IMG/VR virus record: IMGVR_UViG_3300025108_000105
Coordinates: 1-45,390 of that record
Source of the DNA: a virus
Direction: 5' to 3' (one strand)
Length of the DNA stretch: 45,390 nucleotides
Shown: positions 1 through 45,390 of the stretch, in pieces
Position numbering within the stretch: the stretch's first letter is position 1
Layout of the letters: each line of letters opens with the position of its first letter
Position numbers and translations under genes: made by a program
Notes under the pieces: model-generated
Told to the model about the DNA's origin: nothing
Seen by the model: the letters and a program-made list of their open reading frames with translations, nothing else
The model's database searches: none

Positions 1-127
1 AAGGCTGTACTACAGTAAAGGAGATGTATACTAAGGCACTAGAGATGTACAACGGGGATGCTGATGTTCTCCTAGAGAACGCTAGGCTGTTGTGGTTACG
101 TAGGTATGAAGGTGAAATGTGGGAGCC
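1..127. repeat. 127-bp exact terminal direct repeat (circular assembly overlap), left copy
   Basis: The first 127 bases are identical to the last 127. An exact repeat of 127 nt equals a common maximum assembler k-mer, so this is most simply the overlap left when a circular or circularly permuted genome is written as a line. Position 1 follows position 45263. It lies inside the exonuclease coding sequence, which argues against a natural packaging terminus here, though a true short terminal repeat cannot be excluded from sequence alone. Confidence 0.93.
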
Positions 128-137
128 TCCAGTATGA
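1..137 (+). CDS. 5'-3' exonuclease, C-terminal fragment (continues from the right end)
   Basis: This is the last part of the exonuclease that starts at 44705; the frame enters at base 3 and stops at TGA 135-137. The residues encoded (ending Trp-Glu-Pro-Pro-Val) follow the helix-hairpin-helix region of the protein. Only the final ten bases before and including the stop lie outside the terminal repeat. The stop overlaps the ATG of the Mom-like gene, so the two genes are translationally coupled. It should be annotated once, as a 231-residue protein crossing the origin of numbering. Confidence 0.9.
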   Translation, partial: GCTTVKEMYTKALEMYNGDADVLLENARLLWLRRYEGEMWEPPV

Positions 138-769
138 CAAGTGTAACTTTTGATAACTACTCAGTAAGACCCCTGAAATCTAAGGTAGCCAAAGATTACA
201 TCAGAGAAAACCACTATTCGAGGTCTTGTCACAACGGGCCTTCACCCTGCTACGGTTTGTTTTTAGAGGATCAAGGTGTCTTAATAGGTGCCTTGTGCTT
301 TGCAACCCCTTGCTCTGAAAACGTAAGGTCTAGCGTCTTTGGCCCTAAGTATAAAAACAACGTAACTGAGTTACATAGGTTGTACATAGAAGATGCTCCT
401 CTGGGAGAACCTACACCTAAAGGTACTGAAAGTTGGTTTATCAGCAGATGCTTAAAACGCCTCAAAAAAGACAAGCCGCATATTTGGGCAGTCTTAACAT
501 TTGCTGATAGCACAGAAGGGCATACAGGTGTAATCTACAAAGCAACAAACGCTCTTTTCTGTGGTATGACATCAAAGGCAACTTTCTACCTTGACTTGGA
601 AGGTAGGCTTAGACACCCAAGGCAAAACGGTGTAAATATAAAAAGTGATGTGGCTAAGGAGAGAGGTTGGACGCCCGTAAAAAGGTTTTCAAAAAGCAGG
701 TATCTGTATTTACTACCCGACAGTAAAGGTCACAAGAAGGAGTTAAAGAGGTTGTGTAAGTATGAGTAA
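134..769 (+). CDS. Mom-like DNA adenine modification protein (GNAT-fold acyltransferase family)
   Basis: 211 residues. The protein matches the pattern of the phage Mu Mom family (adenine methylcarbamoylation), which modifies adenines in phage DNA so that host restriction enzymes cannot cut it. Visible family landmarks are NHYSRSC near residue 27, CYGLF followed by LIGALCF, ELHRLYIED, ESWFISRCLKRLKK, and the hallmark FADSTEGHTGVIYKATN followed by a Tyr and small Gly patch. These correspond to the acyl-CoA-type fold of Mom. I chose ATG 134, which overlaps the exonuclease stop in an ATGA junction; a GTG 15 bases upstream is less likely. It ends inside the endonuclease I gene. Family membership is by motif recognition, and chemical activity is inferred. 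No Mom-specific regulator such as Com was seen. Confidence 0.78.
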   Translation: MTSVTFDNYSVRPLKSKVAKDYIRENHYSRSCHNGPSPCYGLFLEDQGVLIGALCFATPCSENVRSSVFGPKYKNNVTELHRLYIEDAPLGEPTPKGTESWFISRCLKRLKKDKPHIWAVLTFADSTEGHTGVIYKATNALFCGMTSKATFYLDLEGRLRHPRQNGVNIKSDVAKERGWTPVKRFSKSRYLYLLPDSKGHKKELKRLCKYE

Positions 770-1187
770 CAAACGTAAGGCAGCACAACTAAAGTATGGG
801 GTACGCTCAGGTCTTGAGGCTGACAACTGTAAGCACCTAGAAGATAGAGGTATTCCATACGAGTACGAGAAGCATAAGATCAAGTGGGAGGATCACCAGT
901 GGCGTTACTACACACCTGACTTTGTGTTATATTATAACGGTATCATCATAGAAACTAAAGGGCGGTTCGTAGCCGCAGATAGACGAAAGCACTTGCGAAT
1001 CAAGGAGCAATACCCTAAGTTGGACATACGGTTTGTTTTTACCAATTCAAACTCTAAGATCAACAAAGGTAGTAAGACCTCCTATGGTGATTGGTGTGAG
1101 CGTCATGGGTTCTTATATGCTGACAAGGTTATACCTGAGAGTTGGCTAGAGGAACCTGAAGTTGAGATGAGAATTAACGGAGACTAA
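762..1187 (+). CDS. T7-like endonuclease I (Holliday junction resolvase)
   Basis: 141 residues, close to the 149 of T7 gp3. The enzyme cuts branched DNA and helps break down host DNA and resolve replicating phage DNA. The four catalytic residues of T7 endonuclease I are aligned: Glu19 (RSGLE), Asp53 (YTPDF), Glu64 and Lys66 (IETKG). Later conserved stretches are RKHLRIKEQYP, DIRFVF, KTSYGDWCERHGF and ADKVIPESWL. The start overlaps the end of the Mom-like gene. With the neighbouring 5'-3' exonuclease and T7-like polymerase it forms a T7-type DNA metabolism set. Confidence 0.95.
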   Translation: MSNKRKAAQLKYGVRSGLEADNCKHLEDRGIPYEYEKHKIKWEDHQWRYYTPDFVLYYNGIIIETKGRFVAADRRKHLRIKEQYPKLDIRFVFTNSNSKINKGSKTSYGDWCERHGFLYADKVIPESWLEEPEVEMRINGD

Positions 1188-1189
1188 AG

Positions 1190-1300
1190 ATGGTTGATAA
1201 GATCGTAGACCTACTGAGAGCTAATGGTGTAGACCTAGAGGATGCACTATTTTACCTAGGAACCTACTTACAAGATGAGAAGGCAATTAAAAATGACTAA
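1190..1300 (+). CDS. Small conserved-context protein, 36 aa
   Basis: A 36-residue acidic protein beginning MVDKIVDLLRANGVDLEDAL. It starts two bases after the endonuclease I stop, with GGAGA upstream, and its TAA lies inside the start region of the phosphoesterase gene (8-base overlap). Tight packing and a good ribosome site support it as real. No family is recognised; the sequence looks like one or two amphipathic helices. Confidence 0.6.
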   Translation: MVDKIVDLLRANGVDLEDALFYLGTYLQDEKAIKND

Positions 1301-2072
1301 AGACATCCTAGTATTCAGTTGTGCGCATACGGCACCTGAAGTAAGTAATGAGCGTTTCGATTGGTTAGGTAAGTATATCGCTGAAGTGAAACCTGATATG
1401 GTTATAGACTTAGGTGATGGTGCTGATATGTGCAGTCTTAATAGCTTCGACACCCGTTACCCACAGGCTGTAGTGATGCAGAACTACGGTGACGATATAA
1501 ACCACTACAATGAGGCTCAGGATCGTCTACGGTCTCCGTATAAGAAGCTGAAGCGTAAGAAACTCCACTGGGTAGGGTTTGAGGGGAACCATGAAAATAG
1601 AATCAAGAAAGCTATTGCAGAAAGCCCCAGAAATGAGGATAGGACGGGACAAGGTTACGGGATTTCCTTTGGGCATCTTCAAACAGACCAGTGGTTCGAT
1701 GACTACCATGAATACTACAATAGCGCCCCCTCAATCGCTAACTACTGTGGTGTTGACTTTGCTCATTTCTTTAGTTCTGGGAACTATGGGACAGCTACTT
1801 CTGGTATTCACCATGCTTACTCCGTCATCAACAATAGGCACAACTCTTCTGTGTGTGGTCATAGTCATAAACGTGATGTGTACTTTAAGGATGATGCTGG
1901 TAGTATTGGGATGGTGGTTGGCTGCTACAAGGGACATGAGGAAGCGTGGGCGGGTCAGGCGAACCTAAGCTGGTGGAATGGTGTAGTCCTAATGAAAGGG
2001 GTTGACAACGGTAGGTTTGAGCCTATGTTCGTGTCTATGGATATGCTAGAGAAGGAATATGGGAATGGATGA
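1293..2072 (+). CDS. Calcineurin-like metallophosphoesterase
   Basis: 259 residues. The metallophosphoesterase motifs appear in order: GDGAD (Asp42, Asp45), GNHE near residue 99, and GHSHKRD near residue 195. The first motif, normally Asp-x-His, reads Cys10-Ala-His12 here, so one usual metal ligand is replaced by Cys. Such enzymes hydrolyse phosphomonoesters or phosphodiesters, and the phage substrate is unknown. ATG 1293 is preferred over an ATG 18 bases upstream because it matches the family N-terminus (beta strand ILVFS directly before the motif). It overlaps the small gene before it and the repeat-protein gene after it. Confidence 0.85.
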   Translation: MTKDILVFSCAHTAPEVSNERFDWLGKYIAEVKPDMVIDLGDGADMCSLNSFDTRYPQAVVMQNYGDDINHYNEAQDRLRSPYKKLKRKKLHWVGFEGNHENRIKKAIAESPRNEDRTGQGYGISFGHLQTDQWFDDYHEYYNSAPSIANYCGVDFAHFFSSGNYGTATSGIHHAYSVINNRHNSSVCGHSHKRDVYFKDDAGSIGMVVGCYKGHEEAWAGQANLSWWNGVVLMKGVDNGRFEPMFVSMDMLEKEYGNG

Positions 2073-2676
2073 TAAACCTACTATGGAAGAACATTGGGGT
2101 GGCGATAAGTGTTGGTACTTAAACGATAAGCTACACCGAGAAGATGGCCCTGCTATAGAATATTCTAATGGCGATAAGTCTTGGTACTTGAAAGGTAAGC
2201 TACACCGAGAAGATGGCCCTGCTGAAGAATGGGCTGATGGCACTAAGGAGTGGTGGTTGAACGGCGAGGAAGTGACTGAAGAAGAGGTTATGGGAATGAA
2301 TGATAAACCTACTATGAAAATAAACGAACACGGCACTAAGTTATGGACTTTGAATGGAGAACTACACCGTGAAGATGGTCCCGCTATTGAGTGGTGTCAT
2401 GGTGATAAAGATTGGTACTTGAATGGTAAACTGGTAACTGAAGAAGAGGTTATGGGTAATAAAGAAACTAAAGATAACGTAAACAGTCCAAGTCACTACA
2501 ACCAATCAGGTATAGAATGTATTGATGCTATCAAGGCTTCTCTTGGTAATAGTTATCAAGACTACTGCAAAGGTAACGTGATGAAGTACCTTTGGCGTTA
2601 TAAGTACAAGAACGGTATTGAAGACTTGAAGAAGGCTCAGTGGTATCTTAATTCAATGATAGAAAGTGTGGAATAA
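2065..2676 (+). CDS. WYLNG/HREDGPA repeat protein fused to a DUF3310 domain
   Basis: 203 residues. The first two thirds hold five copies of a W-x-L-x-G turn (WYLND, WYLKG, WWLNG, WTLNG, WYLNG), three followed by LHREDGPA. This is a beta-hairpin repeat common in phage and marine metagenome proteins and has no known function. The last ~70 residues (SPSHYNQSGIECIDAI, YCKGNVMKYLWRY, LKKAQWYL) match DUF3310, a small phage domain usually encoded alone. ATG 2065 has AAGGA eight bases upstream; ATG 2059 is only two bases from it. The DDKPTM start segment and the EEVTEEEVMG tail each occur twice, showing an internal duplication. Confidence 0.75.
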   Translation: MDDKPTMEEHWGGDKCWYLNDKLHREDGPAIEYSNGDKSWYLKGKLHREDGPAEEWADGTKEWWLNGEEVTEEEVMGMNDKPTMKINEHGTKLWTLNGELHREDGPAIEWCHGDKDWYLNGKLVTEEEVMGNKETKDNVNSPSHYNQSGIECIDAIKASLGNSYQDYCKGNVMKYLWRYKYKNGIEDLKKAQWYLNSMIESVE

Positions 2677-2678
2677 CA

Positions 2679-2849
2679 ATGTTAGTAGAAACAATATTTA
2701 TGGCTGTAACCGTTACTTTACTAGGCTACATTGCATATACTCAATATAAGTCACATATCTTAAATGAGTTAACTCTTATAAGTCTAATATCTTTTTTAGA
2801 AGAACTTGAAGGGAATAAGGATCATGGGAAAGAGAAGTTCCTACACTAG
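2679..2849 (+). CDS. Small single-span membrane protein, 56 aa
   Basis: Begins MLVETIFMAVTVTLLGYIAY, giving one hydrophobic segment at about residues 5-20, a short polar linker, a second semi-hydrophobic stretch (LTLISLISFL) and a charged tail. It starts two bases after the previous stop and overlaps the methyltransferase start by 26 bases in another frame. No family is recognised. Its position in a tightly packed operon is the main support; the upstream ribosome site is weak. Confidence 0.5.
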   Translation: MLVETIFMAVTVTLLGYIAYTQYKSHILNELTLISLISFLEELEGNKDHGKEKFLH

Positions 2850-3360
2850 ACGGGATAGAGATGCTTACTTTACACCAATTAAAGCTGTAGAGCCTCTTAT
2901 TGACCACCTACCGTACCAAGGGTTTAAATACTTAGAACCTTGTGCTGGTGATGGTAGACTTGTGAGCCACATCTCAGAACTTACTCAAGGTTCTGGGGTG
3001 TGTACTCATAAGAGTGATATTGAGCCTCAAGCAGATGATGTTAAGAAGTACGATGCAATGCACCTTCTAGCTTGTAAACCTTTAGACTTCTGCATAACTA
3101 ATCCACCTTGGGATAGAAAGTTCTTGCATCCCTTCATTGAGTGGTATAGTGTTCAGTTACCCACTTGGTTACTATTCGATGCCGATTGGATGCACACTAA
3201 GCAGTCAGCAGAGTATATGACTATGTGTAAAAAGGTTGTATCGGTTGGAAGGATTAAGTGGATAGAAGATAGTAAGAGTGTAGGTAAAGATAACTGTTGT
3301 TGGTATCTCTTTGATTATCACCACAGAGGGCCAACAGAATTTTATGGGAGATTACTTTGA
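2824..3360 (+). CDS. SAM-dependent DNA methyltransferase-like protein (N6-adenine type)
   Basis: 178 residues. Motif I for S-adenosylmethionine binding is EPCAGDGRL (residues 38-46) and the catalytic motif IV is NPPW (93-96), in the order of gamma/alpha amino-methyltransferases. An N-terminal DAYFTP box (13-18) is typical of phage adenine methylases that start with 'Y-TP'. It is short and has no separate target recognition domain, so specificity cannot be read. ATG 2824 has AAGG at a good distance; an upstream TTG lacks this. With the Mom-like gene it suggests the phage chemically marks its DNA. Confidence 0.72.
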   Translation: MGKRSSYTRRDRDAYFTPIKAVEPLIDHLPYQGFKYLEPCAGDGRLVSHISELTQGSGVCTHKSDIEPQADDVKKYDAMHLLACKPLDFCITNPPWDRKFLHPFIEWYSVQLPTWLLFDADWMHTKQSAEYMTMCKKVVSVGRIKWIEDSKSVGKDNCCWYLFDYHHRGPTEFYGRLL

Positions 3361-3725
3361 TTAGAGATATGGAACCAGAAGAACGAGGTCGTGCTGCTGA
3401 AAGGTCTCGAATTAACCAAAGGTTAGACTACTTCAAGTTCGTAGAGTCTATGATCTTGACTAAAGGTTCTGACCGACTGCTAGAGAATACACTAGGTCTC
3501 GTAGGTGAGGCAGGTGAGGTAGCTGAGAAGATCAAGAAGAAAGTACGCGATGGAAATATTGATCTTGAGGGGTTGCAAAAGGAATTAGGTGATGTTATCT
3601 TCTACTGGTATGCACTACACGGTGCATTAGATTTAGACCCAGAAGTAACAAAGACTATGAACATGGATAAGTTAAACTCTCGTAAGGAACGAGGGACACT
3701 ACAAGGGAATGGAGATAACAGATGA
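3357..3725 (+). CDS. MazG-like nucleotide pyrophosphohydrolase
   Basis: 122 residues. The MazG helical motif is present: GLVGEAGEVAEKIKKKVRDG followed by KELGDVIFY, giving the E-x2-E and E-x2-D metal-binding pattern. The enzyme hydrolyses NTPs or dNTPs and is thought in phages to adjust nucleotide pools or the ppGpp response. A TTG start at 3357 is favoured: GGGAG sits six bases upstream and the codon overlaps the methyltransferase stop, whereas ATG 3369 lacks a clear ribosome site. It lies next to other nucleotide-metabolism genes. Confidence 0.85.
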   Translation: MIRDMEPEERGRAAERSRINQRLDYFKFVESMILTKGSDRLLENTLGLVGEAGEVAEKIKKKVRDGNIDLEGLQKELGDVIFYWYALHGALDLDPEVTKTMNMDKLNSRKERGTLQGNGDNR

Positions 3726-3904
3726 ATTGGTTCTGGCGATACATGAACTACTTGGCTACTTGGCGTTCACATAGACGTACAATAAAACAACTAAATAGAC
3801 TTACTGATCGTGAGTTGAGTGATATTGGTATTAACCGTAGTGATATAGATAGACTGATATGGCTAGGTGAAGATAAGACAATGAGAGGCCGTGGTAATGA
3901 TTAA
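3722..3904 (+). CDS. DUF1127 (YjiS-like) small protein
   Basis: 60 residues. The C-terminal half (IKQLNRLTDRELSDIGINR, then SDIDRLIW) is a textbook DUF1127 domain. This family is abundant in alphaproteobacteria, where small DUF1127 proteins act in RNA turnover and phosphate or stress adaptation. The aromatic, basic N-terminus (MNWFWRYMNYLATWRSHRR) is typical too. ATGA overlap with MazG. A DUF1127 gene in a phage is unusual and was probably taken from a host; it is an indirect host clue. Confidence 0.85.
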   Translation: MNWFWRYMNYLATWRSHRRTIKQLNRLTDRELSDIGINRSDIDRLIWLGEDKTMRGRGND

Positions 3905-4139
3905 GTATCCATACTCACACGCGGTAATAGCTGCATTAGTATCTTTAGTAACCCTCTCTCCAACAGTGGGGGTTGCTATCTACTGGATGAGGGAGATAAC
4001 AGACCTAGAGAAAGTCTACGATTGGAACTGGAGTTTCTTTGATTGGAAGGGTTTTCTTTGGCCTACTCTTACTGTTGGACCTTTTGCTGCTGTTGAGCTT
4101 TACTTTAAATACCAATACCTGATAGGGATGATTAGATGA
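3897..4139 (+). CDS. Two-span membrane protein, 80 aa
   Basis: Two hydrophobic segments, residues ~8-30 (HAVIAALVSLVTLSPTVGVA) and ~50-72 (GFLWPTLTVGPFAAVELYF), are separated by an aromatic, acidic loop. It overlaps the DUF1127 gene by eight bases and ends in an ATGA overlap with the reductase gene, so it is translated with its neighbours. No family is recognised. It could be an inner-membrane accessory protein of the middle operon; function unknown. Confidence 0.6.
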   Translation: MIKYPYSHAVIAALVSLVTLSPTVGVAIYWMREITDLEKVYDWNWSFFDWKGFLWPTLTVGPFAAVELYFKYQYLIGMIR

Positions 4140-6067
4140 CAAATAATGTACTACCAAATGACTACCAAACATTCATTGCACTATCTCGTTACGCTAAATG
4201 GTTAGACAAAGAGGGACGCCGTGAGACATTCTCTGAGACTGTTGATAGGTATATGATGAACGTGGTTGATACCAAACTAGAGCCTCTGAATGGCAGAGAC
4301 AATGATATGCAAGGGGTCTCCTACGAACTACGACACGCGATCCTAGACCTTGCGGTGATGCCTTCTATGCGTGGTCTAATGACAGCAGGTAAGGCAGCTA
4401 ACCGTGACAACACCTGTATGTACAACTGTTCATACCTACCTGTAGATGACCCTAAGTCTTTTGATGAGGCTATGTTCATCTTGCTGTGTGGTACAGGTGT
4501 AGGGTTCTCTGTAGAGCGTCAGTTCATTAGCAAGCTACCAGATGTACCTGACCAACTGTTCGTGAGTGAGACTACTATTGTTGTAAAGGATAGCAAAGAG
4601 GGTTGGGCTAAGGCTTACCGTCAACTGTTATCTTTGCTTTGGGCTGGAGAGATTCCTAGATGGGATGTATCTAAGGTACGACCTGCTGGTTCTAAACTAA
4701 AGACATTCGGAGGAAGGGCATCTGGTCCTGCACCCCTAGTAGATTTATTCCAGTTCACCATAAATACCTTTAAGGGTGCTACAAGCCGTAAGCTATCCTC
4801 TATTGAGTGCCATGACATCATGTGTAAGATAGGTGAGGTAGTTGTAGTAGGTGGTGTTCGTAGGTCTGCTATGATTAGCCTTAGTAACCTATCTGATGAT
4901 CGTATGCGACACGCTAAGTCAGGTATGTGGTGGGAGACACAAGGGCAAAGGGCATTAGCTAACAACTCTGTGTGCTACACGGAGAAGCCTGACATGGAGA
5001 CCTATATGCGTGAGTGGCTTGCCCTAGTAGAGAGTAAGTCAGGTGAACGTGGTGTATTCAACCGTAAAGCAAGTAAGGTACAGGCAGCTAAGAATGGACG
5101 TAGAGACCCAGATTATGAATTTGGAACTAACCCATGCTCTGAAATCATCCTTAGACCCTATCAGTTCTGCAATCTAACAGAGGTGGTAGTACGGGCCACA
5201 GATACTATTGATGACCTAGAGCGTAAGGTTCGTCTTGCTACTATTCTAGGTACTATACAATCAACCTATACTCACTTCCCATACCTACGTAAGATATGGC
5301 AACGTAACACAGAAGAGGAGCGTCTACTTGGTGTAAGCCTAACAGGTATCATGGATAACCCATTGATGACCTCATCTAACAAAGGATTGGAGAAGACCCT
5401 TGATCATCTTCGAGGTGTGGCTGTTGCTACTAACGCTGATTGGGCTGATCGCCTTGGCATATCTATCTCTACGGCTATTACTTGTGTTAAGCCCTCTGGC
5501 ACAGTTAGTCAACTGGTTGATAGTGCTTCTGGTATTCACACCCGCCATAGTCCTTACTATATTCGTACTGTACGAGGAGATAACAAAGACCCTCTGACTC
5601 AGTTTATGAAGGATCAGGGTATCCCTAGTGAGCCTTGTGTGATGAAGCCAGAACAAACTACAGTATTTAGCTTCCCTGTGAAGTCACCTCAAGGTGCTGT
5701 AGTAAGGGATGACGTATCAGCTATGGAACAACTAAAGACTTGGTTGGTATACCAGCGGAATTGGTGTGAGCATAAACCTTCTGTTACTGTGTCAGTAAAG
5801 GATGATGAGTGGATGGATGTAGGTGCTTTTGTCTATGAGCATTTTGATGAGATGTCTGGTGTATCATTCTTACCGCATGACGGTGGCTCCTATCAACAGG
5901 CTCCCTATCAGGAGTGTGCTGCTACAGACTATCATATCTTACTAGATGAGATGCCTGACTCTATTGATTGGTCTAAACTATCTGAGTACGAAGAAGAGGA
6001 TAATACATCAGGTATGCAGACTATGGCTTGTTCAGGTGATAGTTGTGAGATTGTGGACTTGACATAA
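4136..6067 (+). CDS. nrdJ: Adenosylcobalamin-dependent (class II) ribonucleoside-triphosphate reductase
   Basis: 643 residues. It makes dNTPs from NTPs using vitamin B12 coenzyme. Active-site landmarks keep the spacing of the Lactobacillus leichmannii enzyme: Cys334 (thiyl), Glu336 and Cys345 in NPCSE...FCNL, an N-terminal redox Cys at 94 or 98 (NTCMYNCSYLP), and a C-terminal pair Cys632/Cys637 for re-reduction. PSGTVSQL and the SGMQT tail also fit. The start overlaps the membrane gene in ATGA. A class II enzyme needs no oxygen and no second subunit, and is common in roseophages. ThyX and a glutaredoxin downstream complete the DNA precursor set. Confidence 0.93.
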   Translation: MTNNVLPNDYQTFIALSRYAKWLDKEGRRETFSETVDRYMMNVVDTKLEPLNGRDNDMQGVSYELRHAILDLAVMPSMRGLMTAGKAANRDNTCMYNCSYLPVDDPKSFDEAMFILLCGTGVGFSVERQFISKLPDVPDQLFVSETTIVVKDSKEGWAKAYRQLLSLLWAGEIPRWDVSKVRPAGSKLKTFGGRASGPAPLVDLFQFTINTFKGATSRKLSSIECHDIMCKIGEVVVVGGVRRSAMISLSNLSDDRMRHAKSGMWWETQGQRALANNSVCYTEKPDMETYMREWLALVESKSGERGVFNRKASKVQAAKNGRRDPDYEFGTNPCSEIILRPYQFCNLTEVVVRATDTIDDLERKVRLATILGTIQSTYTHFPYLRKIWQRNTEEERLLGVSLTGIMDNPLMTSSNKGLEKTLDHLRGVAVATNADWADRLGISISTAITCVKPSGTVSQLVDSASGIHTRHSPYYIRTVRGDNKDPLTQFMKDQGIPSEPCVMKPEQTTVFSFPVKSPQGAVVRDDVSAMEQLKTWLVYQRNWCEHKPSVTVSVKDDEWMDVGAFVYEHFDEMSGVSFLPHDGGSYQQAPYQECAATDYHILLDEMPDSIDWSKLSEYEEEDNTSGMQTMACSGDSCEIVDLT

Positions 6068-6093
6068 CCTAAGCTATGCCGTAAAGATCATAA

Positions 6094-6120
6094 GTGACCC
6101 TGTGGTAATCATGGGGTCAC
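6094..6120. other. GTGACCC...GGGTCAC hairpin after the reductase gene
   Basis: A perfect 7-bp stem (6094-6100 with 6114-6120) and 13-nt loop. No T-run follows, so it is not a standard intrinsic terminator; it may protect or process the long transcript. The same GACCC/GGGTC type of hairpin occurs after the capsid gene and, in similar form, after the SSB gene. Confidence 0.55.
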
Positions 6121-6148
6121 CACTAACTCAGTTATCTTGGAGAGGAAC

Positions 6149-6316
6149 ATGGAAGATAAAAAAGAAATTGTAACATTTGATAACTTAAGTGAATCTCAGT
6201 ATTACGGCGTCATTGAACATAAGCGTAAGATGAAGTTAGGTCTAGAGTATATGTTGCAACGAAAACACGAAGATGAAATGATTAGTTACTTCTTAGATAA
6301 CGGAGGTCAAAGGTAG
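6149..6316 (+). CDS. Small charged protein, 55 aa
   Basis: Begins MEDKKEIVTFDNLSESQYYG and is rich in Lys and Glu, with a probable helical C-terminal half (HKRKMKLGLEYMLQRKHEDEM). GAGAGGAA lies at a good distance before the ATG. It fills the gap between the reductase and ThyX and ends four bases before the ThyX start, with GGAGGT near its 3' end. No family is recognised. Its DNA contains AACTTAAGT (6172-6190 region), part of the palindrome discussed elsewhere, probably by chance. Confidence 0.6.
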   Translation: MEDKKEIVTFDNLSESQYYGVIEHKRKMKLGLEYMLQRKHEDEMISYFLDNGGQR

Positions 6317-6319
6317 TAC

Positions 6320-7174
6320 ATGAAAGCAAAATACATAGATAACATGGGTGACGATCTTTCGGTAGTCAATGCAGCGAAAGTGTCCTTTGGTAAGCGTAGT
6401 AAACTTGTCTGTGTTCGTGGGTGTAAGGGTCCAAATGTTCCGTGTACAAAAGAGTGTGCCGACAAGATGGCCCTATCCAAGCAAGACCAAGGGTTAATAC
6501 AGTTCCTTGCTAGAGGTTGTACGTCTGGTGATTGGGATAAACTTTCGGATGTCGTTAAAGGGGATTGGTCTGAAGGAAAACCCGAAACTGTAGAACTCAT
6601 TGAGTCAACCTTAAACCACATCCGTAAGATGCCTGCCCATTGGTCGCCCTTTGCTCACACAGCTATCACGTTGCACTTAAAGATGCCCATCTTCGTAGCA
6701 CGTCAGATTATGAAGCACACCACAGGCATTGAGTACAACGAGATTTCTCGGAGGTATGTAGATAGTGATCCTGAGTTCTATGTGCCTGACGTGTGGCGTA
6801 AAAAGGCTGACAACGTGAAGCAGGGGAGTTCTGATGAGTCTGTTGTTGAAGAGTTGTTCCCTGAACAAGAGAATCCTAACCTGTGGAGTTACATGCTTTC
6901 CCCAGAGGAGGCTTACAAAATGCACGTTAGGTCTAGTGAGGAGTTGTACAGTATGATGATTGCCAATGGTGTAGCACCAGAACAGGCTAGGGTGATCCTA
7001 CCACAGTCGATGTACACTGAGGTCGTCATGACAGGCAACCTCTATGCCATTGCTAACCTGTACAACCAACGTACTGACAGTCATGCACAAAAGGAGACAC
7101 AAGACTTAGCTAAACAGATCGGTGACATCGTGAAACCTTTGTATCCTGTATCATGGGAGGCTCTTACTAAATGA
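6320..7174 (+). CDS. thyX: Flavin-dependent thymidylate synthase
   Basis: 284 residues. It makes dTMP from dUMP using FAD and methylene-tetrahydrofolate. ThyX features are AAKVSFGK, HWSPFAHTAITLHLKMP, ARQIMKH...YNEISRRYV and QARVILPQSMYTEV. The core motif departs from the standard RHRxxSxNExSxR: Arg-His-Arg reads Lys-His-Thr with one extra residue, while NEISRRY is intact; similar variants are known to me in phage ThyX proteins. A Cys-rich insertion (Cys-x3-Cys-x6-Cys-x3-Cys, about residues 33-48) follows the first motif and could bind metal. ATGA overlap joins it to the next gene. Confidence 0.92.
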   Translation: MKAKYIDNMGDDLSVVNAAKVSFGKRSKLVCVRGCKGPNVPCTKECADKMALSKQDQGLIQFLARGCTSGDWDKLSDVVKGDWSEGKPETVELIESTLNHIRKMPAHWSPFAHTAITLHLKMPIFVARQIMKHTTGIEYNEISRRYVDSDPEFYVPDVWRKKADNVKQGSSDESVVEELFPEQENPNLWSYMLSPEEAYKMHVRSSEELYSMMIANGVAPEQARVILPQSMYTEVVMTGNLYAIANLYNQRTDSHAQKETQDLAKQIGDIVKPLYPVSWEALTK

Positions 7175-7500
7175 AAACCTGTAAAACTTGCCGATACTTT
7201 GATCCCAGTGAAACTGAGTCAGAACTATTCGGTAACCCGCGAGGATACTGCCGCAGATACCCTAAAGCTGTACTTAAGTCTGAAGGAAGGTGGTGCGGAG
7301 AATGGAAGGAACAAACTAACACGTACAACTCATATGATCGTGGGTACGCTGATGCTACGAATGATGCGCGTGATGAGTACGCAGTGGACATGGACATAGA
7401 GCGTGGTGTTGCGTATGACCGTGGCTTTGCTGAAGGTAAAGATGAAGGTTATAAGGCTGGAAGTTCGGTCCTCTTTGCTTCTGAGTATAATAAGCTTTAA
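7171..7500 (+). CDS. Cys-rich small protein, 109 aa
   Basis: The N-terminal ~48 residues carry four to five cysteines (KTCKTCRYFDP, GYCRRYP, RWCGEWK), a pattern of a small zinc or iron-sulfur binding knuckle. The rest is an acidic region with two RGYA/RGFAEG repeats, probably helical. It is coupled to thyX by ATGA. The N-terminus resembles small phage Cys-rich proteins of unknown role; a link to nucleotide metabolism is suggested only by position. Confidence 0.7.
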   Translation: MKTCKTCRYFDPSETESELFGNPRGYCRRYPKAVLKSEGRWCGEWKEQTNTYNSYDRGYADATNDARDEYAVDMDIERGVAYDRGFAEGKDEGYKAGSSVLFASEYNKL

Positions 7501-7688
7501 AAGGGACTAGATAAATGAAAACTCCAAGACTTGTAGAGGACTTTCCAAAAAGAGGAAATCACGTCGGAGACTTAATCAAACTCCCCAGTGGACAAGTGTA
7601 TGAGTGGATTGAGTACAAACGATGGCAACGAAACAAAGGAAAAGAGGGCCAATGACACAAGATGAACTGAAAGGAACTAGATAAATGA
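7501..7688 (+). promoter_or_regulatory. Duplicated translation-start module GGRACTAGATAAATGA
   Basis: The sequence before two consecutive genes is nearly the same: GGGACTAGATAAATGA (7503-7518) and GGAACTAGATAAATGA (7673-7688), both preceded by AAAG. The second copy encodes the end of a 10-codon open frame (7652-7684, MTQDELKGTR) whose TAA directly abuts the glutaredoxin ATG, so it may act as a coupling leader peptide. This looks like duplication of a gene-plus-leader unit. Confidence 0.6.
7515..7655 (+). CDS. Small basic protein, 46 aa
   Basis: Begins MKTPRLVEDFPKRGNHVGDL and ends KRWQRNKGKEGQ, basic overall. Its start uses the duplicated leader. The stop overlaps the start of a 10-codon frame leading into the glutaredoxin gene. 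No family recognised; the LIKLPSGQVYEWIEYKRW core looks like a small beta-hairpin. Confidence 0.55.
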   Translation: MKTPRLVEDFPKRGNHVGDLIKLPSGQVYEWIEYKRWQRNKGKEGQ

Positions 7689-7942
7689 GAGTAGTAGTGT
7701 ATGGGGCTAGTTGGTGTGAACCCTGTCAGAAGGTAAAGGAGGAACTAGATACAGCAGAGATACCTTATGTATTCAGAGACATTGATAGTAGCCCTGTGTT
7801 CAAGAACTACACCCTAGAGGTGCATGGGACTATACCTTTGGTTCAGCTAGAGGCTAACAATGGAAATTGGGTAACTATTGGAGGTTATGACGACACAAAA
7901 GAGTTTCTAGATATTATCAACTTCGTAGTTTCAGAAGTATAA
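7685..7942 (+). CDS. Glutaredoxin/NrdH-like thiol reductant
   Basis: 85 residues with the active site CEPC (SWCEPCQKVK, residues 9-18), TIPLVQL (the cis-Pro strand) and GGYDDTKEF before the last helix, all in glutaredoxin order. It most likely re-reduces the class II ribonucleotide reductase encoded 1.6 kb upstream. It is the last gene of the rightward operon; the bidirectional terminator starts six bases after its stop. Confidence 0.9.
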   Translation: MRVVVYGASWCEPCQKVKEELDTAEIPYVFRDIDSSPVFKNYTLEVHGTIPLVQLEANNGNWVTIGGYDDTKEFLDIINFVVSEV

Positions 7943-7947
7943 ACGAA

Positions 7948-7997
7948 AAAAGCCCCCCTTCAGGTTTCCACTTAAGGATTCCCGAAGGGGGGCTTTT
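7948..7997. terminator. Strong bidirectional intrinsic terminator
   Basis: A perfect 14-bp stem, AAAAGCCCCCCTTC (7948-7961) with GAAGGGGGGCTTTT (7984-7997), and a 22-nt loop. The A-run on one side and T-run on the other make it work on both strands. It lies exactly where the rightward operon (ending 7942) and the leftward structural/lysis operon (ending 8004) meet. Confidence 0.95.
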
Positions 7998-8003
7998 GTG
8001 ATT

Positions 8004-8360
8004 CTAACGCCTTCTTAGACGCCTAATATAAGTGTGTGGTGTATCTGTTACCCAACCGATAACGAACAGTAGAATACCTGCAATCCAGACCCACAAGGGT
8101 AACTGGTAGTTATTAACAGTCTCGTTACTTTGGTCTATCGTATCAACCCTAGACTTAGGTCTTAAAGATACGGTTGGTGCCACAGTAGTATTAGTCCCAA
8201 CAGTCTGGTTATTAGTTTTACCTATCTGTGTGTTAGCAGCTACGTTAGTCCCACCTCCTGTCAGAAAACTAAGTGGACTCTTGCCACAACCTGACATAAA
8301 CATTAAGACTAGTAGCAGTGATAAGAGAAGTAGTCTTCCCTCATAAACCTGCCTTAGCAT
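8004..8360 (-). CDS. Probable unimolecular spanin (u-spanin) lipoprotein
   Basis: 118 residues. The N-terminus (LLLLSLLLVLMFMSGC) is a lipoprotein signal with Cys as the modified residue; a Thr/Asn-rich middle follows; residues ~88-106 (LPLWVWIAGILLFVIGWVT) form a C-terminal membrane span with a basic tail. An outer-membrane lipid anchor plus an inner-membrane C-terminal span is the architecture of T1 gp11-type u-spanins, which fuse the two membranes in the last step of lysis. It is the final gene of the lysis cassette. Assignment rests on topology, not on sequence similarity. The lipobox is slightly atypical (Met at -3). Confidence 0.7.
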   Translation of the reverse strand: MLRQVYEGRLLLLSLLLVLMFMSGCGKSPLSFLTGGGTNVAANTQIGKTNNQTVGTNTTVAPTVSLRPKSRVDTIDQSNETVNNYQLPLWVWIAGILLFVIGWVTDTPHTYIRRLRRR

Positions 8361-8377
8361 ACCCCTTTGCCTCCAAG

Positions 8378-8635
8378 TTAATCTTCCTTACTAGTAAAAA
8401 GAAGAATGAAAACTGAAGTATTAAATATAAACCAAATGTAGTTTGCAAACTCCCTACCCCATTCGTACCCTAGAATCCAAGCGGTAGTCCAATTTGTCTG
8501 TGCAAAAAGGTAGCTAAACACTATAACGAAACTTAGAACATTTATAAAGCTGGTACTATAAACCAACCTTTTAGAGTAAATAACCAAAGTAATCAGAGCT
8601 AAAACCACTGTTATTGTGTCCAAGTATGTTGCCAA
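8378..8635 (-). CDS. Three-span membrane protein, holin candidate
   Basis: 85 residues with three hydrophobic segments at about 8-23 (ITVVLALITLVIYS), 29-45 (SFINVLSFVIVFSYLFA) and 62-80 (YIWFIFNTSVFILLF), a class I holin layout. It lies between a lysozyme upstream and a spanin-like gene downstream. It overlaps the 57-aa membrane gene by 25 bases. No sequence family recognised; holin role inferred from topology and context. Confidence 0.6.
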   Translation of the reverse strand: MATYLDTITVVLALITLVIYSKRLVYSTSFINVLSFVIVFSYLFAQTNWTTAWILGYEWGREFANYIWFIFNTSVFILLFTSKED

Positions 8636-8784
8636 TTACACTCTCCCACTTCGTTCTTATCTAAAGGTTTCTCTGCGCTAGAGTAAAAACTCCTAAGTTC
8701 AAGGTACACCGACATAGCTATAGTAAAAACTACCAGACCTGCAATAAGCCAACCTAAGTTACTCTTAATACGATCAACAGTCAC
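8611..8784 (-). CDS. Small membrane protein, 57 aa, in lysis cassette
   Basis: GTG start in a GTGA overlap with the stop of the upstream coiled-coil gene, so translation is probably coupled. One membrane span at about residues 11-27 (GWLIAGLVVFTIAMSVY), then a polar Cys-containing tail. The 3' end overlaps the three-span gene. It may be a holin partner or antiholin; unproven. Confidence 0.6.
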   Translation of the reverse strand: MTVDRIKSNLGWLIAGLVVFTIAMSVYLELRSFYSSAEKPLDKNEVGECNWQHTWTQ

Positions 8785-9017
8785 TGTCCAAGACCCCCCC
8801 TAATCACCCAAGCGAGTAAGGCTGAGATTAAACCCCCAACAACAAACAACCCTGTCCTATCTAAGAACTGTTGCTTTTTCTCTTCCCTCTTAGCCATAGC
8901 CTCTACAGTCTGGTTTAACAGAGCTATAGTGGTGTTCAGTTGGTTTAAGCTGTCTTCTAGGGTTTCATGCGATTCCTCTAAACGCAATATCCTACGGTCT
9001 AGATCATCAGAACTCAT
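8781..9017 (-). CDS. XhlA-like coiled-coil membrane protein (holin accessory)
   Basis: 78 residues: a heptad-patterned coiled coil at about 5-55 (LRLEESHETLEDSLNQLN onward), then a C-terminal span near 57-74 (GLFVVGGLISALLAWVI). This is the layout of the XhlA/haemolysin family found beside phage lysins. It lies just after the lysozyme gene and is coupled to the next small membrane gene. Confidence 0.7.
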   Translation of the reverse strand: MSSDDLDRRILRLEESHETLEDSLNQLNTTIALLNQTVEAMAKREEKKQQFLDRTGLFVVGGLISALLAWVIRGGLGQ

Positions 9018-9059
9018 AACATTGACCTACTAATACGTAAAACTTAAACTTGAACAACA

Positions 9060-9845
9060 TCATTTATAACCTTGACCCCACTTCTTTATACGCTCACGCG
9101 CAATCCATACAGTCATCAGTATACCGATGCCAGCGAAACCTAAGACAATGTACTGAGATAGGCTATCAAGAGCAGAGAATGCCGTTACAGCACTACCTAT
9201 AGACGCAAACATTGCACCAAAAGAAGCACGAAGAGTATTAGATTGGTGTATACCTCTAGAGGGACGTGTCTCAGGTTTAGGCGTAGGGTTTGGTTGCTTG
9301 TGCATAAGACTTAAAGCATCATCGTGAGATAGACTACGTGCTGGAGACCAGATCACCTTTCCACTGTCACTAACCTTCCAAACAGTAATAGGGTCTGTAG
9401 GGTAAATGCCATCCCTGAAAAGTACTTGCTCAGAAGTTCTTCGTGGGATGATCTCTGGTGGTTTAGTCCAGTTCATAATCTGTTGAGCAGCAAGTTCACG
9501 GTTACCACTATTTAGTGTCTTAATCCAAGTGGCTGTAGTTGCCCCTGTATTATATATGAACGAAACAAGAGCATCAAACTCATGTTGCTCAACATTAACC
9601 GTAATTGCCTTCTCTGCAAGAGCCTCATATTTCTTTATGTCTTCTCGAAATACATCAAACACAACTTGCAACTCAGCATCAAGGTCGGATGGCATCCCCT
9701 TTCCCATTAACTCAGGATTAGGTTCACCAGCCGATTTCGTGTGACCTATACCATAAGTCCACACATTCACTGAATCTAAATAAGGAGCAGGTACAATACC
9801 CTCATGCTGCATTAAAGCACAAATACCCTCATCACTTGTTCTCAT
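9060..9845 (-). CDS. GH24 phage lysozyme (endolysin) with C-terminal membrane segment
   Basis: 261 residues. The T4-lysozyme catalytic triad is spaced as expected: Glu15 (QHEG), Asp24 (YLDS) and Thr30 (WTYGIGHT). It cuts the glycan chain of peptidoglycan. The catalytic domain fills about residues 1-150; then comes a Pro-rich linker (PNPTPKPETRPSR) and a C-terminal hydrophobic span near 228-247 (YIVLGFAGIGILMTVWIA) with a basic end. There is no N-terminal signal, so export would depend on a holin, while the C-terminal span could hold it to the membrane until lysis. One-base overlap with the tail spike gene. Confidence 0.9.
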   Translation of the reverse strand: MRTSDEGICALMQHEGIVPAPYLDSVNVWTYGIGHTKSAGEPNPELMGKGMPSDLDAELQVVFDVFREDIKKYEALAEKAITVNVEQHEFDALVSFIYNTGATTATWIKTLNSGNRELAAQQIMNWTKPPEIIPRRTSEQVLFRDGIYPTDPITVWKVSDSGKVIWSPARSLSHDDALSLMHKQPNPTPKPETRPSRGIHQSNTLRASFGAMFASIGSAVTAFSALDSLSQYIVLGFAGIGILMTVWIARERIKKWGQGYK

Positions 9846-11581
9846 TATAAAATTTTCCCATAATCATCAGTCCCATCATTCCAAACTAATGCAGATTCTC
9901 CACCGGAAATTGTAACAATAGTTGTTGATTCTGCGCTGTCTTTGACGATTAGGTCATTAGAAGAGCCTGTGTTTGTGATTAGAAACTCTTTGCCCTGCGA
10001 AACAGATTTTGCTGGAAGAACAATCGACCTGTTCGTTGGGTCGCAGTCGATACTTTGAATGCGCGGGCTGTCAGCAGTTAATGTTAATTTTGCTGAAATC
10101 GTTTCAAGATTAACTGAACGAACAAAGTGACCGTCAACATCGTCGATATACAAAGCATTTTCATCATTGCTGATCTTAGTATCAATCGCCCCGAACGAAC
10201 AGCTTTGAATGCGAGTTGTTGTTGGATTGCCAGCTACCGAAATACCAATCGTTGAACTGGCTCCTGATGCTTCCTCAAAATAACAGTTCTCGATTTTAAT
10301 ACCGCTTGCAAAATTGTCGTTAGCGCGGATGTAAACTCCACGAGAATCTATGCTTGTGTGATTGTTACTAAGCATAGTGATGTTGCGCACGAATCCTTCG
10401 TTTGTGGAAGTGTCCAAGCCTACGTTGATCTGACCAGATACCGAACCCCCATTAAAGAAATTGCCAGCAACTAGAAAATTCTCTACACCCTGAGACATAC
10501 GAATTGACGAACTCATATCACCTTCGAAGTAGTTTCCCGTAATCGTTCCTGACTGAATTTGACCAACCAAATCAATTCCAACGTTGTTACTTTTAGTTTG
10601 TGACCCATGCAAATTAAACGATTGCCATCTTTGCTCTTGGTCAGGGGTGTAAGAGCCTTCAACCTTTAAGCCGGTACCCCACTCCCTCATGGTTGTGCTT
10701 TCAAAATTGTATATGCCAGCCATTTGTTCTTCGTTTAGTGTGAGTCGAATACCAATGCTGTCTGTTGCGCGGACGTTCTCGCTCTTAAATACAAACAGGT
10801 TCTTTGTACTAATTAAAAAACAAGTAAGAAAGTTGATACCCCGACCATCGCCAGTTGTTTGGTTGTCTACAAAAACATTCTCAATATTTATCTGCGGGGC
10901 ATTGTGAAACTGCACGACTGCGGAAGTAGTATTGCCAACAAAGCCCATATTTTCGACAGCTATACGTCGGGTTGTCGGATTATCTCCCGACTGTAGATCA
11001 TCAAATATGATGCCTTGAGTTGTAGCTTGGGTAAATTCTATAACCGAACCTTCCTCTTGGTTCTGACCTTTTTGCGAAGGAGCACTTTCACCAAAGACGC
11101 GAAAATGTTCACGAGTGCAGTTAATTGTAGATGAGACTATATAACGACCCTTGGGAAAGTATAGAGAACGACCATCTGATAGAGCGTCCATCGCATCTTG
11201 AATAGCCACAGTGTCATCCGTCACGCCATCGCCAGCAGCACCAAAGTCTTTGACCGATACAGTATCTTTAAGTTTTTCTTTGACGCTACGATCTACAGCT
11301 CCAGTTCCACCGTGATTGTAGTTTATATCGGTTGCATCGCTAGAAAAAACACCACTGCTGCTTGACTGATCTACTTCGAACAGTAAGAGCCAACCATCAT
11401 CCAACTCGTTACGAAACATCAATTTGCTGTTTGTTGTATCATACCAAAACTGATTTGGGTAGGTTGTAGTAGGTTCTGAATCACCAGAAGAGCTTGAAGC
11501 TATAGCAGCTAAAGCGTTATTTAAGTCTGACCTAGTAGAAGGAAATCCTTGGTTTGCTATGTTGAAATCGTGTTGAGACAT
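9845..11581 (-). CDS. Tail spike / receptor-binding protein with beta-helix domain
   Basis: 578 residues. Residues ~105-150 (VSVKDFGAAGDGVTDDT, LYFPKGRYIV) are the start of a pectate-lyase-like right-handed beta-helix, common in phage spikes that bind or degrade surface polysaccharides. The N-terminal ~100 residues (FWYDTTNSKLMFRN) form the particle-attachment part also seen in many tail fibres. It lies between the tail-tip gene and the lysozyme, the usual place for a host-recognition gene. Codon use looks different from its neighbours (fewer CTA/GTA codons, more GCG/CGA), suggesting recent exchange; not computed. Confidence 0.85.
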   Translation of the reverse strand: MSQHDFNIANQGFPSTRSDLNNALAAIASSSSGDSEPTTTYPNQFWYDTTNSKLMFRNELDDGWLLLFEVDQSSSSGVFSSDATDINYNHGGTGAVDRSVKEKLKDTVSVKDFGAAGDGVTDDTVAIQDAMDALSDGRSLYFPKGRYIVSSTINCTREHFRVFGESAPSQKGQNQEEGSVIEFTQATTQGIIFDDLQSGDNPTTRRIAVENMGFVGNTTSAVVQFHNAPQINIENVFVDNQTTGDGRGINFLTCFLISTKNLFVFKSENVRATDSIGIRLTLNEEQMAGIYNFESTTMREWGTGLKVEGSYTPDQEQRWQSFNLHGSQTKSNNVGIDLVGQIQSGTITGNYFEGDMSSSIRMSQGVENFLVAGNFFNGGSVSGQINVGLDTSTNEGFVRNITMLSNNHTSIDSRGVYIRANDNFASGIKIENCYFEEASGASSTIGISVAGNPTTTRIQSCSFGAIDTKISNDENALYIDDVDGHFVRSVNLETISAKLTLTADSPRIQSIDCDPTNRSIVLPAKSVSQGKEFLITNTGSSNDLIVKDSAESTTIVTISGGESALVWNDGTDDYGKIL

Positions 11582-14460
11582 TAACTTAGTTCCTTTCCGT
11601 AGCCCTTTGCCACGTAATCTAAAGTTACAGGGTTTGTACTTGCAGAAGTTCCATCAAGCACCTCTATAGTAAACCCTGTACGACTTTTGTCGGTTATGAC
11701 ATATCTTTCACCATCAGCTAAATTAGCTAAGGATAAACCTAAAGCGGGAGTGTCTTTAAATGCATTGGGAAATGTTACTACCTTGCTACCTGTAAATACT
11801 ATGTCCTGTTCAGACTCAGTTCTATCTGGCATATCTATTTCTGCTGATAGTTCCCTAACGGCGGGAGAAGATGCTTTAGATTTAGAGGTCATGATAACCC
11901 TAAATTCCATCGCCCTAGCAGAGATGTCAGCAACGATAAACTTTTGCCAATCTGACCAAGACGGTGTACCTAAAGGATCGTCGTCCGTGTGCCTTAGCTG
12001 AAAAAATGCTGAGGTTGTATCAAACTGATCAGGGTCTCCATCAAAGTTACCTTGTCGGTCATCAAAGTTACCTGTAGCACCGTCGAAGTCGTACACATAA
12101 TCTAAGTAATCCACTTTAAACTTAGGTCTTATTCTGCTTGTATACTTCTCACCTAGATCAATAGAACTAGCAAAATAGTATACTCCTGAAGATTCTACGT
12201 CACTAACACCTCCAGAACTACCACCATCAAAAAAACCTAGAGAGTCATCAAAGTCTCCTGTTGCGAGGTCAAACTCAGACTCCGTATCTAAAGCTAAGTA
12301 GTCACTTCCATCATCACTAATGACTACTACATTGGACTTTGTTCCTAAGAAGGAAGGGCTTTCAGTCAGTGTAACTATAACATTAAAATCTTCTATGTTG
12401 TTTGAGTCTACTAGAACCACAAAACTGGAAGGATTAATAGATAGCCCACCCACCTTATCTACAGCCTTAATAAAGTAAGTTCCAGTTTGTGCGGGTACTA
12501 CGACAGAATTTGCAGGTCTGGCCACCTTATCTACTAAGTCAACAGAGTTTGAGTAGGTAGCACCTGAAGTCTCTGACGAGTACCTTATCTTATAGTAAGA
12601 CAAGTCCAAGTCGGTTACGGGAGACCAAGTAAGATGCAGAGAGTTACCTACTACGTTACCTGAAAAGTCCTCTACATCTTGAGGAGGTATAGCAAAAACC
12701 TTAAAGTCTACTGTCTTGTTAGTCCATTTTCCGTGAACACCTAGTGTACTCACAGACCTTGCGCGAATGTCATATTTACCATCAGCTACAATTAAGATTT
12801 CATACAGACCTGATGAACCAGTACCTACGTTAGCCCAAGTAGATTCTGAACTAGGTTTAAACTGTACTATGTAGGATGTAGCAAACACGCTTGATGTTGT
12901 AATATCTACAGAGATAACACCTAACACTTGCTCGTTGATAACCCTAAGACTTTGCTCAGTGCTAAAACCTACAGGTATTTTGTATAAAGGATTAGGTAGG
13001 TTAGTGTTGTCCCTCTCGTATATGGAACCATCACTACGATCATTAAATACGCTAGAAGATATTTCTCTAAGTACCATCTCAACTTGTAGGTCTAGCCCAT
13101 TAACTAAACCAAAAGTCCAAGATGTCACTTCAAAAGGTTTATCCTCCCAACCAAACCTAGAGTTAGTAATATTTACGTTATCACCAACCTGTAACTGAAA
13201 GGCTCTCATACCAAAAGAAGCTGTGAAGGTAAGTTGTTGCCTGTTCCTCTCAAGAGCTACGTTGGCTATCCTCCTAGCTTCCTTAGAGTTATCTGTAAAA
13301 GGGAGAGCTAAGTCAATAACAGACTCTTGGCCGTTATCGGCAGATAGGAATGCAGAGTTAGAGACTTCTGGATAGTCTGTTATCTGCCAGTTACTCTCTG
13401 ACCCCCTAAACGTACCCTTAACTGTGTTGTAGTTATCTCTTCTAGAGTGCCTAGTGTTTACTGTCAGGTTACCTCTTAGGTCATCCTCATCTAATGAAAG
13501 TACAGGAGAAGTCCAGTAGGCGGGTTTCATTCTCCACTCACCTTGTGCATACCACAGTAAGCCACCCATAGAAGTTAGTAGGGTACTTATGGCATCGTAA
13601 GGAGTAGAGCCTGTAGTAAAGGAGCCGTTGCAAGTATACCTTGTTTTACCATTAGGTGTGTTAGTTCGGTCACATACATTTGCTGCTTCAATAACCTTGC
13701 TGTCATCTACATTTGAAGACTTCTCTCCAAGACCATAGGTTGTGTTAGTTAGGTAGTCCCTTAGACATAGTGCAGGGTTATCAGACCAAGAAGTTGAACC
13801 ATTTCTAGGATCGTATACTTTCTTACCCTTGATTGTTGCAGTTACTTCAGGTACACCGTTAGGGAATACGTCAGAATCAAAAGTGTATTTAATGTAGAGG
13901 TAAGACACTCCACGTAATCTATGTTTGTTTGTCCAACCTGAGATATTAGATACTAGGTCACTATCTGCGGATTGGTCAGGGGAGCCTAAGTGTTTCTTTA
14001 TTACTACATGACCTTCATATTCAGAGGGGGAGGTAACATTACCAGAACCATCTAATGTGACAACCTCATCATTTATATATATCTGGCTAAAGGATTGAAT
14101 CTCATGGCCTGTGAAAGCTATAACACGATGTAAGTATTCGTTTTCATCTCCAGTAGTACCATCAAAGATACGAACACCACCTGCCCTAACTTTACCGTAG
14201 ATAATCTGATGAGCTAGTGCGGAGCCTGTCTGAGTTACTTGGTAACCTCGACTTGTGGAGTCCCCTGAAGGAGCTTTAGGTTTAGGTGTTAAAGCATTAA
14301 GAGCTACACCGAGGGCTGTAGTTACTAGGAAGTGTCCAGCAGCAGCAGCAAATATCCCTCCACCAAAAAGAGTTGCCCCAATACCAACACCTGCAACGAC
14401 AGTTCCTGTAGCGACACCTACAGCCGTAGAAAGTAAGGCCATACCAACTGAGACAGCCAT
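11581..14460 (-). CDS. Tail tip / host-specificity protein J-like
   Basis: 959 residues. A Gly/Ala-rich hydrophobic N-terminus (1-55) is followed by a hub region with landmarks of J-like proteins: HQIIYGKVRAGGVRIFDGT, HEIQSFSQIYIND, and NPALCLRDYLTNTTYGLG. A fibronectin III-like segment follows (about 600-690, LHLTWSPVTDLDLSYYKIRYS). A duplicated F-D-x2-x-G-x-FD motif (EFDLATGDFDDSLGFFDGG and YDFDGATGNFDDRQGNFDG) lies near 740-820. It forms the tip of the tail and passes DNA through the cell envelope. It abuts the spike gene. Confidence 0.88.
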   Translation of the reverse strand: MAVSVGMALLSTAVGVATGTVVAGVGIGATLFGGGIFAAAAGHFLVTTALGVALNALTPKPKAPSGDSTSRGYQVTQTGSALAHQIIYGKVRAGGVRIFDGTTGDENEYLHRVIAFTGHEIQSFSQIYINDEVVTLDGSGNVTSPSEYEGHVVIKKHLGSPDQSADSDLVSNISGWTNKHRLRGVSYLYIKYTFDSDVFPNGVPEVTATIKGKKVYDPRNGSTSWSDNPALCLRDYLTNTTYGLGEKSSNVDDSKVIEAANVCDRTNTPNGKTRYTCNGSFTTGSTPYDAISTLLTSMGGLLWYAQGEWRMKPAYWTSPVLSLDEDDLRGNLTVNTRHSRRDNYNTVKGTFRGSESNWQITDYPEVSNSAFLSADNGQESVIDLALPFTDNSKEARRIANVALERNRQQLTFTASFGMRAFQLQVGDNVNITNSRFGWEDKPFEVTSWTFGLVNGLDLQVEMVLREISSSVFNDRSDGSIYERDNTNLPNPLYKIPVGFSTEQSLRVINEQVLGVISVDITTSSVFATSYIVQFKPSSESTWANVGTGSSGLYEILIVADGKYDIRARSVSTLGVHGKWTNKTVDFKVFAIPPQDVEDFSGNVVGNSLHLTWSPVTDLDLSYYKIRYSSETSGATYSNSVDLVDKVARPANSVVVPAQTGTYFIKAVDKVGGLSINPSSFVVLVDSNNIEDFNVIVTLTESPSFLGTKSNVVVISDDGSDYLALDTESEFDLATGDFDDSLGFFDGGSSGGVSDVESSGVYYFASSIDLGEKYTSRIRPKFKVDYLDYVYDFDGATGNFDDRQGNFDGDPDQFDTTSAFFQLRHTDDDPLGTPSWSDWQKFIVADISARAMEFRVIMTSKSKASSPAVRELSAEIDMPDRTESEQDIVFTGSKVVTFPNAFKDTPALGLSLANLADGERYVITDKSRTGFTIEVLDGTSASTNPVTLDYVAKGYGKELS

Positions 14461-14461
14461 A

Positions 14462-14893
14462 TCAAATATCCTTCTTGTAAGTTATCTCATCTAAAGAGTA
14501 ACCATTTTTTAACATGAATGCACCGAAACCTTCAGCCCTTACCCCAAGGAGAATTTGAGATACGCCATCTTCTTTAAGGTATCCCTCACACACAGACAGA
14601 AGTTTACGACCAACAAGCCCTCTATACTTAGGCAATACAAACCAACCAAGAGACTGAGCAGACAACGTATCCTTCTGAAAAGGTATAGGAGATTTAACGA
14701 AAGCTACATAACCAATAAGGTTGCCTTCAGACCTAGCCGTGATAAGAACTATATTACTCTCGTATAACAAGTAGGTTTCAACAGGGTCTACATATTCACC
14801 TGAAAAACCACCAGCAGTAACCTCCTCTTCAATCAGAGGCTTAATCTCATCTTGTATTAGGTAAAGGAACTCCTGTTGATACTTAATTTCCAA
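14462..14893 (-). CDS. GNAT-family acetyltransferase-like protein
   Basis: 143 residues. The pattern fits the GNAT fold: NLIGYVAFV, then LGWFVLPKYRGLVGRKLL (the Q/R-x-x-G-x-G/A acetyl-CoA loop), and GFGAFMLKNGYSL near the end. It lies between the tail-tip gene and the upstream tail assembly gene and overlaps the latter. GNAT genes appear at this tail-tip position in other marine siphophages; a role in modifying a tail protein or the host surface is possible but unproven. Confidence 0.75.
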   Translation of the reverse strand: MEIKYQQEFLYLIQDEIKPLIEEEVTAGGFSGEYVDPVETYLLYESNIVLITARSEGNLIGYVAFVKSPIPFQKDTLSAQSLGWFVLPKYRGLVGRKLLSVCEGYLKEDGVSQILLGVRAEGFGAFMLKNGYSLDEITYKKDI

Positions 14894-15446
14894 CTACTCT
14901 ACCCCAAACAATTTCTTTATCTTGTAGGTCTTCTACGAAGTCAAAGCCTCTATCACCACTATAGACAGACTTCTGGTAAGAGGAAGTAAACCTAGATACT
15001 CTAGGTCTCTCTAGATCAACTAACTTGTTCTCTAAGGTAAGGCTAATAGTACAAGTATTAGCAGTCTCCTCTATGTTCATCTGATCCATGTAGCCAGAGA
15101 ATATTTCAGATAGGCTAGCACCCCCGTTAAAAGTTCCAAAGTATATGTTAGCCTTACGACCTTGATAGGGTTCATTTAAGGCTAGAGATAGAACCTCAGC
15201 AGGTACACCACTTAAACTTATAGTGGCACCCTTGGCAGATATTTCTGTAGTCTCCTCTACAGCCTCTACCCCAAGCATAGTACCTGCACCATACCAACTG
15301 TTACCTTGGTAGTCTAGTTCACCTACACCTGTCCATAACCTTAGCGTTTTATTACCGTCAAATAGCATCTCTATAGCGAAAAAAGGCTGAAGAACTTCAT
15401 CGTCTAAACTATCTACAATAGCTGATGTTAAATCTCTTGTAGCCAT
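14883..15446 (-). CDS. Minor tail protein (baseplate/tail-tip assembly)
   Basis: 187 residues, beta-rich. The order LQPFFAIEMLFDG, LRLWTGVGELDYQGNSWYGAG, ISLSGVPAEVLSLAL, and TISLTLENKLVDLERPR matches the pattern of the DUF2163-like or HK97 gp17-like tail-tip proteins between distal tail and J protein. It overlaps the GNAT gene by 11 bases. Function by family pattern and position. Confidence 0.7.
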   Translation of the reverse strand: MATRDLTSAIVDSLDDEVLQPFFAIEMLFDGNKTLRLWTGVGELDYQGNSWYGAGTMLGVEAVEETTEISAKGATISLSGVPAEVLSLALNEPYQGRKANIYFGTFNGGASLSEIFSGYMDQMNIEETANTCTISLTLENKLVDLERPRVSRFTSSYQKSVYSGDRGFDFVEDLQDKEIVWGRVVGN

Positions 15447-15453
15447 CCTATAT

Positions 15454-16044
15454 TTACCCCATAATGTTTTCTATAGCCTCAAAGGATATACCATAAAAAC
15501 TTGCGTTGTTTATTGACCAAGAGGACATATTACTATTTAACCTAAAGACACCTTTAGGGTTTGTTAGCACAGCAGTACTAGATGAGTAGTCATCCCTAAG
15601 ACTAGGCCATATCTCTAAGCTGCCATCACCTGTCTGATCTACTAGAACTTGATGAAGTTTAGATGAAGAACCACTACCTAGTTGTATGTAGTCACCTGCT
15701 AGTAAGGAACCTGACATAGATACAGTTACGGTCTCATCACCCTCAGAACCCGATACACTACAAGAGGACACTGTACCTCTAGGAGTAGCGTAGTCAGGGT
15801 CTCCTAAGAGGAAGGTGCCAGTTTGACCCTTAAGGGCTACCAGCATGGCCTTCCACTCAGCAGCCTTATCCCTACGTACAGGGGGAATAGAAACTGAGGC
15901 TTCCCACCTCTGTCCTTTGTGGGCTATAACCTGTTGTTTGTAAGTAAAGGGAGACTGAGAGGTAAGGACAGCATTGACAGCCCTAAGTTCAACCTTCTCA
16001 ATCCCTATACTTGTAGGTGTAGATAGTGGGTAGCTTATAGCCAT
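15454..16044 (-). CDS. Minor tail protein (distal tail-like)
   Basis: 196 residues, beta-rich, directly downstream of the tape measure gene, where distal tail proteins normally lie. The pattern IEKVELRAVNAVLTSQSPFTY near the N-terminus and a long Ser/Gly-rich middle are visible, ending SWSINNASFYGISFEAIE. GTFLLGDPDYATPRG is a motif I associate with minor tail proteins of this type in alphaproteobacterial phages. Exact role uncertain. Confidence 0.65.
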   Translation of the reverse strand: MAISYPLSTPTSIGIEKVELRAVNAVLTSQSPFTYKQQVIAHKGQRWEASVSIPPVRRDKAAEWKAMLVALKGQTGTFLLGDPDYATPRGTVSSCSVSGSEGDETVTVSMSGSLLAGDYIQLGSGSSSKLHQVLVDQTGDGSLEIWPSLRDDYSSSTAVLTNPKGVFRLNSNMSSWSINNASFYGISFEAIENIMG

Positions 16045-16051
16045 GTTATCC

Positions 16052-17962
16052 TCATCCGAATGTGTTTTTCATTACTCCACCACGTCTACGAGCGTCTATG
16101 ACGGATTGTTTAGCCATATTAGCAATAGATGGTGCAGCTTGTGCAATGATCTTCTTAACTGATTCATCACCATTAGCTTGAAAGTTAAAGTTCTGGTTGA
16201 CTACTACAGTGCCACCTGAGCCACCCATAGCCTTAGACGTAAGGTCAGCATTCATAACGTGACCCCTGTTCTGAGGTACGATAAGCTCTGGACCTTTTTC
16301 ACCCACTAGGTAAGGTGTGTTACTCATAACAGTACCACCAGAGGCTTTACCTCCAAACATTTTATATGCACCACCTAGTATACCGCCTCCACCAGCCGAA
16401 AAACTACCAACCATTTGTTGTACCACAAGTACACGATAGAGTTCAGCGATGATCTGTCTTGCCATATCCTTGAAGGCATCTTCTACAGACTTAGTACCCT
16501 CGACCATAGCCATGAAACCATCTTCCATAGTGGATTGTGCTACACCGAATAGGTCGTCTATCTGTCTACGTTTGTCTACAATCTTATTGTATGCCTCAAG
16601 TTCAGCTACAGCATAGTCTATTGCCTTTTCAGAATACTCATCCCTAGATTTAGCGATAGCTCTTTCTACCTCTTGACGTTCAATAGTTTTATCTAAGAGT
16701 TTAGTGTCAAGTTCTATACGCTTCATAAGTTCAGCTAAGGGGTCTTTTTTACCCTTACCGCCCCCACCTTTACCTTTAACTTTTGGAGGTCTAATTGTGC
16801 TAGGTAAATCATATCTGTAATCTCCTCCACCACCGAAAGAATCAAGTCCAGAAGGAACACCAGAAAACTCCCCCTTAGACAAAGAGCCATAAGACATTGA
16901 AGTTTCTAAGTTAGAAGCAAGCCTAGCAGCTTCAGATGCAGAATTAGAAATAGCATTTGATATTTCTAGAGCTAAAGATTTCTGCGCTAACAGACCTTTG
17001 ATAATGCTTGGGTGTAAATGTAACCTCTTAAGCTCTTCCTCATAGATTTCAATAGCCTGTTGCTTCTTTAACCTTTGAACAACCAGAGAATCTTCACCAA
17101 ACCTTTCGATAGTAGTGAGTAGGTCTATTTCACGACTTAAAGATTCTTCCTCTTGTCTCCGAAGCTCTTCTCTTTTCTCTAATAAAGCTCCTCCATACTC
17201 ATTTAGAATTTTTGAGTTTGCTGCCCTGTCCTCTTCAACTTTTAATATTTTTTCTTCTAGTGCATTAACCTCTGCTAGAGCATCTCCGTAGAGCATCGAA
17301 GATTTACTTACCTTCTTACTAATCTCTTCAAGGGATGCCTTTTTCGTTAGGAGTTGGTCCTCAAGGCTCAATAACTTGTCTTGAATTTTCGCTTGTTCTT
17401 GGAGAAGGTCCACTTGCTCTTGGGGTATTACTTGTTCGCCTTTAAGGTCAGATATTTCAGCCTTGAGGTCTTTAATTCTGTCAGTAAGGTTTTTAGCCGC
17501 CTTTTCCCCTTTCATTAGAGGTGCGATTAAAGCAGTACCAATGGCTAGGGCAGCACCAGCTAAAGCACCCCCTGCACCGAAGATACCCAATAACTGAGCA
17601 CCCTGTTGACCAAGGGCGACCATGACGTTAGTGCCACCTTGAACCTGAACAGCAAAGTCGCCAACCTGATAGCCAACCTGTTGTAAGTTAGCGCCCATTC
17701 GGTTGATTCTCTTACCTGCCATAGCTTGTGAAGCAGCAAACCTCTTTGTCGAAGATGTTAGTTGGTCAGTCGTTTTAGTTAGAGTTTTGTACTTTGCTTC
17801 TATTTGAGCAACACCTTTGGAGTACTGTTGACCAGAAATCTTGTTTGTATTGAAGGCTTTGTCTAACTTCTTGAACTCAAGCTCCATACGTTCAGCAGTC
17901 TTAATGGCCTTCACCATATCTTGCTGACCGACCACTTCCATAATTACCTGTATATCAGCCAT
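16052..17962 (-). CDS. Tail tape measure protein
   Basis: 636 residues. A long helical protein with a hydrophobic segment near residues 120-155 (LLGIFGAGGALAGAALAIGTA), extended coiled coils (about 160-330 and 400-480) and a Gly-rich C-terminus. ASGGTVMSNTPYLVGEKGPELIVPQ is a motif typical of tape measure C-termini. It sets tail length; by the usual ~1.5 angstrom per residue the tail would be near 95 nm. It overlaps the chaperone extension by eight bases. Confidence 0.92.
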   Translation of the reverse strand: MADIQVIMEVVGQQDMVKAIKTAERMELEFKKLDKAFNTNKISGQQYSKGVAQIEAKYKTLTKTTDQLTSSTKRFAASQAMAGKRINRMGANLQQVGYQVGDFAVQVQGGTNVMVALGQQGAQLLGIFGAGGALAGAALAIGTALIAPLMKGEKAAKNLTDRIKDLKAEISDLKGEQVIPQEQVDLLQEQAKIQDKLLSLEDQLLTKKASLEEISKKVSKSSMLYGDALAEVNALEEKILKVEEDRAANSKILNEYGGALLEKREELRRQEEESLSREIDLLTTIERFGEDSLVVQRLKKQQAIEIYEEELKRLHLHPSIIKGLLAQKSLALEISNAISNSASEAARLASNLETSMSYGSLSKGEFSGVPSGLDSFGGGGDYRYDLPSTIRPPKVKGKGGGGKGKKDPLAELMKRIELDTKLLDKTIERQEVERAIAKSRDEYSEKAIDYAVAELEAYNKIVDKRRQIDDLFGVAQSTMEDGFMAMVEGTKSVEDAFKDMARQIIAELYRVLVVQQMVGSFSAGGGGILGGAYKMFGGKASGGTVMSNTPYLVGEKGPELIVPQNRGHVMNADLTSKAMGGSGGTVVVNQNFNFQANGDESVKKIIAQAAPSIANMAKQSVIDARRRGGVMKNTFG

Positions 17963-18310
17963 TTGCTACCCCCATATAAACTGTATCAAGACGTTTAATC
18001 ACTTCCACTTCCCAAGGAGTAATAGGTGTCTCAGTCAGTTCCTTCCATGCTTTAATTTGTTCGTATGTTATCGGATTAGGGCCAGAAAAACCAGAGGTTC
18101 TACTGTTGCTTAAAACACAAAAGGCAGACCAGACATGAGACAAAAGCTGAGGAAATACTGTCGGGGGTTCCAGTGCTTCAGGTCTTCGTCCGATCTGCCC
18201 TTCTACTTGTTCAAGATGCTGTCGTTCCGTAATGCCATCCTTGTCAGGTTTGTTGAGGTTGAACTGGTGTTCAGACCACTCACATAACTGAGAAGTTAGG
18301 CTTTCGTAAA
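17955..18310 (-). CDS. Tail assembly chaperone extension (made by -1 frameshift)
   Basis: A reading frame of about 115 codons, open from the end of the 132-aa chaperone gene to the tape measure start, with no ATG and no ribosome site of its own at its head. Its frame is -1 relative to the chaperone. The T-run GATTTTACG (18308-18311) just before the chaperone stop lets Phe-tRNA slip back one base from TTT to TTT, giving D-F-Y-E-S-L-T and onward. Translation then runs QLCEWSEHQFNLNK...PNPITYEQIKAWKELTETPITPWEVE, typical of the T part of lambda G/GT-type chaperones. An internal TTG (18143) could start only its last 62 residues. Confidence 0.72.
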
Positions 18311-18694
18311 ATCCAGAGAGTTAGATAAAGCCCCCTCAATCTGATCTTTAATCCAGAACACTTCGTCGTATAACTCTTTGGCTTTAGTGGCAGTGAGTTT
18401 AGGTTTATCTCCACCGTAAGTTATGTTCCACTCTGCCGTAACTTTAGATAACAACGTAAGGGCTGCATCCTCAAGGTCTTGAGCGGTAAATTCTTGCTTT
18501 TTTCCAGATTGCATAGACTTAAGACGTTTATTAGTCTGTTCATGCATCACAGATTTATGCTCTTTAGAATGCATTGCGTACACTGTAATGGTCATATCAG
18601 ACTTGTCGTCATTCTTAAGAACATCACCAGTGTTAGGGTGCATTAGTGTGACCTCTACAGTATCACTAGTGGGTTTAAGGTCCATCAAATCCAT
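18296..18694 (-). CDS. Tail assembly chaperone, short form (G-like)
   Basis: 132 residues, acidic and helical, between the major tail protein and tape measure genes. It begins MDLMDLKPTSDTVEVTLMHP and holds DLEDAALTLLSKVTAEW. This is the position and type of siphophage tail chaperones that coat the tape measure during assembly. The stop is bypassed by the proposed -1 frameshift, producing a longer form of about 245 residues. Confidence 0.75.
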   Translation of the reverse strand: MDLMDLKPTSDTVEVTLMHPNTGDVLKNDDKSDMTITVYAMHSKEHKSVMHEQTNKRLKSMQSGKKQEFTAQDLEDAALTLLSKVTAEWNITYGGDKPKLTATKAKELYDEVFWIKDQIEGALSNSLDFTKA

Positions 18695-18728
18695 TGTCGG
18701 GTTTCCTTATGAAAGTCGGGTGTTATAT

Positions 18729-18770
18729 AGTTGGGGCCAGCACCACCCGACACAGCGCCAGCCCCTCCCT
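18729..18770 (-). other. Hairpin between major tail protein and chaperone genes
   Basis: On the minus strand GGGGCTGGC and GCTGGCCCC pair over nine positions (two G-U pairs) around a 15-nt loop. No T-run follows. It lies in the 86-bp gap after the abundant major tail protein gene, where partial termination or RNA protection would lower chaperone expression relative to tail tube. Confidence 0.45.
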
Positions 18771-18780
18771 TGCGGGATTC

Positions 18781-19692
18781 TTATGAACGGGTAATCTTCA
18801 GGTTAGTTTCCTCAGTGCTGTCATATAGAGCAACAAAGGACATATTGATGATACGGCTGTTAGGGCCATCTACACCAACGTCAGCAGAGTTAATCTTGAC
18901 GCGGGGGAATAAGAAGGTATAAGTGTTAGAACCAGTAGGGTCATCTACGGATACAGAGAGTTCAGTCTCAGTCTCATTTATGAAACGGTTGATTAAGGAA
19001 GCATCTTCGAAGTATGCAGTGATAGTACCTTCGATTTCAGCACGACCAACTTCCAAACAAGGTGCGCTATCATCACCAACAACGAAGGTGGGTGCGAAGG
19101 AATTGTTCAGGTTAAAGTCAATACTGGTTACGATAGCTACAGAAGAAGAAGCACCTACGTTACCTATAGCCAAGTCTCCAGAGTAAGCATCGAAAGGTGA
19201 GTTACCAGAAGCATCATCTTGAGTTTTCTCAGTAGTTCCTATAGACATATCTTTACCTACCATACCAAAGGTAGTTGTTACCATCTGGTTAGGTGCAATG
19301 GAAATAGCCATAGTAGACACAGTACAACCAGTGAAAACACGGGCTTGGTCGATGTCAGCAGCATAGTCTTCTATGGAGAAGTACTTAGGGGTAGTGCCTA
19401 CCTTAAGAACATCCGTAGCCCAAGTATCAAGCATAGCCGATTCAAGGAAATCATCGTAGTCACTCTTACGAAGGTCAGCAGCAATATCACCACCTGTCTG
19501 ACGGTTACCGTGACGATCAACGCGAGGCATACGGTCAGCTTGGATGTCGTTACCAGCTACTCGGTCTTTATTTAGGTTCAGCGAATGAGTGCTGAAAGGT
19601 AGGTTCGTAAAGTTACCAGCAGGTGTAGTGCCGAAAGTAGTTTCAACAATATACGAAAGGCTGGAACGGGAACCTTGTGCGAAACAAGTCAT
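18781..19692 (-). CDS. Major tail (tube) protein
   Basis: 303 residues. Siphophage tail tube features: an N-terminal segment SSLSYIVETTFGTTPAG, LRKSDYDDFLESAMLDTW, and the C-terminal part FLFPRVKINSADVGVDGPN...INMSFVALYD, a recurring motif in tube proteins of the phi-tail fold. It sits directly upstream of the chaperone pair and downstream of the tail terminator gene, as in lambda-like order. Its gene is followed by a hairpin. Confidence 0.88.
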   Translation of the reverse strand: MTCFAQGSRSSLSYIVETTFGTTPAGNFTNLPFSTHSLNLNKDRVAGNDIQADRMPRVDRHGNRQTGGDIAADLRKSDYDDFLESAMLDTWATDVLKVGTTPKYFSIEDYAADIDQARVFTGCTVSTMAISIAPNQMVTTTFGMVGKDMSIGTTEKTQDDASGNSPFDAYSGDLAIGNVGASSSVAIVTSIDFNLNNSFAPTFVVGDDSAPCLEVGRAEIEGTITAYFEDASLINRFINETETELSVSVDDPTGSNTYTFLFPRVKINSADVGVDGPNSRIINMSFVALYDSTEETNLKITRS

Positions 19693-19701
19693 CTAATTCT
19701 C

Positions 19702-20121
19702 CTAGTTGTAGATGAACCAGCCGATGTTGACTGGGATTAAATACCAAGGAGCATCAGTAAGTCCAATGCTTCTCTCAGCGTAGTCAATACAAACAGTGTA
19801 GTCGTCACTGCCATCGTTGTAAGTAATGTCTGTAGTGGCCTCAAAACCCTCTAGTAACTTCTCTACAATATCTTCACAAGTAGCAGGTCCAGAACCTTCA
19901 GGGGAATACACGTTTAGTGCAAGAAGCCCTCTGTATTCCTGTTGTGGATTTAGTCCTCTTACAGCAGGTTTACGTATTGTGGGCATATAGGCTAAACGAA
20001 TGAAGCTCTGGCCTGTCGTAGGCTCATAAGGGACGTTCTCGTAGGCAATGTCGGGTAGTCCTGATATGTTTGATATGTGTGTCTCTAGTGCAGCCCTGAT
20101 CTTTCTGTTAATGTCACTCAT
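19702..20121 (-). CDS. Tail terminator-like protein (DUF4128 type)
   Basis: 139 residues. The pattern KIRAALETHISNISGLPDIAYENVPYEPTTG and a C-terminal beta strand region ending IPVNIGWFI agree with phage DUF4128/tail-terminator proteins, which cap the tail tube. Position between the gp10-like gene and the tube gene supports this. Four-base overlap with the upstream gene. Confidence 0.75.
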   Translation of the reverse strand: MSDINRKIRAALETHISNISGLPDIAYENVPYEPTTGQSFIRLAYMPTIRKPAVRGLNPQQEYRGLLALNVYSPEGSGPATCEDIVEKLLEGFEATTDITYNDGSDDYTVCIDYAERSIGLTDAPWYLIPVNIGWFIYN

Positions 20122-20576
20122 AGTTTATACGAAGCTCCCGCCCTTAGTTGTTCAAAGATACGGTATCCGTTAGGAGGTTTAGGTCCAGTGGGTCCACCCA
20201 CACCGTATTCAACAAACGTAGCGTGATTAGAGTCATTCCTAAGAGTGTAGGACTTTACTACAAGAGGGTCGTTGTTGACGAAGGTTGCATTGATGTCACC
20301 CATAAGTAGTGCATGACCTTCAGCCCTATCTGCCTCAGAACCTGTCTGCTTAGGAAACTTCCAGTTAGCACCATCAATCCTACGTCCACGACTACTAGAG
20401 TTGTTAGACTTGAAAGAGAAGGATTTAACGTAAGCACCAGACCAAATAGGAGACTCCCCAATGGCAAAGTTAGCCATACCTGTGAAGTGATCTTTTAGTT
20501 CTTCGTTTATAATCTCTGTCGATTTATTTTTAATCTTATTAACAATACTACGACTTTTAACTGTTACCTGTGCCAT
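20118..20576 (-). CDS. HK97 gp10-like tail completion protein
   Basis: 152 residues. The family signature is a basic N-terminal helix, then ESPIWSGAYVKSFSF, and near the C-terminus HATFVEYGVGGPTGPKPPNGYRIF. Such proteins join the completed tail to the neck. ATGA-type overlap with the tail terminator gene. Confidence 0.75.
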   Translation of the reverse strand: MAQVTVKSRSIVNKIKNKSTEIINEELKDHFTGMANFAIGESPIWSGAYVKSFSFKSNNSSSRGRRIDGANWKFPKQTGSEADRAEGHALLMGDINATFVNNDPLVVKSYTLRNDSNHATFVEYGVGGPTGPKPPNGYRIFEQLRAGASYKL

Positions 20577-20577
20577 A

Positions 20578-20934
20578 CTACTCCCTTACTTGACAGATGT
20601 AGCAAACTACACTATCTCCGCTGTATATTGTCTGAGTAGAAACTACCCTAACAGTGTCTCCTACGCCCACCAAGAGGTCACTCTCATCAGGAGCAGGGAT
20701 AGCTACACCAGAGGTATCAAGGGATGACAGAAGGGCTTTCCTGTCTCCCCTAACAACAGTATCCAGAGAAAGCTCTGTCAAGGTAAATTCAGCCATGTAA
20801 GACTTAACGGAATAGTCTGTGGTTGTGTTACCTGCTGTACCTGTACTTGGATCATAAGCACCTGTGACAACCTTCCTAAGAGTTACGGATTGACCAAACT
20901 CATTCACTAGGGTATACATATCCTTACTGAGCAT
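20578..20934 (-). CDS. Head closure / stopper-like protein
   Basis: 118 residues, beta-rich, starting MLSKDMYTLVNEFGQSVTLRKV. Its place between the connector-adaptor gene and the gp10-like gene is where HK97/SPP1 head-closure proteins lie, and the N-terminal 'Q-x-V-T-L-R' pattern fits them. Assignment is mainly positional. It starts nine bases after the upstream stop. Confidence 0.6.
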   Translation of the reverse strand: MLSKDMYTLVNEFGQSVTLRKVVTGAYDPSTGTAGNTTTDYSVKSYMAEFTLTELSLDTVVRGDRKALLSSLDTSGVAIPAPDESDLLVGVGDTVRVVSTQTIYSGDSVVCYICQVRE

Positions 20935-20943
20935 GTCTACCTC

Positions 20944-21393
20944 TTAGCTATAGCTATCAGAATCAGGGGGGTTAAGGAACCTATCTCTACGGAACGCTGG
21001 CTCTACTCTGTCAGTGTTATCTCTAACTACACCAACCCTAGTCTTACTTATACCACCTGCAAGTATACCTAACTGAGCGCCAAACTTCTTAGCTTGGTAG
21101 TCTAGTTTATCAGACAGAGACCTGTAGTGCTTATATAGGTCACTGTACTGAGCCTTTAGTTGACCATCAAGTTCAATGGTAACCTTAGAGGCATACTTAG
21201 AAGCTAGAGTACGAGCTACGTAGGAAGCAGCAGCGTTTACATCATCATTAGTCTGATCCAGAGAAAAAACTATCTCTTCATCCTGAACCTTCTGGTCATT
21301 AGTATCTGTGTCACCTACCAGAAATCTTACTGTGTTTAGGCGACCTGAAGCGGTGGTCGTATTTAAGTCTGTAGGGTCATAGGACCAACTCAT
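20944..21393 (-). CDS. Head-tail connector (adaptor)
   Basis: 149 residues, mostly helical. LNTVRFLVGDTDTNDQKVQDEEI at the start and AASYVARTLASKYASKVTIE in the middle are typical of the gp6-like head-tail adaptor group, where a short strand-loop is followed by a helical bundle. The C-terminus is polar (FRRDRFLNPPDSD). Positional and pattern support. Confidence 0.65.
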   Translation of the reverse strand: MSWSYDPTDLNTTTASGRLNTVRFLVGDTDTNDQKVQDEEIVFSLDQTNDDVNAAASYVARTLASKYASKVTIELDGQLKAQYSDLYKHYRSLSDKLDYQAKKFGAQLGILAGGISKTRVGVVRDNTDRVEPAFRRDRFLNPPDSDSYS

Positions 21394-21411
21394 ATCAGGT
21401 CTCCTTGTTAT

Positions 21412-21837
21412 TTACTCTCCGAGAATGTCATCTCGAAACTTATAGAAATCCTCAGTAATCCAAGGGTTCTTACGTAGGAATGAGCGGAGCAATCCACGTT
21501 GTTTATCATCAATCTTAGACTGACGACATCGCTTGTTCTTAAGTTCTTCAGCAGTGGTGGTACGTTTCTTAACCTCACCATTCAGAAGACCTACAAGAGT
21601 ATAAAGCTGCTCTGTATTCATCTCACTAAGGCGGTCACCAACCTTATTATCTTTCTCTAAATCTTTATTGTGGTAGAGATAACCACAGGCGTACATAGTA
21701 TAAACCTTGTAAGGATCAACTCGTCGCTCTTGCCAGTTAAAATGCTCACCTCTTGTCCAAGAAGTATCTGCCGCTTGAAAAGGGTTTTTAACGAATACAG
21801 GCCAATCAACCTGAAAACCTAACCATGTAGGGTGCAT
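21412..21837 (-). CDS. Hypothetical protein in head-tail region, 141 aa
   Basis: No family recognised. The first half is aromatic-rich (HPTWLGFQVDWPVFVKNPF, YKVYTMYACGYLYHN); the second half is helical and strongly charged (KKRTTTAEELKNKRCRQSKI). It lies between the capsid and connector genes; it could be a head or neck accessory protein. It is separated from the capsid gene by a hairpin-bearing gap. Confidence 0.55.
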   Translation of the reverse strand: MHPTWLGFQVDWPVFVKNPFQAADTSWTRGEHFNWQERRVDPYKVYTMYACGYLYHNKDLEKDNKVGDRLSEMNTEQLYTLVGLLNGEVKKRTTTAEELKNKRCRQSKIDDKQRGLLRSFLRKNPWITEDFYKFRDDILGE

Positions 21838-21882
21838 ATCATATTCCTATTTAGATGTTGTTACGGTATTTTATAATTGGGT

Positions 21883-21910
21883 TAGACCCCAAGACTAATC
21901 TCAGGGTCTA
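21883..21910 (-). terminator. Hairpin after the major capsid gene (possible partial terminator)
   Basis: TAGACCC (21883-21889) pairs with GGGTCTA (21904-21910), 14-nt loop, in the 90-bp gap downstream of the capsid gene. On the minus strand it is followed by AT-rich sequence without a clean T-run, so it may be a weak terminator or an RNA stabiliser that boosts capsid mRNA. Confidence 0.5.
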
Positions 21911-21927
21911 CCGTTAGTAAGTAACTG

Positions 21928-22905
21928 TTAAGCTACAACGCTGTCGAAGAAGTAACCAAGGTCAGAACCGATAACTTTCATGTCATCTGCGCACTTAACT
22001 TGGATCATCTCAGCAACCTGCTGACGCTTAAGAGCATCGTCTGAGAAGGACTCAACCGTGATGCCAAGGCCACCAACATTAGGGATAGCATCCCATGTGA
22101 AGATAGCACCCGAAGCTGGCGTCTTAAGACCCATTGAAGAAGGCTTATATGCCAACATAGCATGCTTGCCACCAATGAAGTCGATGTTATCAGCAACACC
22201 TTCAGCAGAGTCGTTATAGACAGCTTCCATAACCAAGAATGCTTCAACTTCGAAGATTTCAGCTAATTTAGCATCTGTGATAAGAGCAGTGTTAGCAACA
22301 GTAGCTCCACCATTCAAACGAGCAAGGATGTCTGGGTGGTTAACCAAGATGTCACGAACTGCTTTACCAACAACCATACAGTTTGGCTTATAGCCACCAG
22401 ACTTAAGCTGCATTGCACGACGAGCATTCGTCACGTCAACGATTGGCGTAGAGTTCGTGTAGTCAGACCACAAGTTAGAAGGAGTAGTCTCTGATCCCCA
22501 AACGCCAGCCTTGAAGAATGTGTCAGCCCAACGGACTTCACGATCAATAAGGATTTTTTCGATCAGGACGTTAGCGCCTTGTGAACGAGTTTCCAGCATA
22601 GTGTCTTCGTTAGCAAGCTCTTGCTCTTCAAAGTCCATACCCAAACCGCGAACATCAGCGAAGTAGTTGTCTGTCGAGAGGGACATACCAACGCGGTTAA
22701 CTTCAGTACGTGGTGCAAGCAACTTAACGTCACCATGACGAAGACCTTCACGGTCATACTTGTAGAACTTGTTAGATTGTTTATCAACGGAGATAGTACC
22801 AAACACTTTATCCGCTACGAAATTAGAAGTTTCCTGAGCATAAGCAATGGTCAGGTTAGTCAGAGGTACATCAATGTGTACCTGAGATGGTGTCAACATA
22901 GGCAT
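21928..22905 (-). CDS. Major capsid protein (HK97 fold)
   Basis: 325 residues. Typical segments are the N-arm (MPMLTPSQVHIDVPLTNL), TISVDKQSNKFYKYD, a P-domain helix region (LIEKILIDREVRWADTFF), and the A-domain part LVMEAVYNDSAEG and TVESFSDDALKRQQV. No long scaffold arm is present; scaffold is a separate gene upstream. Codon use here is biased to preferred codons (GTT, ACC, CGT, AAC), as expected for the most highly expressed gene. Good ribosome site AAGGAAAA before ATG. Confidence 0.9.
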   Translation of the reverse strand: MPMLTPSQVHIDVPLTNLTIAYAQETSNFVADKVFGTISVDKQSNKFYKYDREGLRHGDVKLLAPRTEVNRVGMSLSTDNYFADVRGLGMDFEEQELANEDTMLETRSQGANVLIEKILIDREVRWADTFFKAGVWGSETTPSNLWSDYTNSTPIVDVTNARRAMQLKSGGYKPNCMVVGKAVRDILVNHPDILARLNGGATVANTALITDAKLAEIFEVEAFLVMEAVYNDSAEGVADNIDFIGGKHAMLAYKPSSMGLKTPASGAIFTWDAIPNVGGLGITVESFSDDALKRQQVAEMIQVKCADDMKVIGSDLGYFFDSVVA

Positions 22906-22930
22906 AATATTATTTTCCTTTTAATCGGGT

Positions 22931-23302
22931 TTACGCCGAAGCGTTGCCGCCTTGGATAAGTTCGATTTCGATAACCTGTGATGCAACACCAGCTTCACGG
23001 GCATAACCCATGATAACATCACCAGTTGTTGCGTCTACGGCACGACCAGTTGCATCTGCTGCAACAGCACCACCAGCAGTAACCGTACCACCAGCTTCTA
23101 CCATAACAGAACCAGACATCACTACGGTAACAGCGCGAGTGGCTTCACCTTCAACCAGAAGAACGCCTAAGCAGTTCTCACCAGCAGAGTCAGCCAAATC
23201 AACTTGACCGTCAGATTCCAGAGTAACGAATTTGAATTGAGCAGAGGAAAGGTCTTCACCTGCAACAAAAGTACGGGTATCCCGCGATTGCATAGTAGCC
23301 AT
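22931..23302 (-). CDS. Capsid decoration / cement protein (DUF2190-like)
   Basis: 123 residues, small and beta-rich, full of Gly/Ala/Val (VEAGGTVTAGGAVAADATGR). It begins with a short polar arm (MATMQSRDTRTFVAGEDL) as DUF2190/lambda-D-like decoration proteins do. It lies directly upstream of the capsid gene in transcription order, the standard place for decoration proteins. Confidence 0.8.
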   Translation of the reverse strand: MATMQSRDTRTFVAGEDLSSAQFKFVTLESDGQVDLADSAGENCLGVLLVEGEATRAVTVVMSGSVMVEAGGTVTAGGAVAADATGRAVDATTGDVIMGYAREAGVASQVIEIELIQGGNASA

Positions 23303-23305
23303 GAG

Positions 23306-24100
23306 TTATTCTCCTTTATAGGCTTTAGCGATAAGGGACTTGCCTTCTTGGGTCTTAGCGACTGCCGCATAAGCCTTGGCGTAATCCTTTTTGGTAAGTC
23401 CATGCTCTTCCATGTGAGACTTAACCATGTGTTCAACTTTATCAGATGCAGAGGAGAACTCTCCGTCAACATCAGCTTTACCAAACTCTTCCATTTTATC
23501 TGCAAACGCTTTGTCAGCAGCAGCAAGAGCTTCCATCAACATTTCCGCGTCATCCATTTTAGATACAGCAGAAAGTAAACCTTTAGCAGCTTCAACAGAG
23601 AAATGCGGAAGGTTCTCTTCAGCTTTCTTAGTCAGAGCCATATCAGCTTTCTCAATCTCAGCAGCTTCCAGAGCCTTAAGGATAGGTGCTGGAATATCAG
23701 CCTTGTTGATCTGTTCACCTTCGTACTCGACAAACTCTTCAGGAGCTTTCTTTTCGATGGTTTCAGCCTTAATAACGTAGCCTTCTTCGATCAGACCTTT
23801 GCGTAGACGCTCGTTTTCTGCCTTCAGAGTATCAACCTCATCAGATAGTTTTGCGGTAGGGTCAGCCTCTTCAGCCTTCTCTTCACCGTAACCAAGTGCC
23901 TTCATAGCCTCATCTTTGCCGCAGCCTTTTTCCTTCATGTAGGCTTTGACTTTGTTTTCTTGTTCATCAGTCATCTTGTCGATGTCCTCTAGTTGGGTAT
24001 CGTCTCGTTTGAAAAGAGTAACCATCGCTTCTGCGTTGGCTGGACGATCAACCAAAGATAGCTCCTCTAGTTGAAGTTCAAGCAACTCAGTCGCCATCAT
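23306..24100 (-). CDS. Capsid scaffold protein
   Basis: 264 residues, acidic and predominantly helical, with a coiled coil near 85-105 (KLSDEVDTLKAENERLRKG). The N-terminus (LELQLEELSLVDRPANAEA, then LFKRDD) matches the segment that follows the protease domain in XkdF-like protease-scaffold fusions, so here the fusion appears split into two genes with a 14-base overlap. Repeated EKA/KKA and EEF-x-K motifs are possible protease cleavage sites. Two ATG codons stand in tandem at the start. Confidence 0.8.
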   Translation of the reverse strand: MMATELLELQLEELSLVDRPANAEAMVTLFKRDDTQLEDIDKMTDEQENKVKAYMKEKGCGKDEAMKALGYGEEKAEEADPTAKLSDEVDTLKAENERLRKGLIEEGYVIKAETIEKKAPEEFVEYEGEQINKADIPAPILKALEAAEIEKADMALTKKAEENLPHFSVEAAKGLLSAVSKMDDAEMLMEALAAADKAFADKMEEFGKADVDGEFSSASDKVEHMVKSHMEEHGLTKKDYAKAYAAVAKTQEGKSLIAKAYKGE

Positions 24101-24779
24101 ACTCTCCTTTTACCGCACGACCCCCAATACTGAAGGCGGCGAGTTCTCCACTTTTAACTTTAGCCCAGACCTCATCATCATAGACCTTAAAAGCGACCAG
24201 CCAACCCTCACGGTCAGCCTCTAGCCCGACAGACTTGTTTATCTCGTTAGTGCATGGCCATGAATGAACCACAATACCAACCTGATCCCCATCGTGCATC
24301 TGTTTACCTACACGCACATGCTCCATGAAGCTATTCACGGCTTTTACTAGCGTGTCAGGTTTAATTACGTCACCTTGACGATCCACTACTGGTTCGCCTT
24401 TCTCTGTGATGACTGAGGCCCATCCGTAGACTAACCTCTGCTCTTCATCAGATTTAAGGATTTGACCTTCCATAGATTTTGTCATCTGTCCTACAGAAGT
24501 CCCTTTCTCCCACATACGACAAGACCAGTATCGGGCGCTAGTCTTATCTGTCGCTGTGTCACATGAATGACGAGACCTGAAGTTAGCCCTAGCTTTAGGG
24601 TCGTCCCTTCGTATTTCCATATTAGGATCACCGAAGGTAACTTTCTTGGTCTTGTCACCGTCCTTGACGTAAACCCCGAACTTCTTAGAGCTACCTTTCG
24701 GCAACCTAAAAGGTTTGTTCAGGGGTTTATCTGCCTTCTCTATTTCTTCCTCAGTAGGGAGAGTGTCTGGATCATACAT
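24087..24779 (-). CDS. Prohead protease (XkdF-like serine protease domain)
   Basis: 230 residues. Residues ~115-225 carry QRLVYGWASVITEKGEPVVDRQGD, GKQMHDGDQVGIVVHSWP and ELAAFSIGGRA; His in MHDG and Ser in FSIGG are the likely catalytic pair. The N-terminal ~95 residues (KFGVYVKDG, VTFGDPNMEIRRDD, SCDTATDKTSARYWSCRMW) are a separate conserved phage domain with Cys residues. It overlaps the scaffold gene by 14 bases and the fibre-like gene start by one base. Confidence 0.85.
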   Translation of the reverse strand: MYDPDTLPTEEEIEKADKPLNKPFRLPKGSSKKFGVYVKDGDKTKKVTFGDPNMEIRRDDPKARANFRSRHSCDTATDKTSARYWSCRMWEKGTSVGQMTKSMEGQILKSDEEQRLVYGWASVITEKGEPVVDRQGDVIKPDTLVKAVNSFMEHVRVGKQMHDGDQVGIVVHSWPCTNEINKSVGLEADREGWLVAFKVYDDEVWAKVKSGELAAFSIGGRAVKGEYDGD

Positions 24780-27586
24780 TATGTCAACCCTTGGATGTTC
24801 ACAGTTTCGATGTCGTTAGAAACCATACTGTTTAATTGCATCTTAGTCCAGTTCTGGTCAGCAGGGTATACATAGTTTCTCATACCATTAGAGTAAGAGT
24901 CGCTAGTACCGTCTCCCATTAGCCATACTTGAGTTGACGTAGCTGGGGCAGAACTGTTCCTTGTAAAGTTAGAAGTCGGATACTGATAGGTGGGCATTCT
25001 ATATTCATTACCTATCTTGAAATTGGTTACCCACTTGATAGGATCGGTAATCATCTTGGTGATTTCATTGTCCGTCGGCATGTTTCTATTAGCAACAAGA
25101 GTAGTAACAACTTGGCTAGATACCTTACCGTGAAAGTTTCTATTAGAGCCTCTTCCGCCAAGAGTAAAATGACCACCAAATGCTCTATCCATTCTAACTC
25201 CAGTACTTACCCAATTAGCACTAGTGGATAAGTTAGAACCTAGAGTGCTAAAGTTATCTCCATTATCTGAGGTCATCAGTCGAATGTCGAAGGTATCTGC
25301 CAAGTTACTTGCAGTGGCCTCAGAACTACTCCACCTCGCCCCCTTGTGTGCTATATAAACTCCGAACCAATCAGATGTTTGACCGTAAGAGATGTCGTAG
25401 ATTTCACACTCATTGTAGCCTACGCCTTCTCGACCCCAACCGAAGTACAACTTGCCACTAGCAGTAAGTCTCAGGTAAATATTATCATCATTAGTACCAG
25501 CACCTTCTCCATAGTTCCAGATATGCTGATTAGAACTATGTCTATCGACTTGAAATACTGTCGTACAAGCCCAAGGTCTTGAGTAAGTATAGTCAGAAGT
25601 TTTAGTTGAGTCTGTACTGTGCCCCCCTAAAGTTGTTCCTGTAAAGCCCATAGAGATAGGGTTAGTGTATGCTTGGTTAGATACTTGCTTACCATGTTCA
25701 CTAGAGCCGCTGAAGTCCAGAGCTTTAGTCCAAGGAGTGTCGTTAGTCTGAACAGGCGCTACATCAGTAGCAAGCACTTCGAACGTACCAACACTAGAAC
25801 CGTAGGAGTTAGCCCGTGTCACGGTCACTGTGTACGTGGTGTCAGCACCAACATCAGTCAGAGTACCTTGTAGGTAGCCTGTGTTAGAGTTGTAGAGCAT
25901 CCCAGAACCAGCAGGGCTTATTGAGACAGACTGTGTAAACGTAGCACCAGCAGGGAATAGTTGGAAGTTTACCGCAGTGCCTTCCTCGTAGCTGTAGTCA
26001 AGTGATGAGAAAGCAGAAGGGGCTAGGTCAGCGTTAGTCAAAGAAGTAACTTCTGTCCAGTTAACAGTCGTGCCGTTAAACGTGAAGCCGTTAGGTGCAG
26101 AACTGTGGACGTAAGTAGAAGCATCATGAGTTGCTTCTGGCATGTACCACGTTGTCCCTGTAGGGTCGTCTGTGTAAGTGTGTGTGTGTGACGAACCCGC
26201 TCCTTCAGCTAAACCATTAATAATCTCGTCGTAATACTCAGCTTCCTCTGCTGTAGAAAAGAGAGGGTAGTTGAACACACCGTCAGGGCTTTCGATATAA
26301 CGGAAGTACATCGTAGGGGCTAGAGGGGTGTGCAAGTGAATCTTTGGCAGACTAGCCAAACGAGAATAGCTGTCACACAACTTGATGCCTAACTTGTACT
26401 CTACGCCTTCTACTGTTGGGTAGCTAGTACGAGCACAGACTATCCAAGTACTCTCGCTTACATCATAATAGTCGATAGAGATAAAGCCGTTCTCGTCTAT
26501 ACCTACACGCATCTTAACAGGGTTGCCTGCAAGCCAGTCAGCACCTTCAGGAGAACCTGAGAACTTATCTGTAGCATTAGACCAACCTCTACCCATAACA
26601 TATCCAGTGTTAGCACCGTAGTTAGTCCAAGGACCGTTAGGGCTAGGGTGGAAGAAGTGACCGAACTGATAGCCGTAGTGACCTGAGTTAGTAACCCCGT
26701 CACAGAACTTAGCAGGGTCGCCGTAGGTTGCGTTACCGTTTACGTCTGCTGCGTCAGCAACAACAAGACCCATACCGATGATACCCTCAACACGAATGTC
26801 GAAGCTGAAGTATTCGCCAGCTTGGTCGATGGTGTCAGAAGACAACCAACCAGCTTTGTTGTAGTGAGCAGCAGAACCGCCAGCGATGTCTGAGTTAGAA
26901 GGGTTTACAGCGTTACCGTCTAAGGCACCGTTAGCATCTACACCAGATACATCAGAAATCATCGTGCTGTAGGGGTCAGAGATAACAACAGCCTCAAAAG
27001 GACCAACTGTGAAGAGTTCGTTCAGAGTGTTCACGACATCCTGAAGACCACCTGCTACAGCGTTACCGTTGATCTCTACGTTAGTGTGTACTAGCTTCTC
27101 GTAGTGCTTGTGGTCTGACGGGTTGTCAGTTCCACTAGGTGCACCAGCACCAATAGCGTGAATGTGGATTGTACCGTCTGCGTCAGCAACAGCCTTAATC
27201 GTGTTAACACCAAAGGCAGCACCGTTGTCTAGGATGACAGAAGTGTTTGTGTCGTCAAGACGGAAGTTAACTACAACATCTGTGAGGTCTGAGCCTGTGT
27301 CAGATACACCAGATACGTTAGCTTCGAGGTTGATGTAGTCTACAGCAGCTTGAGCATCCGTGAATAAGTTACCGTTTTTGTCCGAGAAGTCCTCGAAAGG
27401 CAGAGCGTAGAACTCATAAGCAGTCTCTGCTGAACTCTCAGAGCGAATGTCGTTGATGATGTTAATACGTGTGCTGTCGTCTTCGTTGATAACTGCGCTA
27501 AGACAAGCGTTCCAATAAGCAGGGTTAGACGAACCTACGAAGTTTATGCAGTTGCCTTCAGCGTTTCTTGTTATGCGAATAGTCAT
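24779..27586 (-). CDS. Large virion fibre-like protein with Ig-like and lectin-like regions
   Basis: 935 residues. Near 530-610 is a putative-Ig domain (YSYEEGTAVNFQLFPAG, MLYNSNTGYLQGTL, TYTVTVTRANSYG), and the C-terminal ~300 residues look like a concanavalin/laminin-G sandwich (SRPWACTTVFQVDR, YLRLTASGKLYFGW, FHGKVSSQVVTTLV). Many Asp/Asn/Thr. It lies in the head module, between the 253-aa gene and the protease, not with the tail genes. It could be a head fibre that binds surfaces or mucus, or a displaced tail fibre. Family not identified as a whole. Confidence 0.7.
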   Translation of the reverse strand: MTIRITRNAEGNCINFVGSSNPAYWNACLSAVINEDDSTRINIINDIRSESSAETAYEFYALPFEDFSDKNGNLFTDAQAAVDYINLEANVSGVSDTGSDLTDVVVNFRLDDTNTSVILDNGAAFGVNTIKAVADADGTIHIHAIGAGAPSGTDNPSDHKHYEKLVHTNVEINGNAVAGGLQDVVNTLNELFTVGPFEAVVISDPYSTMISDVSGVDANGALDGNAVNPSNSDIAGGSAAHYNKAGWLSSDTIDQAGEYFSFDIRVEGIIGMGLVVADAADVNGNATYGDPAKFCDGVTNSGHYGYQFGHFFHPSPNGPWTNYGANTGYVMGRGWSNATDKFSGSPEGADWLAGNPVKMRVGIDENGFISIDYYDVSESTWIVCARTSYPTVEGVEYKLGIKLCDSYSRLASLPKIHLHTPLAPTMYFRYIESPDGVFNYPLFSTAEEAEYYDEIINGLAEGAGSSHTHTYTDDPTGTTWYMPEATHDASTYVHSSAPNGFTFNGTTVNWTEVTSLTNADLAPSAFSSLDYSYEEGTAVNFQLFPAGATFTQSVSISPAGSGMLYNSNTGYLQGTLTDVGADTTYTVTVTRANSYGSSVGTFEVLATDVAPVQTNDTPWTKALDFSGSSEHGKQVSNQAYTNPISMGFTGTTLGGHSTDSTKTSDYTYSRPWACTTVFQVDRHSSNQHIWNYGEGAGTNDDNIYLRLTASGKLYFGWGREGVGYNECEIYDISYGQTSDWFGVYIAHKGARWSSSEATASNLADTFDIRLMTSDNGDNFSTLGSNLSTSANWVSTGVRMDRAFGGHFTLGGRGSNRNFHGKVSSQVVTTLVANRNMPTDNEITKMITDPIKWVTNFKIGNEYRMPTYQYPTSNFTRNSSAPATSTQVWLMGDGTSDSYSNGMRNYVYPADQNWTKMQLNSMVSNDIETVNIQGLT

Positions 27587-27589
27587 AGC

Positions 27590-28351
27590 TTACCTTACGA
27601 TTGTAATTAGAGTGGACAAAGGCTGAATAAGAATCTCATTATTGCAACGAATAGCTGGCAACGCTCTAGCATTACGGTCTTCGTCAGAAGCAATGTAAGC
27701 AGACATCTCAACTCGGTTCAAATATGCGGCTCCTTGGGAACCTGTACCGTAGAAGATAGGTTGTGTTGTTAGCGGGAAGGTGAAGGTGATGTTGTCGTTA
27801 GCGTCACGGGTAGACCAGATCAGACCTACCTCAAGGGTGGAGTTAGCTACCTGTGGTACAGCATTAAAAGAGAATCGAATGTCTACGCGATCACCTTTCT
27901 GGCAACCACTGACATCATAACTGCCTGTAGCTGCTGTGTACTGTAGATCACCTGAAGTTACTGCGGATGCGTTAGAGGTGTCTTCGAAGTCAATTAGCTG
28001 ATCGAACTCGGGTGGCATATAAAGACCACCAAACAAACCTTTTGTCTGATCGAAGGTAGGGTTCGTTTCTCCCCAATACTGTACATCATTAGCGATCTGA
28101 CGGGTACGAGAGAAACCAAAGCGTTTCCAAGTTTTAGAGGTAGCTTGTGCAGCAGTGTACTGCACGTTAGAACCTAGGTCATTAGCACCTGAGCTACCTG
28201 TAGTACGCTCCTCGAAGCCCCCTGTGAACTCAAGACCCCCTGAAGCTAGTTCATCTATGGCAATTTCGAGGTCTTCTGCGGCTTTTACGAAAGGGAGTAG
28301 CAGTCTTGCGCTGTCTCCGAATTTAGCCCTGAGTACGTTAATAGATGACAT
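27590..28351 (-). CDS. Hypothetical structural protein, 253 aa
   Basis: Between portal and fibre-like genes with only a few bases on each side. The N-terminal ~35 residues are helical, the rest beta-rich, ending in a jelly-roll-like stretch (GDRVDIRFSFNAVPQ, TLEVGLIWSTRDANDNITFTFPL). No family recognised. Close coupling suggests it may anchor the 935-aa fibre to the head. Confidence 0.6.
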   Translation of the reverse strand: MSSINVLRAKFGDSARLLLPFVKAAEDLEIAIDELASGGLEFTGGFEERTTGSSGANDLGSNVQYTAAQATSKTWKRFGFSRTRQIANDVQYWGETNPTFDQTKGLFGGLYMPPEFDQLIDFEDTSNASAVTSGDLQYTAATGSYDVSGCQKGDRVDIRFSFNAVPQVANSTLEVGLIWSTRDANDNITFTFPLTTQPIFYGTGSQGAAYLNRVEMSAYIASDEDRNARALPAIRCNNEILIQPLSTLITIVR

Positions 28352-28355
28352 ATAG

Positions 28356-29789
28356 TCACTCCTGATCTTTAGGTTTATCTTCGTCGGAGTCTTCTTGATC
28401 TTCTTCCTCTTCTTCTTCCTCTGGTTCCTCTTGAACAGGAGCTAAAGCAGCTTGACGAGCCATCTCAAGTGACTCATCATACTTCTTACGATCCAGTTCA
28501 GGAAGTTCAGCATTATGAAGGAGAGCATCAACTATCTCAGGTTGGTCAGCCAAGTTAATACTAGCGCCATTGAGATTACGAAGATATGATCCAAGCTCTT
28601 TAAGGTCATGGGGAGCAACGTCACCAGCAACCAACTTTGGCATAAGGTCAGGGTTAAGGTTGTTTAGTTCCCACAGAGGCTCAATAAGCTGCTTGTTAAG
28701 CGTATCTACCACCTGAGTGATGTAGCTCTCCAAGGCACGTAGGAATAAGTCTGTCTTACTCTTAGAGAGGGCGTAGGAACCGTTAGAACCACCACCAAGC
28801 ATTAAGAACTCAGACAGTACGCTACGAGCAATGTCATGCTGGTAACGACGAATAATTGGGTCTATATCAATATTACGAGTACCACTAGAAGACATAAGTT
28901 CTACATCAACCAGACGCTCACTTGTAGGCGCACCATCCTTATCTGGATAGGAATCACTAGGTAGGATAATATAACCTTGATCGTTGAACTTGACATCCCG
29001 TAGGATAGACTGTAGTTCATTACGGAAGGCAATCTGACCCTCAGTAGCATCAGGGGAAAGGTACTCAGCAGGTACACGGGCAACAGGAATACCAGCTAAC
29101 TCACGCTCAACACCTACAGCCTCAATAGACTGCATATTGTTAAGGTACTGATAACTAGTATAGGCGTTCCGTAGGATAGACCTACCTGAAGGATCACCGT
29201 TAATAGTAGTTGTCCTGTAGTAAACAGACTTACGGCTAGGGATATAATTATTACCTGTACCGTAACCTGTACTCTGGTAGATACCTAAGATGTCTCCAGT
29301 TTTATGCTCTACGTCAAACCTGTCAATAGTCCAAGGGGAACGACAAGCCAACTTACGGACACCCATGCGTCCATCAGAGTGCTTAGACTTCTTCTTAGGG
29401 TTCTGACCCAAGCCTTCTCGACGCTTATACACAACCTCAAACCAAGAAAAACCATACGACAGAAAGCTAAGTGCCTCTGCAATATGGTCATCTAGAGTAT
29501 GCTCCATATCATCTAAGATACTCTCAACAAACTCTTTCTCTTTATTAGCTGCGTCACTATCATCTGAAGGTTTTACATTAATCTCAACATCACGAAGCAT
29601 CTGCTCAACTGCATACATAACAGCACCAATGGTACTATCATTGTCACGCATCTCGCGAAACTTCTTTACAGCTTCCCTACCCTTAAGCTCCCGTAGGAAC
29701 TCGTCTGCGCGGATAGTTCCATTATGGACATTCTGCCCTGCCACACCTAGAATAGAAGTAGATTCTGTTTTTGACAGGCTCTTAGTCAT
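28356..29789 (-). CDS. Portal protein
   Basis: 477 residues. Order and motifs of a siphophage portal: MRDNDSTIGAVMYAVEQML near the N-terminus, LSFLSYGFSWFEVVYKRRE in the wing, and HDIARSVLSEFLMLGGGSNGSYALSKSK before the stem/crown helices, as in Mu gp29/DUF935-like portals. The C-terminal tail is extremely acidic (EEPEEEEEEEDQEDSDEDK). The single-base overlap with the terminase gene couples them. Confidence 0.9.
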   Translation of the reverse strand: MTKSLSKTESTSILGVAGQNVHNGTIRADEFLRELKGREAVKKFREMRDNDSTIGAVMYAVEQMLRDVEINVKPSDDSDAANKEKEFVESILDDMEHTLDDHIAEALSFLSYGFSWFEVVYKRREGLGQNPKKKSKHSDGRMGVRKLACRSPWTIDRFDVEHKTGDILGIYQSTGYGTGNNYIPSRKSVYYRTTTINGDPSGRSILRNAYTSYQYLNNMQSIEAVGVERELAGIPVARVPAEYLSPDATEGQIAFRNELQSILRDVKFNDQGYIILPSDSYPDKDGAPTSERLVDVELMSSSGTRNIDIDPIIRRYQHDIARSVLSEFLMLGGGSNGSYALSKSKTDLFLRALESYITQVVDTLNKQLIEPLWELNNLNPDLMPKLVAGDVAPHDLKELGSYLRNLNGASINLADQPEIVDALLHNAELPELDRKKYDESLEMARQAALAPVQEEPEEEEEEEDQEDSDEDKPKDQE

Positions 29790-31150
29790 TAACTCAGTCC
29801 TTTGATACTACTATATACAAGTTTCAGTTGAGGTTTTTGGTAGCCATTAAGCATAAGATCAGTTAATGCCCAAACCATAGCATCAAGTCTGTCTGGAGAA
29901 CCTATAGAACCTAAAGGCTCCCAAGTTCTCATTTGAGTTTCTAGTTCATTAAGGTTTGCACCGTCTTCTTGGTTCCTGACGTGATGCACTAAACCACGCT
30001 CATAGAGGGCAGCTACAGGCTCTGCACGGGCATACTTACCCCTAGAGGCTCTAACCATCTTAAGAGGCACGCTCTCGTCCTCCCCGTGGATCGTATGTTT
30101 AACCATATCACCACCTTGGTTGACCTCAGCTACGATCCTATCAGCCTCAAAGGAATGATATAGTTCAATAGCTTTAGATGCCCAACCTTGAGGTGACAAT
30201 CTATCAGTATAATCTCCTAAGATATAAGACTTACCGTTGACATCAACACCAGCCACAATAATACCAGTCATATCAGACTCAGCATTAGAGGTAACAGCAG
30301 GGTCAAGTGCCACAACAATACGTGTTAGATCAGGTATATCTTTTCTGTCTACCTGACAACTATCAATAGTGTCTGTAGTCCAGAGTGCGCCTTCATTCTC
30401 CTCTAAGACTTCAGCATAGAGTTCCTGACGACCTAACCTAGTACCTTCGTACTGATCTTTAACAGCCGTTAGGTAGGTATCTGCCAAGTTTGAAGCATTA
30501 TCGAATGTAGACCCTACAGTAATACAAGTTTTAAGGTCTTTTAGTAACTTTCGCACCAATTTAGTAGATTTTGGAGTAGTTGTCACACAAACTTTAGGGT
30601 GTTTACCTAATCGTAGACAAAACTGAAGCATATCCCAAGTATCTTCGTCCTTATTCCATGCAGCAAGCTCATCACACCATGCAGCACTAAACTGAGGACC
30701 ACGAAGACGCTCAGGTTCTTCAGCAGAGTAAAACTCAACCTTAGCACCATTAGCCCAAGTAAGAGTACGTCTAGTAGGAGACCACTCAGGGAAACCCATG
30801 TCCTTACCTTTGTAGGTCTTATCGTACTTAGAGCAGAGAGCCAAGAAACCTGACTCACCTTTAACCATAACACGTTCAATATCAGAGTTCGTAGAGGCTA
30901 CACAAGCAATACGCTTATGTCCCTCCTTAACCTTCTCTCGTACCCACTGAGCGCCAGTCCATGTCTTACCAAAGCCACGACCACAGTTAAGGAACCACAC
31001 ATTATGATCCCCTTCAGGTTCAATCTGATTAGGTCTAGCCCAGAACTTATACTCTTTCTGTAGCTCATCTAGCTGCCTCTTGGACATCTTAGAGAGTGCC
31101 TCTTGTACCTGATCATCAGGCATCTCTCGTAGGGTCTGAGCAGTTAGCAT
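29789..31150 (-). CDS. terL: Terminase large subunit
   Basis: 453 residues. ATPase Walker A is GRGFGKT near residue 58; the Walker B-like region is FSAAWCDELAAW near 155; coupling motif VCVTTTPKS follows. The nuclease half shows VVALDPAVTSNAESD (first catalytic Asp), VAEVNQGGDMV, and SPDRLDAMVWAL (last Asp). It packages DNA through the portal. Ribosome site AGGAA before ATG. The TerS gene lies 86 bp upstream. Confidence 0.95.
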   Translation of the reverse strand: MLTAQTLREMPDDQVQEALSKMSKRQLDELQKEYKFWARPNQIEPEGDHNVWFLNCGRGFGKTWTGAQWVREKVKEGHKRIACVASTNSDIERVMVKGESGFLALCSKYDKTYKGKDMGFPEWSPTRRTLTWANGAKVEFYSAEEPERLRGPQFSAAWCDELAAWNKDEDTWDMLQFCLRLGKHPKVCVTTTPKSTKLVRKLLKDLKTCITVGSTFDNASNLADTYLTAVKDQYEGTRLGRQELYAEVLEENEGALWTTDTIDSCQVDRKDIPDLTRIVVALDPAVTSNAESDMTGIIVAGVDVNGKSYILGDYTDRLSPQGWASKAIELYHSFEADRIVAEVNQGGDMVKHTIHGEDESVPLKMVRASRGKYARAEPVAALYERGLVHHVRNQEDGANLNELETQMRTWEPLGSIGSPDRLDAMVWALTDLMLNGYQKPQLKLVYSSIKGLS

Positions 31151-31236
31151 GTTATTCCTGTTATTGTAAAAACTCAGGCTGTCAGTCCAGCGGAGGTATC
31201 ATCGACATTTAAGGGTGCCAAACCACCTGAGTAACC
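31151..31236 (-). other. Intergenic hairpin between terminase subunit genes
   Basis: CCTGAGT (31226-31232) and ACTCAGG (31172-31178) can close a large loop; on the minus strand the second arm runs into TTTTTAC. This is a terminator-like or attenuator-like fold with a long (47-nt) loop, placed where lower TerS/TerL ratio control would matter. Weak evidence. Confidence 0.35.
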
Positions 31237-31617
31237 TTATTCCTCTTCAGATTCCTTACCTAGAGCAGCCATAAGGGCATTAACTGCACCCTCATTCTCT
31301 TCCTCTTCAGTACCTACCTCTTGTTCCTGTACATGAGAACTAGGAGACCAATTAGCCCGTGAACGTAAGTACAACTCCTGAGACTTGAAGTCACCATCTA
31401 ATGCTTGGTCAATAACTGTCTTACCAACCTTAGAATCAATCTGGAACTTAACCTCATCCATATCCTCACGATACAACTTATAGAAAGTACTATAAGACTG
31501 AGGGGCATCCTTCATGTGCAATACAGAAGCAAAGATTTGCCTTACGGTAACACCACCCCCGATACCTTCACGTACCTTACGGGCAATGTTTGGGTTCTTA
31601 GGGAGTCTATTTGGCAC
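31237..31617 (-). CDS. terS: Terminase small subunit
   Basis: 126 residues. Helix-turn-helix-like N-terminal half (PNIARKVREGIGGGVTVRQIF, TFYKLYREDMDEV), a helical oligomerisation part (KVGKTVIDQALDGDFKSQELYLRSRANW) and an acidic tail. DALDGDxKS-type motifs are typical of phage small terminases. It is the first gene of the leftward structural operon, with a long leader (about 300 nt) back to the 62-nt promoter repeat. Confidence 0.85.
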   Translation of the reverse strand: MPNRLPKNPNIARKVREGIGGGVTVRQIFASVLHMKDAPQSYSTFYKLYREDMDEVKFQIDSKVGKTVIDQALDGDFKSQELYLRSRANWSPSSHVQEQEVGTEEEENEGAVNALMAALGKESEEE

Positions 31618-31850
31618 TAGGAATCTACCTTTGTCTCAATATATTGTACGAAGCTGTAGTTATATTAACCACAACACTATAGTTACCCCACAACTCATAA
31701 CTTAATTGTATATGGAAGTAGGGTTCCCTCTTGGGGAGGAAATTCTTATGGGATTATTATTAAGGAGGGGATTATTATTATACCACACCTAATAAGTATT
31801 CTTAGGGGTCGCTAGGAATCTCCTCTAGGACCACACCATGAATCACATTG

Positions 31851-31869
31851 GTATAACTTAAGTATAACT
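31851..31869 (-). repeat. CTTAAG palindrome, terminase leader copy
   Basis: ATAACTTAAGTATAAC (31853-31868) lies 60 nt downstream of the minus-strand 62-nt promoter. The same 16 bases recur at 39586-39601, downstream of the plus-strand promoter. The core ACTTAAGT is a perfect palindrome, suggesting a dimeric protein site in both leaders. Confidence 0.65.
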
Positions 31870-31930
31870 TACTTTACGTAAGAATTTATATTTAATGGTT
31901 AATTATTATAGAATATAAAACTATTGTTGA

Positions 31931-31992
31931 TTCTTATGTATAACTTAAGTATCCTATACTATTATATATCTGGGGTTTCAGGCTACGTCAAA
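31931..31992 (-). promoter_or_regulatory. Conserved 62-nt promoter, terminase/structural operon copy
   Basis: On the minus strand: TTGACG (-35, 31986-31991), 17-nt spacer containing TGAAACCCCAGA, TATATA (-10, 31963-31968), then TACTTAAGTTATACATAAG near the start of transcription. It matches the copy at 39479-39540 at 54 of 62 positions without gaps. It points toward terS, 314 nt away, so it probably drives the leftward structural operon. Confidence 0.8.
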
Positions 31993-32602
31993 CAGTTTCT
32001 TCTCTAGTGCGTCATTTTGTAGCGATATTATTCTATACTGTGACATAAAGAACACACATAGAGGTATTTTCCTTTTGTTTTTTATTTCTGGTGGTCATTG
32101 TCCGTAAAGAACTCACGCTTCATATGTGATTCTTGTGGTGGTTCATATGAGATCATACGTCCCTTACGTCACCATGTAGGGTGTGGTGTCTAAAGGACAC
32201 ATAAGGGTATTAACCCCCGCGAATGACGTTACGTCACTTACCAAAGTATTTCTTTTCTTTTGGATTCATAGGTGGGAACCCCTACCCCAAAACGAATCAC
32301 CCTAGAATCCCTAGGGACCCTAATGTCAATAGCTAATGCGCCCCAGATGGAAATTAATTCTATGGTGTGGCATAAATGCACTAGTGTAGCACACATGAAA
32401 CAAACCCAAGGATTCCAATAGGATAACGCTTGACTCTAAAGAAAAACCTTGCGCTAGGAGAGGCGATTCGCAACACATATATATCGTTACAATATAACAC
32501 CTCGCCATGTATTGCCCAAGATATCCAAACGGATTCCCAATGTAGACTCATGCTTTCATTGTGGAATATCCATACGCTCACTTGATATAAGGACCGTCAG
32601 AT

Positions 32603-32653
32603 AGCCCATTGTAACGCTAGGCTATGGTAGTGACCTAACGCTACTTATGGGCT
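32603..32653 (-). terminator. Possible terminator of the Gp88-like cluster
   Basis: AGCCCAT (32603-32609) pairs with ATGGGCT (32647-32653) downstream of the last gene of the small leftward cluster; the loop holds a direct repeat of TAACGCTA. There is no T-run, so termination is uncertain. Confidence 0.35.
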
Positions 32654-32670
32654 TGTATGGGCTTCATATG

Positions 32671-33402
32671 TTAAGCAAAGTCTACAACGAATCCGCTTGT
32701 GTCTTTCTTTGCTTTACCTTTGGCGTATAGCGCCACCACATGTCCGCCCTTTGGGTCCAGAATACGTAGATCGTCCGAGTCGCCATTGACCATAGGGAGT
32801 CCCGACCATGTCTTTGCATAGTTAACCGCAGCACGAAAGACTACCGCGACATTCATTCCCTTAGATATAGCCGTTTGCATCATGGCGGCATACTTAGGCG
32901 ATGCATTAGAATAAGACCACGTAAGATGATAATTATTAAAAGATGATACGTCCCTATTGGCGATTTTTGTATAATCATAGAAAGCCACGTTTGGGTGTCG
33001 CTCAAATACTGTTTTGCCGTCGCTATCTTTGATCAATTCGAAGCGGATGTCTGTTGTGCCGTTCAATCGCACTACGGGTTGAATCCCGCGCTTGGCACAA
33101 TAGTTGGACAGTTTTGTGATATCCGTATCTAATTGAGCCATGAAAGATTCACGATTGCTGTAGAACAATTTAGCCTTTCGTTCACGGGCAGATTGCACAC
33201 AATTCATTGCACCACGTCCCGCTGTATTGAGGCAAGCTTTAATGCATCCCGCTTGTTCTGCCATAGCGCATGAATTGAATGTTTTGTTTCCTACGGATAC
33301 TTTCCAAGGTGTCATGTATACAATGCCTGTTAGATATTCTGATCCATCACCCTTAACAGTCTTTGCGTTGGTTCCTACGCCTAGTATTTTATAGTTGGAC
33401 AT
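32671..33402 (-). CDS. Gp88-like (DUF7227-type) protein of unknown function
   Basis: 243 residues. LTGIVYMTPWKVS, SCAMAEQAGCIKACLNTAGRG, ARERKAKLFYSNRESFMAQL and VVRLNGTTDIRFELI match a family spread through phages, related to mycobacteriophage gene 88, whose function is unknown. Cys45, Cys53, Cys57 and Cys68 could bind a metal or Fe-S cluster. I chose ATG 33402 because AAGGGG lies at proper distance and the shared 16-base junction ends exactly there; a frame extension of 19 residues upstream is rejected. It is the last gene of the small leftward cluster. Confidence 0.72.
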   Translation of the reverse strand: MSNYKILGVGTNAKTVKGDGSEYLTGIVYMTPWKVSVGNKTFNSCAMAEQAGCIKACLNTAGRGAMNCVQSARERKAKLFYSNRESFMAQLDTDITKLSNYCAKRGIQPVVRLNGTTDIRFELIKDSDGKTVFERHPNVAFYDYTKIANRDVSSFNNYHLTWSYSNASPKYAAMMQTAISKGMNVAVVFRAAVNYAKTWSGLPMVNGDSDDLRILDPKGGHVVALYAKGKAKKDTSGFVVDFA

Positions 33403-33413
33403 ATCAAGACCCC

Positions 33414-33644
33414 TTATACTTTTGTAAATGTTTCTGTGGCTTTGCGAGTGTCGCGGCATACGTGGATTTGTGACCTATACATACCTGACGGTAAATCATG
33501 AGGCGTCTTTTTCCAGAATAGCGCATTGTCGCTTGTGTTCAAAAACTTGTGCATGTCCTCCGCATGTTTAAACCTTCGGAACTGATAACGATTAGACATC
33601 ATCTGACCGGCTTTACGTGGCATTTCTTTTTTGATTGTGGGCAT
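33414..33644 (-). CDS. Small basic protein, 76 aa
   Basis: Begins MPTIKKEMPRKAGQMMSNRY, rich in Lys/Arg. The core FKHAEDMHKFLNTSDNALFWKK followed by LPSGMYRSQIHVCRD is compact, with one Cys and one Trp. No family known to me. It starts at the third copy of the AAGGAATC junction and ends 11 bases before the Gp88-like gene. Confidence 0.65.
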   Translation of the reverse strand: MPTIKKEMPRKAGQMMSNRYQFRRFKHAEDMHKFLNTSDNALFWKKTPHDLPSGMYRSQIHVCRDTRKATETFTKV

Positions 33645-33658
33645 ATCGGGATTCCTTA

Positions 33659-33829
33659 TTATCTAGCTTGCGTGTTCAAAATAACAAATTCGGCGTCGGA
33701 TTTATTCTTATTCAATTCAAGAGCTTTTTGCGCTTGATCTAGAGTCAACAAAGGCAAGCCTTGAATTTCATTGAATTGACCTTTTGAGCCGTTCGGACGT
33801 GTTGCGATAGTAAAGATTTGACGATTCAT
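33659..33829 (-). CDS. Small protein, 56 aa
   Basis: Begins MNRQIFTIATRPNGSKGQFN; the first half is likely beta, the second a helix (LTLDQAQKALELNKNKSDAEF). The start follows one base after the TAA of the upstream gene, whose last three codons (Lys-Glu-Ser) double as its ribosome site. Function unknown. Confidence 0.65.
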   Translation of the reverse strand: MNRQIFTIATRPNGSKGQFNEIQGLPLLTLDQAQKALELNKNKSDAEFVILNTQAR

Positions 33830-33830
33830 C

Positions 33831-34004
33831 TTAAGATTCCTTGCGTGTTAAGTATGTGGCACCATTGGAGTCACGTTTTAAAGTAAATTTTGAGGTGGTG
33901 ATATCTTCAGGTTTTGCGGCAATATACTTTTGAATCCTGCGTTGGTGCCACAATCCCATAATGTAATTAACTAAATCGCGTTCAATTTGATCTGTGCTTT
34001 TCAT
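33831..34004 (-). CDS. Small protein ending Lys-Glu-Ser, 57 aa
   Basis: Begins MKSTDQIERDLVNYIMGLWH; helical first half with basic RRIQKY, then a beta-like tail (SKFTLKRDSNGATYLTRKES). ATG 34004 is chosen because AAGGAATC precedes it at the right distance; an extension of 20 residues upstream is not supported. The final codons AAG GAA TCT TAA form the ribosome site of the next gene. Confidence 0.65.
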   Translation of the reverse strand: MKSTDQIERDLVNYIMGLWHQRRIQKYIAAKPEDITTSKFTLKRDSNGATYLTRKES

Positions 34005-34005
34005 A

Positions 34006-34242
34006 TTAAGATTCCTTATCAGTGTTGATATTATCCATTTCCTGCAAACATGTTCGCAAAGCAATGTTTTGTTGCATGTCCAAATCGGGATGGAACTCTT
34101 TTATCCTCTTGCTCAATGTGTTCGAAGCCCTAGTAACAGCTCTTTCAGTGTATGCATTGCTGTAATCCTCGGCATTTTTGTCATTCGCTCTAACTGTGCT
34201 GCGATAAGCTGCTATCACTTTTGGGTGGATATTTTGAAACAT
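34006..34242 (-). CDS. Small helical protein ending Lys-Glu-Ser, 78 aa
   Basis: Begins MFQNIHPKVIAAYRSTVRAN and is largely helical (AYTERAVTRASNTLSKRIKEF). First gene of the leftward cluster. ATG 34242 has GGGAAAG eight bases upstream; a TTG 42 bases upstream is a less likely start. It ends with the same Lys-Glu-Ser-stop junction as its neighbour. No family recognised. Confidence 0.6.
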   Translation of the reverse strand: MFQNIHPKVIAAYRSTVRANDKNAEDYSNAYTERAVTRASNTLSKRIKEFHPDLDMQQNIALRTCLQEMDNINTDKES

Positions 34243-34667
34243 TTTAACTTTCCCAATTGATTGACTCGCGTGATTGCAAGCCAATGAAAGTGGAAAGTTA
34301 AACAGGTCGCGGCGGCATTACATCCAAACCGTGACACTTGACAGGCCCGTTAGACCCGTTCCCCCTTTCCCTATATGGGCGGCGGCATAGGGAATCAATA
34401 TCGGACCTTATGCACTATTGCAAGAGGTTATTTCATAAAGTTCAAAATGATCTGGAGTCAGGTATCTGAAAAACATCTCGCGGCACATATAAAGGAATCG
34501 GGCGCGCGCGGTTACATAAATACAAAAGATTCGTCAATAGCATCAAACTGGCGATTTAAGCCCCATAGAACACCCTTTAAGTTTTAGCGTCCCGTATATC
34601 AAAAAAGTGATTCGGCGCGTTCTAATCCGTCAACCCCCTATATTTGCATATTAGTCTATTTTTAGGG

Positions 34668-34696
34668 TTGAACCTACTTGGCGAATCATGTTATTC
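34668..34696 (+). promoter_or_regulatory. Candidate promoter with GAATC in spacer
   Basis: TTGAAC (34668-34673), 17-nt spacer, TTATTC (34691-34696). GAATC (34683-34687) lies three bases before the -10 box, as in the downstream early promoters. No gene follows directly, so it may make a leader or regulatory RNA. Confidence 0.45.
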
Positions 34697-34827
34697 TATA
34701 CGTGAGCCGAGGTTTATATTCCTTTAAGTGTTAGTGTTGGCGGATTCCGACTCTATAGTTTAACGATTAAACTAGTTGGAACGAATCATCAACAAAAAAT
34801 CAGACTAAAAAATAAAATGTCAACCCC

Positions 34828-34857
34828 TTGACTTAACCTGATTCGCTCTGGTACTAT
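34828..34857 (+). promoter_or_regulatory. Strong sigma70-like promoter, rightward
   Basis: TTGACT (34828-34833), 18-nt spacer holding GATTC (34840-34844), TACTAT (34852-34857). It points toward the iterons and the early genes. Confidence 0.65.
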
Positions 34858-34900
34858 AGAGGTTCTGTGACTCGTATCAAAAGCGAATCAAAAGATTGCA

Positions 34901-34929
34901 ATAGTAAAGATTTGATTCGCATGAGTCAA
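34901..34929 (-). promoter_or_regulatory. Strong sigma70-like promoter, leftward
   Basis: On the minus strand TTGACT (34924-34929), 17-nt spacer with GAATC, TACTAT (34901-34906). It is the best leftward promoter for the Gp88-like cluster, though about 660 nt from its first gene. Confidence 0.65.
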
Positions 34930-34968
34930 CAGTTAATTAAAGGGTCTAGGCATTGAAACAATTATCAC

Positions 34969-35050
34969 GAATCAGTTACTTAATTGAAACAATAGGGAGT
35001 CAACAGTTGACACAAATATCGTTACTTTTGTTACTGATTCGTAACAATTC
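34969..35050. promoter_or_regulatory. Divergent promoter pair sharing a GTCAACAGTTGAC palindrome
   Basis: The palindrome (34999-35011) provides back-to-back -35 boxes. Each side has a 17-nt spacer and a matching downstream element: GTTACT then GATTCG on the plus strand (35030-35041), AGTAAC then TGATTCG on the minus strand (34968-34980). Both start regions share ACTGATTCGT. The -10 boxes are weak, suggesting activation. Confidence 0.55.
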
Positions 35051-35053
35051 ATG

Positions 35054-35116
35054 ATGTAAGAATCGTTCACAATTTGAGTCAATAGGGTTGACAAGTATTG
35101 TGAACGATTATTGCGA
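35054..35116. promoter_or_regulatory. Divergent promoters with 13-bp operator repeats
   Basis: AATCGTTCACAAT (35061-35073) and its exact inverse ATTGTGAACGATT (35097-35109) each lie at the same place in the 17-nt spacer of oppositely directed promoters: minus strand TTGACT/TTACAT (35082-35054) and plus strand TTGACA/TTGCGA (35088-35116). The placement suggests one regulator binds each spacer. Confidence 0.6.
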
Positions 35117-35169
35117 TTCTGTAACAAATTGTGATGATAACGGTAACATTCAGATTCAAGAATGTAAGA

Positions 35170-35364
35170 CCCCACCGAGGGAATTAGAGACACCCCTACG
35201 AGGGAATTAGAGACACCCCACCGAGGGAATTAGAGACACCCCTACGAGGGAATTAGAGATACCCCTACGAGGGAATTAGAGATACCCCTACGAGGGAATT
35301 TAGGGTACGAGGGAATTTAGGGTACACCCCTACAAGGGAATTTAGGGTACGAGGGAATTAGAAT
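35170..35364 (+). repeat. Nine-copy iteron array, core GAGGGAATTWRRG
   Basis: Cores begin at 35177, 35200, 35223, 35246, 35269, 35292, 35309, 35334 and 35351. The first six are spaced exactly 23 bp (unit TACGAGGGAATTAGAGACACCCC with few changes); the last three are shortened or spread (17, 25, 17 bp). Such iterons usually bind a replication or regulatory protein. It lies just before the first early promoter. Confidence 0.85.
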
Positions 35365-35401
35365 AAGAATCAAAAGGTTAACATACAAAATAAAATAGTG
35401 T

Positions 35402-35431
35402 TTGACACTACCACCCGAATCACTGTAGAGT
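35402..35431 (+). promoter_or_regulatory. Early promoter 1 (GAATC in spacer)
   Basis: TTGACA, 18-nt spacer, TAGAGT; GAATC at 35417-35421, four bases before the -10 box. Drives the 101-aa gene 41 bases downstream. Confidence 0.75.
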
Positions 35432-35471
35432 AATCTCAAGTCAGATGGATATAACCTAGAAAGGATTTCAA

Positions 35472-35777
35472 ATGTACGCTCCATACCATAACGGCGATCT
35501 TAAAGGCAACCCACCGATCCTTGGTGCATTTAATGAGAAAGGCACTGGCAACCGCTTTGAGTTTACCACCAGATCAGAGGAGGAAATGGACACCTTTGCA
35601 CCTGACTACCCACACAAGATTTTTGTTGGTCCTTGGGGTTTTGTAGAGACACGCGCTGCATTAGTCCTTAAGACTGTCGCTTATGTGGTTATAGATGAGA
35701 ATGCAGAGGGAAACCCTGTCGTTGAGAAGTGGTCAATAAACAACTGGGTTGAGTATTCGGTGGTTGACAAACAATAA
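35472..35777 (+). CDS. Early protein, 101 aa
   Basis: Begins MYAPYHNGDLKGNPPILGAF. Acidic, beta-rich, with YPHKIFVGPWGFVETRAAL and YVVIDENAEGNPVVEKW. No family recognised. Ribosome site AAAGGA before ATG. First of a series of small early genes that may serve host takeover. The -35 box of the next promoter lies inside its last codons. Confidence 0.7.
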   Translation: MYAPYHNGDLKGNPPILGAFNEKGTGNRFEFTTRSEEEMDTFAPDYPHKIFVGPWGFVETRAALVLKTVAYVVIDENAEGNPVVEKWSINNWVEYSVVDKQ

Positions 35778-35807
35778 GAATCACTGTAGATTACCTATAG
35801 TTAAACA
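35764..35807 (+). promoter_or_regulatory. Early promoter 2 with triplicated 35-nt leader
   Basis: TTGACA (35764-35769), 17-nt spacer, TAGATT (35787-35792); GAATC 35778-35782. Bases 35773-35807 recur identically at 36036-36070 and 36531-36565. Confidence 0.8.
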
Positions 35808-35821
35808 GAAGGGGTTGAGAA

Positions 35822-36037
35822 ATGAAAAACGTCATAGAGGTTAAGACAACACAGACCCGTGATAGTTGGGGTAACAAAGGTGTCTGCACTTATAAGCGTA
35901 TGTCTGAGTGGTTCGATAACGGGGGGCAGTGGATTGATAGTTTGGCTGATGTGGTCGTAAGTGATACATCCACAGGTCATGGTTGGGGTGGTCGTATGAG
36001 CAAAACAGATTGGGATAAAATAAAGGTTGACACCTAA
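35822..36037 (+). CDS. Early protein, 71 aa
   Basis: Begins MKNVIEVKTTQTRDSWGNKG; middle MSEWFDNGGQWIDSLADVVV; ends with KTDWDKIKVDT. No family recognised. Own promoter, own ribosome site (AAGGGG upstream). The next promoter's -35 overlaps its final codons. Confidence 0.7.
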   Translation: MKNVIEVKTTQTRDSWGNKGVCTYKRMSEWFDNGGQWIDSLADVVVSDTSTGHGWGGRMSKTDWDKIKVDT

Positions 36038-36070
36038 TAAGAATCACTGTAGATTACCTATAGTTAAACA
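36027..36070 (+). promoter_or_regulatory. Early promoter 3 with triplicated 35-nt leader
   Basis: TTGACA (36027-36032), 17-nt spacer, TAGATT (36050-36055); GAATC 36041-36045. Leader identical to promoters 2 and 4 over 36036-36070. Confidence 0.8.
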
Positions 36071-36092
36071 GACACAAATAAAGGATACTATC

Positions 36093-36290
36093 ATGTATTA
36101 CCTAGAAACAGACGTAACAGGCGATCACATTCGGATCGAGTGGAATGGAAGCGCCACATTTAACTTCCAGACACCTATCGGTGGTGAATGGGTGGACTAC
36201 CACTGTTTCACCTGCTATGAGTACGATAACGAATTGCAAGCGATGGAGTATGCGCTTGAGGTGTTGCTTGAGTTAGAAGGGGAATACTGA
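36093..36290 (+). CDS. Early acidic protein, 65 aa
   Basis: Begins MYYLETDVTGDHIRIEWNGS; contains a Cys pair (HCFTCYEY) and an acidic helix (NELQAMEYALEVLLELEGE). ATG 36093 is used because AAAGGA precedes it; upstream in-frame codons lie in the promoter leader. No family recognised. Confidence 0.65.
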   Translation: MYYLETDVTGDHIRIEWNGSATFNFQTPIGGEWVDYHCFTCYEYDNELQAMEYALEVLLELEGEY

Positions 36291-36291
36291 T

Positions 36292-36525
36292 ATGACAAAT
36301 ACTTATGATTTTGTAGCTTGGGGTGAAGTCTTGATCCGTAACGCTAAGACTGGTAAGGAAGATAAGGTAGAGCTTTCGAACATACCTATGACTTGGAACC
36401 CAGAGGAAATTAGCAGGGACGCAGCGGTTTATTGGGCTGTTGTTGATACGGTAGGGTCTCAGTTTGGTAACGATGTTGATTGGTTCTCTGTGGTATCCTA
36501 CGGGTCTAGCTCAAGTAACAGTTGA
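36292..36525 (+). CDS. Early protein, 77 aa
   Basis: Begins MTNTYDFVAWGEVLIRNAKT; likely beta-rich, ending in a Ser-rich tail. It starts one base after the upstream stop and probably shares promoter 3, the one two-gene unit at this end of the array. Function unknown. Confidence 0.65.
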   Translation: MTNTYDFVAWGEVLIRNAKTGKEDKVELSNIPMTWNPEEISRDAAVYWAVVDTVGSQFGNDVDWFSVVSYGSSSSNS

Positions 36526-36565
36526 CAAACAATAAGAATCACTGTAGATTACCTATAGTTAAACA
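36522..36565 (+). promoter_or_regulatory. Early promoter 4 with triplicated 35-nt leader
   Basis: TTGACA (36522-36527), 17-nt spacer, TAGATT (36545-36550); GAATC 36536-36540. The -35 box overlaps the stop of the upstream gene. Confidence 0.8.
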
Positions 36566-36581
36566 AACAAGGAATTAAGAC

Positions 36582-36830
36582 ATGCCAGTAGGTATCAGAA
36601 TCTTCCAAGAACGCGCTCAGTCAACATACACAGCACCTATTCACACTGTTTATGGCGATTGTATGTACAGTGCTTTAAAGGACGCAGTTCGCTGGTGTGT
36701 TCATCATCACCTAGCTGCACGTCCTGAAGATCACGCACCTGACAAGACCTTGTACCTATACGACTGCTTAGGTGGTCTAAGGGTAGAGGTTCGTCGTAGG
36801 GATCGTGAGATAACTCTTGTTAAAACTTAG
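36582..36830 (+). CDS. Early protein, 82 aa
   Basis: Begins MPVGIRIFQERAQSTYTAPI; basic and His-rich middle (WCVHHHLAARPEDHAPD), C-terminal GGLRVEVRRRDREITLV. Three Cys with two His near them could bind metal. Own promoter; AAGGAATT upstream of ATG. No family recognised. Confidence 0.65.
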   Translation: MPVGIRIFQERAQSTYTAPIHTVYGDCMYSALKDAVRWCVHHHLAARPEDHAPDKTLYLYDCLGGLRVEVRRRDREITLVKT

Positions 36831-36833
36831 TAG

Positions 36834-36862
36834 TTGACATAGGATGCGAATCACTGCATAAA
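36834..36862 (+). promoter_or_regulatory. Early promoter 5 (GAATC in spacer)
   Basis: TTGACA (36834-36839), 17-nt spacer, CATAAA (36857-36862); GAATC 36848-36852. The -10 box is poor, so it may need an activator. Confidence 0.6.
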
Positions 36863-36885
36863 GGTTTCATACAAGGAGAGAACAT

Positions 36886-36978
36886 ATGCCAGAGCAAGAT
36901 GATCCATGCGATGATTGGTCAGGTCAAGATATACCTACCACAAACAAAGATAAGAAAGATAAGGAACCTAAGAAATGA
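36886..36978 (+). CDS. Very small charged protein, 30 aa
   Basis: Begins MPEQDDPCDDWSGQDIPTTN; an acidic first half and a lysine-rich end (KDKKDKEPKK). Good AAGGAGAG ribosome site and ATGA overlap with the next gene support translation. Function unknown; it may mainly couple translation to its neighbour. Confidence 0.5.
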   Translation: MPEQDDPCDDWSGQDIPTTNKDKKDKEPKK

Positions 36979-37187
36979 CTGAACAAGAATATACCCGTCA
37001 CGATCTTCTTAAGGTCATAGCAGACACACACCCCGATTGTTACGCAAGTCAGTCTGGTAACCTAAAAGCTGCATTGGCAAGTGTACTGATCCAAGTGGAG
37101 GTACATGACCCTGAACTGTTCAAGAAAATCATGAACTTTGAAATGGGATGTCAGAAGGCGGGGTTCACTAAGTTTACTGACTATTGA
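36975..37187 (+). CDS. Early protein, 70 aa
   Basis: Begins MTEQEYTRHDLLKVIADTHP; helical (LKAALASVLIQVEVHDPELFKKIMN). No family recognised. ATGA-coupled to the 30-aa gene; the next promoter overlaps its stop. Confidence 0.65.
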   Translation: MTEQEYTRHDLLKVIADTHPDCYASQSGNLKAALASVLIQVEVHDPELFKKIMNFEMGCQKAGFTKFTDY

Positions 37188-37212
37188 CATTACCTTACGA
37201 ATCACCTATACT
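37184..37212 (+). promoter_or_regulatory. Early promoter 6 (GAATC in spacer)
   Basis: TTGACA (37184-37189), 17-nt spacer, TATACT (37207-37212), close to consensus; GAATC 37199-37203, three bases before the -10. Confidence 0.8.
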
Positions 37213-37237
37213 GGGTACATAAACAAGGAGAGACACA

Positions 37238-37444
37238 ATGTTCGAAGACATGATAAATGATGTACTAGAGACAGTATTCCCTGAGAGCTTCCCAACTGAG
37301 ACTGATCTTGATGATTTTTGGGATTGGGCCTATGACAATATGAGTGATTGGTCTGAAGGTGTTCGTGCTGAGGCAATGGTAGAACACTACATAGATGAGG
37401 TACAATATGTACCCTTAGGTAAGTCTGATGAAGAGGAAAGGTAA
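37238..37444 (+). CDS. Highly acidic early protein, 68 aa (DNA-mimic candidate)
   Basis: Begins MFEDMINDVLETVFPESFPT. It has 21 Asp/Glu and only three Lys/Arg in 68 residues, net charge about -18, with regularly spaced acid pairs and Trp. Such small early acidic proteins in phages (T7 Ocr is the model) often mimic DNA to block restriction or other DNA-binding enzymes; that is inference. Strong promoter and AAGGAGAG site. The next gene, strongly basic, starts inside it. Confidence 0.7.
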   Translation: MFEDMINDVLETVFPESFPTETDLDDFWDWAYDNMSDWSEGVRAEAMVEHYIDEVQYVPLGKSDEEER

Positions 37445-37586
37445 GGTTATAAATCCAAGAGACCCCTCAGCGAAACTTAGGTCTGAGGGCGCCCTAAGGA
37501 CTAGAGTAGTGGCTGATAAACGTAAGAAGGTTGGCCGAAAGGTTAAGCACAAAAGAGGAAATCAAGATGTTCGTAGTAGTAAATAA
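37428..37586 (+). CDS. Highly basic early protein, 52 aa
   Basis: Begins MKRKGKVINPRDPSAKLRSE. It has 20 Lys/Arg and four Asp/Glu, net about +16, so it probably binds nucleic acid or its acidic neighbour. It overlaps the acidic gene by 17 bases and the next gene by 20. The start has no strong ribosome site, so translation is probably coupled. No family recognised. Confidence 0.55.
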   Translation: MKRKGKVINPRDPSAKLRSEGALRTRVVADKRKKVGRKVKHKRGNQDVRSSK

Positions 37587-37698
37587 AAAATCAGGTATAC
37601 CAGTGGCTTATTCTAACAGCTTTAGAGAAGCCTTGCATTACCTAAATGTTTACAATCAAGACTCCCCTCATGAATTGAAGGAAGTCGTTCAGGAGTGA
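37567..37698 (+). CDS. Small protein, 43 aa
   Basis: Begins MFVVVNKKSGIPVAYSNSFR, then a helix (EALHYLNVYN) and an acidic end. AGAGGAAA lies upstream at good distance. It overlaps the basic gene in a different frame. No family recognised. Confidence 0.55.
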   Translation: MFVVVNKKSGIPVAYSNSFREALHYLNVYNQDSPHELKEVVQE

Positions 37699-37734
37699 GC
37701 TATAGGAATCTAAAATGAGGCATAGGAATAACAC

Positions 37735-37763
37735 TTGACCACATAAACGAATCATGCTACAAC
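37735..37763 (+). promoter_or_regulatory. Early promoter 7 (GAATC in spacer)
   Basis: TTGACC (37735-37740), 17-nt spacer, TACAAC (37758-37763); GAATC 37749-37753. Last of the series; it precedes the multi-gene unit that ends with the sigma-like gene. Confidence 0.7.
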
Positions 37764-37790
37764 TAAAGAACACAAGCAAGGAGATAAAAA

Positions 37791-38063
37791 ATGCTTACTA
37801 AAGAAACAGTACGTGACGCCTTAGAGGTTATCGGTAACAAGTTCTTCACTGTGTCATTCGTAGCTAAGGATGGTGGTGTACGGGTTTACAATGGTCGTAT
37901 CAACATCAAGAAGGGTCTAAAGAACAACGAGCGTTCCGAGATTGTACGTAAGGCTTTCCAAGCTAACGGTGTGGTACCTATCAAGATTGATGGTGAACAG
38001 TTCAAGGCATTCAAACTGGACAACGTATTGTCTATCAAGAGCATGGGACAGGAGTGGGCATAG
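37791..38063 (+). CDS. Sm/SH3-like small protein (DUF2693/WYL_2-like)
   Basis: 90 residues. The pattern FFTVSFVAKDGGVRVYNGRINIKKGL followed by FKAFKLDNVLSIK resembles a phage family with an SH3/Sm-like beta barrel (DUF2693), often next to replication genes; function unknown. AAGGAGAT ribosome site. Family assignment is moderate. Confidence 0.6.
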   Translation: MLTKETVRDALEVIGNKFFTVSFVAKDGGVRVYNGRINIKKGLKNNERSEIVRKAFQANGVVPIKIDGEQFKAFKLDNVLSIKSMGQEWA

Positions 38064-38458
38064 TGACACCACTTATGTGCCTCGCAGTAGCAGTATTCTT
38101 CGAGACTAGAGGAGAACCCTACCAAGGGAAGGAAGCAGTAGCTAACGTAATAATAAACAGGGTAGAGGACAGCAGGTATCCTAATGACGTATGTTCTGTG
38201 GTGTGGGAACCTAAAGCATTTAGCTATACACATGATGGCCTACACGATGACCCTAAGCGTCACACAGGGTATCAGGACAAGATTGCGTGGGTAGATAGCC
38301 AAGAGGTAGCTAAAGAGGCTCTACAAGGCAATACTCTAGGTATGACAAGCACACACTACCATGCAAAAAATGTCTTGCCATTCTGGGCGAATCATTATAG
38401 TCTTGATGGACAGGTTGGCAACCACTTGTTCTACACTAATGAAACACCATATAAATAG
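38063..38458 (+). CDS. SleB/CwlJ-like cell wall hydrolase
   Basis: 131 residues. CLAVAVFFETRGEPYQGKEAVANVIINRV and CSVVWEPKAFSY are the signature of the Hydrolase_2 (SleB) family, which cleaves peptidoglycan; the Glu of FETRGE is the likely catalytic acid. Start GTG 38063 overlaps the upstream TAG and has AGGAG eight bases before it; GTG 38054 lies inside that ribosome site and is rejected. No signal peptide. It is a second lysin far from the lysis cassette, in the early region. Confidence 0.85.
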   Translation: MTPLMCLAVAVFFETRGEPYQGKEAVANVIINRVEDSRYPNDVCSVVWEPKAFSYTHDGLHDDPKRHTGYQDKIAWVDSQEVAKEALQGNTLGMTSTHYHAKNVLPFWANHYSLDGQVGNHLFYTNETPYK

Positions 38459-38468
38459 GATACACGAT

Positions 38469-38618
38469 ATGACTAACGAACTTGAGAGACATCTACGAGA
38501 GCTTGGAGTATTGGCGGTAGACACATTCGAGGAGCTTGCTTCACCTGAACCTGATCGTATGCATAAGGGTTACTTCAATGATCCACGGGATGCTATTACT
38601 GGCGAACTACCTTTCTAA
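38469..38618 (+). CDS. Small acidic protein, 49 aa
   Basis: Begins MTNELERHLRELGVLAVDTF; a helix, then FNDPRDAITGELPF. Ten bases after the hydrolase stop. No family recognised; ribosome site is weak. Confidence 0.55.
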   Translation: MTNELERHLRELGVLAVDTFEELASPEPDRMHKGYFNDPRDAITGELPF

Positions 38619-38642
38619 TAACCCCCTACAGGAGAATATGAC

Positions 38643-38879
38643 ATGAACATTTATTACATGGGTGAGAACCTAACTAACTCTAAGTTCCCTATCAAAGTGT
38701 GGAACGATCAGATACCTCGCAACGTAGGTGCTACGAAATGCCCTTCAGGGGAATATGAGAGTAAGACAACAGGTTGGGGCGAACCTGAGAAGGGTGGCGT
38801 AGGTGCAGATGCAGGGTTGCGCAGCGTTAACAACACAGACGACACACGTACAGACAGTTTCCCAAAGGAAGGCAAATAA
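38643..38879 (+). CDS. Hypothetical protein, 78 aa
   Basis: Begins MNIYYMGENLTNSKFPIKVW; the second half is Gly-rich and probably disordered (SKTTGWGEPEKGGVGADAGL). AGGAGA upstream. It ends one base before the sigma-like gene. No family recognised. Confidence 0.6.
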   Translation: MNIYYMGENLTNSKFPIKVWNDQIPRNVGATKCPSGEYESKTTGWGEPEKGGVGADAGLRSVNNTDDTRTDSFPKEGK

Positions 38880-38880
38880 C

Positions 38881-39468
38881 ATGACACCTGAGTTTATCAC
38901 TACACTCTCTAAGAAGAGCGCCAGCAAGTACCGTAACACAAGCCACCATGACGATCTGATCTCCGAAGGGGTTATGGCTGCATACGAAGAACTAAACGCC
39001 AACCCTCAAGCACCTGAGAACCGTATCTATCAGGTCATCAGCACGGCACAGTGGAAGTTCCTGAATGTAGACTGTTTACCTGTTACTATACCCTTTGAGC
39101 TTGTGCGTGTAGCTAAAGGTCTAGGTTCACCAGAGGACAAACGCGGTTACTCAGATGAAACTATTGAGTGGGCTAAGTTGATCTGTGAGGCACCACAACT
39201 GGACTCCAGCTTGCACGACGAAGACAACGAGTCAGACCAAGCAGAGTCTTATGAGCGTCAGGATTTGGTTAAAGATGTATGGGATTCTGCTAAAGAGTGT
39301 CTTACAGAAGAAGAGTACGACCTATTCCATATGTACTTCGATCAAGGCCATAACGGAGAGGTCTTAGGGGCCGATTTGAATGTGACCCGACAGGCTATCA
39401 ACGTAAGAATTAAAAAGTCTTGTGAAAAGGTTCGCAAGCACGTTGTGAATAAAAAGTGGGAGTTGTAA
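38881..39468 (+). CDS. RNA polymerase sigma factor-like protein
   Basis: 195 residues with both DNA-contacting parts of a sigma70-family protein. Region 2-like: NTSHHDDLISEGVMAAYEEL (about 20-40) and a helix with aromatic residues after it. Region 4-like helix-turn-helix: LTEEEYDLFHMYF, EVLGADLNVTRQAINVRI (about 140-185). It would redirect host RNA polymerase to phage promoters. It ends ten bases before the 62-nt promoter repeat that heads the replication operon, of which a second copy heads the structural operon. Function is inferred from pattern and context. Confidence 0.75.
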   Translation: MTPEFITTLSKKSASKYRNTSHHDDLISEGVMAAYEELNANPQAPENRIYQVISTAQWKFLNVDCLPVTIPFELVRVAKGLGSPEDKRGYSDETIEWAKLICEAPQLDSSLHDEDNESDQAESYERQDLVKDVWDSAKECLTEEEYDLFHMYFDQGHNGEVLGADLNVTRQAINVRIKKSCEKVRKHVVNKKWEL

Positions 39469-39478
39469 CATTTCGTGA

Positions 39479-39540
39479 TTTGACGCACCTTGAAACCCCA
39501 GATACATAATAGTAAGAGCTACTTAAGTTATACATAAGAA
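39479..39540 (+). promoter_or_regulatory. Conserved 62-nt promoter, replication operon copy
   Basis: TTGACG (39480-39485), 17-nt spacer containing TGAAACCCCAGA, TACATA (39503-39508), then TACTTAAGTTATACATAAG. 54 of 62 bases match the minus-strand copy before the terminase genes. It lacks the GANTC of the early promoters. It lies 91 bases before the primase-helicase ATG. Confidence 0.82.
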
Positions 39541-39584
39541 ACTCCTTAAGGTTTAATCATTAATCAGTAATCATTATTGATTAT

Positions 39585-39622
39585 AATAACTTAAGTATAA
39601 CATAAGTAATACATAAGTAAGG
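39585..39622 (+). repeat. CTTAAG palindrome and ATACATAAGTA repeats in replication leader
   Basis: ATAACTTAAGTATAAC (39586-39601) matches the site at 31853-31868. It runs directly into two further ACATAAGTAA copies (39600-39621) just before the AAGGAAA ribosome site of the primase-helicase gene. This may be an operator acting on transcription or translation. Confidence 0.6.
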
Positions 39623-39630
39623 AAACAAGT

Positions 39631-41217
39631 ATGAACAAATCAGGTCTACCTTGTCCCTTTTCTGGTTGTGGTTCATCTGATGCGTTCAGTTGGCACACAG
39701 AGAAACGAGTGGGTAAATGCTTTAGTTGTGACGAGAGTTACCCACAGAAGGGTATGGTTTTGGAGAGTTGGGTTGCTGATGAGTACCCCTTAAAGGATAA
39801 ATACAATATGGATGATATGGTACTTAAGAGTAAACGTAATGTACCTGACAATACACCTTCTGATGGTTTGGTTTATAAAGAGTTCAGAGGTATCTCACCA
39901 GCAACAATGGAGTTCTTTGGCGTAAAGACTAACGATCTAAAGCAGGTATACCCCTATCCTAATGGAACTAGCAAGGTTCGTATGCTACCTAAAGATTTTA
40001 GCCATAACTCTGGATTTAAGGCAGATAGTCTATTTGGTAGTAACCTTTTCCCTGTTGGTTGCGCCCGTAAGGTTACTGTGTGTGAAGGTGAACTAGATGC
40101 CATGAGCGCCCATCAGATGCTCTCTGGGGGTGGTTATATTAACCCTGTGGTATCTCTACCATCAGCAAGCCCTAACGGTAAACTATGGGGGAATGCGTCA
40201 GCCTACTTAGATAGCTTCGACCAAATCATTCTGTCGGTTGATAATGATGATGCTGGACGTGAGGTAGCTGAGGTTCTGTTTGATCTGTTCCCTGATAAAG
40301 TACACATCATGGATCATGGTATTCACAAAGACGCTAACGACTTCCTGTTGGCTAAGGCAACAAAGGCATACAAGAGTGCTTGGTGGTCAGCTAAGAAGTA
40401 TAGTCCAGCAGGGTTTACAGCGGGTGCAGAGGATTGGTTAAAGGCTGTTCATGAGGAGACACCTTACGAGTACACACCTACGTTCTCTGAGGCTCTAAAT
40501 GTTGTCACAAGAGGTTGGGTAAAAGGGGGTATCACAGTAGTAAAGGCACCAGCAGGTACAGGTAAGACATCTGTGTTCAGAGCAGCACAACACGATCTTG
40601 TAGTAAAGAAGAACATGCGTGTAGGTGTACTTCATATGGAGGAACTAAAGAGTACAACAGCGCGGGGTATGGCAACGTATCACCTTGGTAAGAATGTAAA
40701 CACACAGGAAGACCAAGACTTTTACGATGTAAGTAACGAATCGCTTGACATTGCTATCTCTGAGGTAGTAGAAGACAACAGGTTCGTTGCTTTTGAGGTT
40801 AACCCTCAAGACCCTATCGAAGATACGCTAAAGCAAGCTAAGTACGCAGTAACAGTTTACGGTTGTGACTACCTGTTTATCGACCACTTGCAACGACTAG
40901 CGTACCTATCAGGTGTTGATGGTGCTACTGCTGCCCTGACGGAATTAGGTGTCCGATTGGTTGAGTTCTCTAAGCGGCGTAACGTGGGAATTATATGTAT
41001 CTCTCACGTAAACGAAACAGGTCATACTAAGTATGCCAAGAGTGTAGAAGAGGAAGCTATTATGCTAATTGAACTTAAGCGAGACATGAAGGCTGACGGG
41101 GATGACGCTAATTATACTGATGTAGAGGTCACTAAGAACCGTCCGTATTCACGTCTGGGTAGTGCTGGTCGTTTGCACTATAACCCTGAGACCACTATTG
41201 TAAAGGGAGTAGTTTAG
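39631..41217 (+). CDS. T7-like DNA primase-helicase
   Basis: 528 residues. Zinc finger: Cys8, Cys13, Cys29, Cys32. TOPRIM primase: EGELDA (152-157) and DNDDAGR (204-210). RecA-like helicase: Walker A APAGTGKT (306-313), Walker B YLFIDH (Asp418), and ICISHVNE with NRPYSRLGSAGRLHY near the end. It makes primers and unwinds DNA at the fork. The zinc finger has four residues between its first Cys pair, longer than the usual two. It is the first gene of the replication operon. Confidence 0.95.
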   Translation: MNKSGLPCPFSGCGSSDAFSWHTEKRVGKCFSCDESYPQKGMVLESWVADEYPLKDKYNMDDMVLKSKRNVPDNTPSDGLVYKEFRGISPATMEFFGVKTNDLKQVYPYPNGTSKVRMLPKDFSHNSGFKADSLFGSNLFPVGCARKVTVCEGELDAMSAHQMLSGGGYINPVVSLPSASPNGKLWGNASAYLDSFDQIILSVDNDDAGREVAEVLFDLFPDKVHIMDHGIHKDANDFLLAKATKAYKSAWWSAKKYSPAGFTAGAEDWLKAVHEETPYEYTPTFSEALNVVTRGWVKGGITVVKAPAGTGKTSVFRAAQHDLVVKKNMRVGVLHMEELKSTTARGMATYHLGKNVNTQEDQDFYDVSNESLDIAISEVVEDNRFVAFEVNPQDPIEDTLKQAKYAVTVYGCDYLFIDHLQRLAYLSGVDGATAALTELGVRLVEFSKRRNVGIICISHVNETGHTKYAKSVEEEAIMLIELKRDMKADGDDANYTDVEVTKNRPYSRLGSAGRLHYNPETTIVKGVV

Positions 41218-41219
41218 GT

Positions 41220-41384
41220 ATGACTTTTGAAGAGTGGTGGGACAAGCCTGTACAAGGTTCTGACTTCAGTAAAGATCAGATGTCTAAGGATGTTAAGATG
41301 TCAGTGTATCAAGAGTTAGGACGAGATTTTGACCTTAAGATAGCTATGAAGGATGCGTGGGAAAATGCTAGAGACAGTATTTGA
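41220..41384 (+). CDS. Small protein between helicase and polymerase genes, 54 aa
   Basis: Begins MTFEEWWDKPVQGSDFSKDQ, helical and acidic. It starts three bases after the helicase stop and overlaps the exonuclease gene by 20 bases. The MTFEEWW start is a pattern I associate with small phage proteins of unknown function. Ribosome site GGGAG upstream. Confidence 0.65.
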   Translation: MTFEEWWDKPVQGSDFSKDQMSKDVKMSVYQELGRDFDLKIAMKDAWENARDSI

Positions 41385-41811
41385 CATAGAAACTAATGGA
41401 CTCCTAGACATAGTTAACAGGGTACACGTAGTAAGTTACAAAGATGAAACAATGCGTGAGCCTACCTCAATATATGACTACAGGGGAATAAAGGAGTTCT
41501 TCAAGGAGGATCGAATATTTATAGGCCACCACATCATAGGGTATGACTTTCCAGCACTATCTAAGGTGTTGCAAGTGTCTAAACCTAAGCGTATAGTGGA
41601 TACCTACCCTTTGTCAGTTACTCTGATGCCTAACAGGAAAAGTTACGGTCTAGAAGGTTTTGGGGTTGACTACGGTGTACCTAAGCCTGTAGTAAAGGAC
41701 TGGGAGAACCTGACAAGAGAAGACTACACGTTCCGTTGCGAGAGTGACGTTAAGATCAACTGGCGTCTGTGGGAAGACTTGAGACGCAAACTAGGGGAGT
41801 TGTATGGATGA
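41365..41811 (+). CDS. DNA polymerase 3'-5' exonuclease (separate proofreading domain)
   Basis: 148 residues equivalent to the N-terminal exonuclease domain of T7 gp5. Exo I motif FDIETNG with Asp7 and Glu9; exo II region IFIGHHIIGYDFPAL; exo III region YTFRCESDVKINWRLWEDL. It would remove mismatched bases during synthesis by the polymerase encoded 166 bp downstream. ATG 41365 puts exo I at the expected position; ATG 41353 is the alternative. It ends in an ATGA overlap with the 56-aa gene. Confidence 0.88.
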   Translation: MLETVFDIETNGLLDIVNRVHVVSYKDETMREPTSIYDYRGIKEFFKEDRIFIGHHIIGYDFPALSKVLQVSKPKRIVDTYPLSVTLMPNRKSYGLEGFGVDYGVPKPVVKDWENLTREDYTFRCESDVKINWRLWEDLRRKLGELYG

Positions 41812-41978
41812 CTGTTAAGGAGTTAATCGAAGAACTACAGAAGTTTCCTGAAGACCTAGAGGTTAAGACTTACAATGGTCGGACCGCAGATCGTTTTAAC
41901 TGGCCTATCTTGGAGGTCTATTTAGAGAAAGGTTGGGAAAAGGGCGAAGATGTGGTTTTTATTGAAGGCAACCTTTAA
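41808..41978 (+). CDS. Small protein inserted between exonuclease and polymerase genes, 56 aa
   Basis: Begins MTVKELIEELQKFPEDLEVK and ends EDVVFIEGNL. This is a common small phage fold (helix, then beta strands; 'ELIEELKKFPEDLEV') of unknown function. It overlaps both neighbours (ATGA at its start, one base at its end), so three genes replace what is one polymerase gene in T7. Confidence 0.75.
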   Translation: MTVKELIEELQKFPEDLEVKTYNGRTADRFNWPILEVYLEKGWEKGEDVVFIEGNL

Positions 41979-43402
41979 TGAAACCTTTGCACGATGACGC
42001 ATGGCGCTACATAGAGTATCTTAACTTCAAGATGCAATGCGCTGCCGATCAGGAGAGACTAAAGTGGAAGGTTGATGTACCTAAAGCTAAGGCTCTTCTG
42101 GAGACACTAGAAACTATTGAACAGGAGAAACACAAAGAACTGGTTAAGGCTATGCCTAAGAAGGTCATCTTCAAGGCAGTCAATCGCCCCGCGGAGGAAG
42201 GCAAGTGGAATAAAGATGGGAGGATGTCTGCAAAATGGGTTAAGTTTGAGGAAAAGCGTAAAGCTAACTGCCAGCCAGAAGAAGTAAAGAGCTTTAATGT
42301 GATCGACGGTTATGATGATGGGAACCCAGCTAGTCACGTACAGGTCAAGGATTGGTTGTATAGTTTAGGTTGGCAGCCGTGTACCTTTGACTACAAAAGG
42401 GACAACGCAACAGGTGAAACTAGAACTATCCCACAAGTACGGGAAGAAGGAGAATTGACTTCTAGTGTTGTGCTTCTAGCTGACGTAGACCCTGCTGTTA
42501 AGGTTCTTGAGGGACTGTCTATAGTACAGCACCGTAAGAGTGTAGTTAAGGGTTTCCTAGCTGCTCTGGATGATGAAGGTTATGTGTTCGCAGGGGTACA
42601 TGGTCTAACTAACACACTACGTTTTAAGCATGTTAAGCCACTAGCTAACATCCCTAGCGTAGATAAAGCATATGGAGAGGAGATACGAGGACTACTTATT
42701 GCACCAGAAGGTTATGTACTATGCGGGGCTGACATGGATAGCTTGGAACAAAACACCAAGATGCATTATATGACGCCATATGACCCTGAGTATGTAGCTA
42801 CACAGCAGACGGAAGACTTCGATGCACACCTAGACCTAGCTAAGTTCGCTGGTGTAGTAACACAAGAAGAAATAGATCAACACAACAAGACGGGTAGTCT
42901 TAAGTCAGTAAGAAAGGCATACAAAGTAACGAACTACTCAGCAACGTATGGGATTAAACCTTTAGGTCTATCTCGTAGGGGTGGCTTCTCTGTTAGTGAA
43001 GCAGAGAAACTACTAGAATCGTTCTGGAAACGTAACTGGTCTCTTGAGGCTATCGCTAAGGGTACTAAAACTAAGAAGACTAGAGATGGTCAGATGTGGT
43101 TGTATAACCCTGTGTCTGGTTTTTGGTACTCCCTGCGACATGACAAGGATAAGTTCTCTACGCTTAACCAAGGTACAGGAGTTTATTGCTTCGATACATG
43201 GTTAGGGTATTGCATTGATCTAGGTTTAGATGCTATAGGTCAGTTTCACGACGAAGCTATTTTCTTGGTTAAGTCTGGGGATGAACCTAAGACATCTGAT
43301 GCAGTTTACTCTGCTATGGACAAGACCAACGAGAAGATAGATTTAAACGTAACACTATCAACTACGCCTGAGTTTGGCGATAACTATTCAGAGATACATT
43401 AA
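41978..43402 (+). CDS. DNA polymerase family A, polymerase domain only
   Basis: 474 residues. Motif A GADMDSLE with catalytic Asp252; motif B Arg312-x3-Lys316-x3-Tyr320 (RKAYKVTNY); motif C FHDE with Asp425. Tyr320 corresponds to T7 Tyr526 / E. coli Phe762. The exonuclease domain is absent and encoded separately upstream. The ~200-residue N-terminal part corresponds to the thumb and the region that in T7 binds thioredoxin, although no clear thioredoxin-binding loop was identified. One-base overlap with the upstream gene. Confidence 0.93.
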   Translation: MKPLHDDAWRYIEYLNFKMQCAADQERLKWKVDVPKAKALLETLETIEQEKHKELVKAMPKKVIFKAVNRPAEEGKWNKDGRMSAKWVKFEEKRKANCQPEEVKSFNVIDGYDDGNPASHVQVKDWLYSLGWQPCTFDYKRDNATGETRTIPQVREEGELTSSVVLLADVDPAVKVLEGLSIVQHRKSVVKGFLAALDDEGYVFAGVHGLTNTLRFKHVKPLANIPSVDKAYGEEIRGLLIAPEGYVLCGADMDSLEQNTKMHYMTPYDPEYVATQQTEDFDAHLDLAKFAGVVTQEEIDQHNKTGSLKSVRKAYKVTNYSATYGIKPLGLSRRGGFSVSEAEKLLESFWKRNWSLEAIAKGTKTKKTRDGQMWLYNPVSGFWYSLRHDKDKFSTLNQGTGVYCFDTWLGYCIDLGLDAIGQFHDEAIFLVKSGDEPKTSDAVYSAMDKTNEKIDLNVTLSTTPEFGDNYSEIH

Positions 43403-43413
43403 GGAGAATGTAC

Positions 43414-43704
43414 ATGAAAAACTTAATCTTGACAGCAACTCTAGCTTTAGGACTTACAGCAACATCAGCTATCGCAAGTCCAGCAGAAGATTGCTCTTTA
43501 CTATCATCAGCTATCTTTGACATTGCAAAAGCGCGAGATATAGGTATTGGTCCTGAAGAAACCTTTGGTATACTTACTGATAACGGACTTAATCCAGATT
43601 TAGCAGCATCTCTTCTTGAGCTTGTTTACATCTCAGGTAGCAGTTTTTCACCTAAGAACCTAAAGGATGCAGTATTCGCACGTTGCATTTCAGAACTAGC
43701 CTAA
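43414..43704 (+). CDS. Small secreted protein with signal peptide, 96 aa
   Basis: A clear signal peptide, MKNLILTATLALGLTATSAIA, with probable cleavage before Ser-Pro-Ala-Glu. The mature part has two Cys (near 30 and 92) that could form a disulfide in the periplasm, and is mainly helical. ATG 43414 has AAGGAG eight bases upstream; ATG 43408 is too close. It sits between polymerase and SSB genes. Possible superinfection-exclusion or envelope role; unproven. Confidence 0.7.
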   Translation: MKNLILTATLALGLTATSAIASPAEDCSLLSSAIFDIAKARDIGIGPEETFGILTDNGLNPDLAASLLELVYISGSSFSPKNLKDAVFARCISELA

Positions 43705-43742
43705 TATAAGTAACACCACAGCCAACATAAAGGATATATCAT

Positions 43743-44225
43743 ATGGCTCTTGTAGACTTCGAAGGAACCGCAAAGTACGCTAAGATTTTTGAACATAACC
43801 GTGACATGGGAGACAACCTTGACGATGGGGATCAAAAGACTAAAATCCTCTCTGAGCAAGGTCACTACATACTGAACGTAGAAATCACACCTGAAACCAA
43901 GAAAGCTATGATTGCAGCGGGTGTACCTAACAAGGGAATGGTTGGTCAACTGTTCAAAGAAGATTTAGATGGTAACCCGTTCTATAAGTGTAAGCGTCCA
44001 CACTTTAACCCTCGTATAAATAAAGGTGAAGGTAAGGAGATGGGTGCGCCTGTCGTAATGGATGTAAACGGAGAAGAGTGGGACCCTACAGTTTTGATTG
44101 GTAACGGCTCTAGTCTCAAGGTTCGACTTGATGTTTGGGACGGTAAGATCGTAACTCTCCATGCAGTTAAAGTTATTGATCTTGTAGAGTTCACACCAGA
44201 TAACACAGGTCTCGAAGGATTCTAA
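43743..44225 (+). CDS. Single-stranded DNA-binding protein (T7 gp2.5-like)
   Basis: 160 residues. The pattern AKYAKIFEHNRDMGDN, GQLFKEDLDGNPFYKCKRPHFNPR, VLIGNGSSLKVRLDVW and VKVIDLVEF fits gp2.5-like OB-fold SSBs of T7-type phages. The acidic C-terminal end (EFTPDNTGLEGF) ends in Phe, as gp2.5-type tails do for binding polymerase and helicase. AAAGGATAT precedes ATG. Confidence 0.85.
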   Translation: MALVDFEGTAKYAKIFEHNRDMGDNLDDGDQKTKILSEQGHYILNVEITPETKKAMIAAGVPNKGMVGQLFKEDLDGNPFYKCKRPHFNPRINKGEGKEMGAPVVMDVNGEEWDPTVLIGNGSSLKVRLDVWDGKIVTLHAVKVIDLVEFTPDNTGLEGF

Positions 44226-44232
44226 TTAACTT

Positions 44233-44257
44233 GGGGGTCAGCTTAGGTTGGCCCCTA
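44233..44257. other. Hairpin after the SSB gene
   Basis: GGGGTCA (44234-44240) pairs with TGGCCCC (44249-44255) with one G-U pair and an 8-nt loop. No T-run follows. It may stabilise the abundant SSB message or give partial termination. Confidence 0.5.
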
Positions 44258-44281
44258 GATTTACCCTAAAGGAATTATAAT

Positions 44282-44482
44282 ATGAACACTGAGAAATACA
44301 CAATGACTTACGAAAGCCCCTATGGTACTAAGGTAACACGGGAGTTCAACGCAGAAGACCTATGGGAACTGTCATACAACATGCTAGAGTTTGTTCGCAG
44401 TTCTGGTTATGATTACATTGATATGCTTGAGTTAAGCACACCAGAAGGTGACATCTATCGTGCGGAGACATTGTGTGACTGA
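44282..44482 (+). CDS. Hypothetical protein, 66 aa
   Basis: Begins MNTEKYTMTYESPYGTKVTR; acidic, with a beta first part and a helix (DLWELSYNMLEFVRSSG). AAAGGAATT before ATG. The end overlaps the DUF551 gene. No family recognised. Confidence 0.65.
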   Translation: MNTEKYTMTYESPYGTKVTREFNAEDLWELSYNMLEFVRSSGYDYIDMLELSTPEGDIYRAETLCD

Positions 44483-44708
44483 TTGGCAACCGATTGAGAC
44501 CGCACCCAAGGATGGTTCTGTTATACTTCTATTCAGAACAAAGAAACAAACTAGGACGATATACCCTGCAAGATGGGCAGAGGCATTAGACCCTTCTTAT
44601 CCTTGGCAAGTTCTTTGTGCATACCACGGTGATAATTTCCTACTAGATGATTGCCATATGACGCATTGGATGTCTTTACCTGAACCACCAGAAGGAGATA
44701 CTATGTGA
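44475..44708 (+). CDS. DUF551 domain protein
   Basis: 77 residues. WQPIETAPKDGSVILLF at the start and MTHWMSLPEPPEG at the end are the two halves of the DUF551 signature, a small phage/prophage domain of unknown function. GTG 44475 overlaps the upstream stop, with CGGAGA before it; a longer frame from 44448 would break the motif start. It overlaps the exonuclease start by four bases. Confidence 0.8.
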   Translation: MTDWQPIETAPKDGSVILLFRTKKQTRTIYPARWAEALDPSYPWQVLCAYHGDNFLLDDCHMTHWMSLPEPPEGDTM

Positions 44709-45390
44709 CTGAGATAGTATTAGTTGACGCAGACATCATAGCTTACAGGGCAGCATTCTCAGCAAAAGATGACAGTGAGAAACAAGCGCGTAGTACAACT
44801 GATGACATCTGTAGTAGCATCTTATACGACTGTATGTATCCCTACGACTATACATTAGGTGAGGATACTTTCTTATATCTAACAGGGAGTAACAACTATC
44901 GTTTTGATATAGCAACTATAAGACCCTACAAAGGAAAGAGAGGAGAGAAACCTATACACCTAAAGGCTACAAGAGACCAACTAAAGACACGCTGGTTAGC
45001 TGAGGTAGTAGAGGGTCAGGAAGCAGATGATGCACTAGGGATTAAGGCTACGGAGTTGAATGGGGATTGCACTATAGTCTCCATAGACAAAGACTTGCTT
45101 ATGATCCCCTGTACACATTATAACTTCGTGAAGAAAGAGTGGACAGAGGTAAGCCAAGAACAAGGAGATTACTTCTTCTACAAGCAACTTCTAACAGGAG
45201 ATCAAGTGGATAACATTCAAGGTGTAAAGGGTGTCGGACCTAAGAAGGCTGATAAGGCATACGAAGGCTGTACTACAGTAAAGGAGATGTATACTAAGGC
45301 ACTAGAGATGTACAACGGGGATGCTGATGTTCTCCTAGAGAACGCTAGGCTGTTGTGGTTACGTAGGTATGAAGGTGAAATGTGGGAGCC
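44705..45390 (+). CDS. 5'-3' exonuclease (T7 gp6/flap family), N-terminal part crossing the window end
   Basis: GTG start in a GTGA overlap with the DUF551 gene; AAGGAGAT lies eight bases upstream. Acidic metal-binding residues appear in order: LVDADIIAYRAAF, VVEGQEADDALG, SIDKDLLMIP, and GDQVDNIQGVKGVGPKKAD, the last being the helix-hairpin-helix. The frame continues past the window end and stops at 137 of the left end, total 231 residues. It removes RNA primers and degrades DNA from 5' ends. Shorter than T7 gp6 (~300 aa). Confidence 0.9.
   Translation, partial: MTEIVLVDADIIAYRAAFSAKDDSEKQARSTTDDICSSILYDCMYPYDYTLGEDTFLYLTGSNNYRFDIATIRPYKGKRGEKPIHLKATRDQLKTRWLAEVVEGQEADDALGIKATELNGDCTIVSIDKDLLMIPCTHYNFVKKEWTEVSQEQGDYFFYKQLLTGDQVDNIQGVKGVGPKKADKAYEGCTTVKEMYTKALEMYNGDADVLLENARLLWLRRYEGEMWE
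45264..45390. repeat. 127-bp exact terminal direct repeat, right copy
   Basis: Right-hand copy of the overlap. Joining the ends here restores one uninterrupted exonuclease reading frame, which is independent support for circularity. The unique genome is therefore about 45,263 bp. Confidence 0.93.

Follow-up and report, generated by a model that had tools for sequence, protein, structure and literature searches.

A GAATC-Marked Promoter Class in Viruses from Water Samples Suggests Borrowing of the Host GcrA/CcrM Cell-Cycle Switch

The Window and Its Early Arm

The DNA considered here, referred to as the window, is a viral contig of 45,390 bases whose late arm lies on the minus strand and whose early arm, starting at 35.4 kb, lies on the plus strand. 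It carries replication genes for a primase/helicase and a polymerase (Table 1) and also encodes a sigma-70 region 4-like protein. Among isolates, Roseobacter phage CRP-6 comes nearest (terminase, 60% amino-acid identity); it infects the marine RCA strain Rhodobacteraceae bacterium FZCC0042.

An earlier inspection of this DNA, the sequence-only reading, had placed seven promoters in the early arm, and all seven are present where it had put them, with TTGAC, a spacer of 17-18 nt, and a GAATC that ends 3-4 nt before the -10 box. The GAATC starts 14-15 nt past the first -35 base in each, and the gap between its end and the -10 box is, in 5' to 3' order, 4, 4, 4, 4, 4, 3, and 4 nt, all seven being sigma70 -35/-10 pairs with a GANTC in or adjoining the core promoter. 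Each -10 box has a start codon 23-41 nt beyond its end, accompanied by a Shine-Dalgarno-like sequence, and the open reading frames downstream are small; judging from their position, these would be early genes. The word promoter denotes a prediction from the DNA letters for all of these sites. The promoters at 35764, 36027, and 36522 share nearly the same sequence across roughly 40 nt, which leaves about five independent promoters among the seven.

Table 1. Features of the window, with positions counted from its first base
Feature	Position	Strand	Description
GANTC-dense segment	31250..35371	.	51 sites, between late and early arms
Candidate eighth promoter	34668..34697	+	TTGAAC, GAATC 34683-34687, -10 TATTCT 34692-34697; from a relaxed scan
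Iteron-like direct repeats	35169..35359	+	23-nt period, ahead of first early promoter
Predicted promoter	35402..35431	+	TTGACA, GAATC 35417-35421, -10 TAGAGT 35426-35431, spacer 18; would drive ORF 35472-35777
Predicted promoter	35764..35792	+	TTGACA, GAATC 35778-35782, -10 TAGATT 35787-35792, spacer 17; would drive ORF 35822-36037
Predicted promoter	36027..36055	+	TTGACA, GAATC 36041-36045, -10 TAGATT 36050-36055, spacer 17; would drive ORF 36093-36290
Predicted promoter	36522..36550	+	TTGACA, GAATC 36536-36540, -10 TAGATT 36545-36550, spacer 17; would drive ORF 36582-36830
Predicted promoter	36834..36862	+	TTGACA, GAATC 36848-36852, -10 CATAAA 36857-36862, spacer 17; would drive 30-aa ORF from 36886
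Predicted promoter	37184..37212	+	TTGACA, GAATC 37199-37203, -10 TATACT 37207-37212, spacer 17; would drive ORF 37238-37444
Predicted promoter	37735..37763	+	TTGACC, GAATC 37749-37753, -10 TACAAC 37758-37763, spacer 17; would drive ORF 37791-38063
ORF MLTKETVRDALE...	37791..38063	+	matches phrog_2267 (unknown function); orthologue used for footprint
Primase/helicase gene	39631-41217		replication gene
Polymerase gene	41353-43402		replication gene

The comparison of GANTC counts with shuffled sequence, which had been proposed as a check, was carried out, and sites of the promoter type lie far above the shuffles: dinucleotide shuffles of 35301-38200 contain the pattern TTGAC-N9/10-GANTC 0.046 times per shuffle (maximum of 1 in 2000), and the real sequence contains it seven times; for the whole window, seven occurrences compare with 0.74 in shuffled sequence (maximum of 4 in 300). 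Since GANTC is scarce overall in the window, with 128 sites where 169 are expected, this excess does not reflect a general enrichment of the motif.

Conservation in Related Phages

Relatives of the window were retrieved by means of the primase/helicase protein, and the promoter played no part in their selection. The arrangement is present in seven diverged relatives (L009, L010, L011, L013, L014, L015, and L016), with spacers that mostly differ, and its clearest conservation footprint lies at the gene at 37791. The orthologues of this gene in L009, L010, L011, L013, and L016 are 61-96% identical to the window protein, and all five are preceded by TTGAC, GAATC, and a -10 box starting with TA at the same position as in the window. 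The pattern that defined the footprint itself demanded TTGAC and GAATC, so the informative part is the presence of the element in each genome and the low identity of the spacer before GAATC, which is 24% pairwise among the five distinct spacers compared. Moreover, gp05 of CRP-6 is a 33%-identical orthologue of the same gene, and the sequence TTGACG-CCCACAAC-GAATC-ACTC-TATACA lies upstream of it, so that the alphaproteobacterial host that had been presumed for this marine virus gains support from a phage isolated on an RCA strain of the Rhodobacteraceae. The element is absent before the orthologue in L014 and L015, though present at three other genes there, and L017 and L027, whose orthologues are distant, lack it before this gene as well. 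The GAATC-marked promoter arrangement is a conserved element.

Register, Flanks, and the Extended -10

The position of the site was examined in 130 TTGACA promoters picked blind to GANTC. Where the spacer holds a GANTC, the motif begins 9 or 8 nt ahead of the -10 box in 54 of 59 cases, and the remaining five lie at other positions. Regarding the flanks, among 71 unique sites the base 5' of GANTC, which was not part of the retrieval pattern, is always A or C, while the base 3' of it is always A or G and the central base is A in 70, the last two counts being partly preselected because GAATCA had served to retrieve several of the genomes. In a second set, from which the retrieving sites were excluded, each position of the consensus MGAATCR holds in 52 of 53 sites. 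These counts of flanks and register are not independent events, since many of the contigs are related to one another. The complement of the consensus is YGATTCK, which fits the activation motif published for GcrA of C. crescentus, YGAKTCK, with TGATTCG as its best form (PMC7987155).

The sites lie ahead of start codons: 57 of 67 have a Shine-Dalgarno sequence and an ATG at most 150 nt downstream (median 30 nt), compared with 19% of random positions. In addition, the TGn of an extended -10 is found in 3 of 59 promoters with the site versus 29 of 77 without it (p=4e-6), and in 9 of 53 versus 58 of 144 in the second set (p=0.002), although the trend is absent in the window's own family, where TGn promoters are few. 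This suggests that the GAATC site tends to take the place of TGn: the two are physically compatible, yet they avoid each other, as would be expected if one substitutes for the other.

Spread of the Promoter Class

In a first scan of viral contigs with the pattern TTGACA-N8/9-GAATCA-N2/3-TATA, at least two such promoters, and up to eight, were found in 25 of the 120 loci among the matches listed, and a scrambled element gave at least two in 0 of 120 loci. A strict scan that covered all of 2.9 million viral contigs returned 150 matches in 118 stretches, against one with the site flipped and none with it scrambled. Single records hold up to 21 sites, on one strand only within each record. Some of the site-bearing contigs encode T4-like polymerase, RNA ligase, topoisomerase, and UvsW-like genes, and sizes of 200-340 kb, those of jumbo phages, are among them; the nearest isolates of the T4-like contigs, at about 50-58% protein identity, are phages of mixed hosts, and the UvsW-like helicase of one (G014) is closest to that of Sinorhizobium phage Phosso. 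GAATC at one fixed promoter place and in one orientation is found in numerous viruses from water samples that are unrelated to the window.

Most of the isolates tested lack the class. Among the scanned phages that infect alphaproteobacteria, a clear site is present only in CRP-6, while none was found in phiCbK, Cr30, phiM12, phiN3, Atu_ph07, Phosso, HMO-2011, R5C, DSS3phi2, and others; Sphingomonas phage PAU gave one unconvincing match, treated as possible chance, and two alphaproteobacterial megaplasmids gave none. Likewise, no in-register site occurs in 80 viral loci that encode GcrA, which were retrieved with an approximate GcrA consensus. Since most isolates and the GcrA-encoding loci lack the site, the class is a mark of particular phage lineages, whose hosts perhaps have consensus-like promoters. 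A perfect-consensus scan of genome contigs gave 111 matches, mostly in Firmicutes and close to chance expectation, and was set aside as uninformative on alphaproteobacteria, whose promoters are rarely perfect. A BLAST search of whole promoters against phages returned nothing useful, and a literature search, which left most subscription journals outside its reach, found no paper describing these promoters.

The GANTC Cluster between the Arms

GANTC is also unevenly distributed along these genomes. In the window, the 4.2 kb at 31201-35400 hold 51 sites versus 13.7 expected, and the rest holds 77 versus 154; in CRP-6, 38 sites versus 7.8 expected fall in 2.5 kb, and elsewhere there are 31 versus 161. 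This amounts to a 4-5-fold concentration of the motif in the presumed control region of both phages, with depletion elsewhere, and in both the dense segment ends in iteron-like repeats of 21-23 bp beside the early genes. Similar peaks, of 10-12 GANTC per kb, were noticed in L010, L013, and L016. Restriction avoidance could account for the depletion elsewhere, but not for the cluster. Because GANTC peaks near the origins of alphaproteobacterial chromosomes (PMC9836097), a fair guess is that the dense segment may be an origin or another methylation-responsive control region.

Known Systems Compared

Dam methylation controls phage functions, as at the Mu mom promoter and P1 pac. There, too, host adenine methylation steers a phage process via clustered sites; the methylase and the site are different, and the present class spans many early promoters. 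A close likeness exists with Caulobacter crescentus, whose GcrA/CcrM-dependent sigma70 promoters (Fioravanti 2013, PMC3667746) have a GANTC near the -35/-10 region and share with the present flanks the fit to YGAKTCK; Haakonsen 2015 and Wu 2018, insofar as they are cited in PMC7987155 and PMC7403470, deal with the same Caulobacter system. Unlike those promoters, the present ones serve phage genes, keep to one register and one orientation, occur many to a genome, and are known from sequence.

A link between phages and GcrA exists in the phiCbK-like phages of Caulobacter, which encode a GcrA homologue (PMC3556154); phiCbK has the regulator, yet none of the patterns tested revealed the present promoter class in it, whereas the present phages have the sites and no detected GcrA. 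The search for a PF07750 (GcrA) gene, for which Caulobacter and phiCbK served as positive controls, found none in the window and none in sets of 27 and 22 records, fragments included. Finally, alphaproteobacterial phages with CtrA-controlled promoters, for which "lytic deferment" has been described (PMC9437464), are likewise wired to a host cell-cycle regulator, but that regulator is CtrA, while GcrA is proposed here.

How the Element May Be Read

The GcrA/CcrM-style arrangement that the sequence-only reading had recognized now finds wider support, as it is kept in relatives, widespread, fixed in register and orientation, and provided with flanks that fit YGAKTCK. Given this last fit, host-supplied GcrA acting on CcrM-methylated sites is probably the best mechanism for these promoters. 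They would be host sigma70 promoters of phage early genes bearing a GcrA-type element, in which MGAATCR stands on the nontemplate strand a few bases upstream of the -10 box contacted by sigma region 2. CcrM of the infected alphaproteobacterium would methylate the adenines of GAATC, and GcrA bound to sigma region 2 would touch the methylated site and speed open-complex formation, thereby taking over the task that a TGn extended -10 performs elsewhere among the promoters of such phages. GcrA is reported to bind sigma2 and methylated DNA and, at m6A promoters, to speed isomerization into the open complex (PMC7403470), and a site directly upstream of the -10 box that replaces the extended -10 fits such a sigma-2-bound cofactor. 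We infer methylation of the sites, the action of GcrA on them, and their dependence on the host's cell-cycle or methylation state.

Several observations weaken the reading by GcrA. No extended GcrA motif was found in Brevundimonas; the orientation of the GcrA site has been argued to matter little (PMC7987155), against the strict orientation seen here; and phage genomes scanned for GcrA sites showed no asymmetry (PMC9437464). To these must be added that CRP-6 is the sole phage with a clear site among the scanned isolates that infect alphaproteobacteria and that the GcrA-encoding loci are devoid of it in register. Strand-specific effects of hemimethylation have been seen, however (PMC3667746), and the strict orientation in phages is a new constraint on any reading by GcrA.

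It is also conceivable, if rather unlikely, that MGAATCR is read independently of methylation, whether as a spacer element contacted by RNA polymerase itself or through a different host factor, and that its overlap with a CcrM site is incidental. Direct polymerase contact would likewise predict a fixed register and orientation by the -10 box and partial exclusivity with TGn, and the limitation of the element to one of the alphaproteobacterial isolates tested speaks in the same sense; but the element is exactly GANTC, with flanks that fit a GcrA motif published independently, and we know of no polymerase contact with MGAATCR. Quite unlikely, in our estimate, is a role of GcrA as a brake or timer, by which the promoters would stay off until a given methylation state, such as the hemimethylated one after replication, and their genes would be delayed rather than activated at entry. 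The footprints of GcrA on ctrA P1 differ between hemimethylated and fully methylated DNA, strand matters there (PMC3667746), and orientation is strict in the phages; nevertheless, a site that takes the place of TGn speaks for activation, and mutation of GANTC cripples most of the GcrA promoters tested (PMC3667746).

An operator for a repressor or activator encoded by these phages in common is very improbable: it would suit repeated identical sites before many small genes, as for an immunity or early-gene regulator, and the window does encode a sigma-70 region 4-like protein, but the site is asymmetric and bound to the -10 register, and it is common to phages with T4-like genes and to the window family, which have no known shared regulator. 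To chance, or to a single duplicated cassette, we assign practically no weight, even with three near-copies among the seven window promoters, and both were rejected on the shuffle, scramble, and flip controls and on the differing spacers across phages.

Some of the phages may contribute to the mark. The contigs G014, G033, G039, and G040 encode near-identical methylases, that of G014 being 288 aa long; they are CcrM-like in that CcrM (6pbd, E=3e-21) is their nearest relative of solved structure, and their 98 bits fall far below the NCBIfam CcrM cut-off of 830. Tentatively, and as something possible rather than probable, we propose a widespread promoter class of aquatic phages (roseophage-like, T4-like, and jumbo-size) whose early transcription would need GANTC m6A and GcrA, so that infection would be gated by the cell cycle and methylation of the host and genomes before and after replication would be read differently; in some, the phage's own CcrM-like methylase could set the mark.

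Significance

What is known of GcrA promoters comes mainly from Caulobacter, in which it is unclear what rules govern the position and orientation of the site. The phages now offer natural promoters in numbers well above a hundred, all with one fixed geometry, which makes a rule for the position and orientation of the GcrA site directly testable. The findings suggest that these viruses borrow a methylation-dependent cell-cycle switch of the host, GcrA/CcrM, for the activation of their genes. If the promoters do depend on GcrA, an epigenetic cofactor of the host would be the standard early-gene activator in several phage lineages, and the element would serve as a sequence marker by which metagenomic phages could be matched with hosts possessing GcrA and CcrM.

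GANTC Distribution and the Control Region

Both in the window and in its nearest isolate, Roseobacter phage CRP-6, GANTC, the site methylated by CcrM, is 4–5-fold enriched in a single control-region segment, whereas it is 2–5-fold depleted elsewhere. Directly upstream of the early genes, both carry iteron-like arrays, which are candidates for an origin or a regulatory array. A second promoter candidate of CRP-6 has a weak −35 box, TTGCAA, with CGAATCG and TTTAAT in register.

Three relatives of the window (L010, L013, and L016) likewise show a GANTC peak of this kind. Within the GANTC-dense segment of the window and of CRP-6, several sites share bases with Shine-Dalgarno-like motifs (AAGGAATC, GGAGTC) that lie directly upstream of minus-strand start codons.

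Features of the window and of CRP-6 (L039)
Feature	Sequence	Position	Remarks
GANTC-dense segment	window	31250–35371	
GANTC-dense segment	L039	42433–44886	
GANTC/Shine-Dalgarno-like overlaps	window	33650, 33835, 34010	
GANTC/Shine-Dalgarno-like overlaps	L039	43040–44340	
Iteron-like array	window	35169–35359	23-nt period
Iteron-like array	L039	44769–44876	21–23-nt period
Second promoter candidate	L039	44391	minus strand; upstream of gp69
Mom-family protein gene	window	119–769	PF25680, E = 2.5e-31
Sigma-70 region 4-like ORF	window	38803–39468	weak PHROG and NCBIfam matches; PF04545 just under cut-off

Methylases, GcrA-like Proteins, and Other Genes

Four phages that bear GAATC promoters (G039, G033, G040, and G014) encode 288-aa N6/N4 methylases (loci L627–L630), whose closest PDB relative is CcrM. 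A GcrA-like N-terminus is encoded by at least 150 viral contigs, and none of the 80 loci kept (L436–L515) has a GAATC promoter.

Regarding other genes of the window, the sigma-70 region 4-like ORF is possibly a middle or late sigma factor of the phage. The Mom family is a DNA-protection family that modifies adenine, and the predicted member encoded here could interplay with GANTC methylation.
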